Made by a program: the position numbers and the translations under genes
From: Candidatus Nitrosocosmicus franklandus
Lineage (GTDB): Archaea > Thermoproteota > Nitrososphaeria > Nitrososphaerales > Nitrososphaeraceae
Assembly: GCF_900696045.1 (NCBI RefSeq)
Contig: NZ_LR216287.1
Span: forward strand, 1,302,001 to 1,366,000
Length of the DNA: 64,000 nt
Direction of reading: 5' to 3'
The notes under the pieces: generated by a model
The model's database searches: none
The model's input: only the letters and a program-made list of their open reading frames with translations
What the model was told of the DNA's origin: nothing
Shown: positions 1 through 64,000 of the stretch, piece after piece
How positions within the stretch are numbered: position 1 is the first letter of the stretch
Layout of the letters: every line of letters starts with the position of its first letter

Positions 1-348
1 AACTGCAAGTTCACGAATAAGCCTCTTGCCTTCTTTTATCATTTCAGCGGCAAGAATAACTGCTGTTGTAGTTCCATCTCCAACTTTTTGTTCTTGTCTT
101 TCTGCAATTTCTACGATCATTCTAGCCACTGGATGGATGGCTCTTAGCGATAATAATATGGTAACACCATCATTAGATACGTGTCTATTCATTGATTGAT
201 CTATCAAAAGCTTATCAAGACCCTTTGGTCCCAATGTAGTTCTAACAGTATCTGCTACAGCCATTACGGCATTAGAATTAGATTCCAAAGCATTAAATTC
301 CACGTTTTCAGCAATTGGCTTCCAAACTCCAAAATTTTGTGAAGACAT
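1..348 (-). CDS. Thermosome (group II chaperonin) subunit, N-terminal part
   Basis: This is the first 116 codons of an archaeal thermosome subunit; the rest lies beyond the left edge of the window. The start is an ATG at 346-348. The translation shows the hallmark ATP-site motifs of group II chaperonins: TLGPKGLDK near residue 40, NDGVTIL near 58 and VGDGTTTAV near 90. The family forms double-ring ATP-dependent protein-folding complexes in the cytoplasm. It is downstream of ureC on the same strand with a 90-base gap, which is probably coincidental neighbourhood rather than a urea-specific operon. The paralogue (alpha, beta or gamma) cannot be told from this fragment. Confidence 0.93.
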   Translation of the reverse strand, partial: MSSQNFGVWKPIAENVEFNALESNSNAVMAVADTVRTTLGPKGLDKLLIDQSMNRHVSNDGVTILLSLRAIHPVARMIVEIAERQEQKVGDGTTTAVILAAEMIKEGKRLIRELAV

Positions 349-437
349 ATTTTTTAGATTTAAAGACCAGGAGATAAATGTATCAGATCAGAAAGTTGCA
401 AATAGAAAGTAGAAAGTAGAAAAAAGAGTGGCTGAAA

Positions 438-2165
438 TTACGCCATAAAGTATCTCTGTGCTAAGGTTAATTCCTTTGCGGGATCTACAGTAGCAATTTG
501 TCCATCAATCTTAACTTCATATGTCTCAGGATCGATCTTAATTTCTGGTGTCTTATCGTTCCACAGCATATCTTTCTTTCCGATGCTTCTACAATTGCTT
601 ACTGGCAATACAGTTTTTTCTAAACCTAATTTCTCGGGAACGCCTAGAGATATTGATTTCTTTGACATGAATGTAAATGATGTCTTCTTTACGGCACGTC
701 CCATGGCACCAAACATAGGTCTATAAAATACTGGTTCAGGTGTCGGGATAGAAGCATTTGGATCTCCCATTATAGACCAAGCAATAAATCCACCTTTAAA
801 GACCATTTTTGGTTTTGCTGCAAAGAATGGGGTGTTATACATTACGATATCAGCATATTTTCCTACCTCAAGCGAACCTAGATAATTAGAAACACCATGA
901 GTAATAGCTGGATTTATAGTTGTCTTTGCAATGTAGCGTTTGGCTCTTAAATTATCATTGTCTCCTTCTTCATCCTTTAGCTTTCCTTTCATCTTTTTCA
1001 TTTTATCTGCTGTTTGCCATGCGCGTATTACTACTTCGCCGATTCTACCCATAGCCTGACTATCAGAGGAGTACATGCTAAGAATTCCTTCATCATGTAA
1101 GACGTCTTCTGCTGCAATAGTTTCGGCTCTAATTCTTGAATCTGCAAATGCGACGTCCTCTGCAACTGCAGGATTAAGATGGTGGCAGAACATGAGCATA
1201 TCAAGGTGTTCATCAATTGTATTAACAGTAAATGGTCTGGTTGGATTGGTTGACGAAGGCAATACATTTGGTTCTGCTGCAATGGCCATGATATCTGGTG
1301 CGTGACCTCCACCAGCTCCTTCAGTATGATAAGTATGGACAGCTCGTCCATCAATTGCATTGACTGTATCCTCAAGAAATCCACATTCGTTTATTGAATC
1401 TGTATGGATTGCAACCTGAGTATCTGTTAAGTCTGCTGCACGAAGAGAGGCATCCAAAACCGCAGGCGTGGTTCCCCAATCTTCATGATCTTTTAATCCA
1501 CATGCACCTGCCTCAATTTGCTCCATTTGAGTGGCCAAAGAGGGATGAGAATCGTTACCTTTTCCTAAGAATCCCCAGTTCATAGGAGTATCTTCAACTG
1601 CCTCTAACATCCTACTAATATTAAATACACCCGGCGTACATGTAGTAGCATTGGTACCATCTGCAGGACCAGTACCACCACCTATCATGTTGCATATACC
1701 GTTACTAATGGCATCGAGATACTGCTGAGGTGAAATCATGTGTATGTGTGTATCAAAGTGCCCTGGTGTACAAATAGTATGCTCACCTGCTGTTGCCTCT
1801 GTACATGCTGATATTACAAGATTTCTATCGACATCATCCATTGTTAACGGATTTCCTGCTTTCCCTATGCCTGCAATTTTACCATCCTTGATACCGATAT
1901 CTCCCTTTACTATACCCAATACGGGATCTAAAACTACTGCATTTGTGATAACAAAGTCCAAAGCTCCAGCAGCATTGGTGACACCAGGAGTTTGAGCTAG
2001 GCCATCACGAATTGTTTTACCACCGCCAAAAACGCACTCATCTCCATGGGATATAAGATCTTTTTCAACCTCGATCATGAGATCAGTATCGCCTAATCGA
2101 ATCTTGTCTCCTTTAGTTGGACCATATAGGTCAGTATATTGTTTTTTAGTTAATTTTAGAACCAA
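438..2165 (-). CDS. ureC: Urease subunit alpha (catalytic subunit)
   Basis: The 575-residue product hydrolyses urea to ammonia and carbamate in the cytoplasm as part of the UreABC complex. Length matches the family (about 570). All nickel-site residues are present: His140 and His142 in DTHIH, the lysine to be carbamylated Lys225 in GLKDHEDWG, His254 in IHTD, His280 in YHTEG and Asp368 in SSDSQ. The mobile-flap Cys327-His328 pair lies in MFCHHL. It is the last gene of a ureA-ureB-ureC run, 12 bases after ureB, so the three are surely co-transcribed. Nickel-insertion genes (ureD/H, E, F, G) are not in this window and must be elsewhere if the enzyme is active. Confidence 0.98.
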
Positions 2166-2177
2166 TTACATCCTCTC

Positions 2178-2555
2178 CTAATTATTACCCATTCCTTTAA
2201 AGCCATAGAACTTGGCTTTTTCAAATGCAGATTTTTTTATATTACCAGATTTCATACTTCCCATAGTTAATCCATTAAATCCAAAGCATACTCTTGAACC
2301 ACCTAATTCACAAAGCTCAACTTCTTTTGAATCACCGGGTTCAAATCGTATAGAAGTCCCGGCCGGGATGTTCAGCCTATAACCAAAGGTTTGTTCTCTT
2401 GGAAAATCGAGGACTTTATTTACTTCAAAAAAGTGCGTATGTGAACCAATCTGGGACGGTCTATCACCGGTATTTTTTACAGTAATCTTGATAGTCTTTC
2501 TGTTTTCATTGCATAGAACATCTCCTTCAGATAAAACATATTCTCCCGGTATCAT
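2178..2555 (-). CDS. ureB: Urease subunit beta
   Basis: A 125-residue small urease subunit of normal family length, starting at an ATG. The opening MIPGEY and the central blocks [11 protein letters not shown] and [16 protein letters not shown] are diagnostic of UreB, a beta-rich structural subunit that packs against UreC. The conserved ending with G-FNGL-MG is also present. It lies 71 bases downstream of ureA and 12 bases upstream of ureC, which supports one transcript. Nothing looks truncated or odd. Confidence 0.97.
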
Positions 2556-2626
2556 TGTAAATCAAAACCTCCATTTACAATCAATTTTGATATAAATCGG
2601 ATCGTCGTCATCATCTTCATTTCCAC

Positions 2627-2929
2627 CTATTGAATCGGATCATGAACAGTGACGAGCTTTGTACCGTCTGGAAACGTTGCTTCGGCTTGTACTGTATGAA
2701 TCATTTCAGGTACTCCTTCCATAACATCTGTTCTTTTTAAAATATTTCTCGCAGATGTCATTAATTCAGCTACAGATTTTCCTTCACGAGCGCCTTCTAC
2801 AATATAATTGGCTATATAAGCAACTGATTCTGGATAGTTTAGTTTTATTCCTTTGTTCTTTCTTCCCTCAGCGATTTGGGCAGCCGTCCAAATCATCATC
2901 TTTTCAATTTCTCTTGGAACTAACATCAT
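2627..2929 (-). CDS. ureA: Urease subunit gamma
   Basis: A 100-residue protein matching urease gamma in length and in the blocks [25 protein letters not shown] and [21 protein letters not shown]. The gamma chain is structural and helps assemble the UreABC trimer. It is first in the ureABC operon. Two adjacent ATG codons (residues 1 and 2) are possible starts; the second gives the more usual MLVPRE beginning. A TATA-like element and a perfect palindrome lie upstream and are listed separately. Confidence 0.97.
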
Positions 2930-2960
2930 GTTTAATTCACATATAACAAACGTAGTGAAT

Positions 2961-2970
2961 TATTTTAAAA
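2961..2970 (-). promoter_or_regulatory. Candidate TATA box for ureABC
   Basis: On the minus strand the sequence reads TTTTAAAATA, 32-41 bases before the ureA start codon. Spacing and composition suit an archaeal TATA box serving a short-leader transcript. This is inferred from position and composition only. Confidence 0.4.
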
Positions 2971-3019
2971 TTCAAAATAATAATCAATATATATGAACAA
3001 TTACAATTCCAATTTTGAT

Positions 3020-3037
3020 TTAGTCGACGTCGACTAA
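3020..3037. repeat. 18-bp perfect palindrome upstream of ureA
   Basis: TTAGTCGACGTCGACTAA is identical to its reverse complement. It sits 91 bases upstream of the ureA start and 10 bases past the end of the gene at 3047-3625. Shorter palindromes with the same AGTCGACT core occur at 14813-14824 and near 34711. It may be an operator for ureABC; its distance upstream of the TATA-like box suits an activator site better than a blocking repressor site. It could also be a transcript-end hairpin for the upstream gene. Confidence 0.45.
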
Positions 3038-3046
3038 TTCGTTAAT

Positions 3047-3625
3047 TTACTTAGCTGCGATTTTAACAGGTAAACACATCTTTAACCAATATAATATTTT
3101 TTCATATTTGCCATTCTTGCCCGTGGGGAGAATCAATTCATATTTTTTTTCTTTTGTATGAATTATCAATACATTTTCCCTTATTGCAGTTCCGAGCATA
3201 TTTGAAACCAAAGTTTTCGTGTCAGGATATAATACAAATTTTGTAATATCTTTGTAAGGTATTGAAGTTTCCTCCTGCGAATGTTGACTGTCTTTTAAAA
3301 CAGAGGAATCCTTTTTCTTAATATCAGAATATTCGATCTTTTTTGACAACACAAAGTAAAGGTAGGGTCCAAGTCCAGCACCAAAACCAGGATCAGTTAG
3401 TTTGCGAATAAAGCTTTTCCTCATCAAAATAATTCTACTTGGAGTAAATGTAAGAAGGTAATCTACCTTCATAGGTTTTTGTTTCACATATCCAGAAAGC
3501 CTTAATACGATAGGCTCTATATCACGCTCTTTCATCAAATCATAAAACATTTTGATTTTTTGTGTATCAGAAACAGTGGGATTGGATCTAATCTTAGCTA
3601 AATCTACCTCGATGTCAGACAACAT
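3047..3625 (-). CDS. Conserved unknown protein next to urease genes
   Basis: A 192-residue protein with no signal peptide or membrane helix. The N-terminal third is helical and charged. The rest alternates short hydrophobic strands (YLLTFTPSRIILM, ITKFVLYPDTKTLVSNML, ENVLIIHTKEKKYELILP), which resembles a duplicated PH-like beta fold; this is a guess from pattern only. It precedes ureA on the same strand with a gap of 117 bases, and follows the urea-channel gene. No function can be assigned. Confidence 0.75.
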   Translation of the reverse strand: MLSDIEVDLAKIRSNPTVSDTQKIKMFYDLMKERDIEPIVLRLSGYVKQKPMKVDYLLTFTPSRIILMRKSFIRKLTDPGFGAGLGPYLYFVLSKKIEYSDIKKKDSSVLKDSQHSQEETSIPYKDITKFVLYPDTKTLVSNMLGTAIRENVLIIHTKEKKYELILPTGKNGKYEKILYWLKMCLPVKIAAK

Positions 3626-3799
3626 TGTAAGTTAATTTGTGAGAAATATTACTTTAATTGAAAAGATATAGTATAAACACAATAGATCAGGATCGGAATA
3701 AAAGTGAATTTGTTTGTGGATTGATGTGGTTACTTTAATTCATCAATGACTAAATAAAAAGTGAATTGATTTTGGATTCCCCTTGGATGGGGACCAAGT

Positions 3800-3917
3800 A
3801 GGCCTAGACCAACCGAGTCCTGCAGGAATATTGGTGAATCCGTAGATTGCTATTAACCAGGCCTAGACCAACCGAGTCCTGCAGGAATATTGGTGAATCC
3901 GTATATTGCTATTAACC
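3800..3917. repeat. 59-bp tandem direct duplication at the 3' end of the urea transporter gene
   Basis: Two abutting copies, 3800-3858 and 3859-3917, differ at only one base (G3845 versus T3904). Because 59 is not a multiple of three, the second reading of the unit is in a new frame. The stop codon of the transporter gene (3853-3855) lies inside the outer copy. The duplication therefore replaced the original C-terminus with a short SRPG ending. Confidence 0.95.
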
Positions 3918-4983
3918 ACACCCACGCGGTAAATACAAAGGGTCCGGTAAGTGCAGGTAGTCCCCATTGGCCAAAGAACCGTTGAAGTGCAGGCATCACG
4001 ACTACAGAACAAGCAACGGTAGCAAGTACAGCCATTAAGAAAGTTTGCCATGTGAGAGGTATAAAGCTGGTTAATGCAATCATCACCAATACTTGATTAA
4101 AACCATGTAAACCAATCCTCGTTTCTTGTGTGGGTAATTTCATCAATATGGATAGTGCTGCACCGATTGCAGAGCCTATAAAAGCCATGAGACCAGCAAG
4201 ATATAAAGGCGAAAATTCATTCCACTGTGAAGTATACGCGTTCGTAAACCAAGGCCTATCCTGAACACCAGTTATAAGTGGCGCTAATTCAAAAGCTAAA
4301 GTAAGTCCTACAACCCAAAATATACCAGTCTTCCAGTTCTCAACAAAAGTAACTTGAGATACACCATTGAGAGTAGCTTTGATAAACTCTTTAGCCGTCC
4401 ATTTGAAGTTTTCATCTTTTAGTTGAACCGGATTATCACTTCCTGCAATTTTTTCTTCTTTAACTTGAGGAACTTCTGGCCAAATGTCATGTCCATATCG
4501 CTTACTAGCATACATCATTGCCCAAGTAGTAAAGATAAATGATGATGTAAACCCAGGAATGGCAACAGAATTTGCTATTCCACCGTCTAGATCTGGACTA
4601 AATATATCTCCCATAAGATGTGCAAAAGTCATCCAAACAACCGCGGTGACAGCTGCTCCGAAAATCGAAATAGTCAGTGTCGCTCTATTAGCTTTTACAA
4701 AAGGTCCTGACCAAAAGGCCATTCCAGTTAAGATGGAGTTATATCCAAACAGACCGAATGTGACTAGCCCGAAATCGGCACCTAACAATATTGCCATTCC
4801 TGCTCCAATCAACCCAGCGGCCACCATCATGACTCCAGCTTTTCGAGAAGCTAATAGCACTCCTGCAAGGATAAAAATACCAGTTACTGGTGAAGCTATT
4901 AGAGGAACTTGAGATATGCCATTAAACAGGATATAGAAAAAATCCAGAATTGGATCTCCTGACGTAAATGTGGGTATGCCCAT
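3853..4983 (-). CDS. Urea transporter, UT (SLC14-like) channel family
   Basis: A 376-residue polytopic membrane protein with the two-fold repeated architecture of UT urea channels: NGISQVPL near the start and NGVSQVTF in the second half, GLFGYNSILTGMAFW and GLHGFNQVLVMIAL as the paired pore helices, and LPALTGPFVF near the C-terminus. The family lets urea cross the membrane passively. It stands between the urease genes and a DUR3-like symporter, all on one strand, so it very likely feeds urease. The 3' end is rearranged: a 59-bp tandem duplication changes the frame after GLGWSRP and gives an early stop, whereas without it the reading frame would run on for about 18 more residues. The start is an ATG. 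Confidence 0.93.
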   Translation of the reverse strand: MGIPTFTSGDPILDFFYILFNGISQVPLIASPVTGIFILAGVLLASRKAGVMMVAAGLIGAGMAILLGADFGLVTFGLFGYNSILTGMAFWSGPFVKANRATLTISIFGAAVTAVVWMTFAHLMGDIFSPDLDGGIANSVAIPGFTSSFIFTTWAMMYASKRYGHDIWPEVPQVKEEKIAGSDNPVQLKDENFKWTAKEFIKATLNGVSQVTFVENWKTGIFWVVGLTLAFELAPLITGVQDRPWFTNAYTSQWNEFSPLYLAGLMAFIGSAIGAALSILMKLPTQETRIGLHGFNQVLVMIALTSFIPLTWQTFLMAVLATVACSVVVMPALQRFFGQWGLPALTGPFVFTAWVWLIAIYGFTNIPAGLGWSRPG

Positions 4984-5063
4984 AGAAGGAATCTGTACAG
5001 GTATTGTTTAACAATTTGTATTGAATATCAGTTTATTAATATAGAACACTTGATGAAATTGAA

Positions 5064-7412
5064 TTAATTTAGCAACAATACAGGCTTATTTGATTTGGAC
5101 AATATTTTTCTCGTTATATGACCAAAGTCGCCGGCATGTCCTAATCCGCGCATTCCCAAAACGATTATATCTACATTAAGATCATGAGCAGTTTTGATAA
5201 TTCTATTTGCTGGGTCTCCGACTTTTACTATTCTTTCACATCGCCTTGAATTCTTTATAAGAATACTTGATAATATTAGCCGTCCTTCTTTTTCAACTCT
5301 CTTTAATAGCTCTGTGTCGTATTCAGTATTCTCTTCCGAATCATCGGACCATTCAATAACGTATAAAGCGTATATTATGGAATCCGACTTAAAAAAGTGA
5401 GTAGCATAATCCAATGCCCTTATGGAGGGCATCGAACCATCTACAGCTACGAGAATTCGTTTGTAATTTGTACCAGTAGAATTTTCCAAAGTAGAATTTA
5501 CGGTGCTATGGGGAGAAGATAGTAGCATACCTCTATTGGTTCTGAATATAACCTTAGACCTAAGAAGGATTGCAAGATTTGACAGGACCGTTGAAATTTC
5601 TCTTTTAGATTCAATAAGTGGTTTAAAGATGAGAAAACAAGCAGCTGCCACGGTCCAAATTATACTTAGCAATATCCAAAATAAGAAAAAGTCAAAAGAA
5701 AAAACATATCCTGAAAAAAACAAAGGTAAAGGCCAAATTATAACTAATACGAGGGTAAATATGATACCGTACTTGTATCCAAATAATGTTCTCTTTTTTA
5801 AGAGCGTCTCATCGTTATCCTCCTTGATTAATGACCTGACCCTTTCATCTACAACCACAATTCGTTGTTTTGTAATATTAAAATTAAAGTTGTCAGGTTT
5901 GATCAAACTACCCAAAATTACAAAGGCAAAACCAGTTATAAAAGATGTCAGATTACCTAATAGAAGTGGAATATCATGGCTGGTAGACGAGACAGAAATG
6001 TCCCCATACAGAGTATATGCCGAAAAAAACCATACAAAAATACCAGCTAAAAGGCCAAATAGTGCAGAAAGAGATGCAGAGGTTTTGTTGGTTTTTTTCC
6101 ATATTAAAGATAATGAAATAGGCCCAACCGCAGAGCCAATTAAAATGCCCATTGACAGGTAGATGTATTGTAAATTCAGTCCCATGGAAAATAGGGAGAG
6201 GGAGAGAAATCCTATCCCAAACCCAAACGCTAAGACTGAATATTTTGATACCCGCATTAATTGTCTACCAGAAGCAGATGGTTTGAAATAGGTTCGATAT
6301 ACATCAAAGGTAAATAATGAAGAGAATGCAACAAGCTCCGCTGACCCCGCGCATGTCACTGCAGTAAAAAGCATGGTCAGTATAAGTATCGCGCCGACCT
6401 CTCCAAGGAGTGTGGAGATGGTTATAGGAGCAACCAAACCATGGCTAACTTCAGATGATGAGAGGTCCAAATGCAATGCGATCCCTGCAAGTCCTATAGA
6501 CGTTGCAAGAACAAACGGGATAGCAAACCAAACCAATCCGCCAATAAAAAATCCCTTAATAAGAGATTTGGGACGAGAAGCAATGGCTCTCTGCCAGAAA
6601 GCCTGGCCAACAAAAACAGTTCCAAAATTTCCAATTATATTAATTATCCCAAAAATAAGGGCGCCGATTGAAGCTAAAGTAAGGAAGGAGCCTCCCGAGT
6701 TGCCCTCTACGGGATTAATTACGCTTGCCAATTGCAGACTCTCAAACAATCCTGTAATTCCGCCTATCTGTGGATTAAAGAAATATATGCTCGTTACTAG
6801 TACTAGTATTACAGCAAAAATCAGAGAAGTGTTTAGATAGTCTGCAAAGAAAGTAGCCTTCAAACCTCCAAAGTATGTGTATATCATAATACTCAAAGGA
6901 ATCACAAAACAAGCTATTGTAATATCGATTCCAGTTAAAGTATTCAAGGCTACAGCACCTCCCAAAACGAGCATGGCAGTCACAATAAAATTGGCCAGCA
7001 GTGCAAAAAGCAAAAATACCTTATGACCAAACTTTCCCAATCTAAGATATAGAAATTCTGTAAAAGTATGAGAGAATGGTGCCCTTTTTTTCAACTCCAA
7101 GGCAATTACAGCAAAAAGAATTAGCTGGATACTCGCTCCTGCTGCATACCAAAAAGGTCCACCAATCCCGTACTTGTAAGCAACGGTGGACGATTCTAAA
7201 AGGGTAGCAGCCCAAATCCAAGCAGAAATAATAGATGATGCTAATAAACCACTCTTGATATTTCTCCCAGCTGTAGAAAACCACTCGTATGTCTTTCTTG
7301 TCCCAAGCCATTTGGTATCTACAAAAATAAGCAATAATACTAGCACCGTCATTATCAAACCACCCCCAATAAAGATCAGATAACCAATTTCTTGGGGTAA
7401 TATGAATGACAA
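5064..7412 (-). CDS. DUR3-like urea/solute:sodium symporter with C-terminal USP domain
   Basis: The 782-residue protein combines two parts. Residues 1 to about 560 are a sodium:solute symporter with many hydrophobic helices. The stretch STAGRNIKSGLLAS followed by SAWIWAATLLESS and GIGGPFWYAAGA is typical of the DUR3 urea/polyamine branch. After two further hydrophobic segments, residues of about 640-782 form a universal stress protein domain beginning KRILVAVDGSMPSIRALD and ending with the nucleotide-binding GMRGLGHAGDFG loop. Active urea uptake is inferred from family resemblance and from the position beside ureABC and a urea channel. The USP tail may sense nucleotide state and gate transport. 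It is divergent from an Lrp-like regulator. Confidence 0.9.
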   Translation of the reverse strand: MSFILPQEIGYLIFIGGGLIMTVLVLLLIFVDTKWLGTRKTYEWFSTAGRNIKSGLLASSIISAWIWAATLLESSTVAYKYGIGGPFWYAAGASIQLILFAVIALELKKRAPFSHTFTEFLYLRLGKFGHKVFLLFALLANFIVTAMLVLGGAVALNTLTGIDITIACFVIPLSIMIYTYFGGLKATFFADYLNTSLIFAVILVLVTSIYFFNPQIGGITGLFESLQLASVINPVEGNSGGSFLTLASIGALIFGIINIIGNFGTVFVGQAFWQRAIASRPKSLIKGFFIGGLVWFAIPFVLATSIGLAGIALHLDLSSSEVSHGLVAPITISTLLGEVGAILILTMLFTAVTCAGSAELVAFSSLFTFDVYRTYFKPSASGRQLMRVSKYSVLAFGFGIGFLSLSLFSMGLNLQYIYLSMGILIGSAVGPISLSLIWKKTNKTSASLSALFGLLAGIFVWFFSAYTLYGDISVSSTSHDIPLLLGNLTSFITGFAFVILGSLIKPDNFNFNITKQRIVVVDERVRSLIKEDNDETLLKKRTLFGYKYGIIFTLVLVIIWPLPLFFSGYVFSFDFFLFWILLSIIWTVAAACFLIFKPLIESKREISTVLSNLAILLRSKVIFRTNRGMLLSSPHSTVNSTLENSTGTNYKRILVAVDGSMPSIRALDYATHFFKSDSIIYALYVIEWSDDSEENTEYDTELLKRVEKEGRLILSSILIKNSRRCERIVKVGDPANRIIKTAHDLNVDIIVLGMRGLGHAGDFGHITRKILSKSNKPVLLLN

Positions 7413-7430
7413 TTGTAAGTTAAAGTTAAA

Positions 7431-7443
7431 TTGATTTATTTAA
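7431..7443 (-). promoter_or_regulatory. Candidate TATA box for the DUR3-like gene
   Basis: On the minus strand TTAAATAAATCAA lies 19-31 bases before the start codon at 7412. The spacing suits an archaeal leaderless or short-leader transcript. Confidence 0.4.
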
Positions 7444-7542
7444 GTTAATCTTGATTCTTAGGTCAATATCGGCAGAAAGGGATTTTTCTATAGCATCATG
7501 TACAAAACAGGCTACAATTACCTCGAAATTAAAGTTCTAAAC

Positions 7543-7551
7543 TATATATAA
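7543..7551 (+). promoter_or_regulatory. Candidate TATA box for the Lrp-like regulator gene
   Basis: TATATATAA ends 29 bases before the ATG at 7581. It is about 100 bases from the divergent TATA-like box of the symporter gene, so both promoters share one short control region. Confidence 0.45.
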
Positions 7552-7580
7552 TTTGATATTAATTTTGTAATATTAAACCA

Positions 7581-8120
7581 ATGATAGATTTAGTTGACGA
7601 GTTGATTCTTTCTGCTTTGAGTAAAGACGCCAGGCAGGACTTGAACGAAATCTGGGATTTTTTAAGAAATTATGGTCATAATTTAAGTCTAGAGGAAATT
7701 GATTCGCGTATTAAAACACTTGAAGACGAAAAGATAATATCAAGATACACAATATCTATAGATACTAAAAAGGTTAGTCATAAGATAATTAGAGTTGTTT
7801 TAGTTACTTTTAGGCCTTCTCAGCATCTAAGAAGCAGAGTTGAGGGATTAAAGAAATATCTTGAAGATGCTCCTTTTGTATTGTTTTCAGGAAGAACGAG
7901 GGGAGGATATGATTGGATCACCATCCAAGTGTTTGCGTCTCCAGAAGTTGCAGATGAGGAGAGCGACATTTATAGAAATTTGTTTGGAGATATCATTCAG
8001 ACTTATGAGGTATATGACTTTTCTCCTCTAAAGGAACCTACTCTTAATGCATTCACCCATACCGAAAAAGAATACAAAAAGTTCCTAAATGAATGGATGC
8101 CACCATTCATTGGACGGTAG
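7581..8120 (+). CDS. Lrp/AsnC-like transcriptional regulator
   Basis: A 179-residue protein opening with the AsnC-type helix-turn-helix pattern (DELILSALSKDARQDLNEI... then SRIKTLEDEKIISRYTI). An alpha/beta half follows that fits a ligand-sensing RAM-like domain (IRVVLVTFRP, GGYDWITIQVF). It is encoded divergently from the DUR3-like symporter, with only 168 bases between start codons. That arrangement is common for a regulator of its neighbour, so control of urea uptake genes is a reasonable inference. The ligand cannot be read from sequence. It could instead act globally. Confidence 0.82.
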   Translation: MIDLVDELILSALSKDARQDLNEIWDFLRNYGHNLSLEEIDSRIKTLEDEKIISRYTISIDTKKVSHKIIRVVLVTFRPSQHLRSRVEGLKKYLEDAPFVLFSGRTRGGYDWITIQVFASPEVADEESDIYRNLFGDIIQTYEVYDFSPLKEPTLNAFTHTEKEYKKFLNEWMPPFIGR

Positions 8121-8177
8121 CCAACTAACCAATTAATTATAAATTGATCTAGATTATTGAATCGATTAACAGCAAAT

Positions 8178-9077
8178 TTAACCTTTCAAGTGTTTTGTTG
8201 TTTTATTAATTTTAATATTTTTGAATCTAATCGTGTCGTCTATTAAGGAGTGAATTTTAAGTCTCATATCCATCAGAAAACTTATGACATCAGTACTTTG
8301 TTCTGGTTCAAAGTTCAGTTGCACCTCCTCTATGATGCTATCTATCCTAGCAAGAGTTATTTTTAGTGCTAGGGTTGTTTTTTTAGTTATTTTTAAAGTT
8401 TTAATGTTCTTAAGATTAATATTTTCGTTAGCAATTAATTCCAGATCATCCCCTGAAAGCCCCTTTTTAGAAAATACTGACTTTACCTCTCTAATTTGTC
8501 GTACTGTCAATTCATTTTCTATAATATGATCGGCAAATTGGAGAATGTTACCTGAAGAAAGAGTTGTTAATTCAAGCGCTTGACTTACGCTTAGTTTGTT
8601 TAGCATGATTTTTTCCTTGATATCCTGAGGAAGTTTGAGTAATTGAATTCTATGAGAAACATATTCCTCACTTTTTCCTATTTTCTTGGCCAGTTCAGTA
8701 ACACCCCCCCAGCCTAGATCTTGCACATATTTTCTAAAGGCCTCAGCTTCCTCTAGCACACTCATAGATTTTCGCTGAATATTTTCAGTTAATTGAATTT
8801 CAAATGCCTGTTTGTCATTCATTTCCCGAATCTTGCACGGGATATGTCGCCACCTGAGAGATTTGCACGCATAGAATCGACGATGGCCAGCAACTATTTC
8901 AAAATTATTCTGATAAGGGCGTATCAGAATAGGTTGAAGTAGTCCATGTTCTTTGATACTCGAAATGAGTGATTCTACCTCTTGATAATCATTAAATTTA
9001 TCTCTAATAGAAAACTGTGAGGGTCGAATCATCTTAATCTCTATATGTTCTACGATACTAGTATCAAATACATGCAT
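8178..9077 (-). CDS. parB: ParB/Spo0J-like partition protein (orphan)
   Basis: A 299-residue ParB-family protein. Residues of about 14-105 carry the N-terminal CTPase/nuclease-like domain: SIKEHGLLQPILIRP, IVAGHRRFYACKSLRWRHIPC (family usually GERR) and ENIQRKSMSVLEEAEAF. A helix-turn-helix region follows (KKIGKSEEYVSHRIQLLKLP), then a charged C-terminal part rich in Lys and Ile. Family members bind centromere-like sites and load on DNA; some archaeal ones are nucleoid or regulatory proteins. No parA-like gene is adjacent. An inverted repeat and a repeated TATACATT motif sit upstream and may be its own site. Confidence 0.88.
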   Translation of the reverse strand: MHVFDTSIVEHIEIKMIRPSQFSIRDKFNDYQEVESLISSIKEHGLLQPILIRPYQNNFEIVAGHRRFYACKSLRWRHIPCKIREMNDKQAFEIQLTENIQRKSMSVLEEAEAFRKYVQDLGWGGVTELAKKIGKSEEYVSHRIQLLKLPQDIKEKIMLNKLSVSQALELTTLSSGNILQFADHIIENELTVRQIREVKSVFSKKGLSGDDLELIANENINLKNIKTLKITKKTTLALKITLARIDSIIEEVQLNFEPEQSTDVISFLMDMRLKIHSLIDDTIRFKNIKINKTTKHLKG

Positions 9078-9203
9078 AAAAATTAATAAGTACGCTTATA
9101 CTTATACATTTTTGTTTTTATCGATTGAACATAAATATTTAGATAACTTTTTTGTAAGATTATATAAATTATCATGCAAAATAGATAATTTAATAAATTT
9201 CTT

Positions 9204-9234
9204 AAAAACAAGCATACTATACATTCTTGTTTTT
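9204..9234. repeat. Inverted repeat between parB and a USP gene
   Basis: Nine-base arms AAAAACAAG (9204-9212) and CTTGTTTTT (9226-9234) flank 13 bases containing TATACATT. A near-copy of the right half, TTATACATTTTTGTTTTTA, occurs at 9102-9120, only 25 bases before the parB start. The repeated arrangement in the divergent region suggests a protein-binding site, possibly for ParB autoregulation; this is inference. Confidence 0.45.
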
Positions 9235-9370
9235 TAGCTTTATGATTTTACGTGAACTACTCATATCCTGCCTCATAGACTTTGTAACAATGGTAAAAGG
9301 TAAATAATTAAGGATTTTTATTGTTTGCTAAGATACTTTTATAATAACGCAGTTCCAAATAGAAAAACAG

Positions 9371-9826
9371 ATGTTTTCCAGAATTCTGGTAGGTATAGAT
9401 GGATCAGAATACTCCAGAAATGCAGTAAATTATGCTTTAGATTTAACTTCGAAATATGAGTCAGAATTATTTCTTTTAGCCATCGTTCCTTCTAAAGTTC
9501 ATCATGGTGATTCCTCAGGTGTGTTTGGCATGGTTGCTCCATCTTATTTTCAAGAATACAAAAAGGAAGCAGAAAAATGGTTTGAAGAAATAATAGCTCA
9601 TATAAATAAGAATACAAACATTGATGCTAAAACTAAGGTAAAATCAGAAGTAATTACTACGCCTTTTTCTATTGCAGCATCGATTCTAAACTATGCAGAA
9701 GAAAGAAACGTGGAACTAATAGTTATAGGGACTAGAGGAAACTCTGGTCTAAAGAAAATGTTACTAGGTAGTGTAGCAACAGATGTTGTAACTTATGCCT
9801 ATTGTCCCGTATTAGTTATCAAGTGA
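9371..9826 (+). CDS. Universal stress protein (UspA family)
   Basis: A 151-residue single-domain USP. It starts MFSRILVGIDGSEYSRNAV, and near the C-terminus has the ATP-binding loop GTRGNSGLKKMLLGSVATDVV and the usual ending CPVLVIK. The family binds nucleotides and is induced under stress; exact role unknown. It is divergent from parB across a 293-base gap. It is one of seven USP domains in the window. Confidence 0.93.
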   Translation: MFSRILVGIDGSEYSRNAVNYALDLTSKYESELFLLAIVPSKVHHGDSSGVFGMVAPSYFQEYKKEAEKWFEEIIAHINKNTNIDAKTKVKSEVITTPFSIAASILNYAEERNVELIVIGTRGNSGLKKMLLGSVATDVVTYAYCPVLVIK

Positions 9827-9942
9827 GTAGAGTCTATATGTAACAAGTTATTAAATATCAATAACTACTGTTAAACTAGATATTTTGAGCTGTTAACTAA
9901 TTAGCAAAATTGATAAAATGATCATCAACTAAATGATAGTAG

Positions 9943-10473
9943 CTAAATTAATTCACCTTGATGTAATCTATTCAATAAGGGTCTAAGATCGTTACAAAGT
10001 TCATTTTCGCCTAAAATCATTTCTGAATCAATACCTAAAACAATGGACAAAATATTTCTATCTTCTCTCGCAGTATAAATTGAACTCCCAATGATTTTGA
10101 ATTCTTGATAGTTATCCTCAATCCATTGTTTCCAAATTCTAGTTCGTTGGGCATTTTCCTCTAATTTGCTTATCACATAATCCAAATGCATTCCTTCAGT
10201 ATTATCAAGTAATTGAAGTTTAATCATTGGAAGCATTAGATTCCCTCCCTTTACGGATTTTTTTTCCTTATTCATTTGCTCTATAATCTTATCTTCTATC
10301 TCATGATCAGTAAGTGATTTATCAGAATAATAATTATCAATGTTAACATCATAATTTGGAAAAAAGTAGCCGGTCAAATTTCTATCCCAATCGTAAACCT
10401 TGTAAATACTATCGATATATTCTAATTTCCACAGATTATCGTCCTCCTTATTTTTTCTTCTTATTCCAAACAT
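9943..10473 (-). CDS. Unknown soluble protein
   Basis: A 176-residue, acidic, soluble-looking protein with no signal peptide or membrane segment. It opens with a basic MFGIRRKNK and is rich in Asp, Glu, Asn and Trp. I do not recognise a domain. The region around residues 70-130 is strongly helical. It converges with the USP gene at 9371-9826 and stands alone otherwise. Coding character is supported by the length and natural composition. Confidence 0.65.
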   Translation of the reverse strand: MFGIRRKNKEDDNLWKLEYIDSIYKVYDWDRNLTGYFFPNYDVNIDNYYSDKSLTDHEIEDKIIEQMNKEKKSVKGGNLMLPMIKLQLLDNTEGMHLDYVISKLEENAQRTRIWKQWIEDNYQEFKIIGSSIYTAREDRNILSIVLGIDSEMILGENELCNDLRPLLNRLHQGELI

Positions 10474-10681
10474 CAGGATAAAGAGAGGCTCAATTGTATT
10501 TTAATTTGACAAAACAAATGATGTCATGATATAGGTTTCGATTTAAATCAATTTCTACAAATAACTCTTCTTGAAATTATGAAAATAGACAAAAATGGGG
10601 AGAAAAGAAGATGTTACTAAATTAGTAATCATCTATAATATATAGAAAATAATCGATAAAGAACAAAAAAATAAAGTTGTA

Positions 10682-10909
10682 TTAGATTTTATATCTTTGT
10701 AATTCACCTAAACCAATCTTCAAAAATACCTCTGCACCATTAAATCCATCTATTTGATTTTTTGGCAAACGGTACTCATCTCTATCTCCATGTGAGGCAA
10801 TTATCACATAATCTGCACCGACAGCATCGACGTTTCCAGCATCATCGTAATCCTTTGTTCTGACATTTTTATGGATAATGCTTTCCCAATCTAATACTGC
10901 ATCGGACAT
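10682..10909 (-). CDS. Small PRC-barrel-like protein
   Basis: A 75-residue protein starting at an ATG. The pattern of short strands ending ADYVIIASHGDRDEYRLPKNQIDGFNGAEVFL resembles PRC-barrel/DUF2171-type small proteins, in which a residue pair near the end of the barrel reads as a strand plus acidic turn. The assignment is from pattern alone. The family is linked to RNA processing or electron-transfer assembly in other organisms, but nothing here points to a specific job. A long gene-poor stretch lies on its upstream side. Confidence 0.7.
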   Translation of the reverse strand: MSDAVLDWESIIHKNVRTKDYDDAGNVDAVGADYVIIASHGDRDEYRLPKNQIDGFNGAEVFLKIGLGELQRYKI

Positions 10910-11916
10910 TTTGATCCATAATATAATTGTTGAATAATTATTTAAGGTTATTTGTTAAATTGACAGGAGGGATAGGGATTATATTAATCTTGTAATATTT
11001 GTGTATTTTAAAATTAATTTGTAAAAAAGTAGAAATGGTTGTGGTATGTAAACCAAATAAAAGTGGAAAATTATGATATTTTAGGATATATATAGTCATT
11101 TGGGTGATCGAATCCAAAAGTCATGTTATAAATTATAATCTATTACTATTAAAAGACCAGAGATAAAGACTTATGACAATCCTCTTGTTAGAATTTATTT
11201 ATTCGTAAAGAAGGCTGGACCTCAACATTAGCTATATGAAAATATACAAATTGCTGATGTAGAAAATTTGGCTACAAATATAGATTCAATCATGAATATT
11301 AAAAAGAAAATTAAAGACACATTGAGAAATATAATACCATATACCTCTGGCTTTAATCAAACAAACATAGATAAATATCTGTTGTCGTTGCCCACTTTAT
11401 AATTCCGTTATACTGAAGAAATCGATAGTCATTCCAAAATAAAATATATCCCAAATCATCACAGGATAACTGAATAGATTAGAATTAAGCACTTGCCATG
11501 TATATCGAAAGTTTGTTGTATATGTTTTAGTATATTCGTCAAAGGTAAATAATAAGTACTTTCGAGGATATAGAGAATATACTTGATAAAAAAAAGCAGC
11601 GTTATCTTTAATCTATCAAAACAGGATGACGACATGAGCAGATTTCAACTAGACATATATTCATAATATCCGAACCGATCTGACCAAAAATATGTGTTTG
11701 ATGAAAAAATGAATGAAAACATATCTAGAGAAGAAGATAAAGCAACACTTGCAAGAGATCATTGAAAATGTGCTATTGCCTATCGTACATTTACCTTTTG
11801 AAAAATATATCTTGTAATCAAAAATTAATGGTGGAAATGACGTAAACAATGTTTCCTAAAAGAGTAAAAATACATTAAATGACAACACTAAATACATTAT
11901 AGAAATAAGTATCCAA
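10910..11916. other. Gene-poor stretch
   Basis: Very AT-rich sequence with short open frames only. The one notable item is the possible decayed gene at 11139-11402. No repeat, tRNA or clear promoter stands out otherwise. Confidence 0.5.
11139..11402 (+). pseudogene. Possible gene remnant with an in-frame TAG
   Basis: One frame stays open for 88 codons except for a single TAG at 11229-11231. The translation has natural composition on both sides of the stop (RPEIKTYDNPLVRIYLFVKK before, NIKKKIKDTLRNIIPYTSG after). There is no obvious start codon. I do not recognise the family. It could be a chance open frame. Confidence 0.25.
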
Positions 11917-12234
11917 GTGAATCGGGCATTCACTAATAAAAATGGGAATTCGGCATACCTAAAAGTTGCCATTACCGAACCAATATCAATAGCTTGTATG
12001 GATGGTGCACTCTTTTCTGATATTTGTATATGTGTGCAAAGAACAATCCCGACTGCGGAACTCATTGTAAGAAACTATCTATTTCATTTGATAAACGGTC
12101 TTCTAATATCATACAAAGGAGCAATGAAATTGTATTTTGTAACATCAAGAGGTTTGGATGCTCTAGAATTAATATATTATCAGCGAGAAAGAAGAAGTAC
12201 TAGTTATACAGATCTAGTTCTTAAGCTAGAATAG
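11917..12234 (+). CDS. Possible winged-helix protein, perhaps degraded at its N-terminus
   Basis: A 105-codon frame from a GTG. The last 55 residues fit the small winged-helix regulators common in this group of archaea: TAELIVRNYLFHLINGLL as recognition helix region, then a wing and TSRGLDALELIYYQRE as the closing helix. The first half does not look like a typical DNA-binding start and may be out of register or a decayed segment. The frame is open back to 11860 without a better start. Confidence 0.4.
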   Translation: MNRAFTNKNGNSAYLKVAITEPISIACMDGALFSDICICVQRTIPTAELIVRNYLFHLINGLLISYKGAMKLYFVTSRGLDALELIYYQRERRSTSYTDLVLKLE

Positions 12235-12708
12235 TTACAGACACTATTTTACTAAATACTGCATAAAACAACATCTTTGGTTCAAAGATTTACAAATTGT
12301 ATTTTGTTGTTTTTCAAATCCTGAATTATTGCAACATCTATCCACATCAATAAATTTTGGAATTTCAGTATAATATTTAGAAAATACAATAAAATTGGCT
12401 TGGGAGTCTCTTCTAGCAGCTGGCTATCATTATCCTCAAATATCAAAATTCCATATATGCGAATATATCATGCTTTGTGATAAAGCACGGTATATTTTCT
12501 TCACATGGGCTAGAATTCTGGTGCGCTGGTTGTTGAACCATTTAGGGAGAAAGAGTGATAGAGTTAGTTATCACCATTTGGCTATGAACAATATATAGAG
12601 ATATCATTAAGAGTTTATGAATATAAAGATCGAATGTAGTATAGTATACTGATTCTACTGGTAGATTGATAAACAATCTATAATATACTAATTTACGACC
12701 GATGAACG
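12235..12708. other. Intergenic stretch
   Basis: No convincing gene. A 67-codon open frame at 12395-12598 begins with TTG and has unnatural composition, so it is not called. Confidence 0.5.
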
Positions 12709-14409
12709 TTGTTGAAAAAACCAAATACTGTACAGACCATATTATCTGCAGTTTGTATTTTCTTACTATTTCATTCTAACTATACAATAGGTAATAACTT
12801 GTCTTTTGGAGCATATATTAAAGCACCTTTAGCACCAGATGGACCTACGGTTAAGGACAATAATCTAGTAGTTGAAAAAATAGTAGACGGCTTAAATATA
12901 CCTACCAGTATGGCATTTTTAGGACCTAATGATCTATTAGTCACTGAAAAGGAAACTGGACGGGTCATTCATATCGTAGATGGTCAAATACAAGAGGCAC
13001 CAGCTCTTGACGTATCAGTGGCTACTGCCATTGAACGAGGTCTACTAGGAATAGCAGTATCTAAACAAACAGATGGAAGGACATTTGTATTTCTCTCATA
13101 TACTGAATCAGGCAATGACGAAGATGGAAGTGACTATGGAAGTAACGTAGAACCAGAAGGAAACAGACTTTATCGCTATGAGTATGTGAATGGTCAATTG
13201 ATCAATCCTATTTTATTATTAGATTTAACTGCAATTCCTCCAAACGATAGAGGCGAACACAATGGAGGCAAAATTCGCATTGGTCCAGATAACAATATTT
13301 ACTTTATAGTAGGAGAAGTAGGCGGACATAGGACTCAGGCACAGAATATAGAAGACGGTCCAGCACCAAATGGTTTGGGCGGAGTATTACGGATAACTCA
13401 GGATGGACAAATTGTACCTGGAGAACCCATTTTTGGTGACGAATTGCCTCTTAACTTGTATTATGCGATGGGTATTCGAAATAGCTTTGGCATGGATTTT
13501 GATCCAGTAACAGGAAATCTTTGGGATACCGAAAATGGACCCGCAACTGGAGATGAAATTAATATGGTATACCCTGGTTTTAATAGCGGTTGGGCATTGA
13601 TTCAAGGATTATCACAGAGTGATCTTCTTGGCTCAGGCGCTACCTCTAACGACCTAGTTTATTTCGGAAATGCAAGTTATGCGGAACCTAAATTATCGTG
13701 GGTTACTCCTATTGGGATTACTGCATTAAAGTTCTTAAATTCAGACAAATTAGGAAAGCAGTACGAGAATAATATGTTTGTAGGAGATATAAATAACGGA
13801 CTTTTATACCGATTCATACTTAATGAAGCTCGAGATGATTTAACTTTTGATAGTGGCGAATTAACGGGAAATATATCCCTATTAGCAGACAGAGAAGTCA
13901 ATGATCCGAAAGAAAATCAACCATTTGTTTTTGGTCAAGGTTTTGGTGGTATAACCGATATAGAAGTAAGTCCAGATGGATATTTGTATGTGTTAAGCTA
14001 TACTGGATCTTTATTTAGAATTGTACCCGCTTCTTCGTCTTCGTCTTCGTCTTTCTCAACGGCTATTGCTGGAGGTAGTGGTGGCGCTGAAGGAGGAGGA
14101 GGAGGAGGAGAAGACAATACAAATGGAAACTCGATTCCAGCAGTTATATCGGGGTTGTACGGCGACAATTCCTATTCTCCAAACCCAATTACAATTGAAA
14201 GAGGTCAAACCATAACTTGGTATAATGGCGATACCATTTCTCATACCGTTACTTCCGGCCAAGGCAATGATGCAGATGGAGGTCAATTATTTGATTCTGA
14301 GGCTATAATACCCAATCAGTATTTTAGCATTACATTCGAAGATTCAGGTGTATATCCGTACTATTGCTTTTATCACCCCTCGATGGTAGGAGAAGTTATA
14401 GTAGAGTAA
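12709..14409 (+). CDS. Secreted glucose/sorbosone dehydrogenase-like protein fused to a plastocyanin-like domain
   Basis: A 566-residue exported protein. Residues 1-35 form a signal peptide. Residues of about 45-440 are a six-bladed propeller of the PQQ-dependent sugar dehydrogenase family (ERGLLGIAVS, NGGKIRIGPDNNIYFIVGE, GIRNSFGMDFDP, WDTENGPATGDEINMV). A Ser-rich then Gly-rich linker (about 445-475) leads to a cupredoxin domain with type 1 copper ligands in ISHTVTSG and YYCFYHPSM. The fusion suggests electrons from sugar oxidation pass to copper at the cell surface, an inference. No ATG is in frame; the start is one of two adjacent TTG codons at 12709 and 12712. Confidence 0.88.
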   Translation: MLKKPNTVQTILSAVCIFLLFHSNYTIGNNLSFGAYIKAPLAPDGPTVKDNNLVVEKIVDGLNIPTSMAFLGPNDLLVTEKETGRVIHIVDGQIQEAPALDVSVATAIERGLLGIAVSKQTDGRTFVFLSYTESGNDEDGSDYGSNVEPEGNRLYRYEYVNGQLINPILLLDLTAIPPNDRGEHNGGKIRIGPDNNIYFIVGEVGGHRTQAQNIEDGPAPNGLGGVLRITQDGQIVPGEPIFGDELPLNLYYAMGIRNSFGMDFDPVTGNLWDTENGPATGDEINMVYPGFNSGWALIQGLSQSDLLGSGATSNDLVYFGNASYAEPKLSWVTPIGITALKFLNSDKLGKQYENNMFVGDINNGLLYRFILNEARDDLTFDSGELTGNISLLADREVNDPKENQPFVFGQGFGGITDIEVSPDGYLYVLSYTGSLFRIVPASSSSSSSFSTAIAGGSGGAEGGGGGGEDNTNGNSIPAVISGLYGDNSYSPNPITIERGQTITWYNGDTISHTVTSGQGNDADGGQLFDSEAIIPNQYFSITFEDSGVYPYYCFYHPSMVGEVIVE

Positions 14410-14939
14410 TCAATTACAGCATCGTCATAATAGTTAGAGAGATCTCAAAAAGGCAAACTAAATTAGCCTTTTTTTATCATATACATTTTTCCACAGCTTC
14501 ATGTAAATAAGAGTCACAAGTATCTAATAGCATATGCATTTGATAATAGCGAATATTTAGTGTTAAACCATAGATTTTATTATTGACTGACGACTATTGA
14601 CAAAATCTACTACATGTCATTAAAAATGATATCTATTGGAGATCAGATATAGAAATTTAACCAGAGATTTAATATATATTTCTTAAAATGTCAAATATTT
14701 ATCCGGTTAACTACATTGTTTGCAGTTCTCATAAAGACGGAGTAGAAGTCAAAAAAGCAAAATTCATTAAACCACCGTCAGAAACACGTAGTATTAACTA
14801 TACCTTGATGCAATAGTCGACTATCAATTTTAAAATACAAAATTACATTCAAGGTACGGCTCTATCGAACAAAATAATATTTACATATTACTCAAAGGTT
14901 AAAGTCTAATATTAAATAGCGTTTTTGCGAAATATCATT
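14410..14939. other. Intergenic stretch with a terminator-like hairpin
   Basis: Apart from the hairpin at 14447-14475 and a 12-bp palindrome ATAGTCGACTAT at 14813-14824, nothing coding is visible. The palindrome shares its core with the one upstream of ureA and is 116 bases before the next gene. Confidence 0.5.
14447..14475 (+). terminator. Hairpin followed by a T tract
   Basis: AAAAAGGC (14447-14454) pairs with GCCTTTTT (14466-14473) over an 11-base loop, ending in a run of seven T. It is 38 bases past the stop of the sugar dehydrogenase gene. Confidence 0.55.
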
Positions 14940-15542
14940 ATGTCTCATGAATACAAATTTAATGAGAGTCCAAATCATTTTATGGTTTTAGATGCAATTG
15001 CCCGAGGTATGAAAAAAATAAGCAGCATTGCAAAAGTTACCAAGTTATCAAAGGATGAAGTAGAATTAATCGTTAGTGACTTGAAATCACAAAGACTAAT
15101 CACCATAGAGGTAAAAAAAGGATTCTTCGGCAATAAGAAAATTGAAATCTTTATCACAGAAACAGGTACAAGAATATTGAATTTGAAAAAGGAGGAACTG
15201 TCGTACAAGTCTCAAAAACTCCAACAGCTATATGAAACTGGCAATAGAGCTCAAATGCAGAGTTATATGGACGATATCAGAATGTGGATCCCCATGATGT
15301 TATTTTCAGGATTAATAAACATGGCATTATTTGCATCCATGATGTCATTTATGGGTATGGCTATGAATCCGGCAGAAAGTGCACAAACCGAAGGACAGAT
15401 AGACAATTCAGGATCAGAAGCCTCAGGAGACGTGAATGCTTCTGATGGAGATTGGACTTCAGTCACTGCTGATACTAGTGGTTTTAGTGATATGGATTAC
15501 GGCGGGATAGGAATAGATACAGGAGGATTTGATTCCTTCTGA
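14940..15542 (+). CDS. Winged-helix protein with a membrane anchor
   Basis: A 200-residue protein from the ATG at 14940; an in-frame TTG at 14925 is a weaker alternative. Residues 1-85 look like a winged-helix domain (NHFMVLDAIARGMKKISSIAKVTKLSKDEVELIVSDL, then a Lys-rich wing and TETGTRIL). A hydrophobic Met-rich helix follows at about 125-150, then a tail of about 50 residues rich in Gly, Asp and Ser. A DNA-binding-like domain tied to the membrane suggests a signalling or nucleoid-tethering role, which is inference. No close functional name can be given. Confidence 0.75.
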   Translation: MSHEYKFNESPNHFMVLDAIARGMKKISSIAKVTKLSKDEVELIVSDLKSQRLITIEVKKGFFGNKKIEIFITETGTRILNLKKEELSYKSQKLQQLYETGNRAQMQSYMDDIRMWIPMMLFSGLINMALFASMMSFMGMAMNPAESAQTEGQIDNSGSEASGDVNASDGDWTSVTADTSGFSDMDYGGIGIDTGGFDSF

Positions 15543-15894
15543 TAACCGATCAAATCATTATTAAACTATCAACGGATATACCAATATGATACGATTTAAA
15601 AATCAAGATCGACGTATTAATTTTAATCTGAAGCAACAAAAAGATTCGATGATTTTCCATTAGGTGGTTCAAGGAAGCATTTATCAATCATTTTTTTAAA
15701 CTTCCATATCGATCGATATCGTTATTGGAATCGCATATCTATTACAACTTTTTATCCAATTGTCATCGTTTATGATCCAAGGATGTAATAATATTATATA
15801 CTATTATTTCGAAAACGTTTAAGGTAATCATATATCCTAATTGTTTTCATTAATTATTATATCTTATATTTTACGTTAATAAACGACGTTTAAA
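15543..15894. other. Intergenic stretch
   Basis: AT-rich, no gene seen. TATTTTACGTTAATAAACG just before 15895 may hold the promoter of the next gene. Confidence 0.5.
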
Positions 15895-16263
15895 ATGTTA
15901 AGGTCAAAAAACATAAACAATACTACACTAGTATTAGTAGTGGCCGTATTAGCAACCATAATGACATTCGGTCCTTCGGTATCGAATTTTCAAGCCGCAA
16001 TGGCACATTACGGAGTAGACAAAGACGACTGCAAAGACGATAAAGATTATTATGAAGATCATCAAGAAGCATGTGACAAAAACTTGAAAAAGCATTATGG
16101 CAAAGATTATGATGGTAACTTTGCATCTCAAGCTATAGGTCAGGAACAAGATTCTGAACAAAATAGCCAAGTAGTATCAGGTGAAGATAGTATAGGCTCG
16201 GGTAACAACTTTAGCTTCCAAAACCAAGAAAACTCTGGTAACAACGCAGCAGCACAACAATAA
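15895..16263 (+). CDS. Small secreted protein with an N/Q-rich repeat-like C-terminus
   Basis: A 122-residue product with a signal peptide (residues 1-37, ending AAMA). A charged segment rich in Asp, Lys and Tyr follows (about 38-75), with two Cys. The C-terminal 45 residues contain AIGQEQDSEQNSQVVSG, then GSGNNFSFQNQENSGNNAAAQQ split by two residues, which closely follows one unit of the large repeat protein at 32220-33143. The two therefore share an exported motif that may self-assemble. The protein is probably surface-located; function unknown. Confidence 0.75.
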   Translation: MLRSKNINNTTLVLVVAVLATIMTFGPSVSNFQAAMAHYGVDKDDCKDDKDYYEDHQEACDKNLKKHYGKDYDGNFASQAIGQEQDSEQNSQVVSGEDSIGSGNNFSFQNQENSGNNAAAQQ

Positions 16264-16324
16264 TCCCTCTTTTTTGATAATTCGACGTTATCAGTAATTG
16301 TCATCGGATCAGAGGTGATAAAGA

Positions 16325-16606
16325 ATGAAAGAATCCATGTATAAAAGAAGCAGGTTGGAATTGTATTATCTCATATTAAAATCCTGCATAAGTAATGAAA
16401 ATCATACAAGAGGCTCGCTAAATAGGCAACTTAAGGTACCATATGCATTGCTAAATGAATGCTTGATTTACTTGGAAAGATTAGGCTTTTTAGATGTTGA
16501 CTATAACCAGAGAACAATTAAAACAACTTTGGAAGGACAAGAGTACGTACGGAAATTTAGCTATTTAATGCAACAAGTAGGTTATATAACACATCTCAAA
16601 ACATGA
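16325..16606 (+). CDS. Small winged-helix transcription regulator
   Basis: A 93-residue protein of the small winged-helix type abundant in these archaea. It opens with the typical YKRSRLELYYLILKSC helix, has the recognition-helix region VPYALLNECLIYLERLGFL, and closes with TLEGQEYVRKFSYL. It would bind DNA as a dimer. It lies 61 bases after the small secreted protein and may be read from the same region. Target unknown. Confidence 0.8.
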   Translation: MKESMYKRSRLELYYLILKSCISNENHTRGSLNRQLKVPYALLNECLIYLERLGFLDVDYNQRTIKTTLEGQEYVRKFSYLMQQVGYITHLKT

Positions 16607-16742
16607 AACTTTCAAGTCAATATCTCCCAAGCCTCTTTGAAAGATCTTCTCCTTTTTGACAACTGGTCCATATCTTTAAGCGACCATTCTAATTTTTTCG
16701 AATTAGAATATAGGGAATGAGAAATAACAAGTTCGATTTGAT

Positions 16743-16949
16743 CTAAAGGTCATCAATAGAAACGTAAACTTGTGAGGTGAATATTTCATTACAGTCACAG
16801 CATTTGATATCATAGTAAGGCTCTTTTCCATGGTTACTCCGTGTAAAAACGTACATTCGCATTACCTCTAAATTAGCATTAATTCTATTGCATTTTGGAC
16901 ATGTAATTTCGGACAAATCGTTTTCGACATACATATACCTACCTGACAT
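16743..16949 (-). CDS. Small zinc-ribbon protein
   Basis: A 68-residue protein with two Cys pairs, CPKC near residue 17 and CCDC near 50, which would bind one zinc ion as a ribbon. The spacer contains RMYVFTRSNHG and a Tyr-rich strand. Small zinc ribbons often act as accessory factors in transcription or protein contacts. No partner gene is adjacent. Confidence 0.7.
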   Translation of the reverse strand: MSGRYMYVENDLSEITCPKCNRINANLEVMRMYVFTRSNHGKEPYYDIKCCDCNEIFTSQVYVSIDDL

Positions 16950-17728
16950 TTCAAAAAAATCATAGTTATTGGATTTGAATATTGATACTATAAAATAGTT
17001 ATATAATGCATTTTGATACTTTATTATATTTCATTGACATCAAAAATTTTACTAGCTAATTCTTTTTTTGTGACAGTAACTGCAAAAAATCCTGCATTAT
17101 TTAAGTTATTCATGCTCAAGAACATATTGCGATACAACCCAAATGAGCCAAACCAAAAAGATATACAAGTAATCAATATTAGTTGTCTATTTGGATTCAC
17201 AAAACCTATTTCTGATGATCCTATGAACTAGATTTCAAAGTTTTTATAATGGCTGGGACTTCCTCCGGTTCTGTTTCTATTTCAATATACCGTCGGACGG
17301 ATCTATATTATTATAAAATCCGGAAAATTCATGCACTGATGGTAATCGCAATGAGCTCATTGACATCATTGCTTATCAATCAATTAATCAATCACAATGG
17401 GAAGTTACTGAATTTGAATTTATGATTCTATCAAATAGATTATCCAATGAAGTTCCCACACGAATAAGGAATTGATTTATTTCCACTTTCTTGGTTAGGG
17501 AGGTCATAAGTGGGATCTTTGCAAATTATGATGCAAAGCGGTTCAGATTTCATAGAGGTTTTCATTATTAAGAGACTCTTCATTGGATTCGGACTATGAA
17601 CTTTATCTTTTACAAATCAATTTAATTATGTCAGATCAAACCCTTATCAACATTCCACATATTTCCGGTTGCAGACAGATTTTTATACGTCGCAAGTACA
17701 ATTGAATATGGAGACAATCAAATGAAAG
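16950..17728. other. Gene-poor stretch
   Basis: No convincing gene. Around 17340-17475 a frame reads a natural-looking peptide ending EVPTRIRN but it has no start codon and stops occur upstream; it may be a remnant. Confidence 0.45.
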
Positions 17729-18784
17729 GTGAATTTATTCCACAAAGGTACATTGATTCTTCAAGAAAGAGAAATAATAGATCTCATTAACCAAAAGACA
17801 ACATTAGACAAATTTCTAAGACAGCTCTATTCTGTTATGGAAGAAGGATTTGGAAATTTTGCAAAGAGACAAATAGTAAACCCCCCCAGACACGAGTTTT
17901 ATTTCAACAGGGGATCGGTAGAATCGATGTCGGCGTCTGACGACAAATATTTTAGCTGCAAAATTGTAAACACACACAAAGATAATCCTGTTTATTATGG
18001 ACTCCCAACCATTATGGCTAATGGAATATTGGTAGATGGCGAGACAGGATATCCACTCATGGTGACTGGTTCTACAATTCTTACTGCACTAAGAACGGGT
18101 GTGGCGTCTGCAATAGCAACAAAGTATCTTTCAAATAGAAATGATAAAACCATAGGAATTATAGGAAATGGTGCACAATCGCTCCCTCAGTTGCATGCCA
18201 TTTCACTTGTTAGAAACATCGAAGATGTTTATGTCTATGATACGGATGAACAAGCTTCGGAATCGTTTAAAAAGTCTGCAGAAAATCTGTTGAAAAATAT
18301 TAACGTAAACATCACTTCAAGTCCGCAAGAAGCCTGTTCGCTTTCGAATATATTAGTAACTGCAACATGTAAAGACAGAGACTCTACTCCTGTAGTAAGA
18401 AATGAATGGGTTTCCGAAGGAACTCATATCAATGCAATAGGAGGAGATGCGCCCAATAAGATGGAACTGGAAAAATCATTAATTGATCGGTCAAAAGTGA
18501 TAGTAGACTTTATAGACCAGGCTGTATACGAGGGCGAATCTCAACAAATACCTCAAAGTCAGATTTATTCGGATTTGGCTGGAATTGTAGCTGGACTATG
18601 TAAAGGAAGAGATGACGACAAACAAATTACGATATTTGATTCAGTTGGGTTCGCAATGGAGGATTTACAAGTATACAAACTCGTTTATGAGTTGGCAACC
18701 AAAGAAAATATGGGGAACATAGTAAAAGTCTCTTCTATACCAAAGTATAGTAAAAATATTTACAAATCGTATTTCAATATTTGA
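17729..18784 (+). CDS. Ornithine cyclodeaminase / mu-crystallin family protein
   Basis: A 351-residue protein beginning at a GTG. It shows the family features: LPTIMANGILVDGETGYPLMVTGSTILTALRTG before a Rossmann fold starting TIGIIGNGAQSLPQLHAI (residues of about 141-160), and HINAIGGDAPNKMELEKSLI in the C-terminal part. The Asp after the GG motif fits the catalytic position. Members use NAD(P) to deaminate ornithine to proline or to reduce cyclic imino acids or lysine derivatives. Proline or osmolyte metabolism is possible, but the substrate cannot be set from sequence. Confidence 0.88.
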   Translation: MNLFHKGTLILQEREIIDLINQKTTLDKFLRQLYSVMEEGFGNFAKRQIVNPPRHEFYFNRGSVESMSASDDKYFSCKIVNTHKDNPVYYGLPTIMANGILVDGETGYPLMVTGSTILTALRTGVASAIATKYLSNRNDKTIGIIGNGAQSLPQLHAISLVRNIEDVYVYDTDEQASESFKKSAENLLKNINVNITSSPQEACSLSNILVTATCKDRDSTPVVRNEWVSEGTHINAIGGDAPNKMELEKSLIDRSKVIVDFIDQAVYEGESQQIPQSQIYSDLAGIVAGLCKGRDDDKQITIFDSVGFAMEDLQVYKLVYELATKENMGNIVKVSSIPKYSKNIYKSYFNI

Positions 18785-19288
18785 GATTAGTAAAATAATC
18801 CAATATACATGCTGAAATGAATTCCCGAACCTATTTGTAGGTAGATAAATAAGATCATTCAAACGATAACTAAAGCCAACCATCTCAAAAATGAAAAAAG
18901 AATATCAAGAATAATGTTGTGCAACAAACAGACATTACAGAATTTGATACGCGATTGATGATAGAAACCATGAAATACGCTTTCCAAGCCCGAAAACAAT
19001 CTTCATTAATTTATTGTTGAAATGGTTAGAGATATCTATTAAATGTGATTAGCAAGAACACAGAAATGAAAAGAGGAGACTAAATAGACGATATGAAGAT
19101 TCAGTAAACAGATAACCACTACTCCACCATATAGAATATAGTTCAGCCGTCTCTTGATTAGTCGATTTTGATAAACAACAGATTCGATATCAATATTTGG
19201 TTTATAAATACAACATATTCAAAACGAATCAGCCCATTAAAGAAATCATTTTACAAAATAATATATATTTCGTCTCTTAAAATACTAT
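18785..19288. other. Intergenic stretch
   Basis: No convincing gene. A 33-codon GTG frame at 18919-19020 has plausible composition but is too short to call. Confidence 0.45.
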
Positions 19289-19747
19289 ATGATGAGCATA
19301 TTTTGCCTCATCAAAGAATTTTATACCAAAAATCGGAACTTTATTAATTATAACAAAAATTTGGTTATATCTGCCATCATAACTGCGATAGTAGATATAG
19401 TAATAGTAACTCTGTCTGCTTTAACCTTTATTGAAAACTATCTTTTAATATCCAGTATATCTTTAGTTGCAGATTTTATAACATTTAATTCAATTTTTGT
19501 TATTTTGCTTTATAGAGACAACATAATAAAGAAAGAAAGATTAAGGCAAGATTCGATGAAATTTCTGACGACCTTAGGAGTAGCTGAAATAAGTTATCTT
19601 ATAACAAAGTTTCTAACTACATACCTATTCTTTCAACTCATTAAATTCGATTCAGCACAAATTTCTATATCAACTACTGCATTAGCGTGGATCTGTTATA
19701 TAGTAATATCAAATATCTTGGCTAAAAGAACAAAGATACTTACATGA
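19289..19747 (+). CDS. Unknown membrane protein, about four helices
   Basis: A 152-residue hydrophobic protein with about four membrane helices (residues of about 24-45, 48-72, 95-117 and 122-143). A basic loop IIKKERLRQDS lies between helices two and three. Nothing in it identifies a family. It is isolated, with about 500 and 880 bases of non-coding sequence on either side. Two ATG codons at the start are equally possible. Confidence 0.6.
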   Translation: MMSIFCLIKEFYTKNRNFINYNKNLVISAIITAIVDIVIVTLSALTFIENYLLISSISLVADFITFNSIFVILLYRDNIIKKERLRQDSMKFLTTLGVAEISYLITKFLTTYLFFQLIKFDSAQISISTTALAWICYIVISNILAKRTKILT

Positions 19748-20625
19748 TCGTTCACTTTTTATCTTGAGCAATTTAAGTATCTATTCATGAGTAAATGGAC
19801 TCGGTGATCATTTATTAGTCAAATGGTTTTCTTTCAACATCCTGTATAAAATATGAATCCATATTCTGAATTAGATACTATAATAAACAATTAGATTATG
19901 ATTTCAAATTGAAAAACCCATGGAAAGATCTATAATGATGGTCATGTTACTTGTATTACTTTCCACTCTGGCTCTACCTTTTTGCTATGTGATATTAACT
20001 AAGGGAAATTAGATTTCTTTATTCGAGATACAGATAATTCGAATGCGGACACAGTATTTTGTGCACTGTTTCTATTTAGTGGTCCCATGATGAAACTGAT
20101 CGGAATAATAGTGTTTGATCATCAGAAACCATTTCAAACAAATATCAAAGATGCTTCAAGGCTCGGACTTTCTATCTCGACTTTACAAATCCCAAATATA
20201 ACAAACACAAAGAGACGGTAGAATTAAACAGTATCGTAACAAAATATTCATTGTTGATTATTGTGATTTGAAGGGACTAAAATACCCGACTCAAAAAAAT
20301 CTTAACTTATCAAATGGTTTATTAAAACCGAAAAACAAAGTTTCAGACTCCTCCGATTTTCAGAACCTCTAAGATTCATTTCTTCTTTACTTGTTGATAA
20401 CTTCATGAGATTCAACGAAAAATGATTAAAATATTATTTTGGTTAGTATTTAACAATAGCTAAATACACATATTAAGAAGCATTTACAGTATCTAGTCAA
20501 TCAAATTTATGATAGACAAGATTGCTACAGAACAAGCGACAATCCAATGAATATAACACAAGACAATGTAAATTCTATCGAATGGAAGGAAGATGTAAAA
20601 TATTACCTCTCACCGTATAAGACAA
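19748..20625. other. Gene-poor stretch
   Basis: A 30-codon ATG frame at 19920-20012 encodes a single hydrophobic helix and could be a small membrane peptide. Another frame from about 20002 to 20222 has plausible composition but no good start near its beginning. Neither is called. No RNA gene seen. Confidence 0.4.
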
Positions 20626-21453
20626 TTGAAATTCAAGATATTTGTGCATCCCTTTCGACCCAAAGTTCAAAAAGAAAAGATTCAAGAATTATTGCACTCT
20701 CTAGATCTGAAAATTTCTGAAACAGATCCGGACATTGCATTAATAATTGGAGGAGATGGAACTTTTTCTTACTATGGGAAGAAATTGTCTATCCCGATGT
20801 TGTTTATTGGTGTTCCTTCTAATGAAGTTTTAGGAAGTAAAAGTAGATTAGCTGAAATCACCATACAAAATCTTCCAAAGGCATTGAAAAAAATTGCCAA
20901 AGGGAACCACACTGTTGTCGAAAGGAGAATGTTAGATGTAAGATACGGAGGTTCGGTTGTAAGGAGAGTATTAACGGATGTCTATCTAGAGCGAGGGCTT
21001 TTTGCGGGTTGTATTAGGTACTCAATTTCTATTACCAGCGATAAGATTGACAACAACAGCAATAGTAAACTTGCATTTACAGATTATGTTATCGGTAATG
21101 GAGTTATAATAAGTACTTCATTTGGGTCTAGTGGTTATTATTCATATTTAGATCGAATAAAAAACCCTAGACAGAATTTAGATGAATTATTTGATGACGA
21201 AAAATTGGGAGTATGTCATATACTACCAACATATGCTACTCGACTTCTGAACTCTGGAACAAACTACAGAGGAATGGTCCCTATACGTTATACCATACCT
21301 ATTAACAGTACTATTAAAATTACTGCCATAAGAGAAGCAAATATGCGTTTATACGGTACTACTTTTCATTCTAAAGGAGTTAAGATCGAATGGAACAAAC
21401 CAATTACAATAACTACCTCAACTAAAACTGCAAAAATTATTCGTCTAGGCTAA
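20626..21453 (+). CDS. nadK: NAD kinase (ATP-NAD kinase)
   Basis: A 275-residue protein of usual family length that phosphorylates NAD to NADP. The glycine-rich motif IIGGDGTFSYYGK has GGDGT at residues 42-46, containing the catalytic Asp. The second signature region, around 145-170, reads YVIGNGVIISTSFGSSGYYSYLD, like the family's TPTGSTAY-type segment. The only start is a TTG, since a stop lies 30 bases upstream in frame and the Met residues come much later. It is a single-gene unit. Confidence 0.9.
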   Translation: MKFKIFVHPFRPKVQKEKIQELLHSLDLKISETDPDIALIIGGDGTFSYYGKKLSIPMLFIGVPSNEVLGSKSRLAEITIQNLPKALKKIAKGNHTVVERRMLDVRYGGSVVRRVLTDVYLERGLFAGCIRYSISITSDKIDNNSNSKLAFTDYVIGNGVIISTSFGSSGYYSYLDRIKNPRQNLDELFDDEKLGVCHILPTYATRLLNSGTNYRGMVPIRYTIPINSTIKITAIREANMRLYGTTFHSKGVKIEWNKPITITTSTKTAKIIRLG

Positions 21454-21896
21454 TTTTCTGTTTTATAAGGTTTTTCCTATAGCAAGGTTATCGTACTTTT
21501 ATTTTTTGCTCCCCCTTCTTCTCATTGTTTGTCACTCTCCTTAATCTAAGTAAGAAATTTCTTCTTTACGGTTCTAAACCATAAAACAAGCAACATGTAG
21601 CTTAAAGGACTTGCGTTAATCTCTAGTAAAAAGGAATTGCAATCTACCATAAACGTGATCTATAGTTGGAGGTTTACCATCTTATTGTTCAGGTAAGCGA
21701 TGAAATCCGTAAACTTTAAGAACCGAAAAAATACTCCTTCTTCAATACGGTATAACAATGAATCTGCGTTTCTAAATGTCCTATCGAGCCTACCATAGTG
21801 GTAACGATATATTAGAAAGAATTTTTGTGTTTTTACCTTAATAGAACTTGTTCATTAAGACTTTAATCAAAGTTCAATATAACTTTCTGCTAGGCC
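21454..21896. other. Intergenic stretch
   Basis: No gene or clear repeat seen. AACTTTCTGC just before 21897 may hold a weak leader. Confidence 0.5.
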
Positions 21897-22727
21897 ATGG
21901 AAGTTCCATTTTTCAGTGTATTGAATCCATTGGAACAAACTCTTATAGGAACATTTTTTGCATGGTCAGTTACTGCTCTTGGTGCTTCAACTGTATTTAT
22001 TACCCGTCGTGTTAGCAGGAAGCTCTTTGATGCTCTGTTGGGCTTTGCGGCAGGCATTATGTTAGCGGCTAGTTTCTTTTCTCTTCTACTACCCTCGATC
22101 ATTCCATCATTTCAATCTGATGAAGCATACTATTGGGTTCCTGTAACCATAGGATTTTTCCTAGGTGCGATGGTAATCTGTACAGCGGATATTGCTTTAA
22201 GACACCTTAACCAAAAAAATAGAGACCAAAACTCCATCTCCGCTAGGACTTCAACGGAGGCCGAATTTGAAAGCAAAACAATTTTGGTTCTGGCAATAAC
22301 CATCCACAATATACCAGAAGGGCTTGCAGTAGGAGTCGCTTTCGGGGCAGCATCACTTGGAGTCATGGGAGCCGATATGGCCGCAGCAATATCCCTTACT
22401 ATAGGAATAGCTCTTCAAAATTTTCCAGAAGGGTTGGCAGTTTCTATGCCATTGAGAGCACATGGAATGTCCAAAATCAAGAGCTTTTGGTACGGACAGT
22501 TATCATCAACAGTTGAACCTGTGGCGGGTGTGATTGGAGCATTGTTTGTAGTTGTAGCACAGCCATTACTTCCATATGCACTGAGCTTTGCTGCAGGTGC
22601 CATGATACTTGTTGTCGTATCAAAAGTAATGCCTGAATCCCAAAAAGAGGTAAACAAGAACCTTTCTGCATTTTGTTTTATAATAGGGTTTTCGATAATG
22701 ATGATAATGGATTTAGCACTTTCATAA
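21897..22727 (+). CDS. ZIP family divalent metal transporter
   Basis: A 276-residue membrane protein with eight predicted helices. The two signature helices are plain: TIHNIPEGLAVGVAFGAA (about 130-147) and LQNFPEGLAVSMPL (about 177-190), whose His, Asn and Glu form the binuclear metal site. Family members import zinc, iron or manganese. The central cytoplasmic loop is short and rich in Asn and Arg. It is alone, with no metal regulator beside it. Confidence 0.93.
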   Translation: MEVPFFSVLNPLEQTLIGTFFAWSVTALGASTVFITRRVSRKLFDALLGFAAGIMLAASFFSLLLPSIIPSFQSDEAYYWVPVTIGFFLGAMVICTADIALRHLNQKNRDQNSISARTSTEAEFESKTILVLAITIHNIPEGLAVGVAFGAASLGVMGADMAAAISLTIGIALQNFPEGLAVSMPLRAHGMSKIKSFWYGQLSSTVEPVAGVIGALFVVVAQPLLPYALSFAAGAMILVVVSKVMPESQKEVNKNLSAFCFIIGFSIMMIMDLALS

Positions 22728-23443
22728 AATGAATGTGATTTGTATATGTATGTTATAATAACATATTGTACTTTAGCTCTTATTTTTAAAGTAATATAAA
22801 AACATGCCTCTGTGATGGCACTATAAAATTACATTGTTGTATTACAACTGATAAACCAATTGGATTCAAATTTTATTGAATAGGATTCAATTCTCTCTTT
22901 ACAATACTTTAGATGTTCATAATTTGAACACAATTGGTCGATCGATAAACCATCTGTTCTTATCTATGTCGTGATCATTAATCATCTGTGATCCCTTCAT
23001 AACCGAACCTTTTCTGCATCAAGGTTCCGAATAATCCGTTTTCTCATATACTGATCCGATTTGATTACAAACCATCAGTAAATTGAATTCAAGAAGTGTT
23101 TTGAACTCTTCTGTACTAATTATGGTATACAGTACTGAATCGCCTTTGGTCTCTTGGTTTTGAATTCCGTTATCTCCTAATTACACAATGTTTAATCCAT
23201 TCAATATAAAATTCTCTTTTCCATCATTTAGGCTCTATGTTTACATCCAGATAACATACAAAGCTTTTTTGGTGTTAGTAATTAGGTTATTTTTTTTCAG
23301 TAATTGACTAATTGTTTAAAGGCATCAAGATCTGCATATCGCTTATTCTTTTAGAATAATAACATCTTATAGATCAATTGCAATATTTTTCAAAATAACC
23401 GAAATCCTTATTATTTTCCAAAACATTAGCATATTTTATAGAA
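22728..23443. other. Gene-poor stretch
   Basis: AT-rich, no open frame of credible composition, no RNA gene, no clear repeat. T-rich runs just after 22727 could end transcription. Confidence 0.5.
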
Positions 23444-24349
23444 ATGTTTACGAAAACTATCTTCCGTAGAAAATTTACTATTTGCCTTTTGTTATTTACA
23501 ACTGTTTCTCTAGCAATTAGTAGCCTATCCACAACAACAAGTACATCTTTTGCCCAACTAGGCTTGGCACCTATACCAACTACACAACAGGTAATTCCAA
23601 CTTACGTTATAGATATTCCTGCAGGTGCAGTCTCATCAAATGCCTCCGTTCACTATGTTCCACTAATAGTGTCTATTCCTACTGATACAACCATTGTATG
23701 GTTCAATGATGACCCAGGTCAAATCCATACTGTGACCAGTGGTTTACCTGAATCTCAAGATTCTGGACAACTATTTAATTCAGGGATCCTACCATATGGA
23801 GGATTTTACCAAACAACATTTACTACACCAGGAGATTACACGTATTATTGTACACTCCATCCGTATATGTATGGAATAGTACATGTGGGAGCTGGTTCAG
23901 AAAAGGGTCATCACTTTACAATGAAATCTGGCGCAAGCCTTCAATCTGATGATAATAACACTAGTAGCGGTTCTGTTTGGACGATAAATAAAGCACAAAA
24001 TGATAGAACACTGTTTGACTTTCAACCTATCAATATCGCAGCCGATCCTACTACACCCACAGTCTATAATATTGAATTGGTAGATAACACAAGCAATCAA
24101 ACTATATTCAACAACAACTTTCAGGTCATAGGTGGAACCAATCTTCAGGTTGAATTTATCACAAATAGCAACATGAACACTACGAATGTTTATGGGCCTG
24201 ATCTGTCAGATCCAGTTACAGGAGCATATCATGTCGAAGGAAATTTCATGGATGGGGATTATACAATGACAATAAAGGCGATCTCAGTTGGAACAGATAT
24301 TATCGAGGACAACATAGCAGATGAGTTTAAGATACGATTAGTTTCTTAA
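23444..24349 (+). CDS. Secreted plastocyanin-like (type 1 copper) protein with extra C-terminal domain
   Basis: A 301-residue exported protein. The signal peptide is residues 1-37 (ends SFAQ). A cupredoxin domain spans about 50-150, with copper ligands in GQIHTVTSG and YYCTLHPYMYG. The remaining 150 residues form a beta-rich domain that seems unrelated to cupredoxins (repeated strands, many Asn and Thr), perhaps a surface or carbohydrate-contact module. Copper electron carriers of this type replace haem carriers in ammonia-oxidising archaea, so a role in periplasmic electron flow is inferred. Confidence 0.88.
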   Translation: MFTKTIFRRKFTICLLLFTTVSLAISSLSTTTSTSFAQLGLAPIPTTQQVIPTYVIDIPAGAVSSNASVHYVPLIVSIPTDTTIVWFNDDPGQIHTVTSGLPESQDSGQLFNSGILPYGGFYQTTFTTPGDYTYYCTLHPYMYGIVHVGAGSEKGHHFTMKSGASLQSDDNNTSSGSVWTINKAQNDRTLFDFQPINIAADPTTPTVYNIELVDNTSNQTIFNNNFQVIGGTNLQVEFITNSNMNTTNVYGPDLSDPVTGAYHVEGNFMDGDYTMTIKAISVGTDIIEDNIADEFKIRLVS

Positions 24350-24750
24350 AATTCAAATTTTTTTCTAGTTTTTATAAGCAGTTAAATCACAAGATCTCTA
24401 CTAAAAACGCATGATCCTATTGCTAGTACTTTATGAATTAACAAAAGTATAAAAGAAATAAAAATAAGTTGGTCAATTAACTTGCTTTAATCGAACGAAA
24501 ATGAGCATGGTAATGAAATTAGTTACTCTTATTCATGCATATGTAGATATATGCAGCAGCATCTTAATAGACTAAATACAGTGTCTCCTTATACTATAAG
24601 ACAGCAGTTTTCTAATTCCACAAGAAGATATGTACCAATAATGTATCCATCCGAGGTTTAACGGTATGTTTTTAGATATTTCCAAGTCAATATAAATAAT
24701 TTTTTGCGAAGATGTATGTTAAGAAAGATGACAGTTAAAACGACATAGTT
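24350..24750. other. Intergenic stretch
   Basis: No gene seen. It separates the convergent cupredoxin gene and the ribbon-helix-helix gene; T-rich runs follow 24349. Confidence 0.5.
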
Positions 24751-25287
24751 TCAAAAACTTATGGTTATCGAATTATCTGTAATAACTGATTTACACTCTA
24801 TGCCCAGTGTATCTCTAATTAAGGTTTCCAAATATGTTTTTAAGAACATGGATCCTTTTTTGCCTAATTCATGTCGTATACTAAATTTATTTACTTTACT
24901 TTCGGTAACTTGATGATCGTATTGACCATAACCACAATGATCAAAAAACATCTTGATAAAACCAATCACATGTGATTGGTCAATTTCTTTCCATTTAAAA
25001 AGAATAAACTCCTTTGGCGCTTTTGTTGCAATATCTACAGCTAGAGTATTTATCTTGTCATTATCCAAACTTTCTAAAAGTAATCTAAAGGCCTCCCGGC
25101 TTAGAATTATTGTTCCAAATCTTTTTACATACTTATTCCAGTCTACATATTCTCCAAAGATCTGATTCACAAGTGTATTCATGCTCACTTTCTTTTCCTC
25201 TGCTTCTGCTCTTAATGCTTCATCATACTCTTTGTTTATTCTAAAGGATACAGTAGAGGTCTTTTTTCCTTTCTGGGGATGGTACAT
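24751..25287 (-). CDS. Ribbon-helix-helix DNA-binding-like protein with unknown C-terminal domain
   Basis: A 178-residue protein. Residues 10-50 fit a ribbon-helix-helix domain: the strand TSTVSFRINKEYDEAL followed by helices AEAEEKKVSMNTLVNQIFGEYV. Such domains bind operators as dimers. The remaining 120 residues form an alpha/beta domain with a Cys-Gly-Tyr-Gly segment near residue 120 that I cannot name. It is divergent from the rhodanese/persulfide dioxygenase gene with 97 bases between starts, so it may regulate that pair. Confidence 0.72.
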   Translation of the reverse strand: MYHPQKGKKTSTVSFRINKEYDEALRAEAEEKKVSMNTLVNQIFGEYVDWNKYVKRFGTIILSREAFRLLLESLDNDKINTLAVDIATKAPKEFILFKWKEIDQSHVIGFIKMFFDHCGYGQYDHQVTESKVNKFSIRHELGKKGSMFLKTYLETLIRDTLGIECKSVITDNSITISF

Positions 25288-25384
25288 CTAATCTTAATCT
25301 ATTTTATGAAGAATATGCTTGCAAATAAGTACAATGTAAACGTCTTTTAGAAATATTATTTTAGTCTTTTTTAGTATAGATAAT

Positions 25385-26890
25385 ATGAATCAGCACGAAC
25401 TACTAGAAAATAGCAATCTCTCTATTACGTCTGATGAATTAAAAATCAAACTTGACAGTAGGGTTCCATTACTGCTATTTGACATAAGAGACTCAAAAAA
25501 TTTTGAAAAACGTCATATTCCAGGGTCTGCTTGTGCAATATGCAATGATGAAACCAAAAGGACAATCATGCCTAGATTACCAAAAGATATGGAAATTGTT
25601 TTAGTCGGAGAACAAGAAGACTATCCAAGACAAATGGCAGAAATGATGAGACAAATAGGACTAAATGCAAGATATTTGGAGGGTGGAATTTCCTCGTGGA
25701 AATGGGAGTTTAATGAATCCCTAAATAGAGATGTATCGCCAAAGGATTTAAAAAGATTGATCGATTCAGACAAAGACAAAGAAAATCTATATCTTCTTGA
25801 TGTAAGAGAACCTGATGAGTTTAGTCAATGGAATATAGAAGGTAGCAAGAACATTCCCTTGGGTAAATTAGCTAATCAAGAATCCTTAGCTGTTATTCCC
25901 AAGGATAAAAAAATAGTGACAATTTGCCCTCATGGAAATAGATCTACCATCGGAAAATACATTCTTGAGAGATACGGTTATAACGTTAGTTCGCTGGAAG
26001 GCGGATTAAAGGCATGGAGTTTTTCATTCGAGATTTCATCATCCAAATATATCATTGATGGTACTCCTTCTGCTCAAATAAGGTTACTTCAATTTAGAAG
26101 GATTGGTAAAGGCTGCATATCGTATCTATTAGACTCAGATGGTCAATCTGTGATAATCGACCCCGTATATCCCACAAACGAATATCTAGACAAAGCATCC
26201 GAAATTGGAACAAAGATTGTAAAAATAATCGATACGCATCAGCATGCTGATCATATCTCTGCTGCGGAATCTCTGGTAAAGGAAACAGGTGCACAGTATC
26301 TACAAAGTGATTACGAAAGCTATTCTAAAGAAGCAGGAACAAACGAGACTAATAAGATTAAAGATGGCGATATCATAGCAGTAGGCAATATCAAGATGAG
26401 GGCAATTCACACCCCAGGTCATACATTAGGAAGCATTTCATTATTGATTGAAGGGAACATAAATAATGTGGATACCAATGGCAAGTTTACGGGATTACTA
26501 TTTACAGGCGATACTTTATTTGTAAATGGAATAGGAAGACCGGACCTAAGAGATCAAGCCAAAGAATTCGCAGAAAATTTGTATAATACCTTATATCAAA
26601 AGATTATGATACTTCCAGAGAGTACATTAATACTGCCAGCTCATTTTGACAAAGATGTCAAGGCAAACGAAGTCTTATCTTCCACACTTGGTAAAGTAAA
26701 AGAAAATATTGCACTTTTAAACGAACAACTAACAAAAGAACAATTCGTACAGAAACTATCTTCAAAAATAATGGCAACTCCACCAAACTATCTGGAAATT
26801 ATTTCCATTAACAAGGGTGAAAAAACACACCCTTCCTCCGAAGTCTTTGAATTAGAGATGGGTCCAAACAGATGCAGTATTGCCTCATAG
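25385..26890 (+). CDS. Persulfide dioxygenase-like protein: two rhodanese domains plus metallo-beta-lactamase fold
   Basis: A 501-residue cytoplasmic protein. Rhodanese 1 (about 14-115) lacks the active-site Cys. Rhodanese 2 (about 118-215) keeps it at Cys181 in TICPHGNRS. The C-terminal part (about 225-490) is an ETHE1-like metallo-beta-lactamase fold with THQHADH at 284-290, GHTLGSISLLI, and FTGDTLFVNGIGRPDL. Family members oxidise glutathione or similar persulfides to sulfite. It precedes a TauE/SafE exporter by 66 bases, which would remove that sulfite; the pair reads as a sulfur-detoxification unit. Domain order here is the reverse of some bacterial fusions. Confidence 0.9.
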   Translation: MNQHELLENSNLSITSDELKIKLDSRVPLLLFDIRDSKNFEKRHIPGSACAICNDETKRTIMPRLPKDMEIVLVGEQEDYPRQMAEMMRQIGLNARYLEGGISSWKWEFNESLNRDVSPKDLKRLIDSDKDKENLYLLDVREPDEFSQWNIEGSKNIPLGKLANQESLAVIPKDKKIVTICPHGNRSTIGKYILERYGYNVSSLEGGLKAWSFSFEISSSKYIIDGTPSAQIRLLQFRRIGKGCISYLLDSDGQSVIIDPVYPTNEYLDKASEIGTKIVKIIDTHQHADHISAAESLVKETGAQYLQSDYESYSKEAGTNETNKIKDGDIIAVGNIKMRAIHTPGHTLGSISLLIEGNINNVDTNGKFTGLLFTGDTLFVNGIGRPDLRDQAKEFAENLYNTLYQKIMILPESTLILPAHFDKDVKANEVLSSTLGKVKENIALLNEQLTKEQFVQKLSSKIMATPPNYLEIISINKGEKTHPSSEVFELEMGPNRCSIAS

Positions 26891-26956
26891 TAGGACAAAT
26901 TAAAATCCATATTGGCGACTGATTTTTTTGACCAAAAAATAGAACTACTATAGTAG

Positions 26957-27955
26957 ATGATAATAACGACAGAGGCATTATCTTTCTGTTCCCCACATTT
27001 TTTATATTCACTTTTTGAAATGAATGGTTTGGAATTTGAAAGTGTACTGTTACCAAATCTTTTACAAGGGACTGGATTTTTACATTTACAAATAGCTCCA
27101 CAAGAATTGCTTCATTATTCTATTCTCACATCCACGATAATAGCTATTGGCAGCCTGGTTGGACTTTCTCTTGGATTAATAGGTGGTGGGGGTTCCATAC
27201 TTGCAGTTCCATTATTGGTTTATGTAATCGGGTTAGAACCTCATATGGCAATTGGGACTTCTGCTCTTGTGGTGGGCATCAATGCCCTAGTCAACTTTAT
27301 CGATCACAAAAAAAGGGGTCATGTTTTGCTCAACAAGAGCTTGCTATTTGCTATTCCCGGAGTAGTGGGAACCATAATCGGCTCGCAGCTTGGTTTACTA
27401 ACACCACCTAGCAGTCTATTAATTTTGTTTGCACTATTTATGATTGCTATTGCAACAAAAATGCTAGTAGAAAAGAAAAATACAAAAGAGTGTTTAGATT
27501 CGCAGTTCAAGAAAATAAAACCGTTGAAGAATAACATACAAAAGAATCAGCTAGATATCAAAAATGATAATTTAGTTACCAGCAAAAGACACAAAAATAT
27601 GAAAGCGGTAATTATGGGATTTTTGGTAGGATTAGGCGCGGGATATTTTGGAATTGGAGGAGGTTTTCTAATTGTTCCATCTCTAATGTATCTTGATATA
27701 AATATCGTAAATTCCATTGGAACATCTTTATTGCCTGTAAGCTTTTTTGGTCTTACTACTGCTATGAGTTATTCATTTGCAGGTCAGATCAATTTCTTGA
27801 TAGCCATGGTTTTGGTATTTGGCGGCATTATTGGTGGAAAAGTTGGAACGGCACTATCATCAAGGGCCTCAAAAATACTGTTAACTCGAATCTTTTCAAT
27901 ATTGCTAATTACTGTTGCGATATATATCATAATAAAGACAATTATGATAGAATAA
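26957..27955 (+). CDS. TauE/SafE (TSUP) family exporter, likely sulfite or sulfur anion
   Basis: A 332-residue membrane protein with two homologous halves. The first has GLSLGLIGGGGSILAVPLLVYVIGLEPHMAIGTS split by no break, and the second GLGAGYFGIGGGFLIVPSLMY, the characteristic glycine-rich re-entrant motifs. A charged loop (about 175-215) separates them. The first 20 codons may be untranslated, since a second ATG occurs at residue 22. Family members move sulfite, taurine or related anions. It follows the persulfide dioxygenase gene closely, supporting sulfite as substrate. Confidence 0.88.
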   Translation: MIITTEALSFCSPHFLYSLFEMNGLEFESVLLPNLLQGTGFLHLQIAPQELLHYSILTSTIIAIGSLVGLSLGLIGGGGSILAVPLLVYVIGLEPHMAIGTSALVVGINALVNFIDHKKRGHVLLNKSLLFAIPGVVGTIIGSQLGLLTPPSSLLILFALFMIAIATKMLVEKKNTKECLDSQFKKIKPLKNNIQKNQLDIKNDNLVTSKRHKNMKAVIMGFLVGLGAGYFGIGGGFLIVPSLMYLDINIVNSIGTSLLPVSFFGLTTAMSYSFAGQINFLIAMVLVFGGIIGGKVGTALSSRASKILLTRIFSILLITVAIYIIIKTIMIE

Positions 27956-28426
27956 CCATCGCAGTTTTACTCTGCAAACTATATTAATTATTTATGATAA
28001 AGGAACTTGATTATATCAAGGAATACACTCTCTAGAAGTATAGGATTTATACTAGAATACAATTCATATTAAGAACGGTTTAATGTGGTTGCTATTAAAA
28101 TCTAAATGAGTCAAGATCATTATTCTAATGCAAATTAACCATATTTAGCACAGTATACATATTTGATCAATTCGTACAATGTTTGCTTTTCCAGATATAA
28201 TAATGAAAATAGTTATGTAACCAATGGTAACGTAGTGAATAAGACCTGACAACATTCTCAATTTATTATCACTGAAGCTAAGGTAGTTATAATTTAGTAA
28301 CATAATCGTATGATACCAAAGTTTTTTTGCAGACATATCTTTAGTTTCTTTTAATTTTGTTATAGCAAGTAATTGATTAACAGTAATTGATTAGATTTAA
28401 TTATGTGATTATCATATTGTGACATT
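27956..28426. other. Intergenic stretch
   Basis: No gene or clear repeat seen. It is AT-rich; the sequence just before 28427 contains possible promoter elements (TTAATTATGTG). Confidence 0.5.
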
Positions 28427-28900
28427 ATGGTAATTGCTTCAATTAGTCTATTAGCTAGTTTCTTAGCAGTACTTGGCATTGCTGTTGTCCTCTCTCATGA
28501 TGATTTAACTACTCCCATAGTAGCTTTTGCTCAGAATGCGACAAATACCATTGGTCAGAATGCGACTAATGCAACAGCTACTACAGTCACGGATAAAGTT
28601 CAAGTTTCCATTGTACCTGGTGCATCTACATTAACTGATAATGCATATAGTCCAAATCCTGTTGAGATTACAATAGGTCAAACAGTTGTTTGGACAAATG
28701 ATGATACAGCTTTTCATACCGTCACTTCTGGAACTGTGGGAGCAGTTGATGCTGGACAAGTATTTGATTCTGGATTGGCAGGACCAAGCGCTCTTACCAG
28801 CAAGGGCAAAACTTTTGAACATACATTTGATGCTGCAGGAGAATATCCGTACTTTTGTATATTGCACCCAGCAATGGTGGGAACAGTTATAGTAAATTAA
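28427..28900 (+). CDS. Secreted plastocyanin-like (type 1 copper) protein
   Basis: A 157-residue exported protein. The signal peptide is residues 1-35, followed by an Asn/Thr-rich spacer (NATNTIGQNATNATATT). The cupredoxin domain begins near 60 with NAYSPNPVEITIGQTVVWTNDD; the copper ligands lie in AFHTVTSG (His) and YFCILHPAMVG (Cys, His, Met). It likely carries electrons at the outer face of the membrane. Asn-rich spacing may be glycosylated. It is a stand-alone gene. Confidence 0.93.
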   Translation: MVIASISLLASFLAVLGIAVVLSHDDLTTPIVAFAQNATNTIGQNATNATATTVTDKVQVSIVPGASTLTDNAYSPNPVEITIGQTVVWTNDDTAFHTVTSGTVGAVDAGQVFDSGLAGPSALTSKGKTFEHTFDAAGEYPYFCILHPAMVGTVIVN

Positions 28901-29084
28901 CACCTTTTTCTTTTTTTATATTCGTTACACTGCGCGCTTATAGCCTATTTAGAAATACAATATTTTAAAAACCATCAAAATTTCTTTTCTGTGAATATAG
29001 TTTAAAGGAACGACATCCAATAACTGCTCAAATTACAAAAGGAATAATCCATGAATGATCATGTTGTGCTTGATGATATTCGGT

Positions 29085-29564
29085 TCATTTTCTATATCGT
29101 TTTTCAAGGCAAATTATTGATATTACAATCGCTAACCTTCCGACTATGCTCCAAAATATTGCTGCTGCAGAAGGAAAATTCGGAAACAACCAATCATGAT
29201 CCCATACTCCATAGAAACCAAATGGATTATAGTAATATTTTATCCACTCTATTATACTTGTTGTAGGTATATGATTTTCTGTCCACAACAAATTCCCACG
29301 TAAAAGTCTTTCAACTCCCCATATGGGAGAATCCATAACTAGCGTTGAAAGCAGAAACACTACTATAAAATACTCTATTCTCAACGGTTTAAGAAAGAAC
29401 ATAAACAAAGTCGGTATAAAATGTCCAATTATATTCCAAGGTTGATAAATATGATTTCCTCCAAACACCTCACCAATAGAAAGGCAATTTATGGGGATAT
29501 TACTGACAGGGCAATATGCTATAGAATCAAGCAAGTCAAACCATGTGGCATAACCTACCGACAC
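29085..29564 (-). CDS. Unknown integral membrane protein
   Basis: A 159-residue hydrophobic protein with about four membrane helices, unusual for its many Trp, Phe and Pro residues and the PWNIIGHFIP segment. A GTG is the most downstream start, and the frame continues upstream for about 40 codons (Arg-rich, no ATG), so the true N-terminus may be longer. Family not recognised. It seems to be alone on this strand. Confidence 0.6.
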   Translation of the reverse strand: MSVGYATWFDLLDSIAYCPVSNIPINCLSIGEVFGGNHIYQPWNIIGHFIPTLFMFFLKPLRIEYFIVVFLLSTLVMDSPIWGVERLLRGNLLWTENHIPTTSIIEWIKYYYNPFGFYGVWDHDWLFPNFPSAAAIFWSIVGRLAIVISIICLEKRYRK

Positions 29565-29758
29565 TAAGATAATTAATGCAATTCTCCTCTTTGTCCATAT
29601 GGTTTCCCTCCTCCTATTCGTAATACTATCACAACCACAGCCACATTGTAATAAACTTAAAACTTGTCCTCAAATCCATAAACTGCAATAAGAATATCAT
29701 TGAATGCATGATTTTCATTATTCTCGAAATATGCAAAGTCAAATAATAATCAAAATTG

Positions 29759-30403
29759 TTATTTGGGAGCTATTTTTATAGACTTGATCATCGATTCTAT
29801 GTCATCCATATTGTGATCAAAGTTCTTTTCTGATGAAGTATAGGTTAAAGATAGTGTCTTGTTGTTCTCAAAGACAGAAGTTACAAACAAGCCCTTAATG
29901 ATACCAAGAGAATTATCAACATAATTATTAAATACTATAGATCCGGCTGTATGACCATCAATTGTAAAATTTTTAAGGGTCTTGTCTAATATTTCTAGAC
30001 CGTTGTTAAATCTTTCCTGAAGAATAAGAGGATAATAAATCAAAAACCCATCTTTGAATTCTTTTTCGTCCAGATCAATATCTGTCATCGAAATAGTAAT
30101 AATGGACAAGTGGTCGGGCAGTGTGAACTGCGTAACAGGATACCCAAATTTAATATAAGGTTCCTTATATTCTACCTTCCAACTATTAGGATATTGTAAA
30201 GTGTAGTTGTTGTTAGGATCAGTATAAGTTGTATTTTGTACTTTGTCTGTCTGTGATTGAACTTGTAGCTCCTCCTGTCCATAGATAAATACATATGAGA
30301 AAATGCTAGTTGTTAGCAGTGCCATAAAGATGATAAAGATTGGCATGCAAATACAAAATAATTTAATAAATGAAATCTTGGATTTGTAACAAAGATCATT
30401 CAT
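29759..30403 (-). CDS. Secreted or membrane-anchored PsbP-like protein
   Basis: A 214-residue protein with a hydrophobic N-terminal anchor or signal (about 12-42). The outer part begins with TYTDPNNNYTLQYPNSWKVEYKE, which is the usual start of the PsbP-like fold, and continues with strands through GHTAGSIVFNNYV and TLSLTYTSSEKNF. Many such proteins occur in ammonia-oxidising archaea with no known role. No partner gene is clear. Confidence 0.75.
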   Translation of the reverse strand: MNDLCYKSKISFIKLFCICMPIFIIFMALLTTSIFSYVFIYGQEELQVQSQTDKVQNTTYTDPNNNYTLQYPNSWKVEYKEPYIKFGYPVTQFTLPDHLSIITISMTDIDLDEKEFKDGFLIYYPLILQERFNNGLEILDKTLKNFTIDGHTAGSIVFNNYVDNSLGIIKGLFVTSVFENNKTLSLTYTSSEKNFDHNMDDIESMIKSIKIAPK

Positions 30404-31282
30404 TTTATAAATATATACGATAGGAAAATAATATATCTGATGCTAATCTATCAGCAAGCAAAATATTGTCTTTTTATTGAAACTGATCACTAGACACCCC
30501 ATTATATATAATTCGAATGAATTGCATCTTATTCCTCATATCGCATCTATTGATAGCAGTTCAAACTCGTTATCTATTATTCTATTTACCATATTTGAGA
30601 ATTACCATCATTTAGCTACTTTTATCTTTGGTATGACTTTATTTTTTTGTATTTGTCCATCTTTTGGTTTATTTTTGAGCTTTTTGGGTAGTTCTTTCGG
30701 GTATACTCTTTTTAACCAATTTCATCAGCAATCAAAGACTTGTCTAAGTCGGTGTTGTATTGAGTAGGAAGCAGTATCTTATCGATTATATTAAACAGCA
30801 AAAATGATTTGAATTACACGCTTTCATCATCTTTACGTTTTATATTATCTTAATGTATTCTGAACTATCGTAGGTACCCGAATTCTGAAAAAGAAAGTTT
30901 ATCTTCTTAGCTGACAATCATACATACCGGTATTAAAGATCGTTTGGTTAATCCAGATACTTTTCTTGCAAGGCTCCCAAAGTCATTATGGAACCTATAC
31001 CATGAATTTGGTTTCTTTCCTGATGACCGTATCGATATTTCCCTTTCTTCAAAAAAAGTATTTAATTGCTGGGAGAAAAAATGCAATTTGTAAATCAAAA
31101 CAAATGATTTCTTCAACAATTTTTTGATCTGTCAATCAGATATTCCAGCATGGATGGAGGCATTTCATAAAGAATCACGATCTTTTGCCACAATCATATT
31201 AATGTTAATAAAATATTTTGCCGACTAAAGAATAGATAAACAAATAAATGAATTTATTTCCATTTGCAGAAATTCTAACGTT
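30404..31282. other. Gene-poor stretch
   Basis: Open frames at 30477-30767 (+) and 30907-31119 (-) start only with TTG. The minus frame ends with a plausible-looking segment (RFHNDFGSLARKVSGLTKRSL) and could be a fragment, but there is not enough to call it. Confidence 0.4.
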
Positions 31283-31723
31283 ATGTCTGAAGAAATCTCT
31301 AAAATAATGGTATGCATAGATGGCTCTGAGAATTCGATTAAGGCTGCTAGAAAAGCTCTGGAAATGGCAAAAAAAAACAATGCAGAAGTTATCGCAGTAT
31401 ATATTTCATTTATTCCATACTATTTGAGGCGATTGCCTCAATACGGGTGGGAAGGACTACATGAGTATGATGTGGGACAGATGAAAGAGTGGCTAAAAGA
31501 CATTATGATACAGGCAAAAGAAGACAATATTCATTTCAAGTCATTGGTAAGAGAGACCACATCATCAATTGTTAAAGAAATTATCAATATTGCCGATGAA
31601 GAAAAAATTGACTTGATTATTGTAGGTAGTACGGGCAAATCAAAACTTGATAGAGTGTTGGTTGGCAGTGTAGCCCAAGGTGTAATGACCAACGCGAAAT
31701 GTTCTATCTTATTAGTAAGATAG
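31283..31723 (+). CDS. Universal stress protein (UspA family)
   Basis: A 146-residue USP from an ATG. It opens SKIMVCIDGSENSIKAARKALEMA and has the ATP-binding loop VGSTGKSKLDRVLVGSVAQGVMT. It is a paralogue of the USP at 37960-38397: both share the KAARKALE stretch and an identical GSVAQGVMT block. Nucleotide binding is expected. The gene stands alone between gene-poor stretches. Confidence 0.93.
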   Translation: MSEEISKIMVCIDGSENSIKAARKALEMAKKNNAEVIAVYISFIPYYLRRLPQYGWEGLHEYDVGQMKEWLKDIMIQAKEDNIHFKSLVRETTSSIVKEIINIADEEKIDLIIVGSTGKSKLDRVLVGSVAQGVMTNAKCSILLVR

Positions 31724-32219
31724 ATGCGAGTATATTAAAACTAAGTTGGTCGCAAACAATAGATCTCCAACTACATCATTATCACATGAATATGTGTACA
31801 ATTACAATATTATGATCTTTTTTAATACTTTAACCTAAATTATATTAAAAGACCTCATTTAATTCTAAATATTAACAAAACAAGAACAGTAGTATATAAC
31901 ATGGCTACCAAGGATCGAGTAATAATATCTAATAGTAATCTAGTTTTTGTCAATTCTTTTGTCGTTACGTACCAGTTAAATAAACAATTAGGTTAATGGG
32001 TAGTGCAAGGTGAAGAAAGAAGTCGATCCGAATAATAAACAAATAAGACAAGATCTATTTGATTTTAATGACTTTCGACGTAATTATATAAAATTAAAGG
32101 TCAGTTAACACATGAAATTTGTTTTGACGGCGAATCACATAGAACATTTGTCTGTTAAAATAACATGTTTAAAGATTATAAAATTTAGTTTATATACAGT
32201 TGACGATACATCAAATATA
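31724..32219. other. Upstream region of the repeat protein gene
   Basis: No convincing gene; a 32-codon GTG frame at 32010-32108 is too short. A TATA-like box lies at 32189-32197. Confidence 0.5.
32189..32197 (+). promoter_or_regulatory. Candidate TATA box for the repeat protein gene
   Basis: TTTATATAC ends 23 bases before the ATG at 32220. This spacing would place transcription start almost at the ATG, which supports that start over the earlier one at 32112. Confidence 0.5.
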
Positions 32220-33143
32220 ATGAATAATATCGTTAATGTGAACAAAGCATTAAGTGTATCAACAGTCTTGGCGATGTCGTTCGTACTCCTTTTAGGTCCG
32301 ACTTCCATGACCATGAACGTATTTGCTCAGGGCAATACTGCTAACCAAGGCATAGGCCAATCACAATTTGCCACTCAATTAGGTGTTTGTGTATCTGGCG
32401 ACGGTACTCTTTTTTCCTGCAACAACTTGAATGCTCAAAACCAAGTCAACACTGGAAATAACGCATTAGCACAACAAGGTGGCGGTGGTAAAGGTGGCAA
32501 TACTGCTAACCAAGGCATAGGCCAATCACAGAGCTCTAACCAAAATGCATTATGTGTTTCTGGAACAGGAACCTTTGTTTCCTGCAACAACGTGAATGCT
32601 CAAAACCAAGTCAACACTGGAAATAACGCATTAGCACAAAGTGGCGGTGGTAAAGGTGGCAATACTGCTAACCAAGGCATAGGCCAATCACAGAGCTCTA
32701 ACCAAAACAGTGGTGTAGTTTCTGGTGGCGATACTACCGGCTCAGGCAACAACGTAAACACACAGAGTCAAACAAACACTGGAAATAACGCATTAGCACA
32801 ACAAGGTGGCGGTGGTAAAGGTAAAGGTGGCAACACAATTAATCAAGGCATAGGCCAATCACAGAGCTCTAACCAAAACAGTGGTGTAGTTTCTGGTGGC
32901 GATACTACCGGCTCAGGCAACAACGTAAACACACAGAGTCAAACAAACACTGGAAATAACGCAGCAGCACAACAAGGTGGCGGTGGTAAAGGTGGCAATA
33001 CTGCTAACCAAGGCATAGGCCAATCACAGAGCTCTAACCAAAACAGTGGTGTAGTTTCTGGTGGCGATACTACCGGCTCAGGCAACAACGTAAACACACA
33101 GAGTCAAACAAACACTGGAAATAACGCAGCAGCACAACAATAA
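32220..33143 (+). CDS. Secreted protein made of five curlin-like N/Q/G-rich repeats
   Basis: From the ATG at 32220 the product has 307 residues; an in-frame ATG at 32112 gives a poor N-terminus. Residues 1-36 are a signal peptide ending VFAQ. The rest is five tandem units of 49-57 residues starting GNTANQGIGQSQ and ending NTGNNALAQQ or NTGNNAAAQQ, joined by GGGGKG linkers. Units 3-5 are almost identical; units 1 and 2 carry paired Cys in place of VVSGGDTTGSG. The GNNAxAQQ pattern resembles curlin repeats, which build amyloid fibres, and an extracellular fibre or matrix role is inferred. The small protein at 15895 shares one unit. Confidence 0.82.
   Translation: MNNIVNVNKALSVSTVLAMSFVLLLGPTSMTMNVFAQGNTANQGIGQSQFATQLGVCVSGDGTLFSCNNLNAQNQVNTGNNALAQQGGGGKGGNTANQGIGQSQSSNQNALCVSGTGTFVSCNNVNAQNQVNTGNNALAQSGGGKGGNTANQGIGQSQSSNQNSGVVSGGDTTGSGNNVNTQSQTNTGNNALAQQGGGGKGKGGNTINQGIGQSQSSNQNSGVVSGGDTTGSGNNVNTQSQTNTGNNAAAQQGGGGKGGNTANQGIGQSQSSNQNSGVVSGGDTTGSGNNVNTQSQTNTGNNAAAQQ
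32331..33140 (+). repeat. Five tandem coding repeats of about 165 bp
   Basis: Unit starts are at 32331, 32496, 32658, 32829 and 32994, with lengths of 165, 162, 171, 165 and 147 bases (the last lacks the linker). All are multiples of three. The last three units are nearly identical at DNA level, which points to recent duplication or gene conversion. Confidence 0.93.
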
Positions 33144-33450
33144 TTTTTTTTGTTTTATTGAATCAATAATGTATTTTCCATTTTAACCCTACCGATCATC
33201 ATCATATTTTCGCTTGATCCTTTGCAATACCTACTATCAAAGATGCTCTGCTAGTAGAGCTGGATCATGATTCATAGGTTACTAAGTGTGTGCGTAACTG
33301 AATCCTTGTCTTTAGGTAAAATTAGGTAATGCCCGGAATTATGATATATAGCTGATTACAAAAGGAAAGACTATCGATGCAATCGAAAACCAATAGACTA
33401 CTGCGTGTTTAGTCTTGTTAATAAGTACATTTGACACGTCTATCTTACAT
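33144..33450. other. Intergenic stretch
   Basis: A T-rich run right after 33143 (TAATTTTTTTTG) likely ends transcription. Nothing else is seen. Confidence 0.5.
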
Positions 33451-34374
33451 TTAGTTAGATTCTCCCACTTCATCAACTGATTTCATCAACATGACAACGA
33501 AAGTATTTTGAAATACCTTTACAGGTTCGTATATGACCGACATATTCTTTTCTCCAATTGATTCGAAAGTTATACCTGATTGTCCCTATATGGTGTTTCT
33601 AAAACTAGTGAGATTGGCAAAGACTCGGGCATCATGCTTCTGTTCACGTCAGAATCTGCAATTTTCTGTCCATTATACCCAACATAGATTACATGAGTAT
33701 ACCCATCAGAAGATGTAAAATTAATTGATTGAAGTTCTTCATTTAATGTCCCAACAAAATCAAGACCTCCTGCCCACACTCCAACCAAACTAGAGTTGTC
33801 ATCTAATGAAAATACCTGAAAGACTATTACAGATTGTAATCGACCTAAAGATACCGATATGAATGGGTTTCCGATGTAAATCTCATTTGTATCAGTTACT
33901 CCTTTAAAGTAACCTCGAAATCCTAGATTAGCTAAAGTAGCCATTATCTGTCTAGAGAACGTCTCGTAAGGATATATATCTCCATTTGGAATCATAAATG
34001 GAATCATAAAACCATCCCTAAAATCCTTATAACTGGACAAAATATTTTGAGCGACCAACCTCTTTTGAATATCTACATCTTGAGGTATTGTGTGCAAGGA
34101 AGTTAGTGATTGGTTAAGCAAGTTAAATAGTGGGACTTCTCCTACCTGCGGCAGTTGACTGGTCATGTTAAGGATTGCGCCTGCATTCCGAATATGGTTC
34201 TCAAGGATTTTGCAAGGATTTTTGTTATTTTGAGTTTTCCTTTGCGCTATCAGAATCGACAGCAGTAGTATCGTTAGAGTAACCTTCATGCATTCTGTTA
34301 ATTGTATCGGTAAATGATTGCTGGACTTGATTTTCTATTGTTTTCTGCAAATCCAATTGGTTTTTTGAATTAAT
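33451..34374 (-). pseudogene. Decayed Cache-type sensor gene with at least two frameshifts
   Basis: The central open part, 33570-34289, encodes a double-Cache-like extracellular sensor domain (KILENHIRNAGAILNM, LPQVGEVP, NILSSYKDF, NEIYIGNPFISVSLG, YNGQKIADSD). It breaks off at ETPYRDNQV. In the next frame the sequence resumes at 33585 with GQSGITFESIGEKNMSVIYEPVKVFQNTF and stops at 33451; adding one G to the GGG run at 33584-33586 would join them. Upstream, a third frame (34374-34225) encodes LQKTIENQVQQSFTDTINRMHEG, the usual helical lead-in. Such domains head membrane signalling proteins. The downstream output domain is missing. Either decay or sequence error. Confidence 0.72.
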
Positions 34375-34959
34375 TTACCAAGTGAGAAAGCAGTATTATT
34401 ATCAGAAGAGATAGTAGACGTTGCATTAACATACAGAATAGCATCAAAATTTTGAATATATACTAAAGAATATAACGAGGATAAAAGAAAAGAAATGAAA
34501 TAGCAAGATCAAATTTAATCTTATTTTGTATTATGGATTATGATGACGACGTATAAGAGGGGATTACTGTCAGTAACAAGTTAAAACATATCTTAAGATT
34601 TAATGATATTTGTTTTTGATCATATGGTTATTTATTCAAATCCATTATGAAATATATCTTAAATTGTTATATTTATTTTAGAACATATTTTCAAAGTTAA
34701 TTTGATGATAGATTAGTCGACTCGGCATTTAATTCAGAGAACACATTATCATGTTTGACAATTCGGTTTTATTCAGATTGTTTCTTAGAGTAGCATGGAA
34801 AATCAAATCCAAATTCGATTATATCAACCGAAATGTAAGTATACTCATTTATTATGAAAGTAGTTCAAAATATGAATTGTTTATGGACGGTGAATGAACA
34901 ATTTCAAGACACAGAGATCTTAATACTATGTTCGAACATTTGTTTTATGGGGATAAAAT
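34375..34959. other. Intergenic stretch
   Basis: Minus-strand remnants of the Cache gene may extend to about 34440 (a frame reading DNNTAFSLGKLIQ). An AGTCGACT core lies near 34711. No other gene seen. Confidence 0.45.
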
Positions 34960-37910
34960 TTGGTAGAAACTACCCCGATCTTGATAGATGATAAGAGATG
35001 GCACAATATTACAGTTGAGGAAACGTCTACACTTCTGGATGTAAATATCCAGTACGGATTAACTAGAGAACAAGTGGAACAGCGTCGAAAACAATTTGGC
35101 CTCAACAAAATCACAGTTAAGAAAGGTATTCATCCTATGGCTATGTTTTGGACTCAAATACGTCAACCCTTGATCCTCATCCTCTTATCTGCAGGTTTGA
35201 TAACTGCAGTCATAGGAGAATGGGTTGATTCGGCAGTCATTTTTGGAGTAGCTATAGGCAATTCTATTGTAGGATTTATACAAGAATACAAAGCTACACG
35301 CGCAATAGAGACTCTATCAAAGATGTTAACAACCGAAGCTACTGTCTTGAGATCCGGTCAAAAGAAAAAAATATCTTCTTTCGAACTAGTTCCTGGGGAT
35401 ATCGTAGTTCTAAGATCGGGTGATAAAGTTCCAGCAGATATTCGATTATTTGAAGCAAGGATTTGAAAATCGACGAATCTACACTCACGGGTGAGTCAAT
35501 ATCTGTAGAAAAGGACAAAGTCGAACCGGTAAATGAGGATTCCGTTATCTCGGACCGAAAAAACATGGCATTTTTAGGAACGCTCGTTACTTATGGTCAT
35601 GGATTGGGAATAGTTACTGCTATAGGCGATATGACGGAAGCCGGCTCGATATCACAAAGTATTGCTACGACACCAGAAATTACAACGCCTTTAACACGCA
35701 AACTTGCACAGTTCAGTCAAAATCTTTTGTATATCATATTGGCATTAGCCGTCATATCATTCATAGTTAGTATGGTCAGAGGGGTTCACCGTGTTGAATT
35801 GGTATTTATGTCATCCATAGCTCTTACAGTAGCAGCGATTCCCGAAGGTCTACCTGCAGCAATGACCATCACATTGGCTATTGGTGTGAGCATAATGGCA
35901 AAAAAGCATGCTATTATTCGTAAACTTCCTGCGGTAGAAGCACTTGGAAGCACCACCGTAATCTGTTCTGATAAAACAGGAACACTCACTCAGAATCAGA
36001 TGACCGCTACTGCTATATATTGTGGTGGGATCAAGTATTCAGTATCAGGTAGTGGTTATTCGCCTAAAGGGTCTATTGCAGTACAAGCAAATTTTAAACA
36101 AATTTCAAGTAATATCTCGATAACATCTTTCAAACTAAGACAACTGAAAGAGTGTTTAATTTCGGGCATTCTGTGTAACGATTCACATTTGGTTCATCAA
36201 AAGGAAAATGATGTTTGGGAAGCTAAGGGAGACCCTACCGAAGTCGCATTGATAGTTTCAGGGTTAAAAGCTGGGTTAAATGAAGCGGTTATTAACAGTA
36301 CTTTTCCGCGAATAGATACTCTTCCATTTGAATCACATCTACAGTATATGGTAACGCTTCACAAAACATCAGACGATATCGATTTTCCATTTCATATTTT
36401 ATATTTAAAAGGTGCAGTAGAAAAGATATTATCGATATGTTCATTTTATATCAAAGTATATAATAAAGAAATCGAGGAAAATTTACCTCAAGACAAAGGT
36501 TATGGTAATGTTATAACAACCAATGACAACAAGTACACATTAAATCAAGACGATGATAATTTTGTGATGGGCTTGACTGATGAGGAGGCGTGTCCTCTTC
36601 TTGATAGTGATAAATCTAAGATACTTAAAGTCCATGAAGAAATGGCATCGAATGGATTACGGGTACTTGGTTTTGCGCGCAAATTAGTTCCGCTTGAAAA
36701 GGACAAAATTGTTTCAAGTGACATGGATACAAATTTTATATTTATAGGATTACAAGCCATGTTAGACCCTCCACGTACAGAAGCAATATCCGCCGTTCGA
36801 AGTTGTTTGAATGCAGGAATAAAAGTCAAGATGATAACCGGCGACAATTTGCATACTGCTATTAGTATCGCTAGACAGATAGGAATTATCGAAATTGTTC
36901 AAGACTCCAAGAATAACATTCCCATAAATTCGTCCAATACTAACAGAGGTGTTCCATCAGCAATAACAGGATACGATATCAAAAGACATTCCGATAGTGA
37001 TCTGGAAAACATTGTTAAAAGTACAAATGTGTTTGCAAGGGTATCTCCAGAACAAAAATTGTCTTTAGTCAAGGCCATACAGAAAAGTGGAGAAATAGTC
37101 GCAGTAACAGGCGATGGCGTAAATGACGCACCGGCATTAAGACAGGCCGATATCGGTATTGCAATGGGGGTCACAGGAACCGAGGTTGCTAAGGAGGCAG
37201 CAGACATGGTGCTTACAGATGATAATTTTGCATCCATTGAATCAGCGGTACGGGAAGGACGAGGCATATTTGACAACATAACAAAATTCTTGACTTGGAC
37301 TCTTCCCACAAATTTCGGTGAAGCTATGATCATACTAGTATCAGCCCTAATAGGCACCAGTCTCATTATTCTTCCAGTTCAAATTCTTTGGGTTAACATG
37401 ACTACGGCGTTAATTTTGGGTATAATGCTCATTTTCGAACCATAAGAACTTGACATAATGCAACGCCCTCCACGAAACCCCAAATCCAATATACTATCCA
37501 ATCAGGGTATCAGGAGGATTTTTATTGTGAGTGGAATAATCACGCTGTCGGTTTTCGCTATGTTTGAGTGGAACCAACAAAAAGCCGGTTCCACTTTAGA
37601 AGAGTCGATGACTGTAGCAGTAAATACGATTGTGATGATTGAGATTGTGTATCTATTGAACTGCAGGTCCTTGACAGAATCATTAGTCCGCATAGGGTTT
37701 TTTTCAAACAAATACATACTTCTTGGAATAATAGTGATGATAAGCCTGCAAATAGTATACACATACCTTCCTGAAATGAATTTGCTTTTCAAGAGTGCAC
37801 CAATTAGTTTTGAGGCATGGATTATGATAATAGCCATATCAATAGTTTCGTTTCTCATAATTGAGATTGAAAAGTGGGTAAGTAGAAAAAAATTTCTTTC
37901 TAAAATCTAG
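34960..37910 (+). pseudogene. P2-type cation-transporting ATPase, broken by one frameshift and one in-frame stop
   Basis: Three open parts line up as one SERCA/PMCA-like calcium or cation pump: 34960-35466, 35463-37445 and 37458-37910. The first covers the N-terminal helices and half the actuator domain. The second starts at KIDESTLTGES and holds the PEGLP helix, the phosphorylation motif CSDKTGTLT and the hinge TGDGVNDAPALRQADIG. The third has the last helices, starting MQRPPRNP. A one-base loss at about 35461 (expected RNLKIDES) shifts the frame. A TAA at 37443-37445 replaces the Lys expected in FEPKELDIM; the reading frame is unchanged across it. As read, no full pump can be made. Confidence 0.85.
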
Positions 37911-37959
37911 CTAGCTTAAAATGAAAGGGATAAATTGATTTTTAGATGATAGTAATAGT

Positions 37960-38397
37960 TCATCTTACCAACAACACTGAGCAATGTGCGTACGTCATCA
38001 CGCCTTGGGCAACACTTCCAACAAGCATCCTTGTAATCTTGGATTTTCCAGTACTTCCTATCACGATCAACTCTACTTTGTTCTTTTTGGCAAAATCTAC
38101 TATTTTTTCTACAATTGACGAATCGGTCTGCTGGACTTGGACCTCTACATTAATTCCGTAATTCTTTGTCTCTATGATAATGTCTTCAAGCCAGTGATGC
38201 ACTTGCTTAAGGTTTTCTTTATAGTCCTTCTCCCAAACGAGAGGTGAAATAGAAATAGACAAAGGCAGATACAAAACATGTATAGCTATTATGTCATAAC
38301 CATCTGTTTTGGCTATTTCCAGTGCCTTTCTGGCTGCCTTTAACGAGCCATCAGAACCGTCCACACAGAGCAGTAATTTTGAACGTTGATTTGACAA
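37960..38397 (-). CDS. Universal stress protein (UspA family)
   Basis: A 145-residue USP. It opens SKLLLCVDGSDGSLKAARKALEIA and has the nucleotide loop IGSTGKSKITRMLVGSVAQGVMT. It is a paralogue of the USP at 31283-31723. It converges with the disrupted P-type ATPase gene, 49 bases from its end. Confidence 0.93.
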   Translation of the reverse strand: MSNQRSKLLLCVDGSDGSLKAARKALEIAKTDGYDIIAIHVLYLPLSISISPLVWEKDYKENLKQVHHWLEDIIIETKNYGINVEVQVQQTDSSIVEKIVDFAKKNKVELIVIGSTGKSKITRMLVGSVAQGVMTYAHCSVLLVR

Positions 38398-38734
38398 TTT
38401 AGTATAATCAGTATTACCGATATAAAAGCAGTATCAATTTTTTAATGAACAAAGGACTAGATACTCTTTGGATATCGAATAAGATTATATCGAAATTATT
38501 GTATTGTCCTTTCACTCAGTAAACTATTCAAATCGATTAACACAATTCTTTTGCAATAGATCACCATCATAGTTTTATAATAAATAATATAAACCCGCTA
38601 ACCGCTAGACATTTACTGAACAGTAGATCTTTTGAATGATGATCAAATACAAGAGTTTATTGATGTTGATGTTTAGCTCTCATGTATTGTCAATATCCAT
38701 CCATCCATCTATCCTTTGACAGTTATTTTGGCAT
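38398..38734. other. Intergenic stretch
   Basis: No gene or clear repeat seen between the USP and PHA synthase genes. Confidence 0.5.
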
Positions 38735-40294
38735 TCATCTGGTCTTTAACCAGTCACCTACCTTGGGCCATAATTGTTGATGGGCTCTGGAACTTATACA
38801 AGCTCCAACATGCCCCGAATCAAATTCTATAATTGATTTATCCACACTCCCTATTGCATTATTTATTGCTCTACTTGATTCAGGATCAACTAAATCATCC
38901 TTTTTTGCTATCACATTTAGGAAGGGATGTTTAATTTTTCTCAAATCAATTTTTTTATCTCCATCTATTATCATCTCATTTTTTATCAGAAGATTTTTCT
39001 TGTAGCAATCATCTACAAATTGTCTATATATCTCACCTATTATGGGAGGACTATCATACAGCCATGTTTCTGTTGCAAAAAACTGCATTATGGATTCGAG
39101 GTCTTTAGGCTTGCCACCCTCTAGAAAAAAGTGAGGATATTTATGCAAAATATCTATTGGACTTCTAAGTAAAAAAGAGCTGTTGATAAACTCTCCAGGT
39201 ATATTTCCAAATGTATCCACAATAGTGTCGGCATTAATGCCTTTTGTCCATACACTTAAAAGATTATTATCGATGCTAAAATCACCCGGTGTCGCGAATG
39301 TTACGATATTCTTTATTTTTTCAGGATAAAGCGATGTATACATGAGGGCCAAGTCTCCCCCCCAGCAATAGCCCAATAATGAAACCTTTTCTGAATTAGA
39401 ATGCTTTAAGATGTAATCAACTGCATTGACAAGATAGTTGTCAACGTAATGCCCTATAGTAAGCTCTTTATCAAACGCGCTAGGTGTTCCCCAATCTGTT
39501 GCATATACGTCAAAACCTTGCTTTTGAAAGTTTCTGACTATACTGAAATTTGGAAGCAGATCTAATATGTAATTTCTGTTGATAAAAGCATAGACAATCA
39601 GTAATGGTGTACGAACAGATGCAGTAGTATATTCATCGCGTGTTGTAAGATTCGTGTGTTGTGAGATTCTCCTTTGTTTTTCGATCTCTTCCGCATCTCT
39701 TGCTCGTCCTTCACGATCATCTTGAGGAATATCATAATGAAACAAAGAATATTTGTTTTCAGAATGAATTTTGTGAGAGGGAGTTCTGTACATTATATCC
39801 CTTATCGGCTCGACAAAAGTGTTATTCCAATAAGCATTTAGATTGGACACTTGTTGATATAATAGTCCAGCACCTGTGATCTTTGCAAGGTTGCAATAGC
39901 TTTCGATAAATTCGGAAAGAGAAATTACAAAGGTTTTTTCTCTAAAATTGGTATCAAATTTATCATGTATCTTAGAAAGTATTATTTTTTCAGTCTTCTT
40001 GTAAAGTTCTTGTTGTTGATGATAGTTAAGAAACAACAAATTTCTTTCATCATCCATAACTTCCCTTTTGATTTCCTTTATCTCCTCTCTAGCATCCTTA
40101 AATGGTACGGAAAGCGCATCGATAAATGCACTATTTAATCTCGAATAGAACTCGATCGAAGAAGCAATGGTATCAACATAAGCTTCCAATAATCCAGATT
40201 TATTATGATAATGATCAATATTAGGAGAAACATCAGCATTGGAGTCTATGTCTCTAACTCCTTTGATATGATTTGGATTGGCATTATTATTCAT
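38735..40294 (-). CDS. phaC: Polyhydroxyalkanoate synthase, class III-like PhaC with long N-terminal extension
   Basis: A 519-residue alpha/beta-hydrolase-fold polymerase that would join hydroxyacyl-CoA units into storage polyester. The catalytic part starts near residue 165 with MYRTPSHK and TPLLIVYAFINRNYILDL; the nucleophile is Cys310 in GYCWGG, with Asp467 in KKDDLVD and His495 in SGHVGAC. Class III PhaC is normally about 355 residues and works with PhaE. Here about 165 extra N-terminal residues are mostly helical and charged, and may stand in for PhaE; this is inference. No phaE or phaB gene is in the window. It starts at an ATG. Confidence 0.9.
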   Translation of the reverse strand: MNNNANPNHIKGVRDIDSNADVSPNIDHYHNKSGLLEAYVDTIASSIEFYSRLNSAFIDALSVPFKDAREEIKEIKREVMDDERNLLFLNYHQQQELYKKTEKIILSKIHDKFDTNFREKTFVISLSEFIESYCNLAKITGAGLLYQQVSNLNAYWNNTFVEPIRDIMYRTPSHKIHSENKYSLFHYDIPQDDREGRARDAEEIEKQRRISQHTNLTTRDEYTTASVRTPLLIVYAFINRNYILDLLPNFSIVRNFQKQGFDVYATDWGTPSAFDKELTIGHYVDNYLVNAVDYILKHSNSEKVSLLGYCWGGDLALMYTSLYPEKIKNIVTFATPGDFSIDNNLLSVWTKGINADTIVDTFGNIPGEFINSSFLLRSPIDILHKYPHFFLEGGKPKDLESIMQFFATETWLYDSPPIIGEIYRQFVDDCYKKNLLIKNEMIIDGDKKIDLRKIKHPFLNVIAKKDDLVDPESSRAINNAIGSVDKSIIEFDSGHVGACISSRAHQQLWPKVGDWLKTR

Positions 40295-41099
40295 AATTTT
40301 GTTTTAGTCAAAAGAGTATATAAAAGACACCTAAGGATGTCTATGCCGATTGATTTGTTATACGATTCCTTAGATTTTAAATTTTCTTCTCATCTTCTTC
40401 TAAAGACGATAAAAGTTGTTTATTATTATGACACCATGAAACAATAATTCTGTTTCTGGTTTTCTTTTTTTTGATATCATACAGGTTATCCAAATACTTT
40501 CTTTATGGTAGAAAAGATAATTCCAACTATGAATCTACGTATCTTTGAACATTATAAGTTGCTTATACATTGTAGATAGTAATCTGTAGATTAAAAACAG
40601 GCCCTTACCGTATACTTATTGTTATGAATTATCGTTTCTCCCTCTCTGCATACGGTATCACAAAGAAGTTCGTACTTGAGGAGCAGCACTAACACTAGGA
40701 TCATAATAATTCAGAATTTAAAATAACTTCTATTAAATGACCAGTGTACCAATTATGGTATAAAAAAATCGAACTCTGGTGTGAAATAATACAAATCACC
40801 ACTTATCAAATAAAAAAAACAAAATAATTTTCAGATGTAAATTAGTCACAATTTTTTCTACTAATTCTACTAGTAACGACAGATGTATTTTGTACTTTGA
40901 TTGCAATTATCTTTAGTTAGAATATTACGGAGAATTTTTGACCGGTATTGAATCCAGGAACACAATTACAATATACAATAATTTTGAAAAAATTTGTTAG
41001 CATAGTTGTGAATTTGTTGATTCCTTATTCTTAGATAGAAACGAAAGTCGAGTTTTCAAAACACGCTTATATCTTCAAGCTTATTAAACGAACAATTTA
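40295..41099. other. Gene-poor stretch upstream of the IS pair
   Basis: No convincing gene. An inverted repeat TACCGTAT (40606-40613) and ATACGGTA (40650-40657) spans 36 bases and could be a binding site. The last 8 bases before 41108 form the left target duplication of the outer IS. Confidence 0.45.
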
Positions 41100-41107
41100 G
41101 ATAAAAA
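41100..41107. repeat. Left target-site duplication of the outer IS (GATAAAAA)
   Basis: The 8 bases GATAAAAA directly before the outer IS recur directly after it at 42455-42462. An 8-bp duplication is the hallmark of IS6-family transposition. Confidence 0.9.
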
Positions 41108-41109
41108 GG

Positions 41110-41117
41110 CTCTGTTC
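41110..41117. repeat. Left target-site duplication of the inner IS (CTCTGTTC)
   Basis: CTCTGTTC at 41110-41117 recurs at 41785-41792, exactly flanking the inner element. The duplicated bases belong to the terminal repeat of the outer element, proving the order of insertion. Confidence 0.9.
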
Positions 41118-41784
41118 GGCTCTGTTCATTTAGCGTCAAGTCTATAGCTTGAAGATGTCCTATCTCTTTTATGAATACTAGAAACAGAACACCTTCAAAA
41201 TATGTGTATTATGGCTTACATTTGTACTTTTCAGGTCTTTCTCTTAGGAAAACATCTGAAAGATTATCATACTGTATCAAACGAAATCATGTCACTATCT
41301 GGAACTGGATTCAAAAGTACCAACCTAAGATTATCAAGACAAAACAAAGAAGGATATGTGAATTCATTGTAGATGAAACATTGCTTAAGGTTGGTTCAGA
41401 ATACACGTGGTTATGGGTTGCAATAGATGCGAAAAGTAAGGAAATTCTCTCACTATCCATTTCTAAGGAGAGAAACATGTTTGTTGCGGAACGGTTTCTG
41501 TCAAACATAGTCAGAGACTATGGAAAGCATCCAGTTTCAACAGATGGTGGTACTTGGTATCCCATGGCTTGTCAATTCCTTAAATTAGAACACCATCTCC
41601 ATTCCTCCTATGAAAAAAACTTGATTGAAAGAACAATGCAGTATATCAAGGACAGAACTGAAAGTTTCGATGATTACTTTCCCTGCAGGCTAAAGAACTG
41701 CAAACTAAAACACGTAAAAAACTGGTTGAACCTGTTTGTCGACTATCACAACAAGGAATTAAAACCTGTTAACTGAACAGAGCC
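41118..41784 (+). mobile_element. Inner (younger) IS6-like element, apparently intact
   Basis: 667 bases with terminal inverted repeats GGCTCTGTTCATTTA (41118-41132) and its near-complement TAACTGAACAGAGCC (41770-41784), matching at 14 of 15 bases. It holds one intact transposase gene. Flanked by the 8-bp duplication CTCTGTTC. It landed in the end of a related, diverged element. Confidence 0.93.
41171..41776 (+). CDS. IS6/IS240-like DDE transposase
   Basis: A 201-residue transposase. The N-terminal helix-turn-helix covers LRKTSERLSYCIKRNHVTIWNWI. The catalytic DDE triad is Asp68 in FIVDETLLKVG, Asp125 in PVSTDGGTWYP and Glu153 in NLIERTMQYIKDR. The small size and the 8-bp target duplication fit the IS6/IS240 group. 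No frameshift is seen, so it may be active. The start ATG is 53 bases inside the left end. Confidence 0.9.
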   Translation: MNTRNRTPSKYVYYGLHLYFSGLSLRKTSERLSYCIKRNHVTIWNWIQKYQPKIIKTKQRRICEFIVDETLLKVGSEYTWLWVAIDAKSKEILSLSISKERNMFVAERFLSNIVRDYGKHPVSTDGGTWYPMACQFLKLEHHLHSSYEKNLIERTMQYIKDRTESFDDYFPCRLKNCKLKHVKNWLNLFVDYHNKELKPVN

Positions 41785-41792
41785 CTCTGTTC
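41785..41792. repeat. Right target-site duplication of the inner IS (CTCTGTTC)
   Basis: Second copy of the 8-base duplication that flanks the inner element, continuing into the body of the outer element. Confidence 0.9.
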
Positions 41793-42401
41793 ACTTAATA
41801 TGTTTTATTTCATTGTTATGATGGTCTACAAAGAGCCGCAGCCAATTCCGTACATGCTTTAACTTGCAATTCTTTATTCTACAAGGAAAGTAGTCATCGA
41901 AACTTTCGGTTCTATCCTTTATGTATTGCATCTTTCTTTCAATCAGACTTTTCTCCAGAGAGGAATGAATGTGATGATCGAGATTTAAGAATCTACAGGC
42001 CATTGGATACCAAGTACCTCATCATCAGTCGAAACTGGATGAATTCCATGAATCTTGACTAAACCTGAAATGAATCTTTCAGCTACAAACATGTTTCTTT
42101 CTTTAGAGATAGACAGTGCGAGAATTTGCCTGTTTTCTGTCTGGTTCAGTTGCAACCCAGAGCCAGACAAACTCTGATCCCACCTTCAACATGGTCTCAT
42201 CTATTATATACTCTAGAACTCTTCTTCTAGTTGACTTAGCTTTTGAGGCCTGTATTTTTGAATCCAATTCCAGATGGAAACGTGATTTCTCTTGTATATC
42301 TGAGACAATCTTTCCGAGGCTTTCCTTAAGGATAGGCCTGAAAAGTACAAATGCAACCCATAATATACATACTTTGAAGGCGTTCTGTTTCTAGTAAGCA
42401 T
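41791..42401 (-). pseudogene. Degraded IS6-like transposase of the outer element
   Basis: Reading on the minus strand from the ATG at 42401, four pieces in different frames align with the intact inner transposase: TRNRTPSKYVYYGLHLYFSG, then VLEYIIDETMLKVGSEFVWL, then LSISKERNMFVAERFISG, then MACRFLNLDHHIHSSLEKS onward to the stop at 41791. At least three frameshifts separate them. The catalytic residues survive in pieces but no full protein can be made. Divergence from the inner copy in the leader and protein shows it is an older, distinct variant. Confidence 0.88.
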
Positions 42402-42454
42402 AAAAGAAATGGAATGCTTTCAAGCTATAGGCTTATCGTTAACTGAACAGAGCC

Positions 42455-42462
42455 GATAAAAA
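42455..42462. repeat. Right target-site duplication of the outer IS (GATAAAAA)
   Basis: Second copy of GATAAAAA, immediately after the outer element's end. Confidence 0.9.
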
Positions 42463-42914
42463 CTACAGTTCTACTTCAATGAGTAAAATGTGTCGATTTT
42501 TGAATGATCCCGATTAACAATATGAAGAAATATCAAAATGAAAGTATGTTCATGCGAACTAAATTACTTTTAACTAGGCCCGTCTATAACATGATCGCGA
42601 ATCGTGATTCAACAGGTTTTTCTCTCTTTTATCGAGTCTACAAAAAAATTACAGCCATTTCCTAGCTGTTTTGACTTGCAATACATTTGCTACTTGGAAG
42701 ATACCTATGTAATTCTCTTATATGTTTAATGTATGAAAACATTATTGCAAGCAAAGTTCTTTTCTAATACGAAAAATAAATTAGATGAGTCTACAATCGA
42801 TTGCTTTGAAATGAATGTTAAGCCTCACTGTCTGTTGTAGAGATAATCTGTCTACCTTGGACCGTATCGGCTATCAAGAAATCTCTAATACTAAACGATT
42901 TCTAGGTTTCGGTT
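42463..42914. other. Intergenic stretch
   Basis: No gene or repeat seen between the IS pair and the protease gene. Confidence 0.5.
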
Positions 42915-44084
42915 TTATTTCCTTCCTTTGTTTAAAAAAGATTTTCTTTCATCCATTGCTTCAATTATATCGGTCTTGCTAACAATTCCTTCTAATATAT
43001 CACCATTGTCACACACAAGGATCTTGTCTTGGTTTTCTTTGATCATGATCGAAAGTGCTTTTTCGGCCGTATCATTTACATTCAGTAACTTTATCTTACT
43101 CTTTGATAACATTACATCCTTAACAAGAACAGTGTTTCTTTCTGGTTCAGGAACATTTAAACAGCTTTTGAGAGTAACTATGCCAACAATTTCGTAATTT
43201 ATTTTTGTTACCGGAAAAGAACTTTTCATGTAAATATTAAAGTAGTTTCTCAATATGTTATTGATCGTAATATCTTCCGGAACAGAAATAACATTAGTTC
43301 GCATCAACTCACCCAATTTAATCTTGGATAATATCTTCATAATATCATATTGATACATATATGATTGCGCTCCATTCTGCAAAAACCATCCTATTAATAT
43401 AATCCACATGCCACTAACAAATGATCCCGAGAGGATTATCAAAATTCCAAGTCCAAAAAAGATATAAGATATTATAATACCAATCCTTACGGCGATTCTT
43501 GTAGATTTGTCATAATTTTTGTTTCTGCTAAAAAGTAATGATCTTAATATTCTACCACCGTCCATTGGAAACGCTGGAACAAGGTTGAAAATCCCTAAAA
43601 TTAGATTTAAAAATGCTGAGTAGAAAAATATTCCGTTGATCATAATTAATGCTGTATCGTAGAAACTAGCTGGAGGCCAAGTGGTAGATGGTAACGAGGT
43701 AATCCACCAAAATACCGCAAATATACCAGATAAGGCCAGGCTTACTGCCGGTCCCGCTATTGCCATTTTAAACTCTTTTTTAAACTCTTTAGGTTCCTCC
43801 TCAATGTCTGAAACCCCTCCAAAAATAAATAGCATAATTTGTCTAACTCGGATTCCATAAGATTTTGCTACAATGGAATGCGATAATTCATGTAGTAATA
43901 CAGATAAAAATAAAATAATAGTGCCCGTAATACTCATTATCCAATAGTTCACCTGATTCATTCCTGGTGAATATTGAGGCATGAATCCATATGCAAGCGT
44001 CCATGCAATTAAAAAAAATACCAGAACAAGTGAAAAGTGTAATCTGATTGGAATCTGGTAAATTTTTCCTACCTGTAATGACAT
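42915..44084 (-). CDS. Site-2-type (M50) membrane metalloprotease with C-terminal CBS domains
   Basis: A 389-residue membrane protein. Zinc ligands are in HELSH (His65, Glu66, His69) and the third-ligand motif NLVPAFPMDGGRILRS contains Asp175. About six membrane helices span residues 12-250. Two CBS motifs follow (about 255-385: RTNVISVPEDITINNILR and KDVMLSKSKIKLLNVNDTAEKAL), which bind adenosyl ligands. Members cut transmembrane substrates to release regulators, with CBS adding metabolic control. Substrate unknown. Confidence 0.92.
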   Translation of the reverse strand: MSLQVGKIYQIPIRLHFSLVLVFFLIAWTLAYGFMPQYSPGMNQVNYWIMSITGTIILFLSVLLHELSHSIVAKSYGIRVRQIMLFIFGGVSDIEEEPKEFKKEFKMAIAGPAVSLALSGIFAVFWWITSLPSTTWPPASFYDTALIMINGIFFYSAFLNLILGIFNLVPAFPMDGGRILRSLLFSRNKNYDKSTRIAVRIGIIISYIFFGLGILIILSGSFVSGMWIILIGWFLQNGAQSYMYQYDIMKILSKIKLGELMRTNVISVPEDITINNILRNYFNIYMKSSFPVTKINYEIVGIVTLKSCLNVPEPERNTVLVKDVMLSKSKIKLLNVNDTAEKALSIMIKENQDKILVCDNGDILEGIVSKTDIIEAMDERKSFLNKGRK

Positions 44085-44390
44085 TTTATATAATATTTCT
44101 ATTAAATCTGCTTTAATAAAATCATTGATATACTAACAAAAAACATCATGAAAACACATTTGAAAAAAGTGCAGGTTATAGCGGTAGTTACTGTGTTTGA
44201 TTGTATGAAAGTATGCTTGAATTTACTGGCACAGTAATGTTAGGTTATGTTGCAGTAAGGTCACAAAAGCACCATGACACTATTTGCCATGTAAATGGAT
44301 AATACTTGTTTGCTTGCATGTTTGCTCATCTATCTATCTGTCTGTCTGATGTCTCTGTATGCTTATCATATTTCTATTGGAAATATTTGT
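44085..44390. other. Intergenic stretch with a short tetranucleotide tract
   Basis: A run of CTAT and CTGT repeats lies around 44328-44350. Otherwise nothing is seen. Confidence 0.5.
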
Positions 44391-45425
44391 TCAAGAGTCG
44401 TCCATTTTGGATAAAATAAATTTGATCAATTCCACCATTCGCGATGCAAAGCCCCATTCGTTATCATACCAAGACAATACTTTGACTGTGTTACTTTTCT
44501 TCCCTAACACCATAGTGCTAAGGCCATCAACTATAGAAGAATGAGGATCTCCTATAATGTCTGACGAAACTATTGGGTCCTCTGTATACGACAATATTTC
44601 CTTAAATTTTCCTTGTGCAGCTTCCTTTAATGCGGTATTAATTTCACCACTGGTAACCTCTTTTTCTAGGGTTACTACCAAATCTATTATAGAACCATCG
44701 CTAACAGGTACTCTTAAAGCCATGCCATCCAATTTACCTTTCAATTCAGGAATCACCTCTCCAATAGATTTTGCCGCCCCAGTTGTAGTAGGAATTATAG
44801 ACTCTACCGCAGATCTTGCCCTCCTCATATCCTTATGGTGCAGATCCAAAAGATTCTGATCATTGGTAAACGCATGTACTGTTGTCATAAACCCCTTTAC
44901 TATTCCGTATTTATCATTAAGTACTTTGGCTACAGGAGCAAGAGCATTTGTGGTACACGATGCCATAGATACTATGCTGTGATTCTGTGCATCATACACT
45001 TTTTCATTTACTCCCAAGATCATTGTTGCATCAGGGTCTTTCGCGGGAGCCGAAATTACTACCTTTTTTGCTCCTGCCTTGAGATGTTTGCTAGCTCCCT
45101 CTCGATCCTTAAATTTTCCAGTAGATTCCAAAACAAGATCGATTTGAAGACGATCCCAAGGCAGTAATTGGGGATCTTTTTCGGAAAATACATTTATTTT
45201 GTGATCATTTATTATGAGGCATTTATTATCCTTATCTACAGTTACCGTACCATCAAATTTTCCATACACTGAATCATATTTGAAAAGGTGAGCTAGAGAA
45301 TCTAGATCACCAAGATCATTTATTGCAGAAATATTAATCGATTTATTAAACTCTTCATCTTTCAATGCGGCCCTTAAGAAAGTTCTACCTATGCGTCCAA
45401 AACCGTTTATTGCAATATTTTTCAT
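44391..45425 (-). CDS. gap: Glyceraldehyde-3-phosphate dehydrogenase, bacterial type (class I)
   Basis: From the ATG at 45425 (which gives the usual MKNIAINGFGRIGR start) the protein has 344 residues. The catalytic Cys157 sits in SMASCTTNALAPVAK and His184 in TTVHAFTNDQ; Asp37 after the second strand suggests NAD preference. It oxidises or forms glyceraldehyde 3-phosphate. Most archaea use an unrelated-looking class II enzyme, so this class I form probably came from bacteria, perhaps long ago. It would serve gluconeogenesis and stands near other central-carbon genes. Confidence 0.95.
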   Translation of the reverse strand: MKNIAINGFGRIGRTFLRAALKDEEFNKSINISAINDLGDLDSLAHLFKYDSVYGKFDGTVTVDKDNKCLIINDHKINVFSEKDPQLLPWDRLQIDLVLESTGKFKDREGASKHLKAGAKKVVISAPAKDPDATMILGVNEKVYDAQNHSIVSMASCTTNALAPVAKVLNDKYGIVKGFMTTVHAFTNDQNLLDLHHKDMRRARSAVESIIPTTTGAAKSIGEVIPELKGKLDGMALRVPVSDGSIIDLVVTLEKEVTSGEINTALKEAAQGKFKEILSYTEDPIVSSDIIGDPHSSIVDGLSTMVLGKKSNTVKVLSWYDNEWGFASRMVELIKFILSKMDDS

Positions 45426-45667
45426 AAATAGTATTAACAAAGAAATCTATTAAGTATTATTTCAGAAAATTATAACTACAATTTCTCTTTTATCTATACT
45501 TTTAATATATGTTTAATTCTCTGATAAATATAACATGTTATTCCATATCAACTTAGAAGTGTTTTTGGCCTACAATTATTTCAACTAAATGTATGATAAA
45601 AGTGGATGAAGAGATAATGTATATGTGTATTTGTTGCCTACTACTGCAATTTCCAATTGTTCTTATA

Positions 45668-47122
45668 TTAATCTACAATTCCTAATTTCTTTGCCAATCT
45701 TACCAATTTTTGACTATAGGATACAGGAAATCTTTGTTCCTGATCTTTTTTTATAAGAAACGGCATCATTTGAATTTGCCGTTTATAATATTTCTGTATC
45801 ACTGATAACTGTGGTAACGATTTTACAATAGAACCATTTTCAATAATCTTTTCCAAAAGAGGCAAAGATCCCTCCTCCATGGACTCGTCTGCCAATGAAA
45901 TTATATCTTCAACCAAGATCCCTTTATTATCCATGATTCGGTGAATTTGCTTTGGGCCCGGCAATGTATGTTTGCTAAGACTTTTTTTGGCTTTATATAT
46001 TATTACCATTCGATCAATATCAGATGCAATGATACCTGAATGCAATTTTATATTCTCGCTGCTGAGATCTGATTTGTCCTTTTCTTGTACCCGAATAGCG
46101 ACCAATTTATATACGCAGTTTATTACTGAACTATCTCGCGATGTACTGAGCTCTGTGCCTACAGCAAAACTATCTATTGGAGCCTTATTTTCGAGTAATC
46201 CCTTAATAATACTTTCATTCAAGTCGCCACTTACCATAATTTCTGTATTCCTATAATCGGTGTTCCCCACAGCATCCAATATTTCCCTTACTTTCTTGCT
46301 TAGATACAACAAGTCTCCGCTATCTATCCTCACTCCTTTTGGTAATATTCTTTATTTTATTATCATTTTTATGGCATTTAATGTATCAAAGGTATCAATT
46401 AAAAGAAAACCATCCGGAAAAAGTCTTTGGAATTCCTTAAATGCCATAATTTCACTTTCAAAGCTCGTGATAAACGAATGAGCCATGGTACCGTAAATAG
46501 GTATACCAAACTGCATGCCAGCAAGAGTATTTGATGTACCCACACATCCTCCTATAAAAGCAGCTCTTGCTGCCAAGAGAGCAGCTTGTGGTCCGTGAGC
46601 TCTTCTTGAACCAAATTCAATTATTGGTTTATTGCTGGCAATATTACAAATTTTAGAAGCTTTTGTAGCGATGAGTGTTTGAAAATTGATCGTTGATAAA
46701 AGATAAGTTTCTAGTAGCTGAGCTTCTATAATGGGAGCTTCAATTCTGAGTATTGGTTCGTTAGGAAATAGGGTTGTCCCTTCTGGAACAGCCCACAAGT
46801 CGCCTGTAAACTTTAATTCAAGCAAGTAATCAAAAAAATCTTGGCTTATCTTTCTAAAAACATCTAAAGATTTCAAATAGTCTATTTGATCTTTGTTAAA
46901 AGTAAAATTCGAAATGTATTCTACCGCTTGCTGTAATCCTGCAGCCACCAAATAGGATCTATTTTCAGGTAATTCTCTAGCAAACATTTCGAATATAGCC
47001 TTTGTTTTCCAATCTTTATGAAATTGACTGAAATAATACCCTGCAGCCATAGTTAGTTCATAAAAGTCTGTCATTAGTGCTGCTGCATTGTCATCTAAAC
47101 TACTAACTTTCATATATTCCAA
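45668..47122 (-). pseudogene. pncB: Nicotinate phosphoribosyltransferase with an in-frame TAA
   Basis: Two open parts, 46352-47122 (256 codons) and 45668-46333 (221 codons), are in the same frame and separated by 18 bases after a TAA at 46352-46354. Together they make one normal-length enzyme of NAD salvage: ALMTDFYELTMAAGYY at the start, the phosphate-binding FGSRRAHGPQAALLAARAAF, the phospho-His segment GTMAHSF, then after the stop RIDSGDLLYLSKKVREIL and VGTELSTSRD. Expected reading across the gap is NAIKMIIK-x-RILPKGVRIDSGDL. A GTG follows the stop and could restart, making a split protein, or the stop may be an error. Confidence 0.88.
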
Positions 47123-47339
47123 TTAAATTAAGGTTATTTTATTAAATTATCATATTATTTTTTCCCAATTTATACTAGGGTTTTCTTAAACTGCTTTAAG
47201 ATTATTTTTATCGGGTTATCTCGTTACTACTTCGACCTTGTAATTACCAATTTCAATAGATTCAAGTATTACATCATTCCTAAATATTGAAACTAATATA
47301 TAAGAATAAGCATATTGTTGAGTAAAAGATATAATATTT

Positions 47340-48335
47340 TTGTACAACAACATTATCATAGTGTACGAGAACGGGATCCTAAAAAGATATCCAAAGAATC
47401 CCATACTTACTCCTAATAAAAGTAATTGGTGGGAGAGTCAAGCTGTTTTTAACTGCGCCACACTGTATGATGGGAACAAGGTACACATGTTATATCGAGC
47501 TATAGGGGAATATGAGAATTATATTTCAAGAATAGGATATGCTTCCAGTCGTGATGGTTACAGTTTTAAAAGACGAAACAAAATAGCCTTCGATCCTATT
47601 TTAGACTATGAACAATTTGGTATAGAAGATCCACGATTGTCTAAAATAGAAGACAAGACTTATGTGACCTACGTAGTATTGTCTCAACATGTCAAGGCAG
47701 GACCAGCTGTATCAACTGCTTTGGCAGCAGTAAACAAAGATTATTCGCACTTTGAAAGATTGGGTATAATTACAAGCAAAGAAATGGATAACAAAGATGT
47801 AGTTCTTTTCCCTGAGAAGCTTCCTTCTAAATTGAATAAAGGAGGAAAATCATTTTTTAGTTTACACAGACCCAGTTCCTGGGTTGGCAAAGCATATGGG
47901 GTTGATAGCCCCAGCATATGGCTTGGTGAATCTTCTCAGTTAACTACGGTAGAAGAACATACTTTACTTATGAAACCGGAGTTTGAATGGGAGCAATTAA
48001 AGATAGGTGCTGGACCTCCGCCTCTAAAGACAAAATATGGTTGGTTAGTAATATACCATGGAGTTAGTTTAGATAGAATATATAGTGCTGGCGCTGCAAT
48101 CTTGGACTTGAATAATCCAGCTAAAATAGTTTGTAGATGCAATAAGCCAATCTTGACTCCAACTACAGAATATGAAAAGTCAGGAGATGTTGATAACGTA
48201 GTTTTTCCCACAGGGTTATGCAATATCGACGGAGAATTGTTCCTTTATTACGGAGGTGCAGATAAAGTCTGTTGTCTAGCAACTGCTGAACTCGACGATC
48301 TAATACAATACATTTTTCAGAATAATGAAATATAG
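47340..48335 (+). CDS. GH130-type glycoside phosphorylase/hydrolase-like protein
   Basis: A 331-residue protein that looks like a five-bladed propeller of the GH130 family. The N-terminal blocks ILKRYPKNPILTP and WWESQAVFNCATLYD are typical, as are YRAIGEYENYISRIGYASSRDG, FGIEDPRL (catalytic Asp region) and LFLYYGGADKVCCLATA near the end. GH130 members phosphorylate or cut beta-mannosides. The start is TTG 47340 or GTG 47361, both non-ATG. A glycosyltransferase gene follows at 49315, suggesting a glycan pathway. Confidence 0.85.
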   Translation: MYNNIIIVYENGILKRYPKNPILTPNKSNWWESQAVFNCATLYDGNKVHMLYRAIGEYENYISRIGYASSRDGYSFKRRNKIAFDPILDYEQFGIEDPRLSKIEDKTYVTYVVLSQHVKAGPAVSTALAAVNKDYSHFERLGIITSKEMDNKDVVLFPEKLPSKLNKGGKSFFSLHRPSSWVGKAYGVDSPSIWLGESSQLTTVEEHTLLMKPEFEWEQLKIGAGPPPLKTKYGWLVIYHGVSLDRIYSAGAAILDLNNPAKIVCRCNKPILTPTTEYEKSGDVDNVVFPTGLCNIDGELFLYYGGADKVCCLATAELDDLIQYIFQNNEI

Positions 48336-48693
48336 ACTAAAAACATGGTCGATAGAAACAAGCTAACAAGTAGCTATTATAATAGTATGTATGTAAACAT
48401 GGGATCAAAAAAAGCAGATATAAAACACAGTTACATTATCAGGATTAAATTCCTCATTGTCATCGTTATCAACTGGTTTGCATTTCCTCAAAAAAGACTA
48501 CAATGTTGTTGAATTTTTAATATATATATGCAGTTATCCTATGAAGGATTATTTGAATACCTACTTTATTATCAATAGATCAATAGGATATTTTACAATT
48601 TGCTCTTTCTTACAATTTAGAAGGAACAACAATAATGAAAGATTTTAGAAAAAATGTACAATGTATATATAGAAAATTTTGATAAATATCATC
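48336..48693. other. Intergenic stretch
   Basis: A 63-codon frame at 48457 does not look coding. No repeat or RNA gene seen. Confidence 0.45.
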
Positions 48694-49182
48694 ATGGCTA
48701 CACTCAAGCCTAGTATTTTAGTACCTTATGATGCAACTGAACTCTCCATAAAAGCACTAGATAAGGCCGTTGAAATTGCTACAAATATGAATTACACCAT
48801 TCTTCTTTTATACATTATCGATGATGCCAGCTTTTGTCCCTCAAAAATGGAAAAATTTATTTCAAATCAAAAAGACTTTGAGAAAGCTAAAAAGTATTTT
48901 GTAAAATCTATTAGAGAGGGCGCGGATAAACACTTGTTTCAGCTTGTCAACAAGATTAAGGAAAAAAATAAAACGAAAGAAAAAGAATCGTTTATCAAAT
49001 ATATTATCAGAGTAGGGCACCCGGCAGATGAAATCCTTTCGGTTTCCAAGGATCCAAACATACGTTTGATAGTAATGGGTACCAGTGGATCATTGAAAAA
49101 ACGGCACAATAGAAGAGGGGTAGGAAGTATATCTAGATGGATCTCTGAGGTAGCATCTTGTCCTGTCGTTTTGATGCGCTAA
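48694..49182 (+). CDS. Universal stress protein (UspA family)
   Basis: A 162-residue USP from the ATG at 48694 (an in-frame TTG 15 bases earlier is less likely). It opens KPSILVPYDATELSIKALDKAVEIA, in which Tyr-Asp replaces the usual Val-Asp-Gly. The nucleotide loop is GTSGSLKKRHNRRGVGSISRWI with extra basic residues, so binding may differ from the other USPs here. The final CPVVLMR is normal. It lies between the GH130 and glycosyltransferase genes. Confidence 0.88.
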   Translation: MATLKPSILVPYDATELSIKALDKAVEIATNMNYTILLLYIIDDASFCPSKMEKFISNQKDFEKAKKYFVKSIREGADKHLFQLVNKIKEKNKTKEKESFIKYIIRVGHPADEILSVSKDPNIRLIVMGTSGSLKKRHNRRGVGSISRWISEVASCPVVLMR

Positions 49183-49314
49183 TAAATCTCAATCATACTA
49201 TTATACTATCGAAATAAAATTCGATAATTCAATTACAAATAAAAAAATAGATATTGTTTATTGGATATAAAAAGATGAATTATAAATCTATACTTCGTAT
49301 ATTTCTAGACACAA

Positions 49315-50625
49315 ATGAGCGTGGATGCCTATTTGAAACCGAAAGTGCTAATGGTTTCTACTGAATATCCTCCAATTACAGGTGGCGTTGGAAGATATAC
49401 AAGTAATTTAGTTAAAGCACTAAAAGAAATAGGAGTGGAAGTATATGTATTATGCAATGAGAAAGGAAATGGAGATTTTTTTGGACTTGAGCCATTAAAT
49501 GAGAACAATTCGCAAGTAATATTGGATGTTGTCAATGCAATAAAACCAGACATAGTACATATTCAATTAGAGCATGGTCTATATGGCTTTAAACAGGTAT
49601 TTAAAAAGAATTCAAATAAACCCATTACAAATATAGAGGACTTTTACGAAAAATGTCCCATTCCTATAGTAACCACATTCCATTCTGCATATCCATTTAA
49701 ACAATGGTTAAGAATATCAAAACTCTTGTATCGCCAACAAAATGATATATTAAATACAAAATCTATCAATCCTATAGACAAAATCAAAGAATATTGGAAA
49801 GCTTTGTCAACTTATTATGTATTCAATAAGGCCAATAAAATAAAGCTTAAAAAAAGCAATGCCAATATTGTGTTTTCGGAATACTTGGCTAATTTGATAT
49901 CTGATGGCGAAATTAGCACTGTTGATACCACCAATTCGGATCTAGAAAAAAACAAAATATTTGTCATTTACCATGGAGCTGAGCCTATTTTATCTGTCCC
50001 TCCTGAAAAGATTCAGGCTAGAAGAAAATTTAGTTTGCCCATAGATAGAAAAATAGGATTACTTTTTGGTTTTGCAACAAATACCAAGGGTTGGGATATA
50101 TTGAACAAGCTTAACATACCAAATAATTGGACAATAGTCATTAATCAATCAAAAAACCTATATGGGTCAGGCAAGTCGACACCGATAAGAATACTGGATG
50201 ATCCAGATTCCAAAATCAAACAGGATTCTAACAACAAGGATCAGAAAATCATCAATCTAAATCAGGGTTTTTTGAGTGATAATGATCTCTCTACTCTGTT
50301 TTATTCTTGTGACATTGCTATCCTCCCATATACCGTAACTTCAGGTTCGGGAGTTCTTTTCGATGCCCTAGCCCACGGTTTACCGTTTGTCGCTACTAAT
50401 TTAGGTTTTTTCAAGGAGTTTGAGAAGAAGGGTCTTGGAATAACAGTCAAAAGAAAACCTTACGAATTTGAACGCGCCATTAAGAAATTGGAAGCCAACT
50501 ATTCTGATTATGTTCGAAAAGTCGAAGAGTTTAAATCGGAATTAAAGTGGACCAATATCGCACGCCAACATTTAAAAATATATATCAAATCAATGTCAGA
50601 AGGAAAAAAAAGTACAGCCTTATAA
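49315..50625 (+). CDS. Glycosyltransferase, GT4 family (GT-B fold)
   Basis: A 436-residue cytoplasmic glycosyltransferase. The N-terminal half has the acceptor-side pattern STEYPPITGGVGRYTSNLVKAL and PDIVHIQLEHGLYG. The C-terminal half has the donor-binding part: GFLSDNDLSTLFYSCDIAILPYTVTSGSGVLFDALAHGLPFVATNLGFFKEF, broken across regions, with the Glu replaced by Asp-type residues. Family members add sugars from nucleotide donors. With the GH130 gene upstream it may build or remodel mannose-type glycans. Start is an ATG. Confidence 0.88.
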   Translation: MSVDAYLKPKVLMVSTEYPPITGGVGRYTSNLVKALKEIGVEVYVLCNEKGNGDFFGLEPLNENNSQVILDVVNAIKPDIVHIQLEHGLYGFKQVFKKNSNKPITNIEDFYEKCPIPIVTTFHSAYPFKQWLRISKLLYRQQNDILNTKSINPIDKIKEYWKALSTYYVFNKANKIKLKKSNANIVFSEYLANLISDGEISTVDTTNSDLEKNKIFVIYHGAEPILSVPPEKIQARRKFSLPIDRKIGLLFGFATNTKGWDILNKLNIPNNWTIVINQSKNLYGSGKSTPIRILDDPDSKIKQDSNNKDQKIINLNQGFLSDNDLSTLFYSCDIAILPYTVTSGSGVLFDALAHGLPFVATNLGFFKEFEKKGLGITVKRKPYEFERAIKKLEANYSDYVRKVEEFKSELKWTNIARQHLKIYIKSMSEGKKSTAL

Positions 50626-50998
50626 TAATATCGTATCTACCTCATGTTGTTCAAAAATAATCTAACCATGATTAGCTTAAGCAGAGAGCAAGCAAGGTGT
50701 TCCTAAGCAACTAAATAAATTTTATCAATGTGAGCAAAAGTTTCGTTTCCATTAGTCAAGTTAATTGCATATTCAAAATCAATTTGTTTCTGCCTTTACC
50801 TAATTTATTAATTAGTCTCTAATTACAAAAAATAATTGTGTGTATCTATATGATGTATTTGACTTATAGTATATGCATATGTGCTAAATACAATAGTTTG
50901 AATCAACTAAAGCACAGTAAATTACTTGCTTGCTTCTTGTATTATATCTTCTACTTGATAAACTATCTGGCGACAATTAACTAGAAAAATAGGTGCGA
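50626..50998. other. Intergenic stretch
   Basis: No gene, hairpin or repeat stands out between the convergent glycosyltransferase and FBP aldolase/phosphatase genes. Confidence 0.5.
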
Positions 50999-52087
50999 CT
51001 ATCGGAACTTTTCATCTAGTTTTTTCATTCTTGCCTCATAGCCTTTGTTGTATTCCAATTCGTCTGGAACCAAAGTTGCCGGGTGAATAAATCCTTGGTT
51101 TCTAATGATCATCGCACGCTCAGCAGCCCAAAATCTTTGTAGATCCCAGTCAACAGTTCCAAATCCGTCATGGGGTCCTACTAATTTGCCATTGTGCATA
51201 CTAAATACGAGACACGAAACAATCGGAATAGCATAGTTAATACTGGCTGGCGAATTCAACTTTACAGGCATGAGAGGCATATGATGACTCCCCCTCGTGT
51301 TACCCGCGACGTAGTGTGGATTATTAAACGCACTCCCTGCTTCCTCAGTGGCTGGAAAGTTCTTTTGGGTTCTTACAATAGAAATTGGATCGTCTTTTCC
51401 TACATAGGTTCCCGCAATATTATGCAGTCGGTCAGTCGATGAAGACAAGATTTGCTCAGTATGATCAGAAGAAAATACGGATGAGACAACATAACGTCCC
51501 GGATACATCAATGCTGCTTCTAATTCGGGTTTATCAGCCCATAATTTTAATTCAGCAATTTTTCCTGTAAGTACATCCATTACATGGAAAATAACTCCTT
51601 CAGCTAGTTTTTCATTGATTAAAATGCCTGTATTACTTCTTGTATCCACAAACATTCGCCAAAAAGGAAAGTTAAACGCTCCTGGCTCGGTTTTGTCAGC
51701 AGCAAAAACACAAAATACTTCGCTTGGCCTTTCGTCCATCTCTATTTCCGCCACACCAGGTCCCATTCCCTTCACGTTTCCTGAAAAGGCATCCTTTAGT
51801 AAATCCTGACCAGCACCATACAGTCCCTGTTCCTTTGCAATTTTAGTTCCCTCTGTAAAGGCATCCCAAGCAATCTTGTGTATTTCGTTATTGTTTACTC
51901 CATGAGTATGAGTCATAATTATGTGTATATCGTCTCCCGTGTAGCCGATATAATGATCAATCAACAGACCTTCAGATTTTGAGGATATGATTTCTTTAAC
52001 CTTTTGAAGTAATTCGTCACTGGGACGAGTATGACCGCCTATGGATCCGATGTCCGCCTTGATAGCTGATACTGTAATTTTAACCAT
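50999..52087 (-). CDS. fbp: Bifunctional fructose-1,6-bisphosphate aldolase/phosphatase
   Basis: A 362-residue protein of the archaeal class V FBPase family. The N-terminal metal motif is VSAIKADIGSIGGHTRPS, followed by YTGDDIHIIMTHTHG. Tyr228 and Lys231 in TYVGKDDP match the Schiff-base pair of the aldolase site. RGSHHMPLMPV near the C-terminus is typical. It makes fructose 6-phosphate from triose phosphates in one enzyme, forcing the flow towards gluconeogenesis. It would work with the GAPDH at 44391. A single gene with its own promoter region. Confidence 0.95.
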   Translation of the reverse strand: MVKITVSAIKADIGSIGGHTRPSDELLQKVKEIISSKSEGLLIDHYIGYTGDDIHIIMTHTHGVNNNEIHKIAWDAFTEGTKIAKEQGLYGAGQDLLKDAFSGNVKGMGPGVAEIEMDERPSEVFCVFAADKTEPGAFNFPFWRMFVDTRSNTGILINEKLAEGVIFHVMDVLTGKIAELKLWADKPELEAALMYPGRYVVSSVFSSDHTEQILSSSTDRLHNIAGTYVGKDDPISIVRTQKNFPATEEAGSAFNNPHYVAGNTRGSHHMPLMPVKLNSPASINYAIPIVSCLVFSMHNGKLVGPHDGFGTVDWDLQRFWAAERAMIIRNQGFIHPATLVPDELEYNKGYEARMKKLDEKFR

Positions 52088-52300
52088 GATTAATTAAAAG
52101 AACAGTTGATTAAGTAAGTTTTGGTTGTGAAATTTAATGACTTATTATTTTCGTATAGTAGTAGATAAGCCATGATCGAGTCATAGTTCTTATGAAATAT
52201 TTTTCAACATGATATAGAAGAATAATTTTAGACATTAAACATATTCTGATGTTGTTTAATATCATATTGTTCCTCATTTGAGTTCGTTAAAACAATAATC

Positions 52301-52314
52301 TTAAATATTATAAT
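52301..52314 (+). promoter_or_regulatory. Candidate TATA box for the first Hsp20 gene
   Basis: TTAAATATTATAAT ends 15 bases before the ATG at 52330, which fits a leaderless heat-shock gene. Confidence 0.4.
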
Positions 52315-52329
52315 ATTGCATTTGATTAA

Positions 52330-52959
52330 ATGAGTTTCTGGAATTCTCCAAATGATGAATGGTTCAAGAGATTTTTTGGAAGAAATAGAGGAACAAGCTG
52401 GTTAGGACATAACTATTTTGAAGACATGTTAAGAGACTATGAGGATTTTAGAAAAGAAATGGAAAAAATGTTCCAAGAAGAGTTTAAAGGTATAGAAACC
52501 AAGGCCCCTAAAGAACTTGTGAGAGAATACACCACTCCTGAAGGATCAAAGGTCAGAGAAGTGGGTCCTATTGTTTATGGATATTCAATGACAATAGGTC
52601 CTGACGGCAAACCTCGTGTAAAAGAATTCGGTAATGTAAAGGCTTCTAAAATGGGAGCTGCCCCAATCTTGAGCCCTGAAAGAGAGCCACTGGTCGACAT
52701 AACCACCAACGATAAAGAGGTAAAAGTCATAGTTGAAATGCCAGGTGTAAAAAAGGAAAACATAAAAGTAAATGCTTATGATTCATCAGTTGAAATAAGT
52801 ACAGACGACCCACAAAGAAAGTACCACGAGGTTATCGATTTACCCCCAGAGGCAGACATCGAAACTGCATATTCTAGATATAACAATGGAATTTTGGAAG
52901 TTGTTTTCAATAAGAAGCAACAATCAAAACCAAAAGGCAAGGATATAAAAGTAGAATAA
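52330..52959 (+). CDS. Small heat-shock protein, Hsp20/alpha-crystallin family
   Basis: A 209-residue protein. The first 110 residues are charged, aromatic-rich and Gly-poor, with a Trp/Phe-rich start (WNSPNDEWFKRFFG). The alpha-crystallin domain spans about 115-195: EPLVDITTNDKEVKVIVEMPGVKKENIKVNAYDSS is the first half, and YNNGILEVVFNKK is the usual closing strand. It would hold unfolded proteins. A second Hsp20 with a different N-terminus lies at 54409. Confidence 0.92.
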   Translation: MSFWNSPNDEWFKRFFGRNRGTSWLGHNYFEDMLRDYEDFRKEMEKMFQEEFKGIETKAPKELVREYTTPEGSKVREVGPIVYGYSMTIGPDGKPRVKEFGNVKASKMGAAPILSPEREPLVDITTNDKEVKVIVEMPGVKKENIKVNAYDSSVEISTDDPQRKYHEVIDLPPEADIETAYSRYNNGILEVVFNKKQQSKPKGKDIKVE

Positions 52960-53471
52960 ACAATATTATTAATTTTATTTATTTATGTATGCATATTTTT
53001 CTTTAGTTTTTCATCGTTCTTTGTTTTAATATTGGGACATAAATAATAGGATCTTCCTGTGTCCCAATTGTTTTATTCTACTCATATCCTTACAAATACT
53101 TTTTTTACGAGATAACACCATCACGTGAATTCCATGTCTTAATTTAATTATGTTATACCCATCTCACACAAGAATACACCGTATATGTCTATTCGTACCA
53201 TTGATATCAATATCAATAATGAAAAAAATTGTCTTATATGGCAATGATTTTTCTGTATTCATAACTGTATACAAATTCGAAAATAAATTACCTTTTTTTA
53301 AATTAGCGACGAACAACATGATAAGGACAGGGTATTGTGACTAACTAGTTACCCTACATTGCGGAGTCGAGAACAAGAGGCATGGTCAAACGTTTATTGA
53401 CAAGCAATTCTTCAAAATATTTGAAAATTATCCAAAAAATACTACCCAAAGTTTTGTTTTAATCTATATTT
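52960..53471. other. Intergenic stretch with a strong hairpin
   Basis: Contains the inverted repeat at 53031-53068. No gene seen; the 64-codon frame at 53150 has unnatural composition. Confidence 0.5.
53031..53068 (+). terminator. Nine-base-pair hairpin downstream of the Hsp20 gene
   Basis: ATTGGGACA (53031-53039) pairs perfectly with TGTCCCAAT (53060-53068) over a 20-base loop, followed by TGTTTTATT. It is 71 bases past the Hsp20 stop. It may be a terminator or a mRNA-stability or small-RNA element. Confidence 0.45.
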
Positions 53472-53831
53472 TCAATTCTCTTTGTCTTTTGGTCTAGAGT
53501 GTAAAAGTAGTTCATAAGACATATATTTTTCAACAAATTCTCCACCCCTCTGTACTTTTCTCACAGTAGAATCATAATTTGAACGCGTATCGTATAAAAA
53601 TCGTACAATCGTAAGAGCATTAAATCCCTCTGGATCTATAACTATGCTATCAGGACGAGTTTCATTGATTATTTCCATAACCTTTTCATAATCACACGGA
53701 TTTTTAACATCTCTGTATCCATTGTTTGGTATCCACATGACATCAAAATAATCTGCATCATTGCCTTTCTCAACTATTATGTGGCTAATTCTTAGCTCCC
53801 TATTTTGCATACTCTTTGGTAGTTCATTCAA
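53472..53831 (-). CDS. Unknown small soluble protein
   Basis: A 119-residue soluble protein with no signal peptide. It has alternating strands and helices (SHIIVEKGNDADYFDVMWIPNNGY, SIVIDPEGFNALTIVRFLYDT). No domain recognised. It stands between the two Hsp20 genes on the minus strand. Confidence 0.65.
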   Translation of the reverse strand: MNELPKSMQNRELRISHIIVEKGNDADYFDVMWIPNNGYRDVKNPCDYEKVMEIINETRPDSIVIDPEGFNALTIVRFLYDTRSNYDSTVRKVQRGGEFVEKYMSYELLLHSRPKDKEN

Positions 53832-54014
53832 ATATAATCATTTTTCGTTTTCCAATAGTTATGATTGATAATTCCAAAAACTGCTATAAAATACATCAAA
53901 TGATTAATCCATGTAAATAATAAACTATGTTCCTTTGATATGAACCCTGTGGCAACCCCAAAGGACTGTATGCATATTTAATAAATAGATTATTATAACC
54001 AAATCTCAGAAACA

Positions 54015-54194
54015 TCATCCATGTCTATTTTTTCTGGTCCTTTCTTCTTCTCCTACTTCTTCTTCGGTGATTTCTCTTCTTATGGATTTTAATATTTTCT
54101 TGTCTTCTTCCTCGGCACTATTCTCGGATTTTCCAACTACATTTGACTCCTCATAGGCATACTCGTTTTCTCCACTATCATTAATCGATGACAT
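54015..54194 (-). CDS. Possible small acidic protein
   Basis: A 59-codon frame from an ATG to a TGA, with composition typical of a real highly charged protein: a Ser/Asn/Glu-rich start and EEEDKKILKSIRREITEEEV in the second half. Codons are not those of a low-complexity chance frame. Disordered, no domain. It lies upstream of the unknown 119-residue gene on the same strand. Confidence 0.45.
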   Translation of the reverse strand: MSSINDSGENEYAYEESNVVGKSENSAEEEDKKILKSIRREITEEEVGEEERTRKNRHG

Positions 54195-54408
54195 GTAAGT
54201 GGTTTCACATAGTCATTAATGTATTTTATCTATCTGTCTATTTGTCACGTCTTTCGTCGAGTCTTAATATAGTGTTCTTGATTGTAAACAATTGTTTTTA
54301 GTCACCATTTAAAAAATATCTCGACTATCAATCAATTGGACCTTACACTACCAACTAAAAAAATAGAAAAATTTGATTGTTTGGTTCCTGTCCTTCTCCT
54401 TCCTATAC

Positions 54409-55020
54409 CTAGCTTACATTAACCTTGAATTCCTCATCGCCTTCTGACTGGGTTGGGTATTTCTTTGGTACATTGATTTCCAGTACTCCATCTTTAACTT
54501 TTGCATTAATTTGTGAAGGGATTATTTCTTGGGTAAAAGGTATTTGTCTATGAAATGACTTGTATGACCTCTCACTATAGATATATTTTTTACCTTTTTC
54601 CTTTGTTTTCTCTGTTTGAGATCCTGAAATAGTAACAGAATGTTTTGTTGCGTTTACGGCTATTTTTTCCTTGTTTATTCCTGGCACTTCTAAATTTATT
54701 TCATATCTGTCTCCTCTATCAATAACGTCGCATACAGGGAGCCTTGTATCTGCGATCCTGTCGAAAAATTCAAAAGGTGTTATTCCTCTTAATGGGGCCA
54801 ATGAGGATGGCCATGCTTGTTCCATAAAGTTCTGCATATTTTGCATATTTTGCCTAAAAGTTTCAAAAAAATCATCAAAATAGTTTGGGTACGATACACC
54901 CGGTGGGCTTTTTATGCTCCCAGATTGGTTTTTGACTTCAATACTTTCTTTGTTTGAAGATGCATTCTTTGAATCATTTTTAGATGATTCAGATGTAGAG
55001 GATGATGAAGATGTTGACAT
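54409..55020 (-). CDS. Small heat-shock protein, Hsp20/alpha-crystallin family
   Basis: A 203-residue protein. Residues 1-40 are Ser-rich and likely disordered. A Phe/Met-rich segment (YFDDFFETFRQNMQNMQNFMEQAW) follows. The alpha-crystallin domain runs from about 92 to 200: RLPVCDVIDRGDRYEINLEVPGINKEKIAVNA and DGVLEINVPKKYP. It closely follows the bacterial-type class A pattern, unlike the Hsp20 at 52330, so the two are different branches. Holdase chaperone. Confidence 0.93.
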   Translation of the reverse strand: MSTSSSSSTSESSKNDSKNASSNKESIEVKNQSGSIKSPPGVSYPNYFDDFFETFRQNMQNMQNFMEQAWPSSLAPLRGITPFEFFDRIADTRLPVCDVIDRGDRYEINLEVPGINKEKIAVNATKHSVTISGSQTEKTKEKGKKYIYSERSYKSFHRQIPFTQEIIPSQINAKVKDGVLEINVPKKYPTQSEGDEEFKVNVS

Positions 55021-55193
55021 ACTATCTTTTGGGAGAAGATGTTTATAAAAATTACATATGGTATTAACATAGATAAAATATTAAAAGACAATTCTTCTTG
55101 ATTTTTTTGAATACGCATATCCGAGGGTTCAGATAACGTTGTTATTTGGATTTTTTTTCAAGATTCCTGCAATGGAATTCTATCAATCACAAT

Positions 55194-56087
55194 TCATTGA
55201 CCTTTGTTTGTTCCCAAATCTACAATTGCCTTTATAATATCCGTTTTTGTTATTATTCCAACTAGCTCTTGCAATTTGTTTACCACTGGTATTCCACTAA
55301 TTTGGTTTCCAAGCATTAATCTGGCCGCATTTGTTAAGCTGTCGTGTTGCTCGATAAGTATTAGTGGATTGGATGTCATTATATCTTCTGCTGTGAAGGG
55401 CAGCATTCTTATTCTAGAAGACAAATGCCGATTTTCGAATTCTTTTAATCTGTGGCTTGAAATTCCAAAATATTTTCCTTTAGGGATCATATCTCTTGTA
55501 GTTATTATGCCTATAGGTTTATTTTCGCGCACTACAATTACTCGCGATATATTGTATTGAGTCAACAATTCTGGTATACTATTTGCATTTTCTTCGGGTC
55601 TTACGGCAATTACCTTTTGAGTCATATAGTCATGTGTAGTAAAATTACCTATATCACGGCTAGCAATTAGTGCTATCAAATCTGTCTTCGTAATTATCTT
55701 TTTTGCATTATTTTCTTCATCTACAAGCAATAAAGAGCTGATATTTTTATCAAGCATAAGTTGTGCACAGATCCCTAGTGAAAAATTCTTGTGAACAGCA
55801 TATAATTCGGGTTTCTTATTTTGGAGTAACTCCTGTAATTTTATCTCTCCTAATCTGCGTTTATCAAACTGATGCGATGACAAGAAGTTTGCTATATCCT
55901 TTTCGGTAACAATACCAATTGCTTTTTTGTCCGGAAGTGAAGAGTCAAATACAACAATTCTCTTTATATTATATTTTAGCATAGTATTTCTTACGTCAAG
56001 AAATGTATTGTCTGGTCCTAAAGATACAATCGGTTTAGCAACATGAAACGCGTTTATTATAAAGCTGTCGTTTGTGTTTCGTGACAC
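55194..56087 (-). CDS. Protein with four CBS domains
   Basis: A 297-residue soluble protein from a GTG. It has four CBS motifs in a row: AKPIVSLGPDNTFLDVRN, YAVHKNFSLGICAQLML, TQKVIAVRPEENANSIPELL and MTSNPLILIEQHDSLTNAARLML. Tandem CBS domains bind ATP, AMP or SAM and give energy sensing. It is divergent from a paralogue at 56185 with 97 bases between starts, so the pair arose by duplication and may be co-regulated. Confidence 0.88.
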   Translation of the reverse strand: MSRNTNDSFIINAFHVAKPIVSLGPDNTFLDVRNTMLKYNIKRIVVFDSSLPDKKAIGIVTEKDIANFLSSHQFDKRRLGEIKLQELLQNKKPELYAVHKNFSLGICAQLMLDKNISSLLLVDEENNAKKIITKTDLIALIASRDIGNFTTHDYMTQKVIAVRPEENANSIPELLTQYNISRVIVVRENKPIGIITTRDMIPKGKYFGISSHRLKEFENRHLSSRIRMLPFTAEDIMTSNPLILIEQHDSLTNAARLMLGNQISGIPVVNKLQELVGIITKTDIIKAIVDLGTNKGQ

Positions 56088-56152
56088 AGGAAAAAAAGTA
56101 TTATTTTAAGATAAAAAGATTTATGCACTATATTTTGGGTTTGATATATATT

Positions 56153-56166
56153 TTTATATTTAAATA
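56153..56166 (+). promoter_or_regulatory. Candidate TATA box for the second CBS gene
   Basis: TTTATATTTAAATA ends 18 bases before the ATG at 56185. The region is shared with the divergent CBS gene. Confidence 0.4.
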
Positions 56167-56184
56167 CGCTCAGATAATCAACAA

Positions 56185-57084
56185 ATGTCACTCAAGAAGA
56201 ATGAAAACGGAAAGATACTTCTAAAAGCCGGAGATGTTAGCAGACCTTTAATTTCGATAGATCAGGACAAAATGATATTGGATCTTAGAGATATTATTTT
56301 AAAATACAATATAAGAAGAATAGGAGTATCAAGTAATGATAAAATTATTGGTATCGTTACTGAGAAAGATCTATTTAATTTTTTATACATGAATTCTACC
56401 AACAGAAAATTACTGAGTGAAATACCTATTAAAGATCTGCTCAAGAACCCAAATCAGTTGATCACAGTTAATAAAGATAGTTCAATTCAGTTTTGCGCTA
56501 AATCTATGCTCAACAACAACATCAGTTCTTTACTTGTAACCAGTGGTGATGGAGGTCAAATAAAAGAAATAATTACAAAATCTGATATAGTTGAGATATT
56601 TGCGTATCACTGTTCGGGTTTCTTTTCTGTTAAAGAATGCATGACGAGCAAAGTAATTACAGCTGCTCCTGATGATAATATCAATTTCGTTTCTGATCTT
56701 TTGCAGGCTCATAAGATATCTAGAATAGTAATTGTTAAAGATAATTTTCCGGTAGGAATTGTTACTTTGAAGGATTTTTTTCCTGCAAGTATATTTTATG
56801 GAATAAATTTTGCATCAAAGTTTCCATCGTCAAGTTCTGACGAATCTAAACAACAACAAAAAAAACCGAGAATGAAAACATCCGATATAAAATCGTTCCT
56901 AATTGCCAGTGACATAATGACTCCTCAACCTCTTTTAATGGATGAAGATGATGACATAGCTGACGCAGCAAGGATAATGATAGGGCATAGAATCAGCGGA
57001 CTGCCAGTAATCAATAATAAAATGATCCTGACAGGAATTGTAACTAAAACCGATATTCTAAAATCTTTAGTAAAGATTTACTAA
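56185..57084 (+). CDS. Protein with four CBS domains (paralogue)
   Basis: A 299-residue protein from an ATG, paralogous to the one at 55194. The CBS motifs appear as SRPLISIDQDKMILDLRD, NQLITVNKDSSIQFCAKSML, SKVITAAPDDNINFVSDLLQ and MTPQPLLMDEDDDIADAARIMI. A short Ser/Gln/Lys-rich insert (about 215-232) sits before the last domain. Probably another adenosyl-nucleotide sensor. Confidence 0.88.
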   Translation: MSLKKNENGKILLKAGDVSRPLISIDQDKMILDLRDIILKYNIRRIGVSSNDKIIGIVTEKDLFNFLYMNSTNRKLLSEIPIKDLLKNPNQLITVNKDSSIQFCAKSMLNNNISSLLVTSGDGGQIKEIITKSDIVEIFAYHCSGFFSVKECMTSKVITAAPDDNINFVSDLLQAHKISRIVIVKDNFPVGIVTLKDFFPASIFYGINFASKFPSSSSDESKQQQKKPRMKTSDIKSFLIASDIMTPQPLLMDEDDDIADAARIMIGHRISGLPVINNKMILTGIVTKTDILKSLVKIY

Positions 57085-57227
57085 AGATTTACATGGATTT
57101 ACAAACCAGGTAGACTAATTGTTGATACCGCTATAACTCCATACTTTATTTCTTTGTATAATTACCCGGGAAAACTAAATACACGAGTTACAAATAGTCG
57201 ATCATCGAAAATTATCTTTGACTGAAC

Positions 57228-57341
57228 TTATTTTTCCTCCGAGCTATCAGAAGTGTCTGGAAGAATGTCTTTTATCGAATCGTGAGCAATCTTCTTTCTA
57301 GGTTTCTTCGATAATTTCTTTGGTCTAAAAACTGCACCCAT
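57228..57341 (-). CDS. Possible very small basic protein
   Basis: A 37-codon frame from ATG to TAA. The first half is strongly basic (FRPKKLSKKPRKK), the second acidic and Ser-rich. The pattern resembles a small nucleic-acid-binding peptide. No RNA-binding domain can be named. Confidence 0.4.
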   Translation of the reverse strand: MGAVFRPKKLSKKPRKKIAHDSIKDILPDTSDSSEEK

Positions 57342-57726
57342 ATTTTTATTTGTATTATGAAAATATTAAACGTTACCATGTCTTGTTTTTTTTGTTATGA
57401 CAGTTAGAGTATCGAACATTATATTCTTATTTATGACAGAGTGGTCATTATGCAATGTAATTAAGAGATCGTTGGAATTGCCAATTTCACCATAAAAAGA
57501 AGGAGAAGGGGAATTTATTGTCTATAGTTATATGTATATACAATTTGGGAAATCATAATGCGTGTTTTATTTGCAATAATTATATTGATACATATGTTTT
57601 ATAAGGATCACCTACTCAAAAAAACTCAATTATTTGCTTTGTCTTACTCTGATGTGAATGTATCATAGATTGAAGGACTGTTTCTGCTTGCTAAGGTAAT
57701 TGAAAGTCAAAGCTAGTATTATCATT
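57342..57726. other. Intergenic stretch
   Basis: No further gene or repeat is seen before the PPOX-type gene. Confidence 0.5.
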
Positions 57727-58170
57727 TCATAAAGTACTTGAAGTTAACTTTTTGACATTAAATTTACCTTCAACAAAAACAGGTTCATCGATTCCCCAGC
57801 TCCACTTTTTTGTAGGTTTTATCCGAATATACCTAGATTGTGGATGATCCGTATTAGACATGTAACCTCCTTGACGATCTACCGTATCTGCCATGCCATA
57901 AATTCTAATACCACGTGGTTCCCAAGGTTTGACAGATTCTAAATCATCTATTACTAGGGCGACTTTTTTATTTACTAAGACGTTTTTGTATTTGGTAGAT
58001 TTAAGAATATTCATTCCGCCCACGTAGAAGTACTCGCCATCAAAATCAAAACCAACGGGTACTACATCTGGCTGACAACTTTCAATATCTGAAGGAGAGA
58101 ATGAACAAGAGGTAGCTATTCGTGCAAGTCTCTGTGACTTGATATATTCTATTTCTCTTTCTGTAAACAA
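57727..58170 (-). CDS. Pyridoxamine-phosphate-oxidase-fold protein, PPOX class F420-dependent type
   Basis: A 147-residue split-barrel flavin or F420 protein. Typical blocks are MFTEREIEYIKSQRLARIAT, PDVVPVGFDFDGEYFYVGG and NVLVNKKVALVIDDLE. The conserved ending KWSWGIDEPVFVEGKF matches this F420-linked group. It may reduce a small substrate with F420H2, which ammonia-oxidising archaea are known to make. No partner gene is adjacent. Confidence 0.85.
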   Translation of the reverse strand: MFTEREIEYIKSQRLARIATSCSFSPSDIESCQPDVVPVGFDFDGEYFYVGGMNILKSTKYKNVLVNKKVALVIDDLESVKPWEPRGIRIYGMADTVDRQGGYMSNTDHPQSRYIRIKPTKKWSWGIDEPVFVEGKFNVKKLTSSTL

Positions 58171-58771
58171 ATATTATCTACAGACAGATGATTAGTCTTA
58201 GATGCATATAAAACTACCCTGAGAACAACAAATGTTAGCAATTTCTTTATTTTGTATGTATAATGAGCATCTAGCTTGATTTCGTTACTATCATAGAGAG
58301 CTTTATCTGATCAGATATCGCTTCATATGAACAAAATAGTCACCTTATTATTACGACGAGTACTTTATATTTTATGATACTTTACCAGATACACTTCTAA
58401 GCGTTAATTTTCGCTCATCCATGCAACCGTTACTTCCAATATTCACTAAATCCATCATATTATCTTTGATGTATTACACAACAATCTTGACCAAGAGATC
58501 AAAATAAACAATAGGCGATTCGATACTTATTTCCTTAATTGATTTGTATTTCATTTTCTTTTCTTCAGTATTCTTCTCCATCAAGATTCTAATATCCTAA
58601 TAAATACTTTCAATACAGCAGCCATCGAAAATTGGTTTCTTACCCACATTTTCAGAGATTATTCTGACTAAAACGCCCTTTGTCAAAGGTAATTCTTAGA
58701 TTACATGGAGTATCACTATTTTGATGTCCTTTTATTTTAAAATGTGTTAATAGAGATGATGATAATGATGA
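58171..58771. other. Gene-poor stretch
   Basis: No gene, tRNA or clear repeat is seen. Confidence 0.5.
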
Positions 58772-59275
58772 TTATCTAATAAAATTATTAAAAAACCAAA
58801 AACGCGAAATTTCATCCTTCAATTGGTTCTCTGGAATTGGGAGGTTACCACCTGTTATTACATCAGAAAGTAAATCTTTACTTTCAACCAAATATCTAAA
58901 AATGTCTTTATCAGTTATGATTCCTGCTAATTTGTCATTTTCCAGGATTATAATCCTCCTTATTTTTTTCTCATACATTAATTTCATGGCATCCATTACT
59001 GTTGCATTTGAATGCAACGTGATTAAAGGATGGCTCATATGTTCTCTCACGGGAACTACCAATTGATGTGGTTGTAACATACCAATTGATTTTATGACAT
59101 CTCTTTCAGTAATGATTCCAATTGGATTGCGTGAATTAAGATCATCTACAATGACTACCGAACCGATATCGTTATTAGACATAATTCTAGAAATCCCAAT
59201 CAAATTCGTGCTCTGGTCGGCTACTATGATATTTTTAGTCATTAAACTAGAGATTGCGATGGAATCGAGGCTCAT
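58772..59275 (-). CDS. Protein with two CBS domains
   Basis: A 167-residue protein that is little more than two CBS motifs: TKNIIVADQSTNLIGISRIMSNNDIGSVVIVDD cut between strand and helix, and MSHPLITLHSNATVMDAMKLMYEKKIRRIIILEN. It binds adenosyl ligands as a dimer. It is divergent from a USP gene at 59526, a common pairing of nucleotide sensors. Confidence 0.9.
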   Translation of the reverse strand: MSLDSIAISSLMTKNIIVADQSTNLIGISRIMSNNDIGSVVIVDDLNSRNPIGIITERDVIKSIGMLQPHQLVVPVREHMSHPLITLHSNATVMDAMKLMYEKKIRRIIILENDKLAGIITDKDIFRYLVESKDLLSDVITGGNLPIPENQLKDEISRFWFFNNFIR

Positions 59276-59525
59276 ATGAATTTGATCTAATTAAAGTATA
59301 TAAAAATGCTTTTTCTATGTTTTGACTTTGTCTACAATCATTAGCAATATATAATAATCTAGTGTACTAATGGACAATCTAGAAGTGGTTATTTTACGCA
59401 AAGGCAATTTTATTTCTCTGCCAATGTCAATATCTTTTGATAATAATGTGACGGAGGTAACCCATGGCAGCTTTTTGTGAGTATTGTTAGATTGAACATG
59501 AATCGTTAACCTGAAAATAGATATA

Positions 59526-60065
59526 ATGAATCAATTACACAATATAACGATGAAAATCTTAGTTCCTGTTGATGGATCGGACCAATCAATCAAAGCATTA
59601 GAATATGCTATATATCTGCTCAAACTTACAGGAGCAAATTCTAATTCCTCAAAAAATGAAAAAGACTTTAACAAAATAATAATTGTAAATGTATTGCCGC
59701 ATTTTCATGTGCCACTGGGGTTTGAAAAGCCAATGAAGTCGATGAAAACAGGAAAAACAATTTCTTTATCTGAATACATCACAGAAATGAACGAGATGCT
59801 AAAGAATGAGTGGATAGAAAGACTATCTGAAATTGAAAAGAAATATGCGGATTCGGGTATTTCCATTCAAACACAATTACTTGAAGGTAGTCACTCAAGT
59901 AGGACAATTGCAGATAGTATTGTAAAATTTTCAAATCAAGAGCAAGCAGATCTTATTGTTGTGGGTAATGTAGGATTGGGAGGTATATCAAAAATCAAAG
60001 CATTAGGCAGTGTTTCAAGGAATTTAGTAGAAATTTCAAATCGTCCTGTATTAGTAGTTCATTGA
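59526..60065 (+). CDS. Universal stress protein (UspA family)
   Basis: A 179-residue USP; an internal ATG at 59550 gives the usual MKILVPVDGSDQSIKALEYA start and is equally likely. It has a longer central insert than most USPs (about 35-95, Lys/Asn-rich) and the loop GNVGLGGISKIKALGSVSRNLV. A close paralogue is at 61748-62266 (shared HSSR segment after a Gly, and GSVxRN). Confidence 0.92.
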   Translation: MNQLHNITMKILVPVDGSDQSIKALEYAIYLLKLTGANSNSSKNEKDFNKIIIVNVLPHFHVPLGFEKPMKSMKTGKTISLSEYITEMNEMLKNEWIERLSEIEKKYADSGISIQTQLLEGSHSSRTIADSIVKFSNQEQADLIVVGNVGLGGISKIKALGSVSRNLVEISNRPVLVVH

Positions 60066-60815
60066 TATTCGTACTTTCAACTATACAGTAACTATAAAAT
60101 ATTGAGATCTTTTCCTATCTGCTACTACAATGCTTTTAATTGTTTCATAAATATGAAAAGAAATGACGCATAATACAAATTACTCCATCTTCAGTTAGTT
60201 GTGGCTTTAACTAAAGTAAAATTATAACTTAAAATGCTATTCGTAAAATAGGTAACAATAAAAAAGTCAGTTATGCAGCTGGAAGACGAGAATTGTCTGT
60301 CAACTTTCATTTTTTTGTAGAATGTGTATTTTGAGGGCAAGCAAGTGCATTAGGGCGTAAACGAAAGGTATACAGAATACTGCCCCCACCACCACCGATA
60401 CTAAAAACGACTGACAAGTTTTATTTAAACTATGTAACAATCAGCTAATAGCAATAGACGTGGTCATAAATGAAAACAGAAACCCGCAGAGTTCTTCAGT
60501 TTGAATGACTCAGACAGAATATCAGGCGGGATCTATTTTATATCATTTGAAATTCCTTGAATCAATCGAGATTCTGAAACTAACATCATTAGCACAGTAT
60601 CTGATGGTGCAAAAAGAGTAATTATTGATATGGTGAAGGTTCTATAACTCTACTAACTATTTCATCTGCTGTTGCTAAGGGAGCCTCTGAAATGTTTGGA
60701 TCGGGTCAACCAATTAAAATACAGAAGTGATTGTTTCTAGAATATAGAGCATCATAGTAACAATTATCTATACCATAATAACAGGTATTGTAACTAACCG
60801 ATCCGATCATTGTAA
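60066..60815. other. Gene-poor stretch with a possible remnant
   Basis: Two overlapping frames at 60561-60647 and 60635-60730 each carry natural-looking peptides (KRVIIDMV and ITLLTISSAVAKGASEMFGSG) that could belong to one gene after a frameshift. Family not recognised. Low certainty. Confidence 0.35.
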
Positions 60816-61517
60816 TCACTGTATGTACATACTTAGCAAAGTCCCAACTATGTAAGATACTATAGCTGCAATACCTCCTATTATCAAAGTAATAAAGCCT
60901 GATCTTATAGAGGGTTTACCTACTACTTTTCCAGAGATAATCCCTATGGAAAAAAAAGCTAGAGCAGTAAAGACCGATGAGTAGGCAAATACGGTTTGAG
61001 AAGACAGGCCCGACGATGATGAATCGTTTATGAAAAGTGCAAAGATGAATGGTAGAAGTGGGATTAGACCTACTAAATTAAATGCGACAAATGTCGTAAT
61101 TGCTTTGAAAATAGGATTTACATTCTCCTTATCTGTTACACCAGTCTTTTCTTTCAATAATATATCTGTCCAAATTTTTCGATTAGAAATTAGGACATTT
61201 GTCACTTTTTCTAGTAACTCATCTTTAAAACCTTTCTCTGCATAAATATTTTTAATTTCAGATATCTTACGTTCCGGAAAATCCTCAATCTCTTTGGATT
61301 GTCTTTTTCTTTCGCGTTCTTCGTACTCTAACTTAGATCTTGTTGACAAATAATTTCCTACTGCCATGGCAAATCCATCAGCAAATAGGTTTGCAAAACC
61401 TAAAATTATAACGATAGACGGAGATAACGATGCTCCAACAACTCCAGCAACTATTGCGAATGTAGTAACAGCTCCATCAGTTGCACCATACACAAAATCC
61501 TCTATAGTCCACTTCAA
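60816..61517 (-). CDS. VIT1/CCC1 family metal transporter
   Basis: A 233-residue membrane protein with five helices. The opening [28 protein letters not shown] and [24 protein letters not shown] are diagnostic. The Glu-rich central loop (about 60-125) carries the cytoplasmic metal-binding helices. Members move iron or manganese, in plants and yeast into vacuoles. Here it may export or handle iron under stress. Confidence 0.92.
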
Positions 61518-61747
61518 GAATATAGCATACTCTTGACTATTACTTATATTATTTACAGCTGTTGTCAGAACAACCGACTATATTTATTTGGTTTTTGTTA
61601 TTTTAGGGTCATCGAACTCATCATCTGCCTAACTTTAAGATTTTTATAATAGCAATGTTTTTGGATACGAATTGTAAAGTATTATTAAACCACATACCAA
61701 AAATAAAATGAACAAGGTTTTAAACAACAGCAATTTAATCTATCTTG

Positions 61748-62266
61748 ATGAAAATTTTGACACTTGTCGATGGATCAGAACACTCTATAAAGGCCTTGGA
61801 TTACGCTGTAAACCTATTATCCCAGCAAAACTCGGATTCAAGACGATCTGGTGATAAAGTACAGAGTAATCATCAATTGATAATTTTGAATATATTGCAA
61901 CCCCTAAAGCTATCAGATGAGGTTGTTCAGCATTTCAAGTCCATAAATCCCGAAAGAAAAAGTTCCTTAAAAAAATATCTGGATGATATTAATTCTGCCA
62001 TGAAAGATACTTGGATGAAAAAGCTTTCAGACCTCAAATCAAAATATGAAAGGGCAGGGATTTCAATAAGTACGAAAATAGTCAAAGGAACTCATTCGAG
62101 TCGGTTTGTTGCTTATAGTATCGTTAAATTTGCTGAAGATGCAAAAGTGGATATGATTACTGTTGGAAGTGTGGGAACCGGAGGTACCCATGAGAAAAAG
62201 TCGCTTGGAAGTGTAGTAAGAAACGTTGCAGAGATATCTACTCGACCTGTATTAATAGTACCTTAA
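61748..62266 (+). CDS. Universal stress protein (UspA family)
   Basis: A 172-residue USP from the ATG at 61748 (TTG 3 bases earlier). It opens MKILTLVDGSEHSIKALDYA and has the loop GSVGTGGTHEKKSLGSVVRNVAE. It is a paralogue of the USP at 59526, with the same insert. It converges with the CoA transferase gene, 87 bases apart. Confidence 0.92.
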   Translation: MKILTLVDGSEHSIKALDYAVNLLSQQNSDSRRSGDKVQSNHQLIILNILQPLKLSDEVVQHFKSINPERKSSLKKYLDDINSAMKDTWMKKLSDLKSKYERAGISISTKIVKGTHSSRFVAYSIVKFAEDAKVDMITVGSVGTGGTHEKKSLGSVVRNVAEISTRPVLIVP

Positions 62267-62353
62267 TAATTTGTTGTCAATAATGGCTTTCAATAGTATT
62301 TTTAAATTCACAATAGATCCCGTTACCAAATATCAGCTAAAGGAAAGAGAAGA

Positions 62354-64000
62354 TCAAAAGAAATCCTTTAAATCATCCTTTATATTCAAAGGAGATTTTC
62401 CGAAAAGACGTGCATCCATTTCCTTGATCTTTGTTGGTATTTTAGGCTTAAAATCCATATGTAATAGTATATCTTTTTCAATATCTATACCAGGAGCAAT
62501 TTCTTCCAAGACTAATTCAGTATTATCAAGTCTAAATACTGCTCTCTCAGTTATATAGATAATCTCTTGTCCCCATTTTGCTGCTTGATATCCGCTAAAA
62601 GAAATTTTGTAAACATTTTCAACAAATTTGTTTATTGGACCATCCTGCAAAATTTTGATTCCCTTATCGTTAACATCAATTTCTTTCTTTCCTCCCCCAG
62701 TAAAAGATCCAGCAAAAAAAATTTTGGACACACCACCTGCAATAACAGGAAATCCTCCCGCTCCAAACAACCTATTAGGCAACATAGATGGATTTACGTT
62801 TCCAAGCTTATCTATCTGCAAAAATCCCAACGATGCAGCATCTACTATTCCTCCTTCGAAATTGGAAAACATATCAGGAATAGTCGACAATGCAAATGAG
62901 CTCATAGCTAACCCAAAATCATTTCCCGATAAAGCAACCCCTCCCCATGGTCCAGATTCAATAACCAAAACCAGAACATCTGCTATGTTTTCCTCACGAA
63001 CTATAGACGAAATTAGCGCAGGAATTCCAATTCCTAAATTTATCAAAACGGGTTCTTTTTTTTGCCTCGCCAGACCGACAAGCTCTAATGTTACTCTCCT
63101 TGCAATAACCTTTTCATACATTTTCGTTTGATTGTGCATTGAAACAATATCTGAATCATAATTTGCTGGAGAGACCACTTCGTTAGATATTCTTGGGTCA
63201 TGATAAATAGATCCAGTCTGCCAATGATATTCACCTGGAGAAATCACAATATGATCAATGAGTGGAAAAGGAATATCAACATCGCGGGGATTGATAGTTC
63301 CAGACTTTACAATCCAGCGTACCTGACATACTACCTTGCCTTGTGCTGGTCTAGCTTTAGTAGCCTGAGCAATACTGAGCACTGTTCCACGTATTCCTTC
63401 AGCTTTCATGGATACATTACCCATTTCATCTGCAAATGAAGCTCGAATTAAAGCAAAATTCGGCTTTGGTGCTTTATAGAATAGGTAATCTTCTCCATCT
63501 AATCCAATTATTTCAACTCTACAGGATAAACGAGATCTTGATAATTCATTCAAAGCTGCATCGTCTTTTCGTGGATCCAAAAATGTATCCAAGCCTATTT
63601 TTGTTAAAAGACCTGGTCTGCCGGATGCTACCTCCCTAAACCAGTAAGCGGTTATCCCAATCGGCCATCCGTAACATTCAATCCTATTATCAATTACTAG
63701 TTTTTGAAACCAAGGAGAGAACCCTAAAAAAGGCATCAAAGAGCCTTTCAGGAAATCTTGACTTTTTTCTTCGTATAATTGCTTGGCTACATGATCCAGT
63801 CCTCGCCCTGGAACAGCAGGAAGGGCATCTGATATTATGAACAGATTCTTTGGATGGCCTGATCTATGATATCTATTGTATAGCTGATTTATCAAATACT
63901 CTGGGGTGGTTGCCATATTAAAACCAGAAATTGCTACAACATCGTTGTCCTGTACAAGATCCAGAATAGAAACATCGTCATTATAGGTTTTAGAAAACAT
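62354..64000 (-). CDS. Class I CoA transferase (propionate/acetoacetate type), N-terminus at window edge
   Basis: A 548-residue protein with fused alpha and beta halves. The first opens DLVQDNDVVAISGFNMATTPEYLI and has FALIRASFADEMGNVSM. The second starts near 315 with PVLINLGIGIPALI; the catalytic Glu348 is in VIESGPWGG. A CoA group is moved between acids, such as acetate, propionate or acetoacetate. The ATG is the last codon of the window, so the true start could lie further upstream. It could connect to PHA precursor supply, but no evidence here proves it. Confidence 0.9.
   Translation of the reverse strand: MFSKTYNDDVSILDLVQDNDVVAISGFNMATTPEYLINQLYNRYHRSGHPKNLFIISDALPAVPGRGLDHVAKQLYEEKSQDFLKGSLMPFLGFSPWFQKLVIDNRIECYGWPIGITAYWFREVASGRPGLLTKIGLDTFLDPRKDDAALNELSRSRLSCRVEIIGLDGEDYLFYKAPKPNFALIRASFADEMGNVSMKAEGIRGTVLSIAQATKARPAQGKVVCQVRWIVKSGTINPRDVDIPFPLIDHIVISPGEYHWQTGSIYHDPRISNEVVSPANYDSDIVSMHNQTKMYEKVIARRVTLELVGLARQKKEPVLINLGIGIPALISSIVREENIADVLVLVIESGPWGGVALSGNDFGLAMSSFALSTIPDMFSNFEGGIVDAASLGFLQIDKLGNVNPSMLPNRLFGAGGFPVIAGGVSKIFFAGSFTGGGKKEIDVNDKGIKILQDGPINKFVENVYKISFSGYQAAKWGQEIIYITERAVFRLDNTELVLEEIAPGIDIEKDILLHMDFKPKIPTKIKEMDARLFGKSPLNIKDDLKDFF

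Follow-up and report, generated by a model that had tools for sequence, protein, structure and literature searches.

A multicopy family of putatively secreted repeat proteins with paired cysteines, essentially confined to Nitrosocosmicus: candidate surface or matrix proteins

Introduction

Nitrosocosmicus is a widespread ammonia oxidizer of soil (and skin). Its members have no S-layer genes, and they have a thick wall and hair-like filaments of ~30 nm (PMC11559005; PMC6776761). Passages of a biofilm transcriptome study (PMC12448741) describe N. franklandianus as aggregating first and as being without the large adhesins of other ammonia-oxidizing archaea (AOA), and they call its mode of attachment unclear; the genes described below are not named in those passages.

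The window analyzed here is a stretch of 64,000 nucleotides from Candidatus Nitrosocosmicus franklandus. It contains a gene at 32220-33143 that an earlier note took to encode a secreted, curlin-like repeat protein, possibly an amyloid that is stapled by disulfides at one end and nucleated by a small secreted protein encoded at 15895-16263. What kind of protein does this gene encode, is it related to curlin, and could it belong to the surface of an archaeon that has no S-layer?

Results

The features of the gene are as follows.

32220..33143, + strand: predicted secreted five-unit repeat protein, 307 aa (open reading frame; dN/dS against orthologues)
~32189..32196, + strand: TATA-like promoter box TTTATATA, 24-31 nt before the ATG (sequence)
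32220..32327, + strand: Sec-type signal peptide, residues 1-36, ending in TMNVFA before QGN (sequence)
32325..32474, + strand: unit 1, residues 36-85, Cys type, C57 and C67 flanking a 9-residue loop (unit HMM)
32490..32639, + strand: unit 2, residues 91-140, Cys type, C112 and C122 (unit HMM)
32652..32801, + strand: unit 3, residues 145-194, V/G type (unit HMM)
32823..32972, + strand: unit 4, residues 202-251, V/G type (unit HMM)
32988..33137, + strand: unit 5, residues 257-306, V/G type, at the C terminus (unit HMM)

The open reading frame list offered a longer start at 32112, which we disfavor relative to the ATG at 32220. The latter is the likely start because the TATA-like box and the signal peptide are placed for it and because DNA conservation with three orthologous loci (L053, L056, and L058) begins at 32156-32178. 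That conservation spans only the promoter and the coding sequence, and the gene has no neighbors that travel with it. The position of the box would imply a near-leaderless transcript. The dN/dS ratio against orthologues is ~0.12 to 0.18, and we conclude that the gene encodes a real protein under purifying selection. The signal peptide read at residues 1-36 agrees with the proposal that the protein is secreted, and its pattern, a hydrophobic run followed by A.A, is common to the N termini of nearly all paralogues. The protein ends directly after unit 5 and has no membrane anchor.

Tandem Repeats Finder detected the repeats as an array of period 165 (4.2 copies, 88% matches, score 1034). At the protein level, the five N-, Q-, and G-rich repeats described previously were recovered as five units of ~50 aa spanning residues 36-306, joined by Gly/Lys-rich linkers. 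The units close with NTGNNALAQ or NTGNNAAAQ, matching the ending NTGNNAxAQQ that had been pointed out. Each is laid out as two strands around a 9-residue loop, and every other residue is near-invariant. Among the 63 units in the organism's own genome, the conserved positions of strand 1 (N, A, Q, I, Q, Q, S, Q) have an entropy of 0 to 1.0 bits and their neighbors 1.7 to 2.8; the conserved positions of strand 2 (N, N/S, Q, Q, N, G) have an entropy of 0 to 1.5 and their neighbors 2.1 to 3.2. Had the strand limits been set in advance, complete separation of conserved from variable positions would arise by chance with probabilities of 1/6435 for strand 1 and 1/462 for strand 2; the limits were picked after inspection, and these figures are hence descriptive only. 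In sequence terms, such strict alternation is the signature of putative beta strands with one buried polar face.

A cysteine can sit at the inner end of each strand, the two being nine residues apart. As the earlier note had observed, the pair occurs in the first two units (C57/C67 and C112/C122), with V and G at these sites in units 3 to 5. The pair is all-or-none: it is present in 39 of the 63 own-genome units and absent from 24, and no unit has a lone Cys. When the units were reduced to 60 distinct sequences, 37 had both cysteines, 22 had V or A together with G, and 1 had its second Cys displaced by one position (Fisher p = 1.6e-15 for co-occurrence, a value that overstates independence since the units are related). 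On a tree of the units built without those columns, each Cys site switches 8 to 9 times, so the pairing does not reflect one inherited event. As its simplest reading, the all-or-none pair argues for an intra-unit disulfide across the arc. All 12 multi-unit open reading frames of the genome start with a Cys-type unit, and those that also contain V/G units have them further on; in close orthologues from other species the order Cys, Cys, V/G, V/G, V/G is conserved. The idea of a disulfide staple at one end thus stands as far as the N-terminal position of the Cys-type units goes, and the disulfide itself is our reading of the pair. A search confined to VKOR, a protein of disulfide formation, found no homologue in the genome.

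We next turn to the family within its own genome, which is a single contig of 2,836,447 bp. The 32220 protein has 38 matches there, well beyond what chance would give, the best paralogue at E = 2e-127. From the protein-search matches we fetched the loci and applied the unit profile, which gave ~29 dispersed loci with 1 to 9 units, one of them disrupted; beyond these there are two proteins with a partial unit and collagen-like GXY repeats, and one fragment. The members are scattered over the chromosome with no common operon, and no clear shared promoter box was found beyond AT-rich TATA-like stretches. No Pfam family matched the 32220 protein at E <= 10, and no NCBIfam or PDB sequence matched the family. 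We found no published description of it, and no paper was returned when full texts were searched for Nitrosocosmicus together with curli.

Several members have features of their own. The largest, at L004:337-2334, has 666 aa, with nine units and then a long tail of SESGDN and DDDDN that is possibly a calcium-binding or charged surface brush. The two GXY proteins (L029:1593-2213 and L035:1456-2058, near ~2,167,100 and ~44,700) are predicted to be secreted and carry a partial Cys-pair unit fused to the repeats GDRGPPGPEGPPGPEGPPGPA; a composite surface protein of this kind in an archaeon is possible. Three copies of a two-unit paralogue (L010, L012, and L013, at 1117782, 2469728, and 1097852) are >98% identical at the DNA level. 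The first two share 1.4 kb of DNA that is 99.5% identical, which indicates recent duplication or gene conversion, and the locus at 1035533 (L014) is a disrupted relative.

The small secreted protein singled out as a nucleator lies in the same window.

15895..16263, + strand: paralogue composed of a signal peptide, a two-Cys acidic mini-domain, and a single V/G unit (sequence; genome search)
16325..16606, + strand: small winged-helix protein (HTH_45), adjoining the 15895 gene (Pfam PF14947, E = 1.3e-5)

It does contain one unit similar to those of the 32220 protein, and this layout occurs in most Nitrosocosmicus genomes. A CsgB-like nucleator role is unsupported, because one-unit paralogues are common in the family and because the N-terminal mini-domain is also fused to four units at another locus (L008). 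To judge from its sequence, the protein seems to belong to a graded series of members rather than to be a dedicated nucleator. Its winged-helix neighbor is kept at three loci in other genomes (L069, L071, and L083) at 68 to 76% identity. A further winged-helix protein lies upstream of the 15895 gene (window positions 14925-15542); its 67% identical homologue at L007:283-882 adjoins another family member, hinting at linked regulation of some paralogues.

The family was present in all 15 Nitrosocosmicus species genomes searched, with 6 to 56 matches each. Orthologues on named contigs all belong to Candidatus Nitrosocosmicus, in a search that used a single protein as the query and reaches close relatives only. 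In a sample of 400 genomes of the order, true units were limited to Nitrosocosmicus and to one metagenome-assembled genome (G191) of another genus in the same taxonomic family. That assembly (4.0 Mb, 400 contigs, 4% contamination) has 11 matches and its sibling G022 none; contamination, transfer, and old inheritance cannot be told apart as the origin of its units. Among 398 genomes sampled from the phylum, the sole out-of-genus match was marginal (E = 0.006) and had a stop codon. No plasmid relatives were found, and a scan for exact 8-residue peptides found no viral relatives. A few other genera of the same taxonomic family have a divergent relative whose Cys pairs are similarly spaced. Its representative, L084:1354-1995 from genome G230, is a putatively secreted repeat protein with C-x10-SC pairs and different units. 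About six relatives of it occur in that genome, and cross-matches to the Nitrosocosmicus family are weak (E about 1e-5); a sister family is possible. The supposition that related archaea carry the repeat was therefore borne out in 15/15 genomes of the genus, with essential absence from several hundred others of the order and phylum. We conclude that the repeat family is essentially confined to Nitrosocosmicus and was previously undescribed.

Kinship to curlin was examined by several routes. In the whole genome, the best score for the curlin family PF07012 was 11.7 bits, against a cutoff of 20.7, and it fell at places other than 32220. The minimal curli motif is X6QXGX2NX10 (PMC3521004); its core QxGxxN occurs five times each in CsgA and CsgB, not at all in the 32220 protein, and twice in 5,108 aa of family open reading frames. 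Alignment of the family profile with curlin by hhalign gave a score of 10.35 and a probability of 1.55%, and 17 of 200 column-shuffled profiles scored as high. No match to CsgG (PF03783) was found in the genome, and the controls were positive. A CsgG export channel is not expected in a cell that lacks an outer membrane. On the Pfam, motif, hhalign, and CsgG evidence together, we reject the curlin homology that had been proposed.

What remains is resemblance. As in CsgA and CsgB, the units would follow a strand-arc-strand logic with inward N/Q and small hydrophobic residues and polar outward residues; the local pattern Q...GN.A resembles the curlin Q.GxGN.A, and the units loosely echo the curlin rule N-x-hydrophobic-x-hydrophobic-x-Q (PMC10192328). 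The family unit is ~50 aa, whereas that of curlin is 23. We concluded that, on the features tested, the protein is not a member of the curlin family, and that it may work in a functional-amyloid-like manner through Asn/Gln ladders.

We modeled the structure with AlphaFold2. The whole mature protein, with nine sequences, was all-beta and poorly resolved (pLDDT 52.6, pTM 0.40) and had no significant fold match. When three units were modeled on 25 register-matched rows, the top model reached pLDDT 70.6 and pTM 0.56, and the other four gave 33 to 57. In the top model, each unit is predicted to consist of two long strands, of 20 and then 14 residues with a five-residue turn between them, and a short third strand. 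Of the beta-solenoid that had been anticipated, the models thus show an all-beta content and two main strands per unit, at a quality that was low for five units and reached 70 only in the best three-unit model.

Foldseek against 350,542 PDB chains placed FapC first for the three-unit model (E = 1.2e-4, probability 0.47, TM 0.19, rmsd 21 Å), the E. coli CsgA fibril second (E = 0.058, TM ~0.1), and FapC again third (E = 0.065), in a scoring scheme that also counts amino acids, so that the N/Q/G composition helps these matches. Superposition on the fold neighbors was poor throughout (TM-scores 0.1 to 0.2, rmsd >20 Å). A viral structure library gave nothing at E <= 0.001. In FapC, Greek-key units are stacked on one another, Asn and Gln are conserved, and the loops are long (PMC12822426). 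Besides being the best fold neighbor, the Pseudomonas FapC/FapB system, a functional amyloid with a Greek-key beta-solenoid, shares with the family N/Q-rich imperfect repeats with linkers and an extracellular setting, which for the family is predicted. It differs in that the family is archaeal, without an outer membrane, encoded by many dispersed genes, and has a Cys pair inside its units. Searching the PDB set with the family profile gave no FapC chain at E <= 10, though FapC structures are in the fold library. The neighborhood of FapC and CsgA is hence a lead, from a predicted model, to the kind of fold and not proof of it.

Discussion

Starting from what the data support, namely an export signal read from the sequence, the anatomy of the unit, and the pairing of its cysteines, we infer polymerization and location, and give about even chances that the 32220 protein is a Sec-secreted, self-assembling beta-arch protein of the surface or matrix of this S-layer-less archaeon. 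This reading draws on the ~29 loci, the genus-wide presence, the alternation, the Cys pair, the three-unit model, the S-layer-less surface with its filaments, the aggregation of N. franklandianus without large adhesins, and purifying selection. Counted against it are the poor five-unit model, the weak superposition, the lack of sequence kinship to amyloids, the silence on these genes in the cited passages of the biofilm transcriptome study, and the failure to find VKOR.

Under this proposal, the protein would be exported by Sec and would fold outside the cell into strand-loop-strand beta-arches. Inward N, Q, A, and I residues of one unit would stack on those of the next as Asn/Gln ladders, first within and then between molecules, giving fibers or a sheet, and the resulting matrix or surface coat would keep the cells of this S-layer-less genus aggregated. 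The arch of each Cys-type unit would be locked by a disulfide across the arc. Since every multi-unit member starts with such a unit, we propose that these N-terminal units may fold in advance, giving one end a rigid cap or starting point, and leave the V/G end open for growth. Paralogues that differ in unit number and tails might co-assemble and so tune the material. A more ambitious version, which we hold only tentatively and think rather improbable, is that the family is the missing surface polymer (filaments or matrix) that replaces the S-layer: an archaeal functional amyloid, non-homologous to curli and Fap, with rungs either clasped by a disulfide or plain V/G, the clasped N-terminal rungs setting polarity.

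A possible but somewhat doubtful alternative is that these proteins are folded beta-solenoids, with stacking confined to the units of a single chain, that do not polymerize, serving as adhesins or glycoprotein scaffolds whose variable outward face binds sugars, surfaces, or cells. Highly variable outward positions over a fixed inward face are what a display scaffold would have, the tails and N-terminal mini-domains vary among paralogues, and the weaker fold neighbors include many non-fibrous beta-solenoids (SufB/D, ice-binding proteins, and pectate lyases). However, we saw no C-terminal capping domain, the protein ending in a unit, and the one-unit members are too small for a lone solenoid and make best sense as co-assembling pieces.

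It is unlikely that the proteins form a mostly disordered, low-complexity, glycosylated mucin-like coat without regular beta structure, the proposed glycocalyx. The mature 32220 protein would suit such a coat in its composition (G 22%, N 18%, and Q 15%, with no more than 9 charged and 3 aromatic residues), in its Gly-rich linkers, and in the low AlphaFold confidence of the whole chain, and N-glycosylation sequons do occur, 30 of them across the 63 units, with 17 falling at a single site. Disorder would not lead one to expect perfect alternation, near-constant unit length, or an all-or-none Cys pair.

Quite improbable is an extracytoplasmic metal binder, in which the two Cys, at fixed spacing and outside the cytoplasm, would hold a metal (e.g., copper, abundant in the metabolism of ammonia oxidizers) and form no disulfide; the sites are replaced by V and G and not by His, Met, or Asp ligands, and no conserved His or Met lies nearby. 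An ice-binding, water-structuring, or desiccation-protecting beta-solenoid, suggested by several ice-binding proteins among the weak fold neighbors and by the soil habitat, is very improbable, as all such fold matches have E > 1, the freely varying outward positions form no repeated flat Thr/Asn face, and ~29 copies with strongly variable surfaces are ill suited to one ligand.

The self-assembling surface or matrix protein that we favor can be set beside other archaeal surface systems. The MspA sheath proteins of Methanospirillum and Methanosaeta, an archaeal functional amyloid (PMC6242892) that we compared by description only, are likewise archaeal and secreted, with imperfect repeats and several paralogues per genome (6 to 15 for MspA), and Cys has been proposed to stabilize their assembly (PMC6242892). 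In contrast to the present family, MspA is rich in V/P as well as N/Q, has a spacing of ~25 aa and few Cys per protein (PMC6242892), and forms tubular sheaths, of which there is no evidence in Nitrosocosmicus. The S-layer proteins and large adhesins of other AOA likely share the compartment, that of the cell surface and aggregation. They are large and are reported absent from Nitrosocosmicus (PMC11559005; PMC12448741), whereas the repeat family is small, multicopy, and essentially confined to this genus.

The literature calls the S-layer-less surface of Nitrosocosmicus and its mode of aggregation unresolved, and the family provides a concrete, testable candidate. If its members polymerize, N/Q-ladder surface polymers would have arisen independently in Archaea, and the units would be a natural case of disulfide switching, of use in material design.

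Follow-up and report, generated by a model that had tools for sequence, protein, structure and literature searches.

The window analysed here is a stretch of 64,000 nucleotides, bases 1302001-1366000 of the single-contig 2.84-Mb genome of a Nitrosocosmicus archaeon. Between two of its minus-strand genes (ORFs 42915-44084 and 38735-40294) lie two IS6-type insertion sequences, one inside the other, followed by a decayed piece of a third. In window coordinates the features are as follows.

41100..41107, no strand: outer target duplication, left copy, GATAAAAA (direct reading)
41108..41117, minus strand: first 10 bases of the outer terminal repeat, GGCTCTGTTC (sequence reading and repeat analysis)
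41110..41117, no strand: inner target duplication, left copy, CTCTGTTC, equal to outer bases 3-10 (sequence reading and repeat analysis)
41118..41784, plus strand: inner element of IS6 type (667 bp, subfamily A), its terminal repeats matching at 14/15
41171..41776, plus strand: intact inner transposase ORF, 201 aa, with HTH and DDE (D68, D125, E153)
41785..41792, no strand: inner target duplication, right copy, CTCTGTTC (sequence reading and repeat analysis)
41785..42454, minus strand: rest of the outer subfamily-B element, which would measure 672 bp uninterrupted, transposase gene broken
42020..42021, minus strand: 1-bp deletion junction in the outer transposase, common to copy L024 only
42140..42143, minus strand: 4-bp frameshifting insertion in the outer transposase, common to 17 other copies
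42237..42238, minus strand: 1-bp deletion junction in the outer transposase, common to 14 other copies
42455..42462, no strand: outer target duplication, right copy, GATAAAAA (direct reading)
about 42611..42788, minus strand: third IS6 remnant, decayed, corresponding to the 3' portion of a transposase gene (blastn)

Read from 41100 to 42462, the sequence runs through GATAAAAA, GGCTCTGTTC, the inner element, then CTCTGTTCACTTAA and onwards to TTAACTGAACAGAGCC, which ends at 42454, and finally GATAAAAA again. The outer element (41108-42454) is inverted relative to the inner one and 73% identical to it, its inverted homology and its ends being seen in the repeat analysis, and to the right of the inner element it resumes at its own base 3 with CTCTGTTC. 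The two pieces of the outer element share precisely these 8 bp, which leaves only one parse; at this composition, a given 8-mer would match by chance with a probability of about 3e-5. The earlier note on this DNA had described an intact inner element placed 10 bases inside the end of an inverted, diverged relative, with terminal repeats of 14 of 15 or better in both, and its nesting, coordinates, orientation and two duplications proved exact on re-reading; the repeats match at 14/15 positions in the inner element and at 14/15 (15/16) in the outer one, and the inner reading frame of 201 aa is uninterrupted. The remnant at about 42611-42788 lies 150 bp from the nested pair in the orientation of the outer element, to which it aligns over 186 bases at 64.5% (blastn E 3e-10), and with this third decayed piece the intergenic stretch has probably received at least three insertions.

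We use the name IS6 in the ISfinder sense, which includes the archaeal group, even though Harmer and Hall hold that the archaeal elements may merit a family of their own; ISfinder retains them within IS6. With that usage the IS6-type assignment made in the earlier note holds, as the inner transposase matches PF13610 (DDE_Tnp_IS240) above cut-off at E 2.7e-13 and the NCBIfam model for IS6 transposases, NF033587, at E 2.7e-35, its 121.9 bits falling just under the curated cut-off of 125. D68, D125 and E153 are the likely catalytic residues, the terminal repeats are short, near-perfect (14/15) and begin with GG (GGCTCTGTTC and onwards), and the 8-bp target duplication of the family is present. 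A search of solved structures gave no sequence match to the inner transposase. The strict bacterial IS6/IS26 signature of Harmer and Hall, E-DH---K, is absent around the catalytic E, where the protein instead reads ERTMQYIKDR, and the W---F motif is present as WLNLF. Separate archaeal and bacterial signatures near this residue are given in one survey (PMC6807381), and the residues that follow the E in our element resemble the archaeal signature more closely than the bacterial one. As in the archaeal IS6-type elements covered by that survey (clades a-d) and by a second source on the archaeal group (PMC7986276), there is a single short DDE transposase with an HTH, ends with a GG start and a G at position 7, W---F and K-R motifs and an 8-bp duplication. 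Our element differs from those elements in having M for F in E--F---K-R, and with 667 bp it is slightly shorter than the 700-750 bp quoted for archaeal clades Ai and Aii. Relatives of the transposase occur in all 14 congeners searched, and the named ones belong to Nitrosocosmicus and other Nitrososphaeraceae, which are ammonia-oxidising archaea.

The search for further copies of the inner element suggested in the earlier note returned, for this genome, 64 relatives that are full length and have recognisable ends; they were read with their flanks and fall into at least three subfamilies. Fifteen belong to subfamily A, that of the inner element, and 24 to subfamily B, that of the outer one (two B/C mosaics included), the remainder being subfamily C or more diverged. 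The note had staked its reading on other copies also carrying 8-bp duplications, and 50 of the 64 do, with at most one mismatch. Seven further copies in the genome match the inner element at every one of its 667 bp, and 12 of the 15 subfamily-A copies lie within 2 bp; the eight identical copies indicate that subfamily A spread recently.

In subfamily B, 23 of the 24 copies are frame-broken, 16 of these 23 with a duplication of their own, and L039 is the sole intact one. The outer transposase at our locus is broken by three frameshifts, -1 (42237/42238), +4 (42140-42143) and -1 (42020/42021), which are found again in 14, 17 and 1 of the other copies, respectively, most of them with their own duplications. 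Compared with the core B copies, the outer copy has 0 private nucleotide states; everything it carries, frameshifts included, occurs elsewhere in the subfamily. Two broken copies, L028 and L029, are the same to the base and yet have different duplications and unrelated flanks, and in a sister genome (G001) five B copies have in common a different lesion, a +8 bp frameshift, four of them with their own duplications. The B copies are also mosaic, with 571 incompatible site pairs clustered beyond permutations (P 0.0035), and two copies, L044 and L045, are part B and part C with their duplications intact.

Regarding the order of events, the earlier note had placed the outer insertion first, decay of its transposase next, and the inner insertion last. 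The first and last of these steps stand: the inner insertion is younger than the outer one, because the bases duplicated around the inner element are those of the outer one, and both elements lie between the two copies of the outer duplication. The intermediate step does not, as there is no private lesion and all three frameshifts are common to other copies; since every state of the outer copy occurs in other B copies, no decay after insertion can be demonstrated. Decay before insertion is more likely than after, and the outer copy was probably already broken on arrival. We therefore favour, at a probability of roughly 0.8, two successive copy-in insertions, in which a broken outer B copy moved in trans and a subfamily-A copy came later, guided by ordinary preference and chance. 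A B copy, most likely already frameshifted, would have inserted between the two minus-strand genes, duplicating GATAAAAA, after mobilisation by the transposase of an intact relative; an A copy, predicted to be active, would then have entered the outer terminal repeat and duplicated CTCTGTTC, a choice of site for which only a weak AT-rich palindromic preference and chance would be needed. That broken copies move, most likely in trans, is suggested by L028 and L029, as identical broken copies at unrelated loci mean that broken copies multiply, and on the simplest reading, that a broken copy transposed, the enzyme came from elsewhere. Candidate sources of an enzyme that could act on B ends are the A and C copies that remain intact, together with L039 in subfamily B.

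It counts against this reading that, with B copies being mosaic, the lesions of the outer copy could derive from gene conversion after insertion. Gene conversion could also spread lesions among B copies more generally, so that decay is not datable at the nested locus either way. Alternatively, the outer element might have inserted intact and its transposase decayed in place before the inner one arrived, as the earlier note had it. The nesting does fix the outer element before the inner one, and the likely gene conversion between copies could have imported lesions into an intact outer element; however, the outer copy has no lesion of its own and broken copies evidently multiply as such, and we regard decay in place as unlikely. 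It might also be argued that the frame-broken B copies are alive, their transposase being made either as the product of split ORFs or through ribosomal frameshifting. Broken copies have multiplied in two species, some IS6 members apparently need a frameshift according to PMC7986276, and polymorphism in B is depleted of amino-acid changes, with 34 nonsynonymous to 54 synonymous against a neutral 3.28:1. The lesions, however, are not uniform in position, sign or combination (-1, +4, -1+4, -1+4+2), and the depletion falls mainly on states that A and C have too (19 to 44), being weak in the remaining ones (15 to 10, P 0.05). This is the pattern expected from imported segments, which can explain most of the depletion, and we consequently rejected the low ratio as a sign of selection on the broken gene. 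Living broken copies are accordingly quite improbable to us, and a shade more so is the wider version, in which B elements broken by different lesions in two species still yield a working or regulatory transposase from split frames and the breakage is a tolerated damping and not decay.

The earlier note had also raised a preference for the ends of family members, and the comparison of the 8-bp sites argues against it. The 50 target sites have a weak, symmetric, AT-rich preference of 1.49 bits over 14 symmetric positions, the largest value in 300 random site sets being 0.47 bits. When left out of the training set, the nested site scores at the 98th percentile of window positions and ranks 33 of 50, as an ordinary good target would. 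Under uniform insertion of 64 copies, chance would yield about 0.47 nested insertions, against 1 seen; given a nested hit, the chance of overlapping a terminal repeat is about 7%. Chance and the family's ordinary weak AT-rich palindromic preference thus suffice for the nested site. An attraction of the inner element to its relative's end, whether through sequence preference or a targeted conservative reaction of the IS26 type, could draw on the good score of the CTCTGTTC offset, whose median across 124 IS ends is at the 85th percentile and places it among the better positions of such ends. Against this, the locus is one of 50 sites and the only end-on nesting of this form among the 64 copies and in 15 genomes (this one and 14 congeners), its score is typical of other sites, and the 8-bp duplication marks an ordinary copy-in insertion, whereas the IS26 targeted conservative reaction leaves no such duplication. 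We have rejected targeted end-on insertion on these grounds as very improbable. Matches to the tandem-end pattern in two congeners (G008 and G014) were also discarded as nested elements, as their overlap registers of 9 and 15 bases are those of short tandem repeats. At another locus, L030, bases 440-1078 are a heavily decayed IS6 copy of 66% identity, whose end is about 39 bases from an inserted B copy.

The 1347-bp composite might also have formed elsewhere and arrived as a unit, a kind of movement that has been studied for IS15. This is a precedent for a nested IS6 element: according to PMC7986276, it is IS15-delta nested in another iso-IS6 element (IS6/IS26 family) and has been known since 1984. 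The extreme outer ends are indeed present here and flanked by a clean duplication. No second composite was found, however, in this genome or the 14 congeners, and the inner element interrupts one outer end after its first 10 bases and may thereby impair that end. We see arrival as a unit as improbable. The likeness to IS15 is otherwise close: one IS6 element lies inside another, with its own 8-bp duplication, and the whole is about twice unit length. IS15, however, is bacterial and made of one iso-IS6 inside another, while the archaeal pair is 73% identical and inverted, was hit 10 bases inside the end, and has a broken outer gene. The broken B copies in turn recall the non-autonomous IS6 derivatives (MITEs) described in the same source in that they lack a working transposase and keep both ends, but they are full length and have small frameshifts, where MITEs have lost the interior of the reading frame.

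Because nested IS6 elements have long been known, the Nitrosocosmicus locus is a further instance and by itself of little weight. The genome has more than 60 such elements, and a nesting of this kind among them is an unremarkable product of chance. It does carry a caution, in that the broken state of an outer transposon does not tell when it decayed, since copies that are already broken can be mobilised in trans and can swap segments. The genome has more to offer: the survey PMC6807381 found no experimental data for archaeal IS6 elements, and dozens of natural archaeal insertions are now supplied, together with their 8-bp duplications, a weak palindromic preference in target choice and evidence of recombination among the copies.

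Two further sites are worth recording. A subfamily-A copy, L009 (C1:1862724), and a subfamily-C copy, L073 (C1:2260901), share one insertion position and one duplication, TATAGATC, within two members, 82% identical to each other, of an intergenic repeat. That repeat has seven members in all, and five of them are empty. Its core, in which TATATAAA comes after the palindrome TGTGTCGCATGCGACACA, is present in 9 of 14 congeners too and has the look of a regulatory module; an Rfam scan of the repeat gave no match, and a shared insertion hot spot is possible. Three B copies without duplications, L037 (C1:2519920), L041 (2483852) and L042 (2475503), have flanking 8-mers that match in a ring (CTCTAAGG/AGCAACAT, AGCAACAT/TTCTGATC and TTCTGATC/CTCCAAGG, respectively), an arrangement characteristic of recombination, or of intramolecular transposition, involving the three copies.
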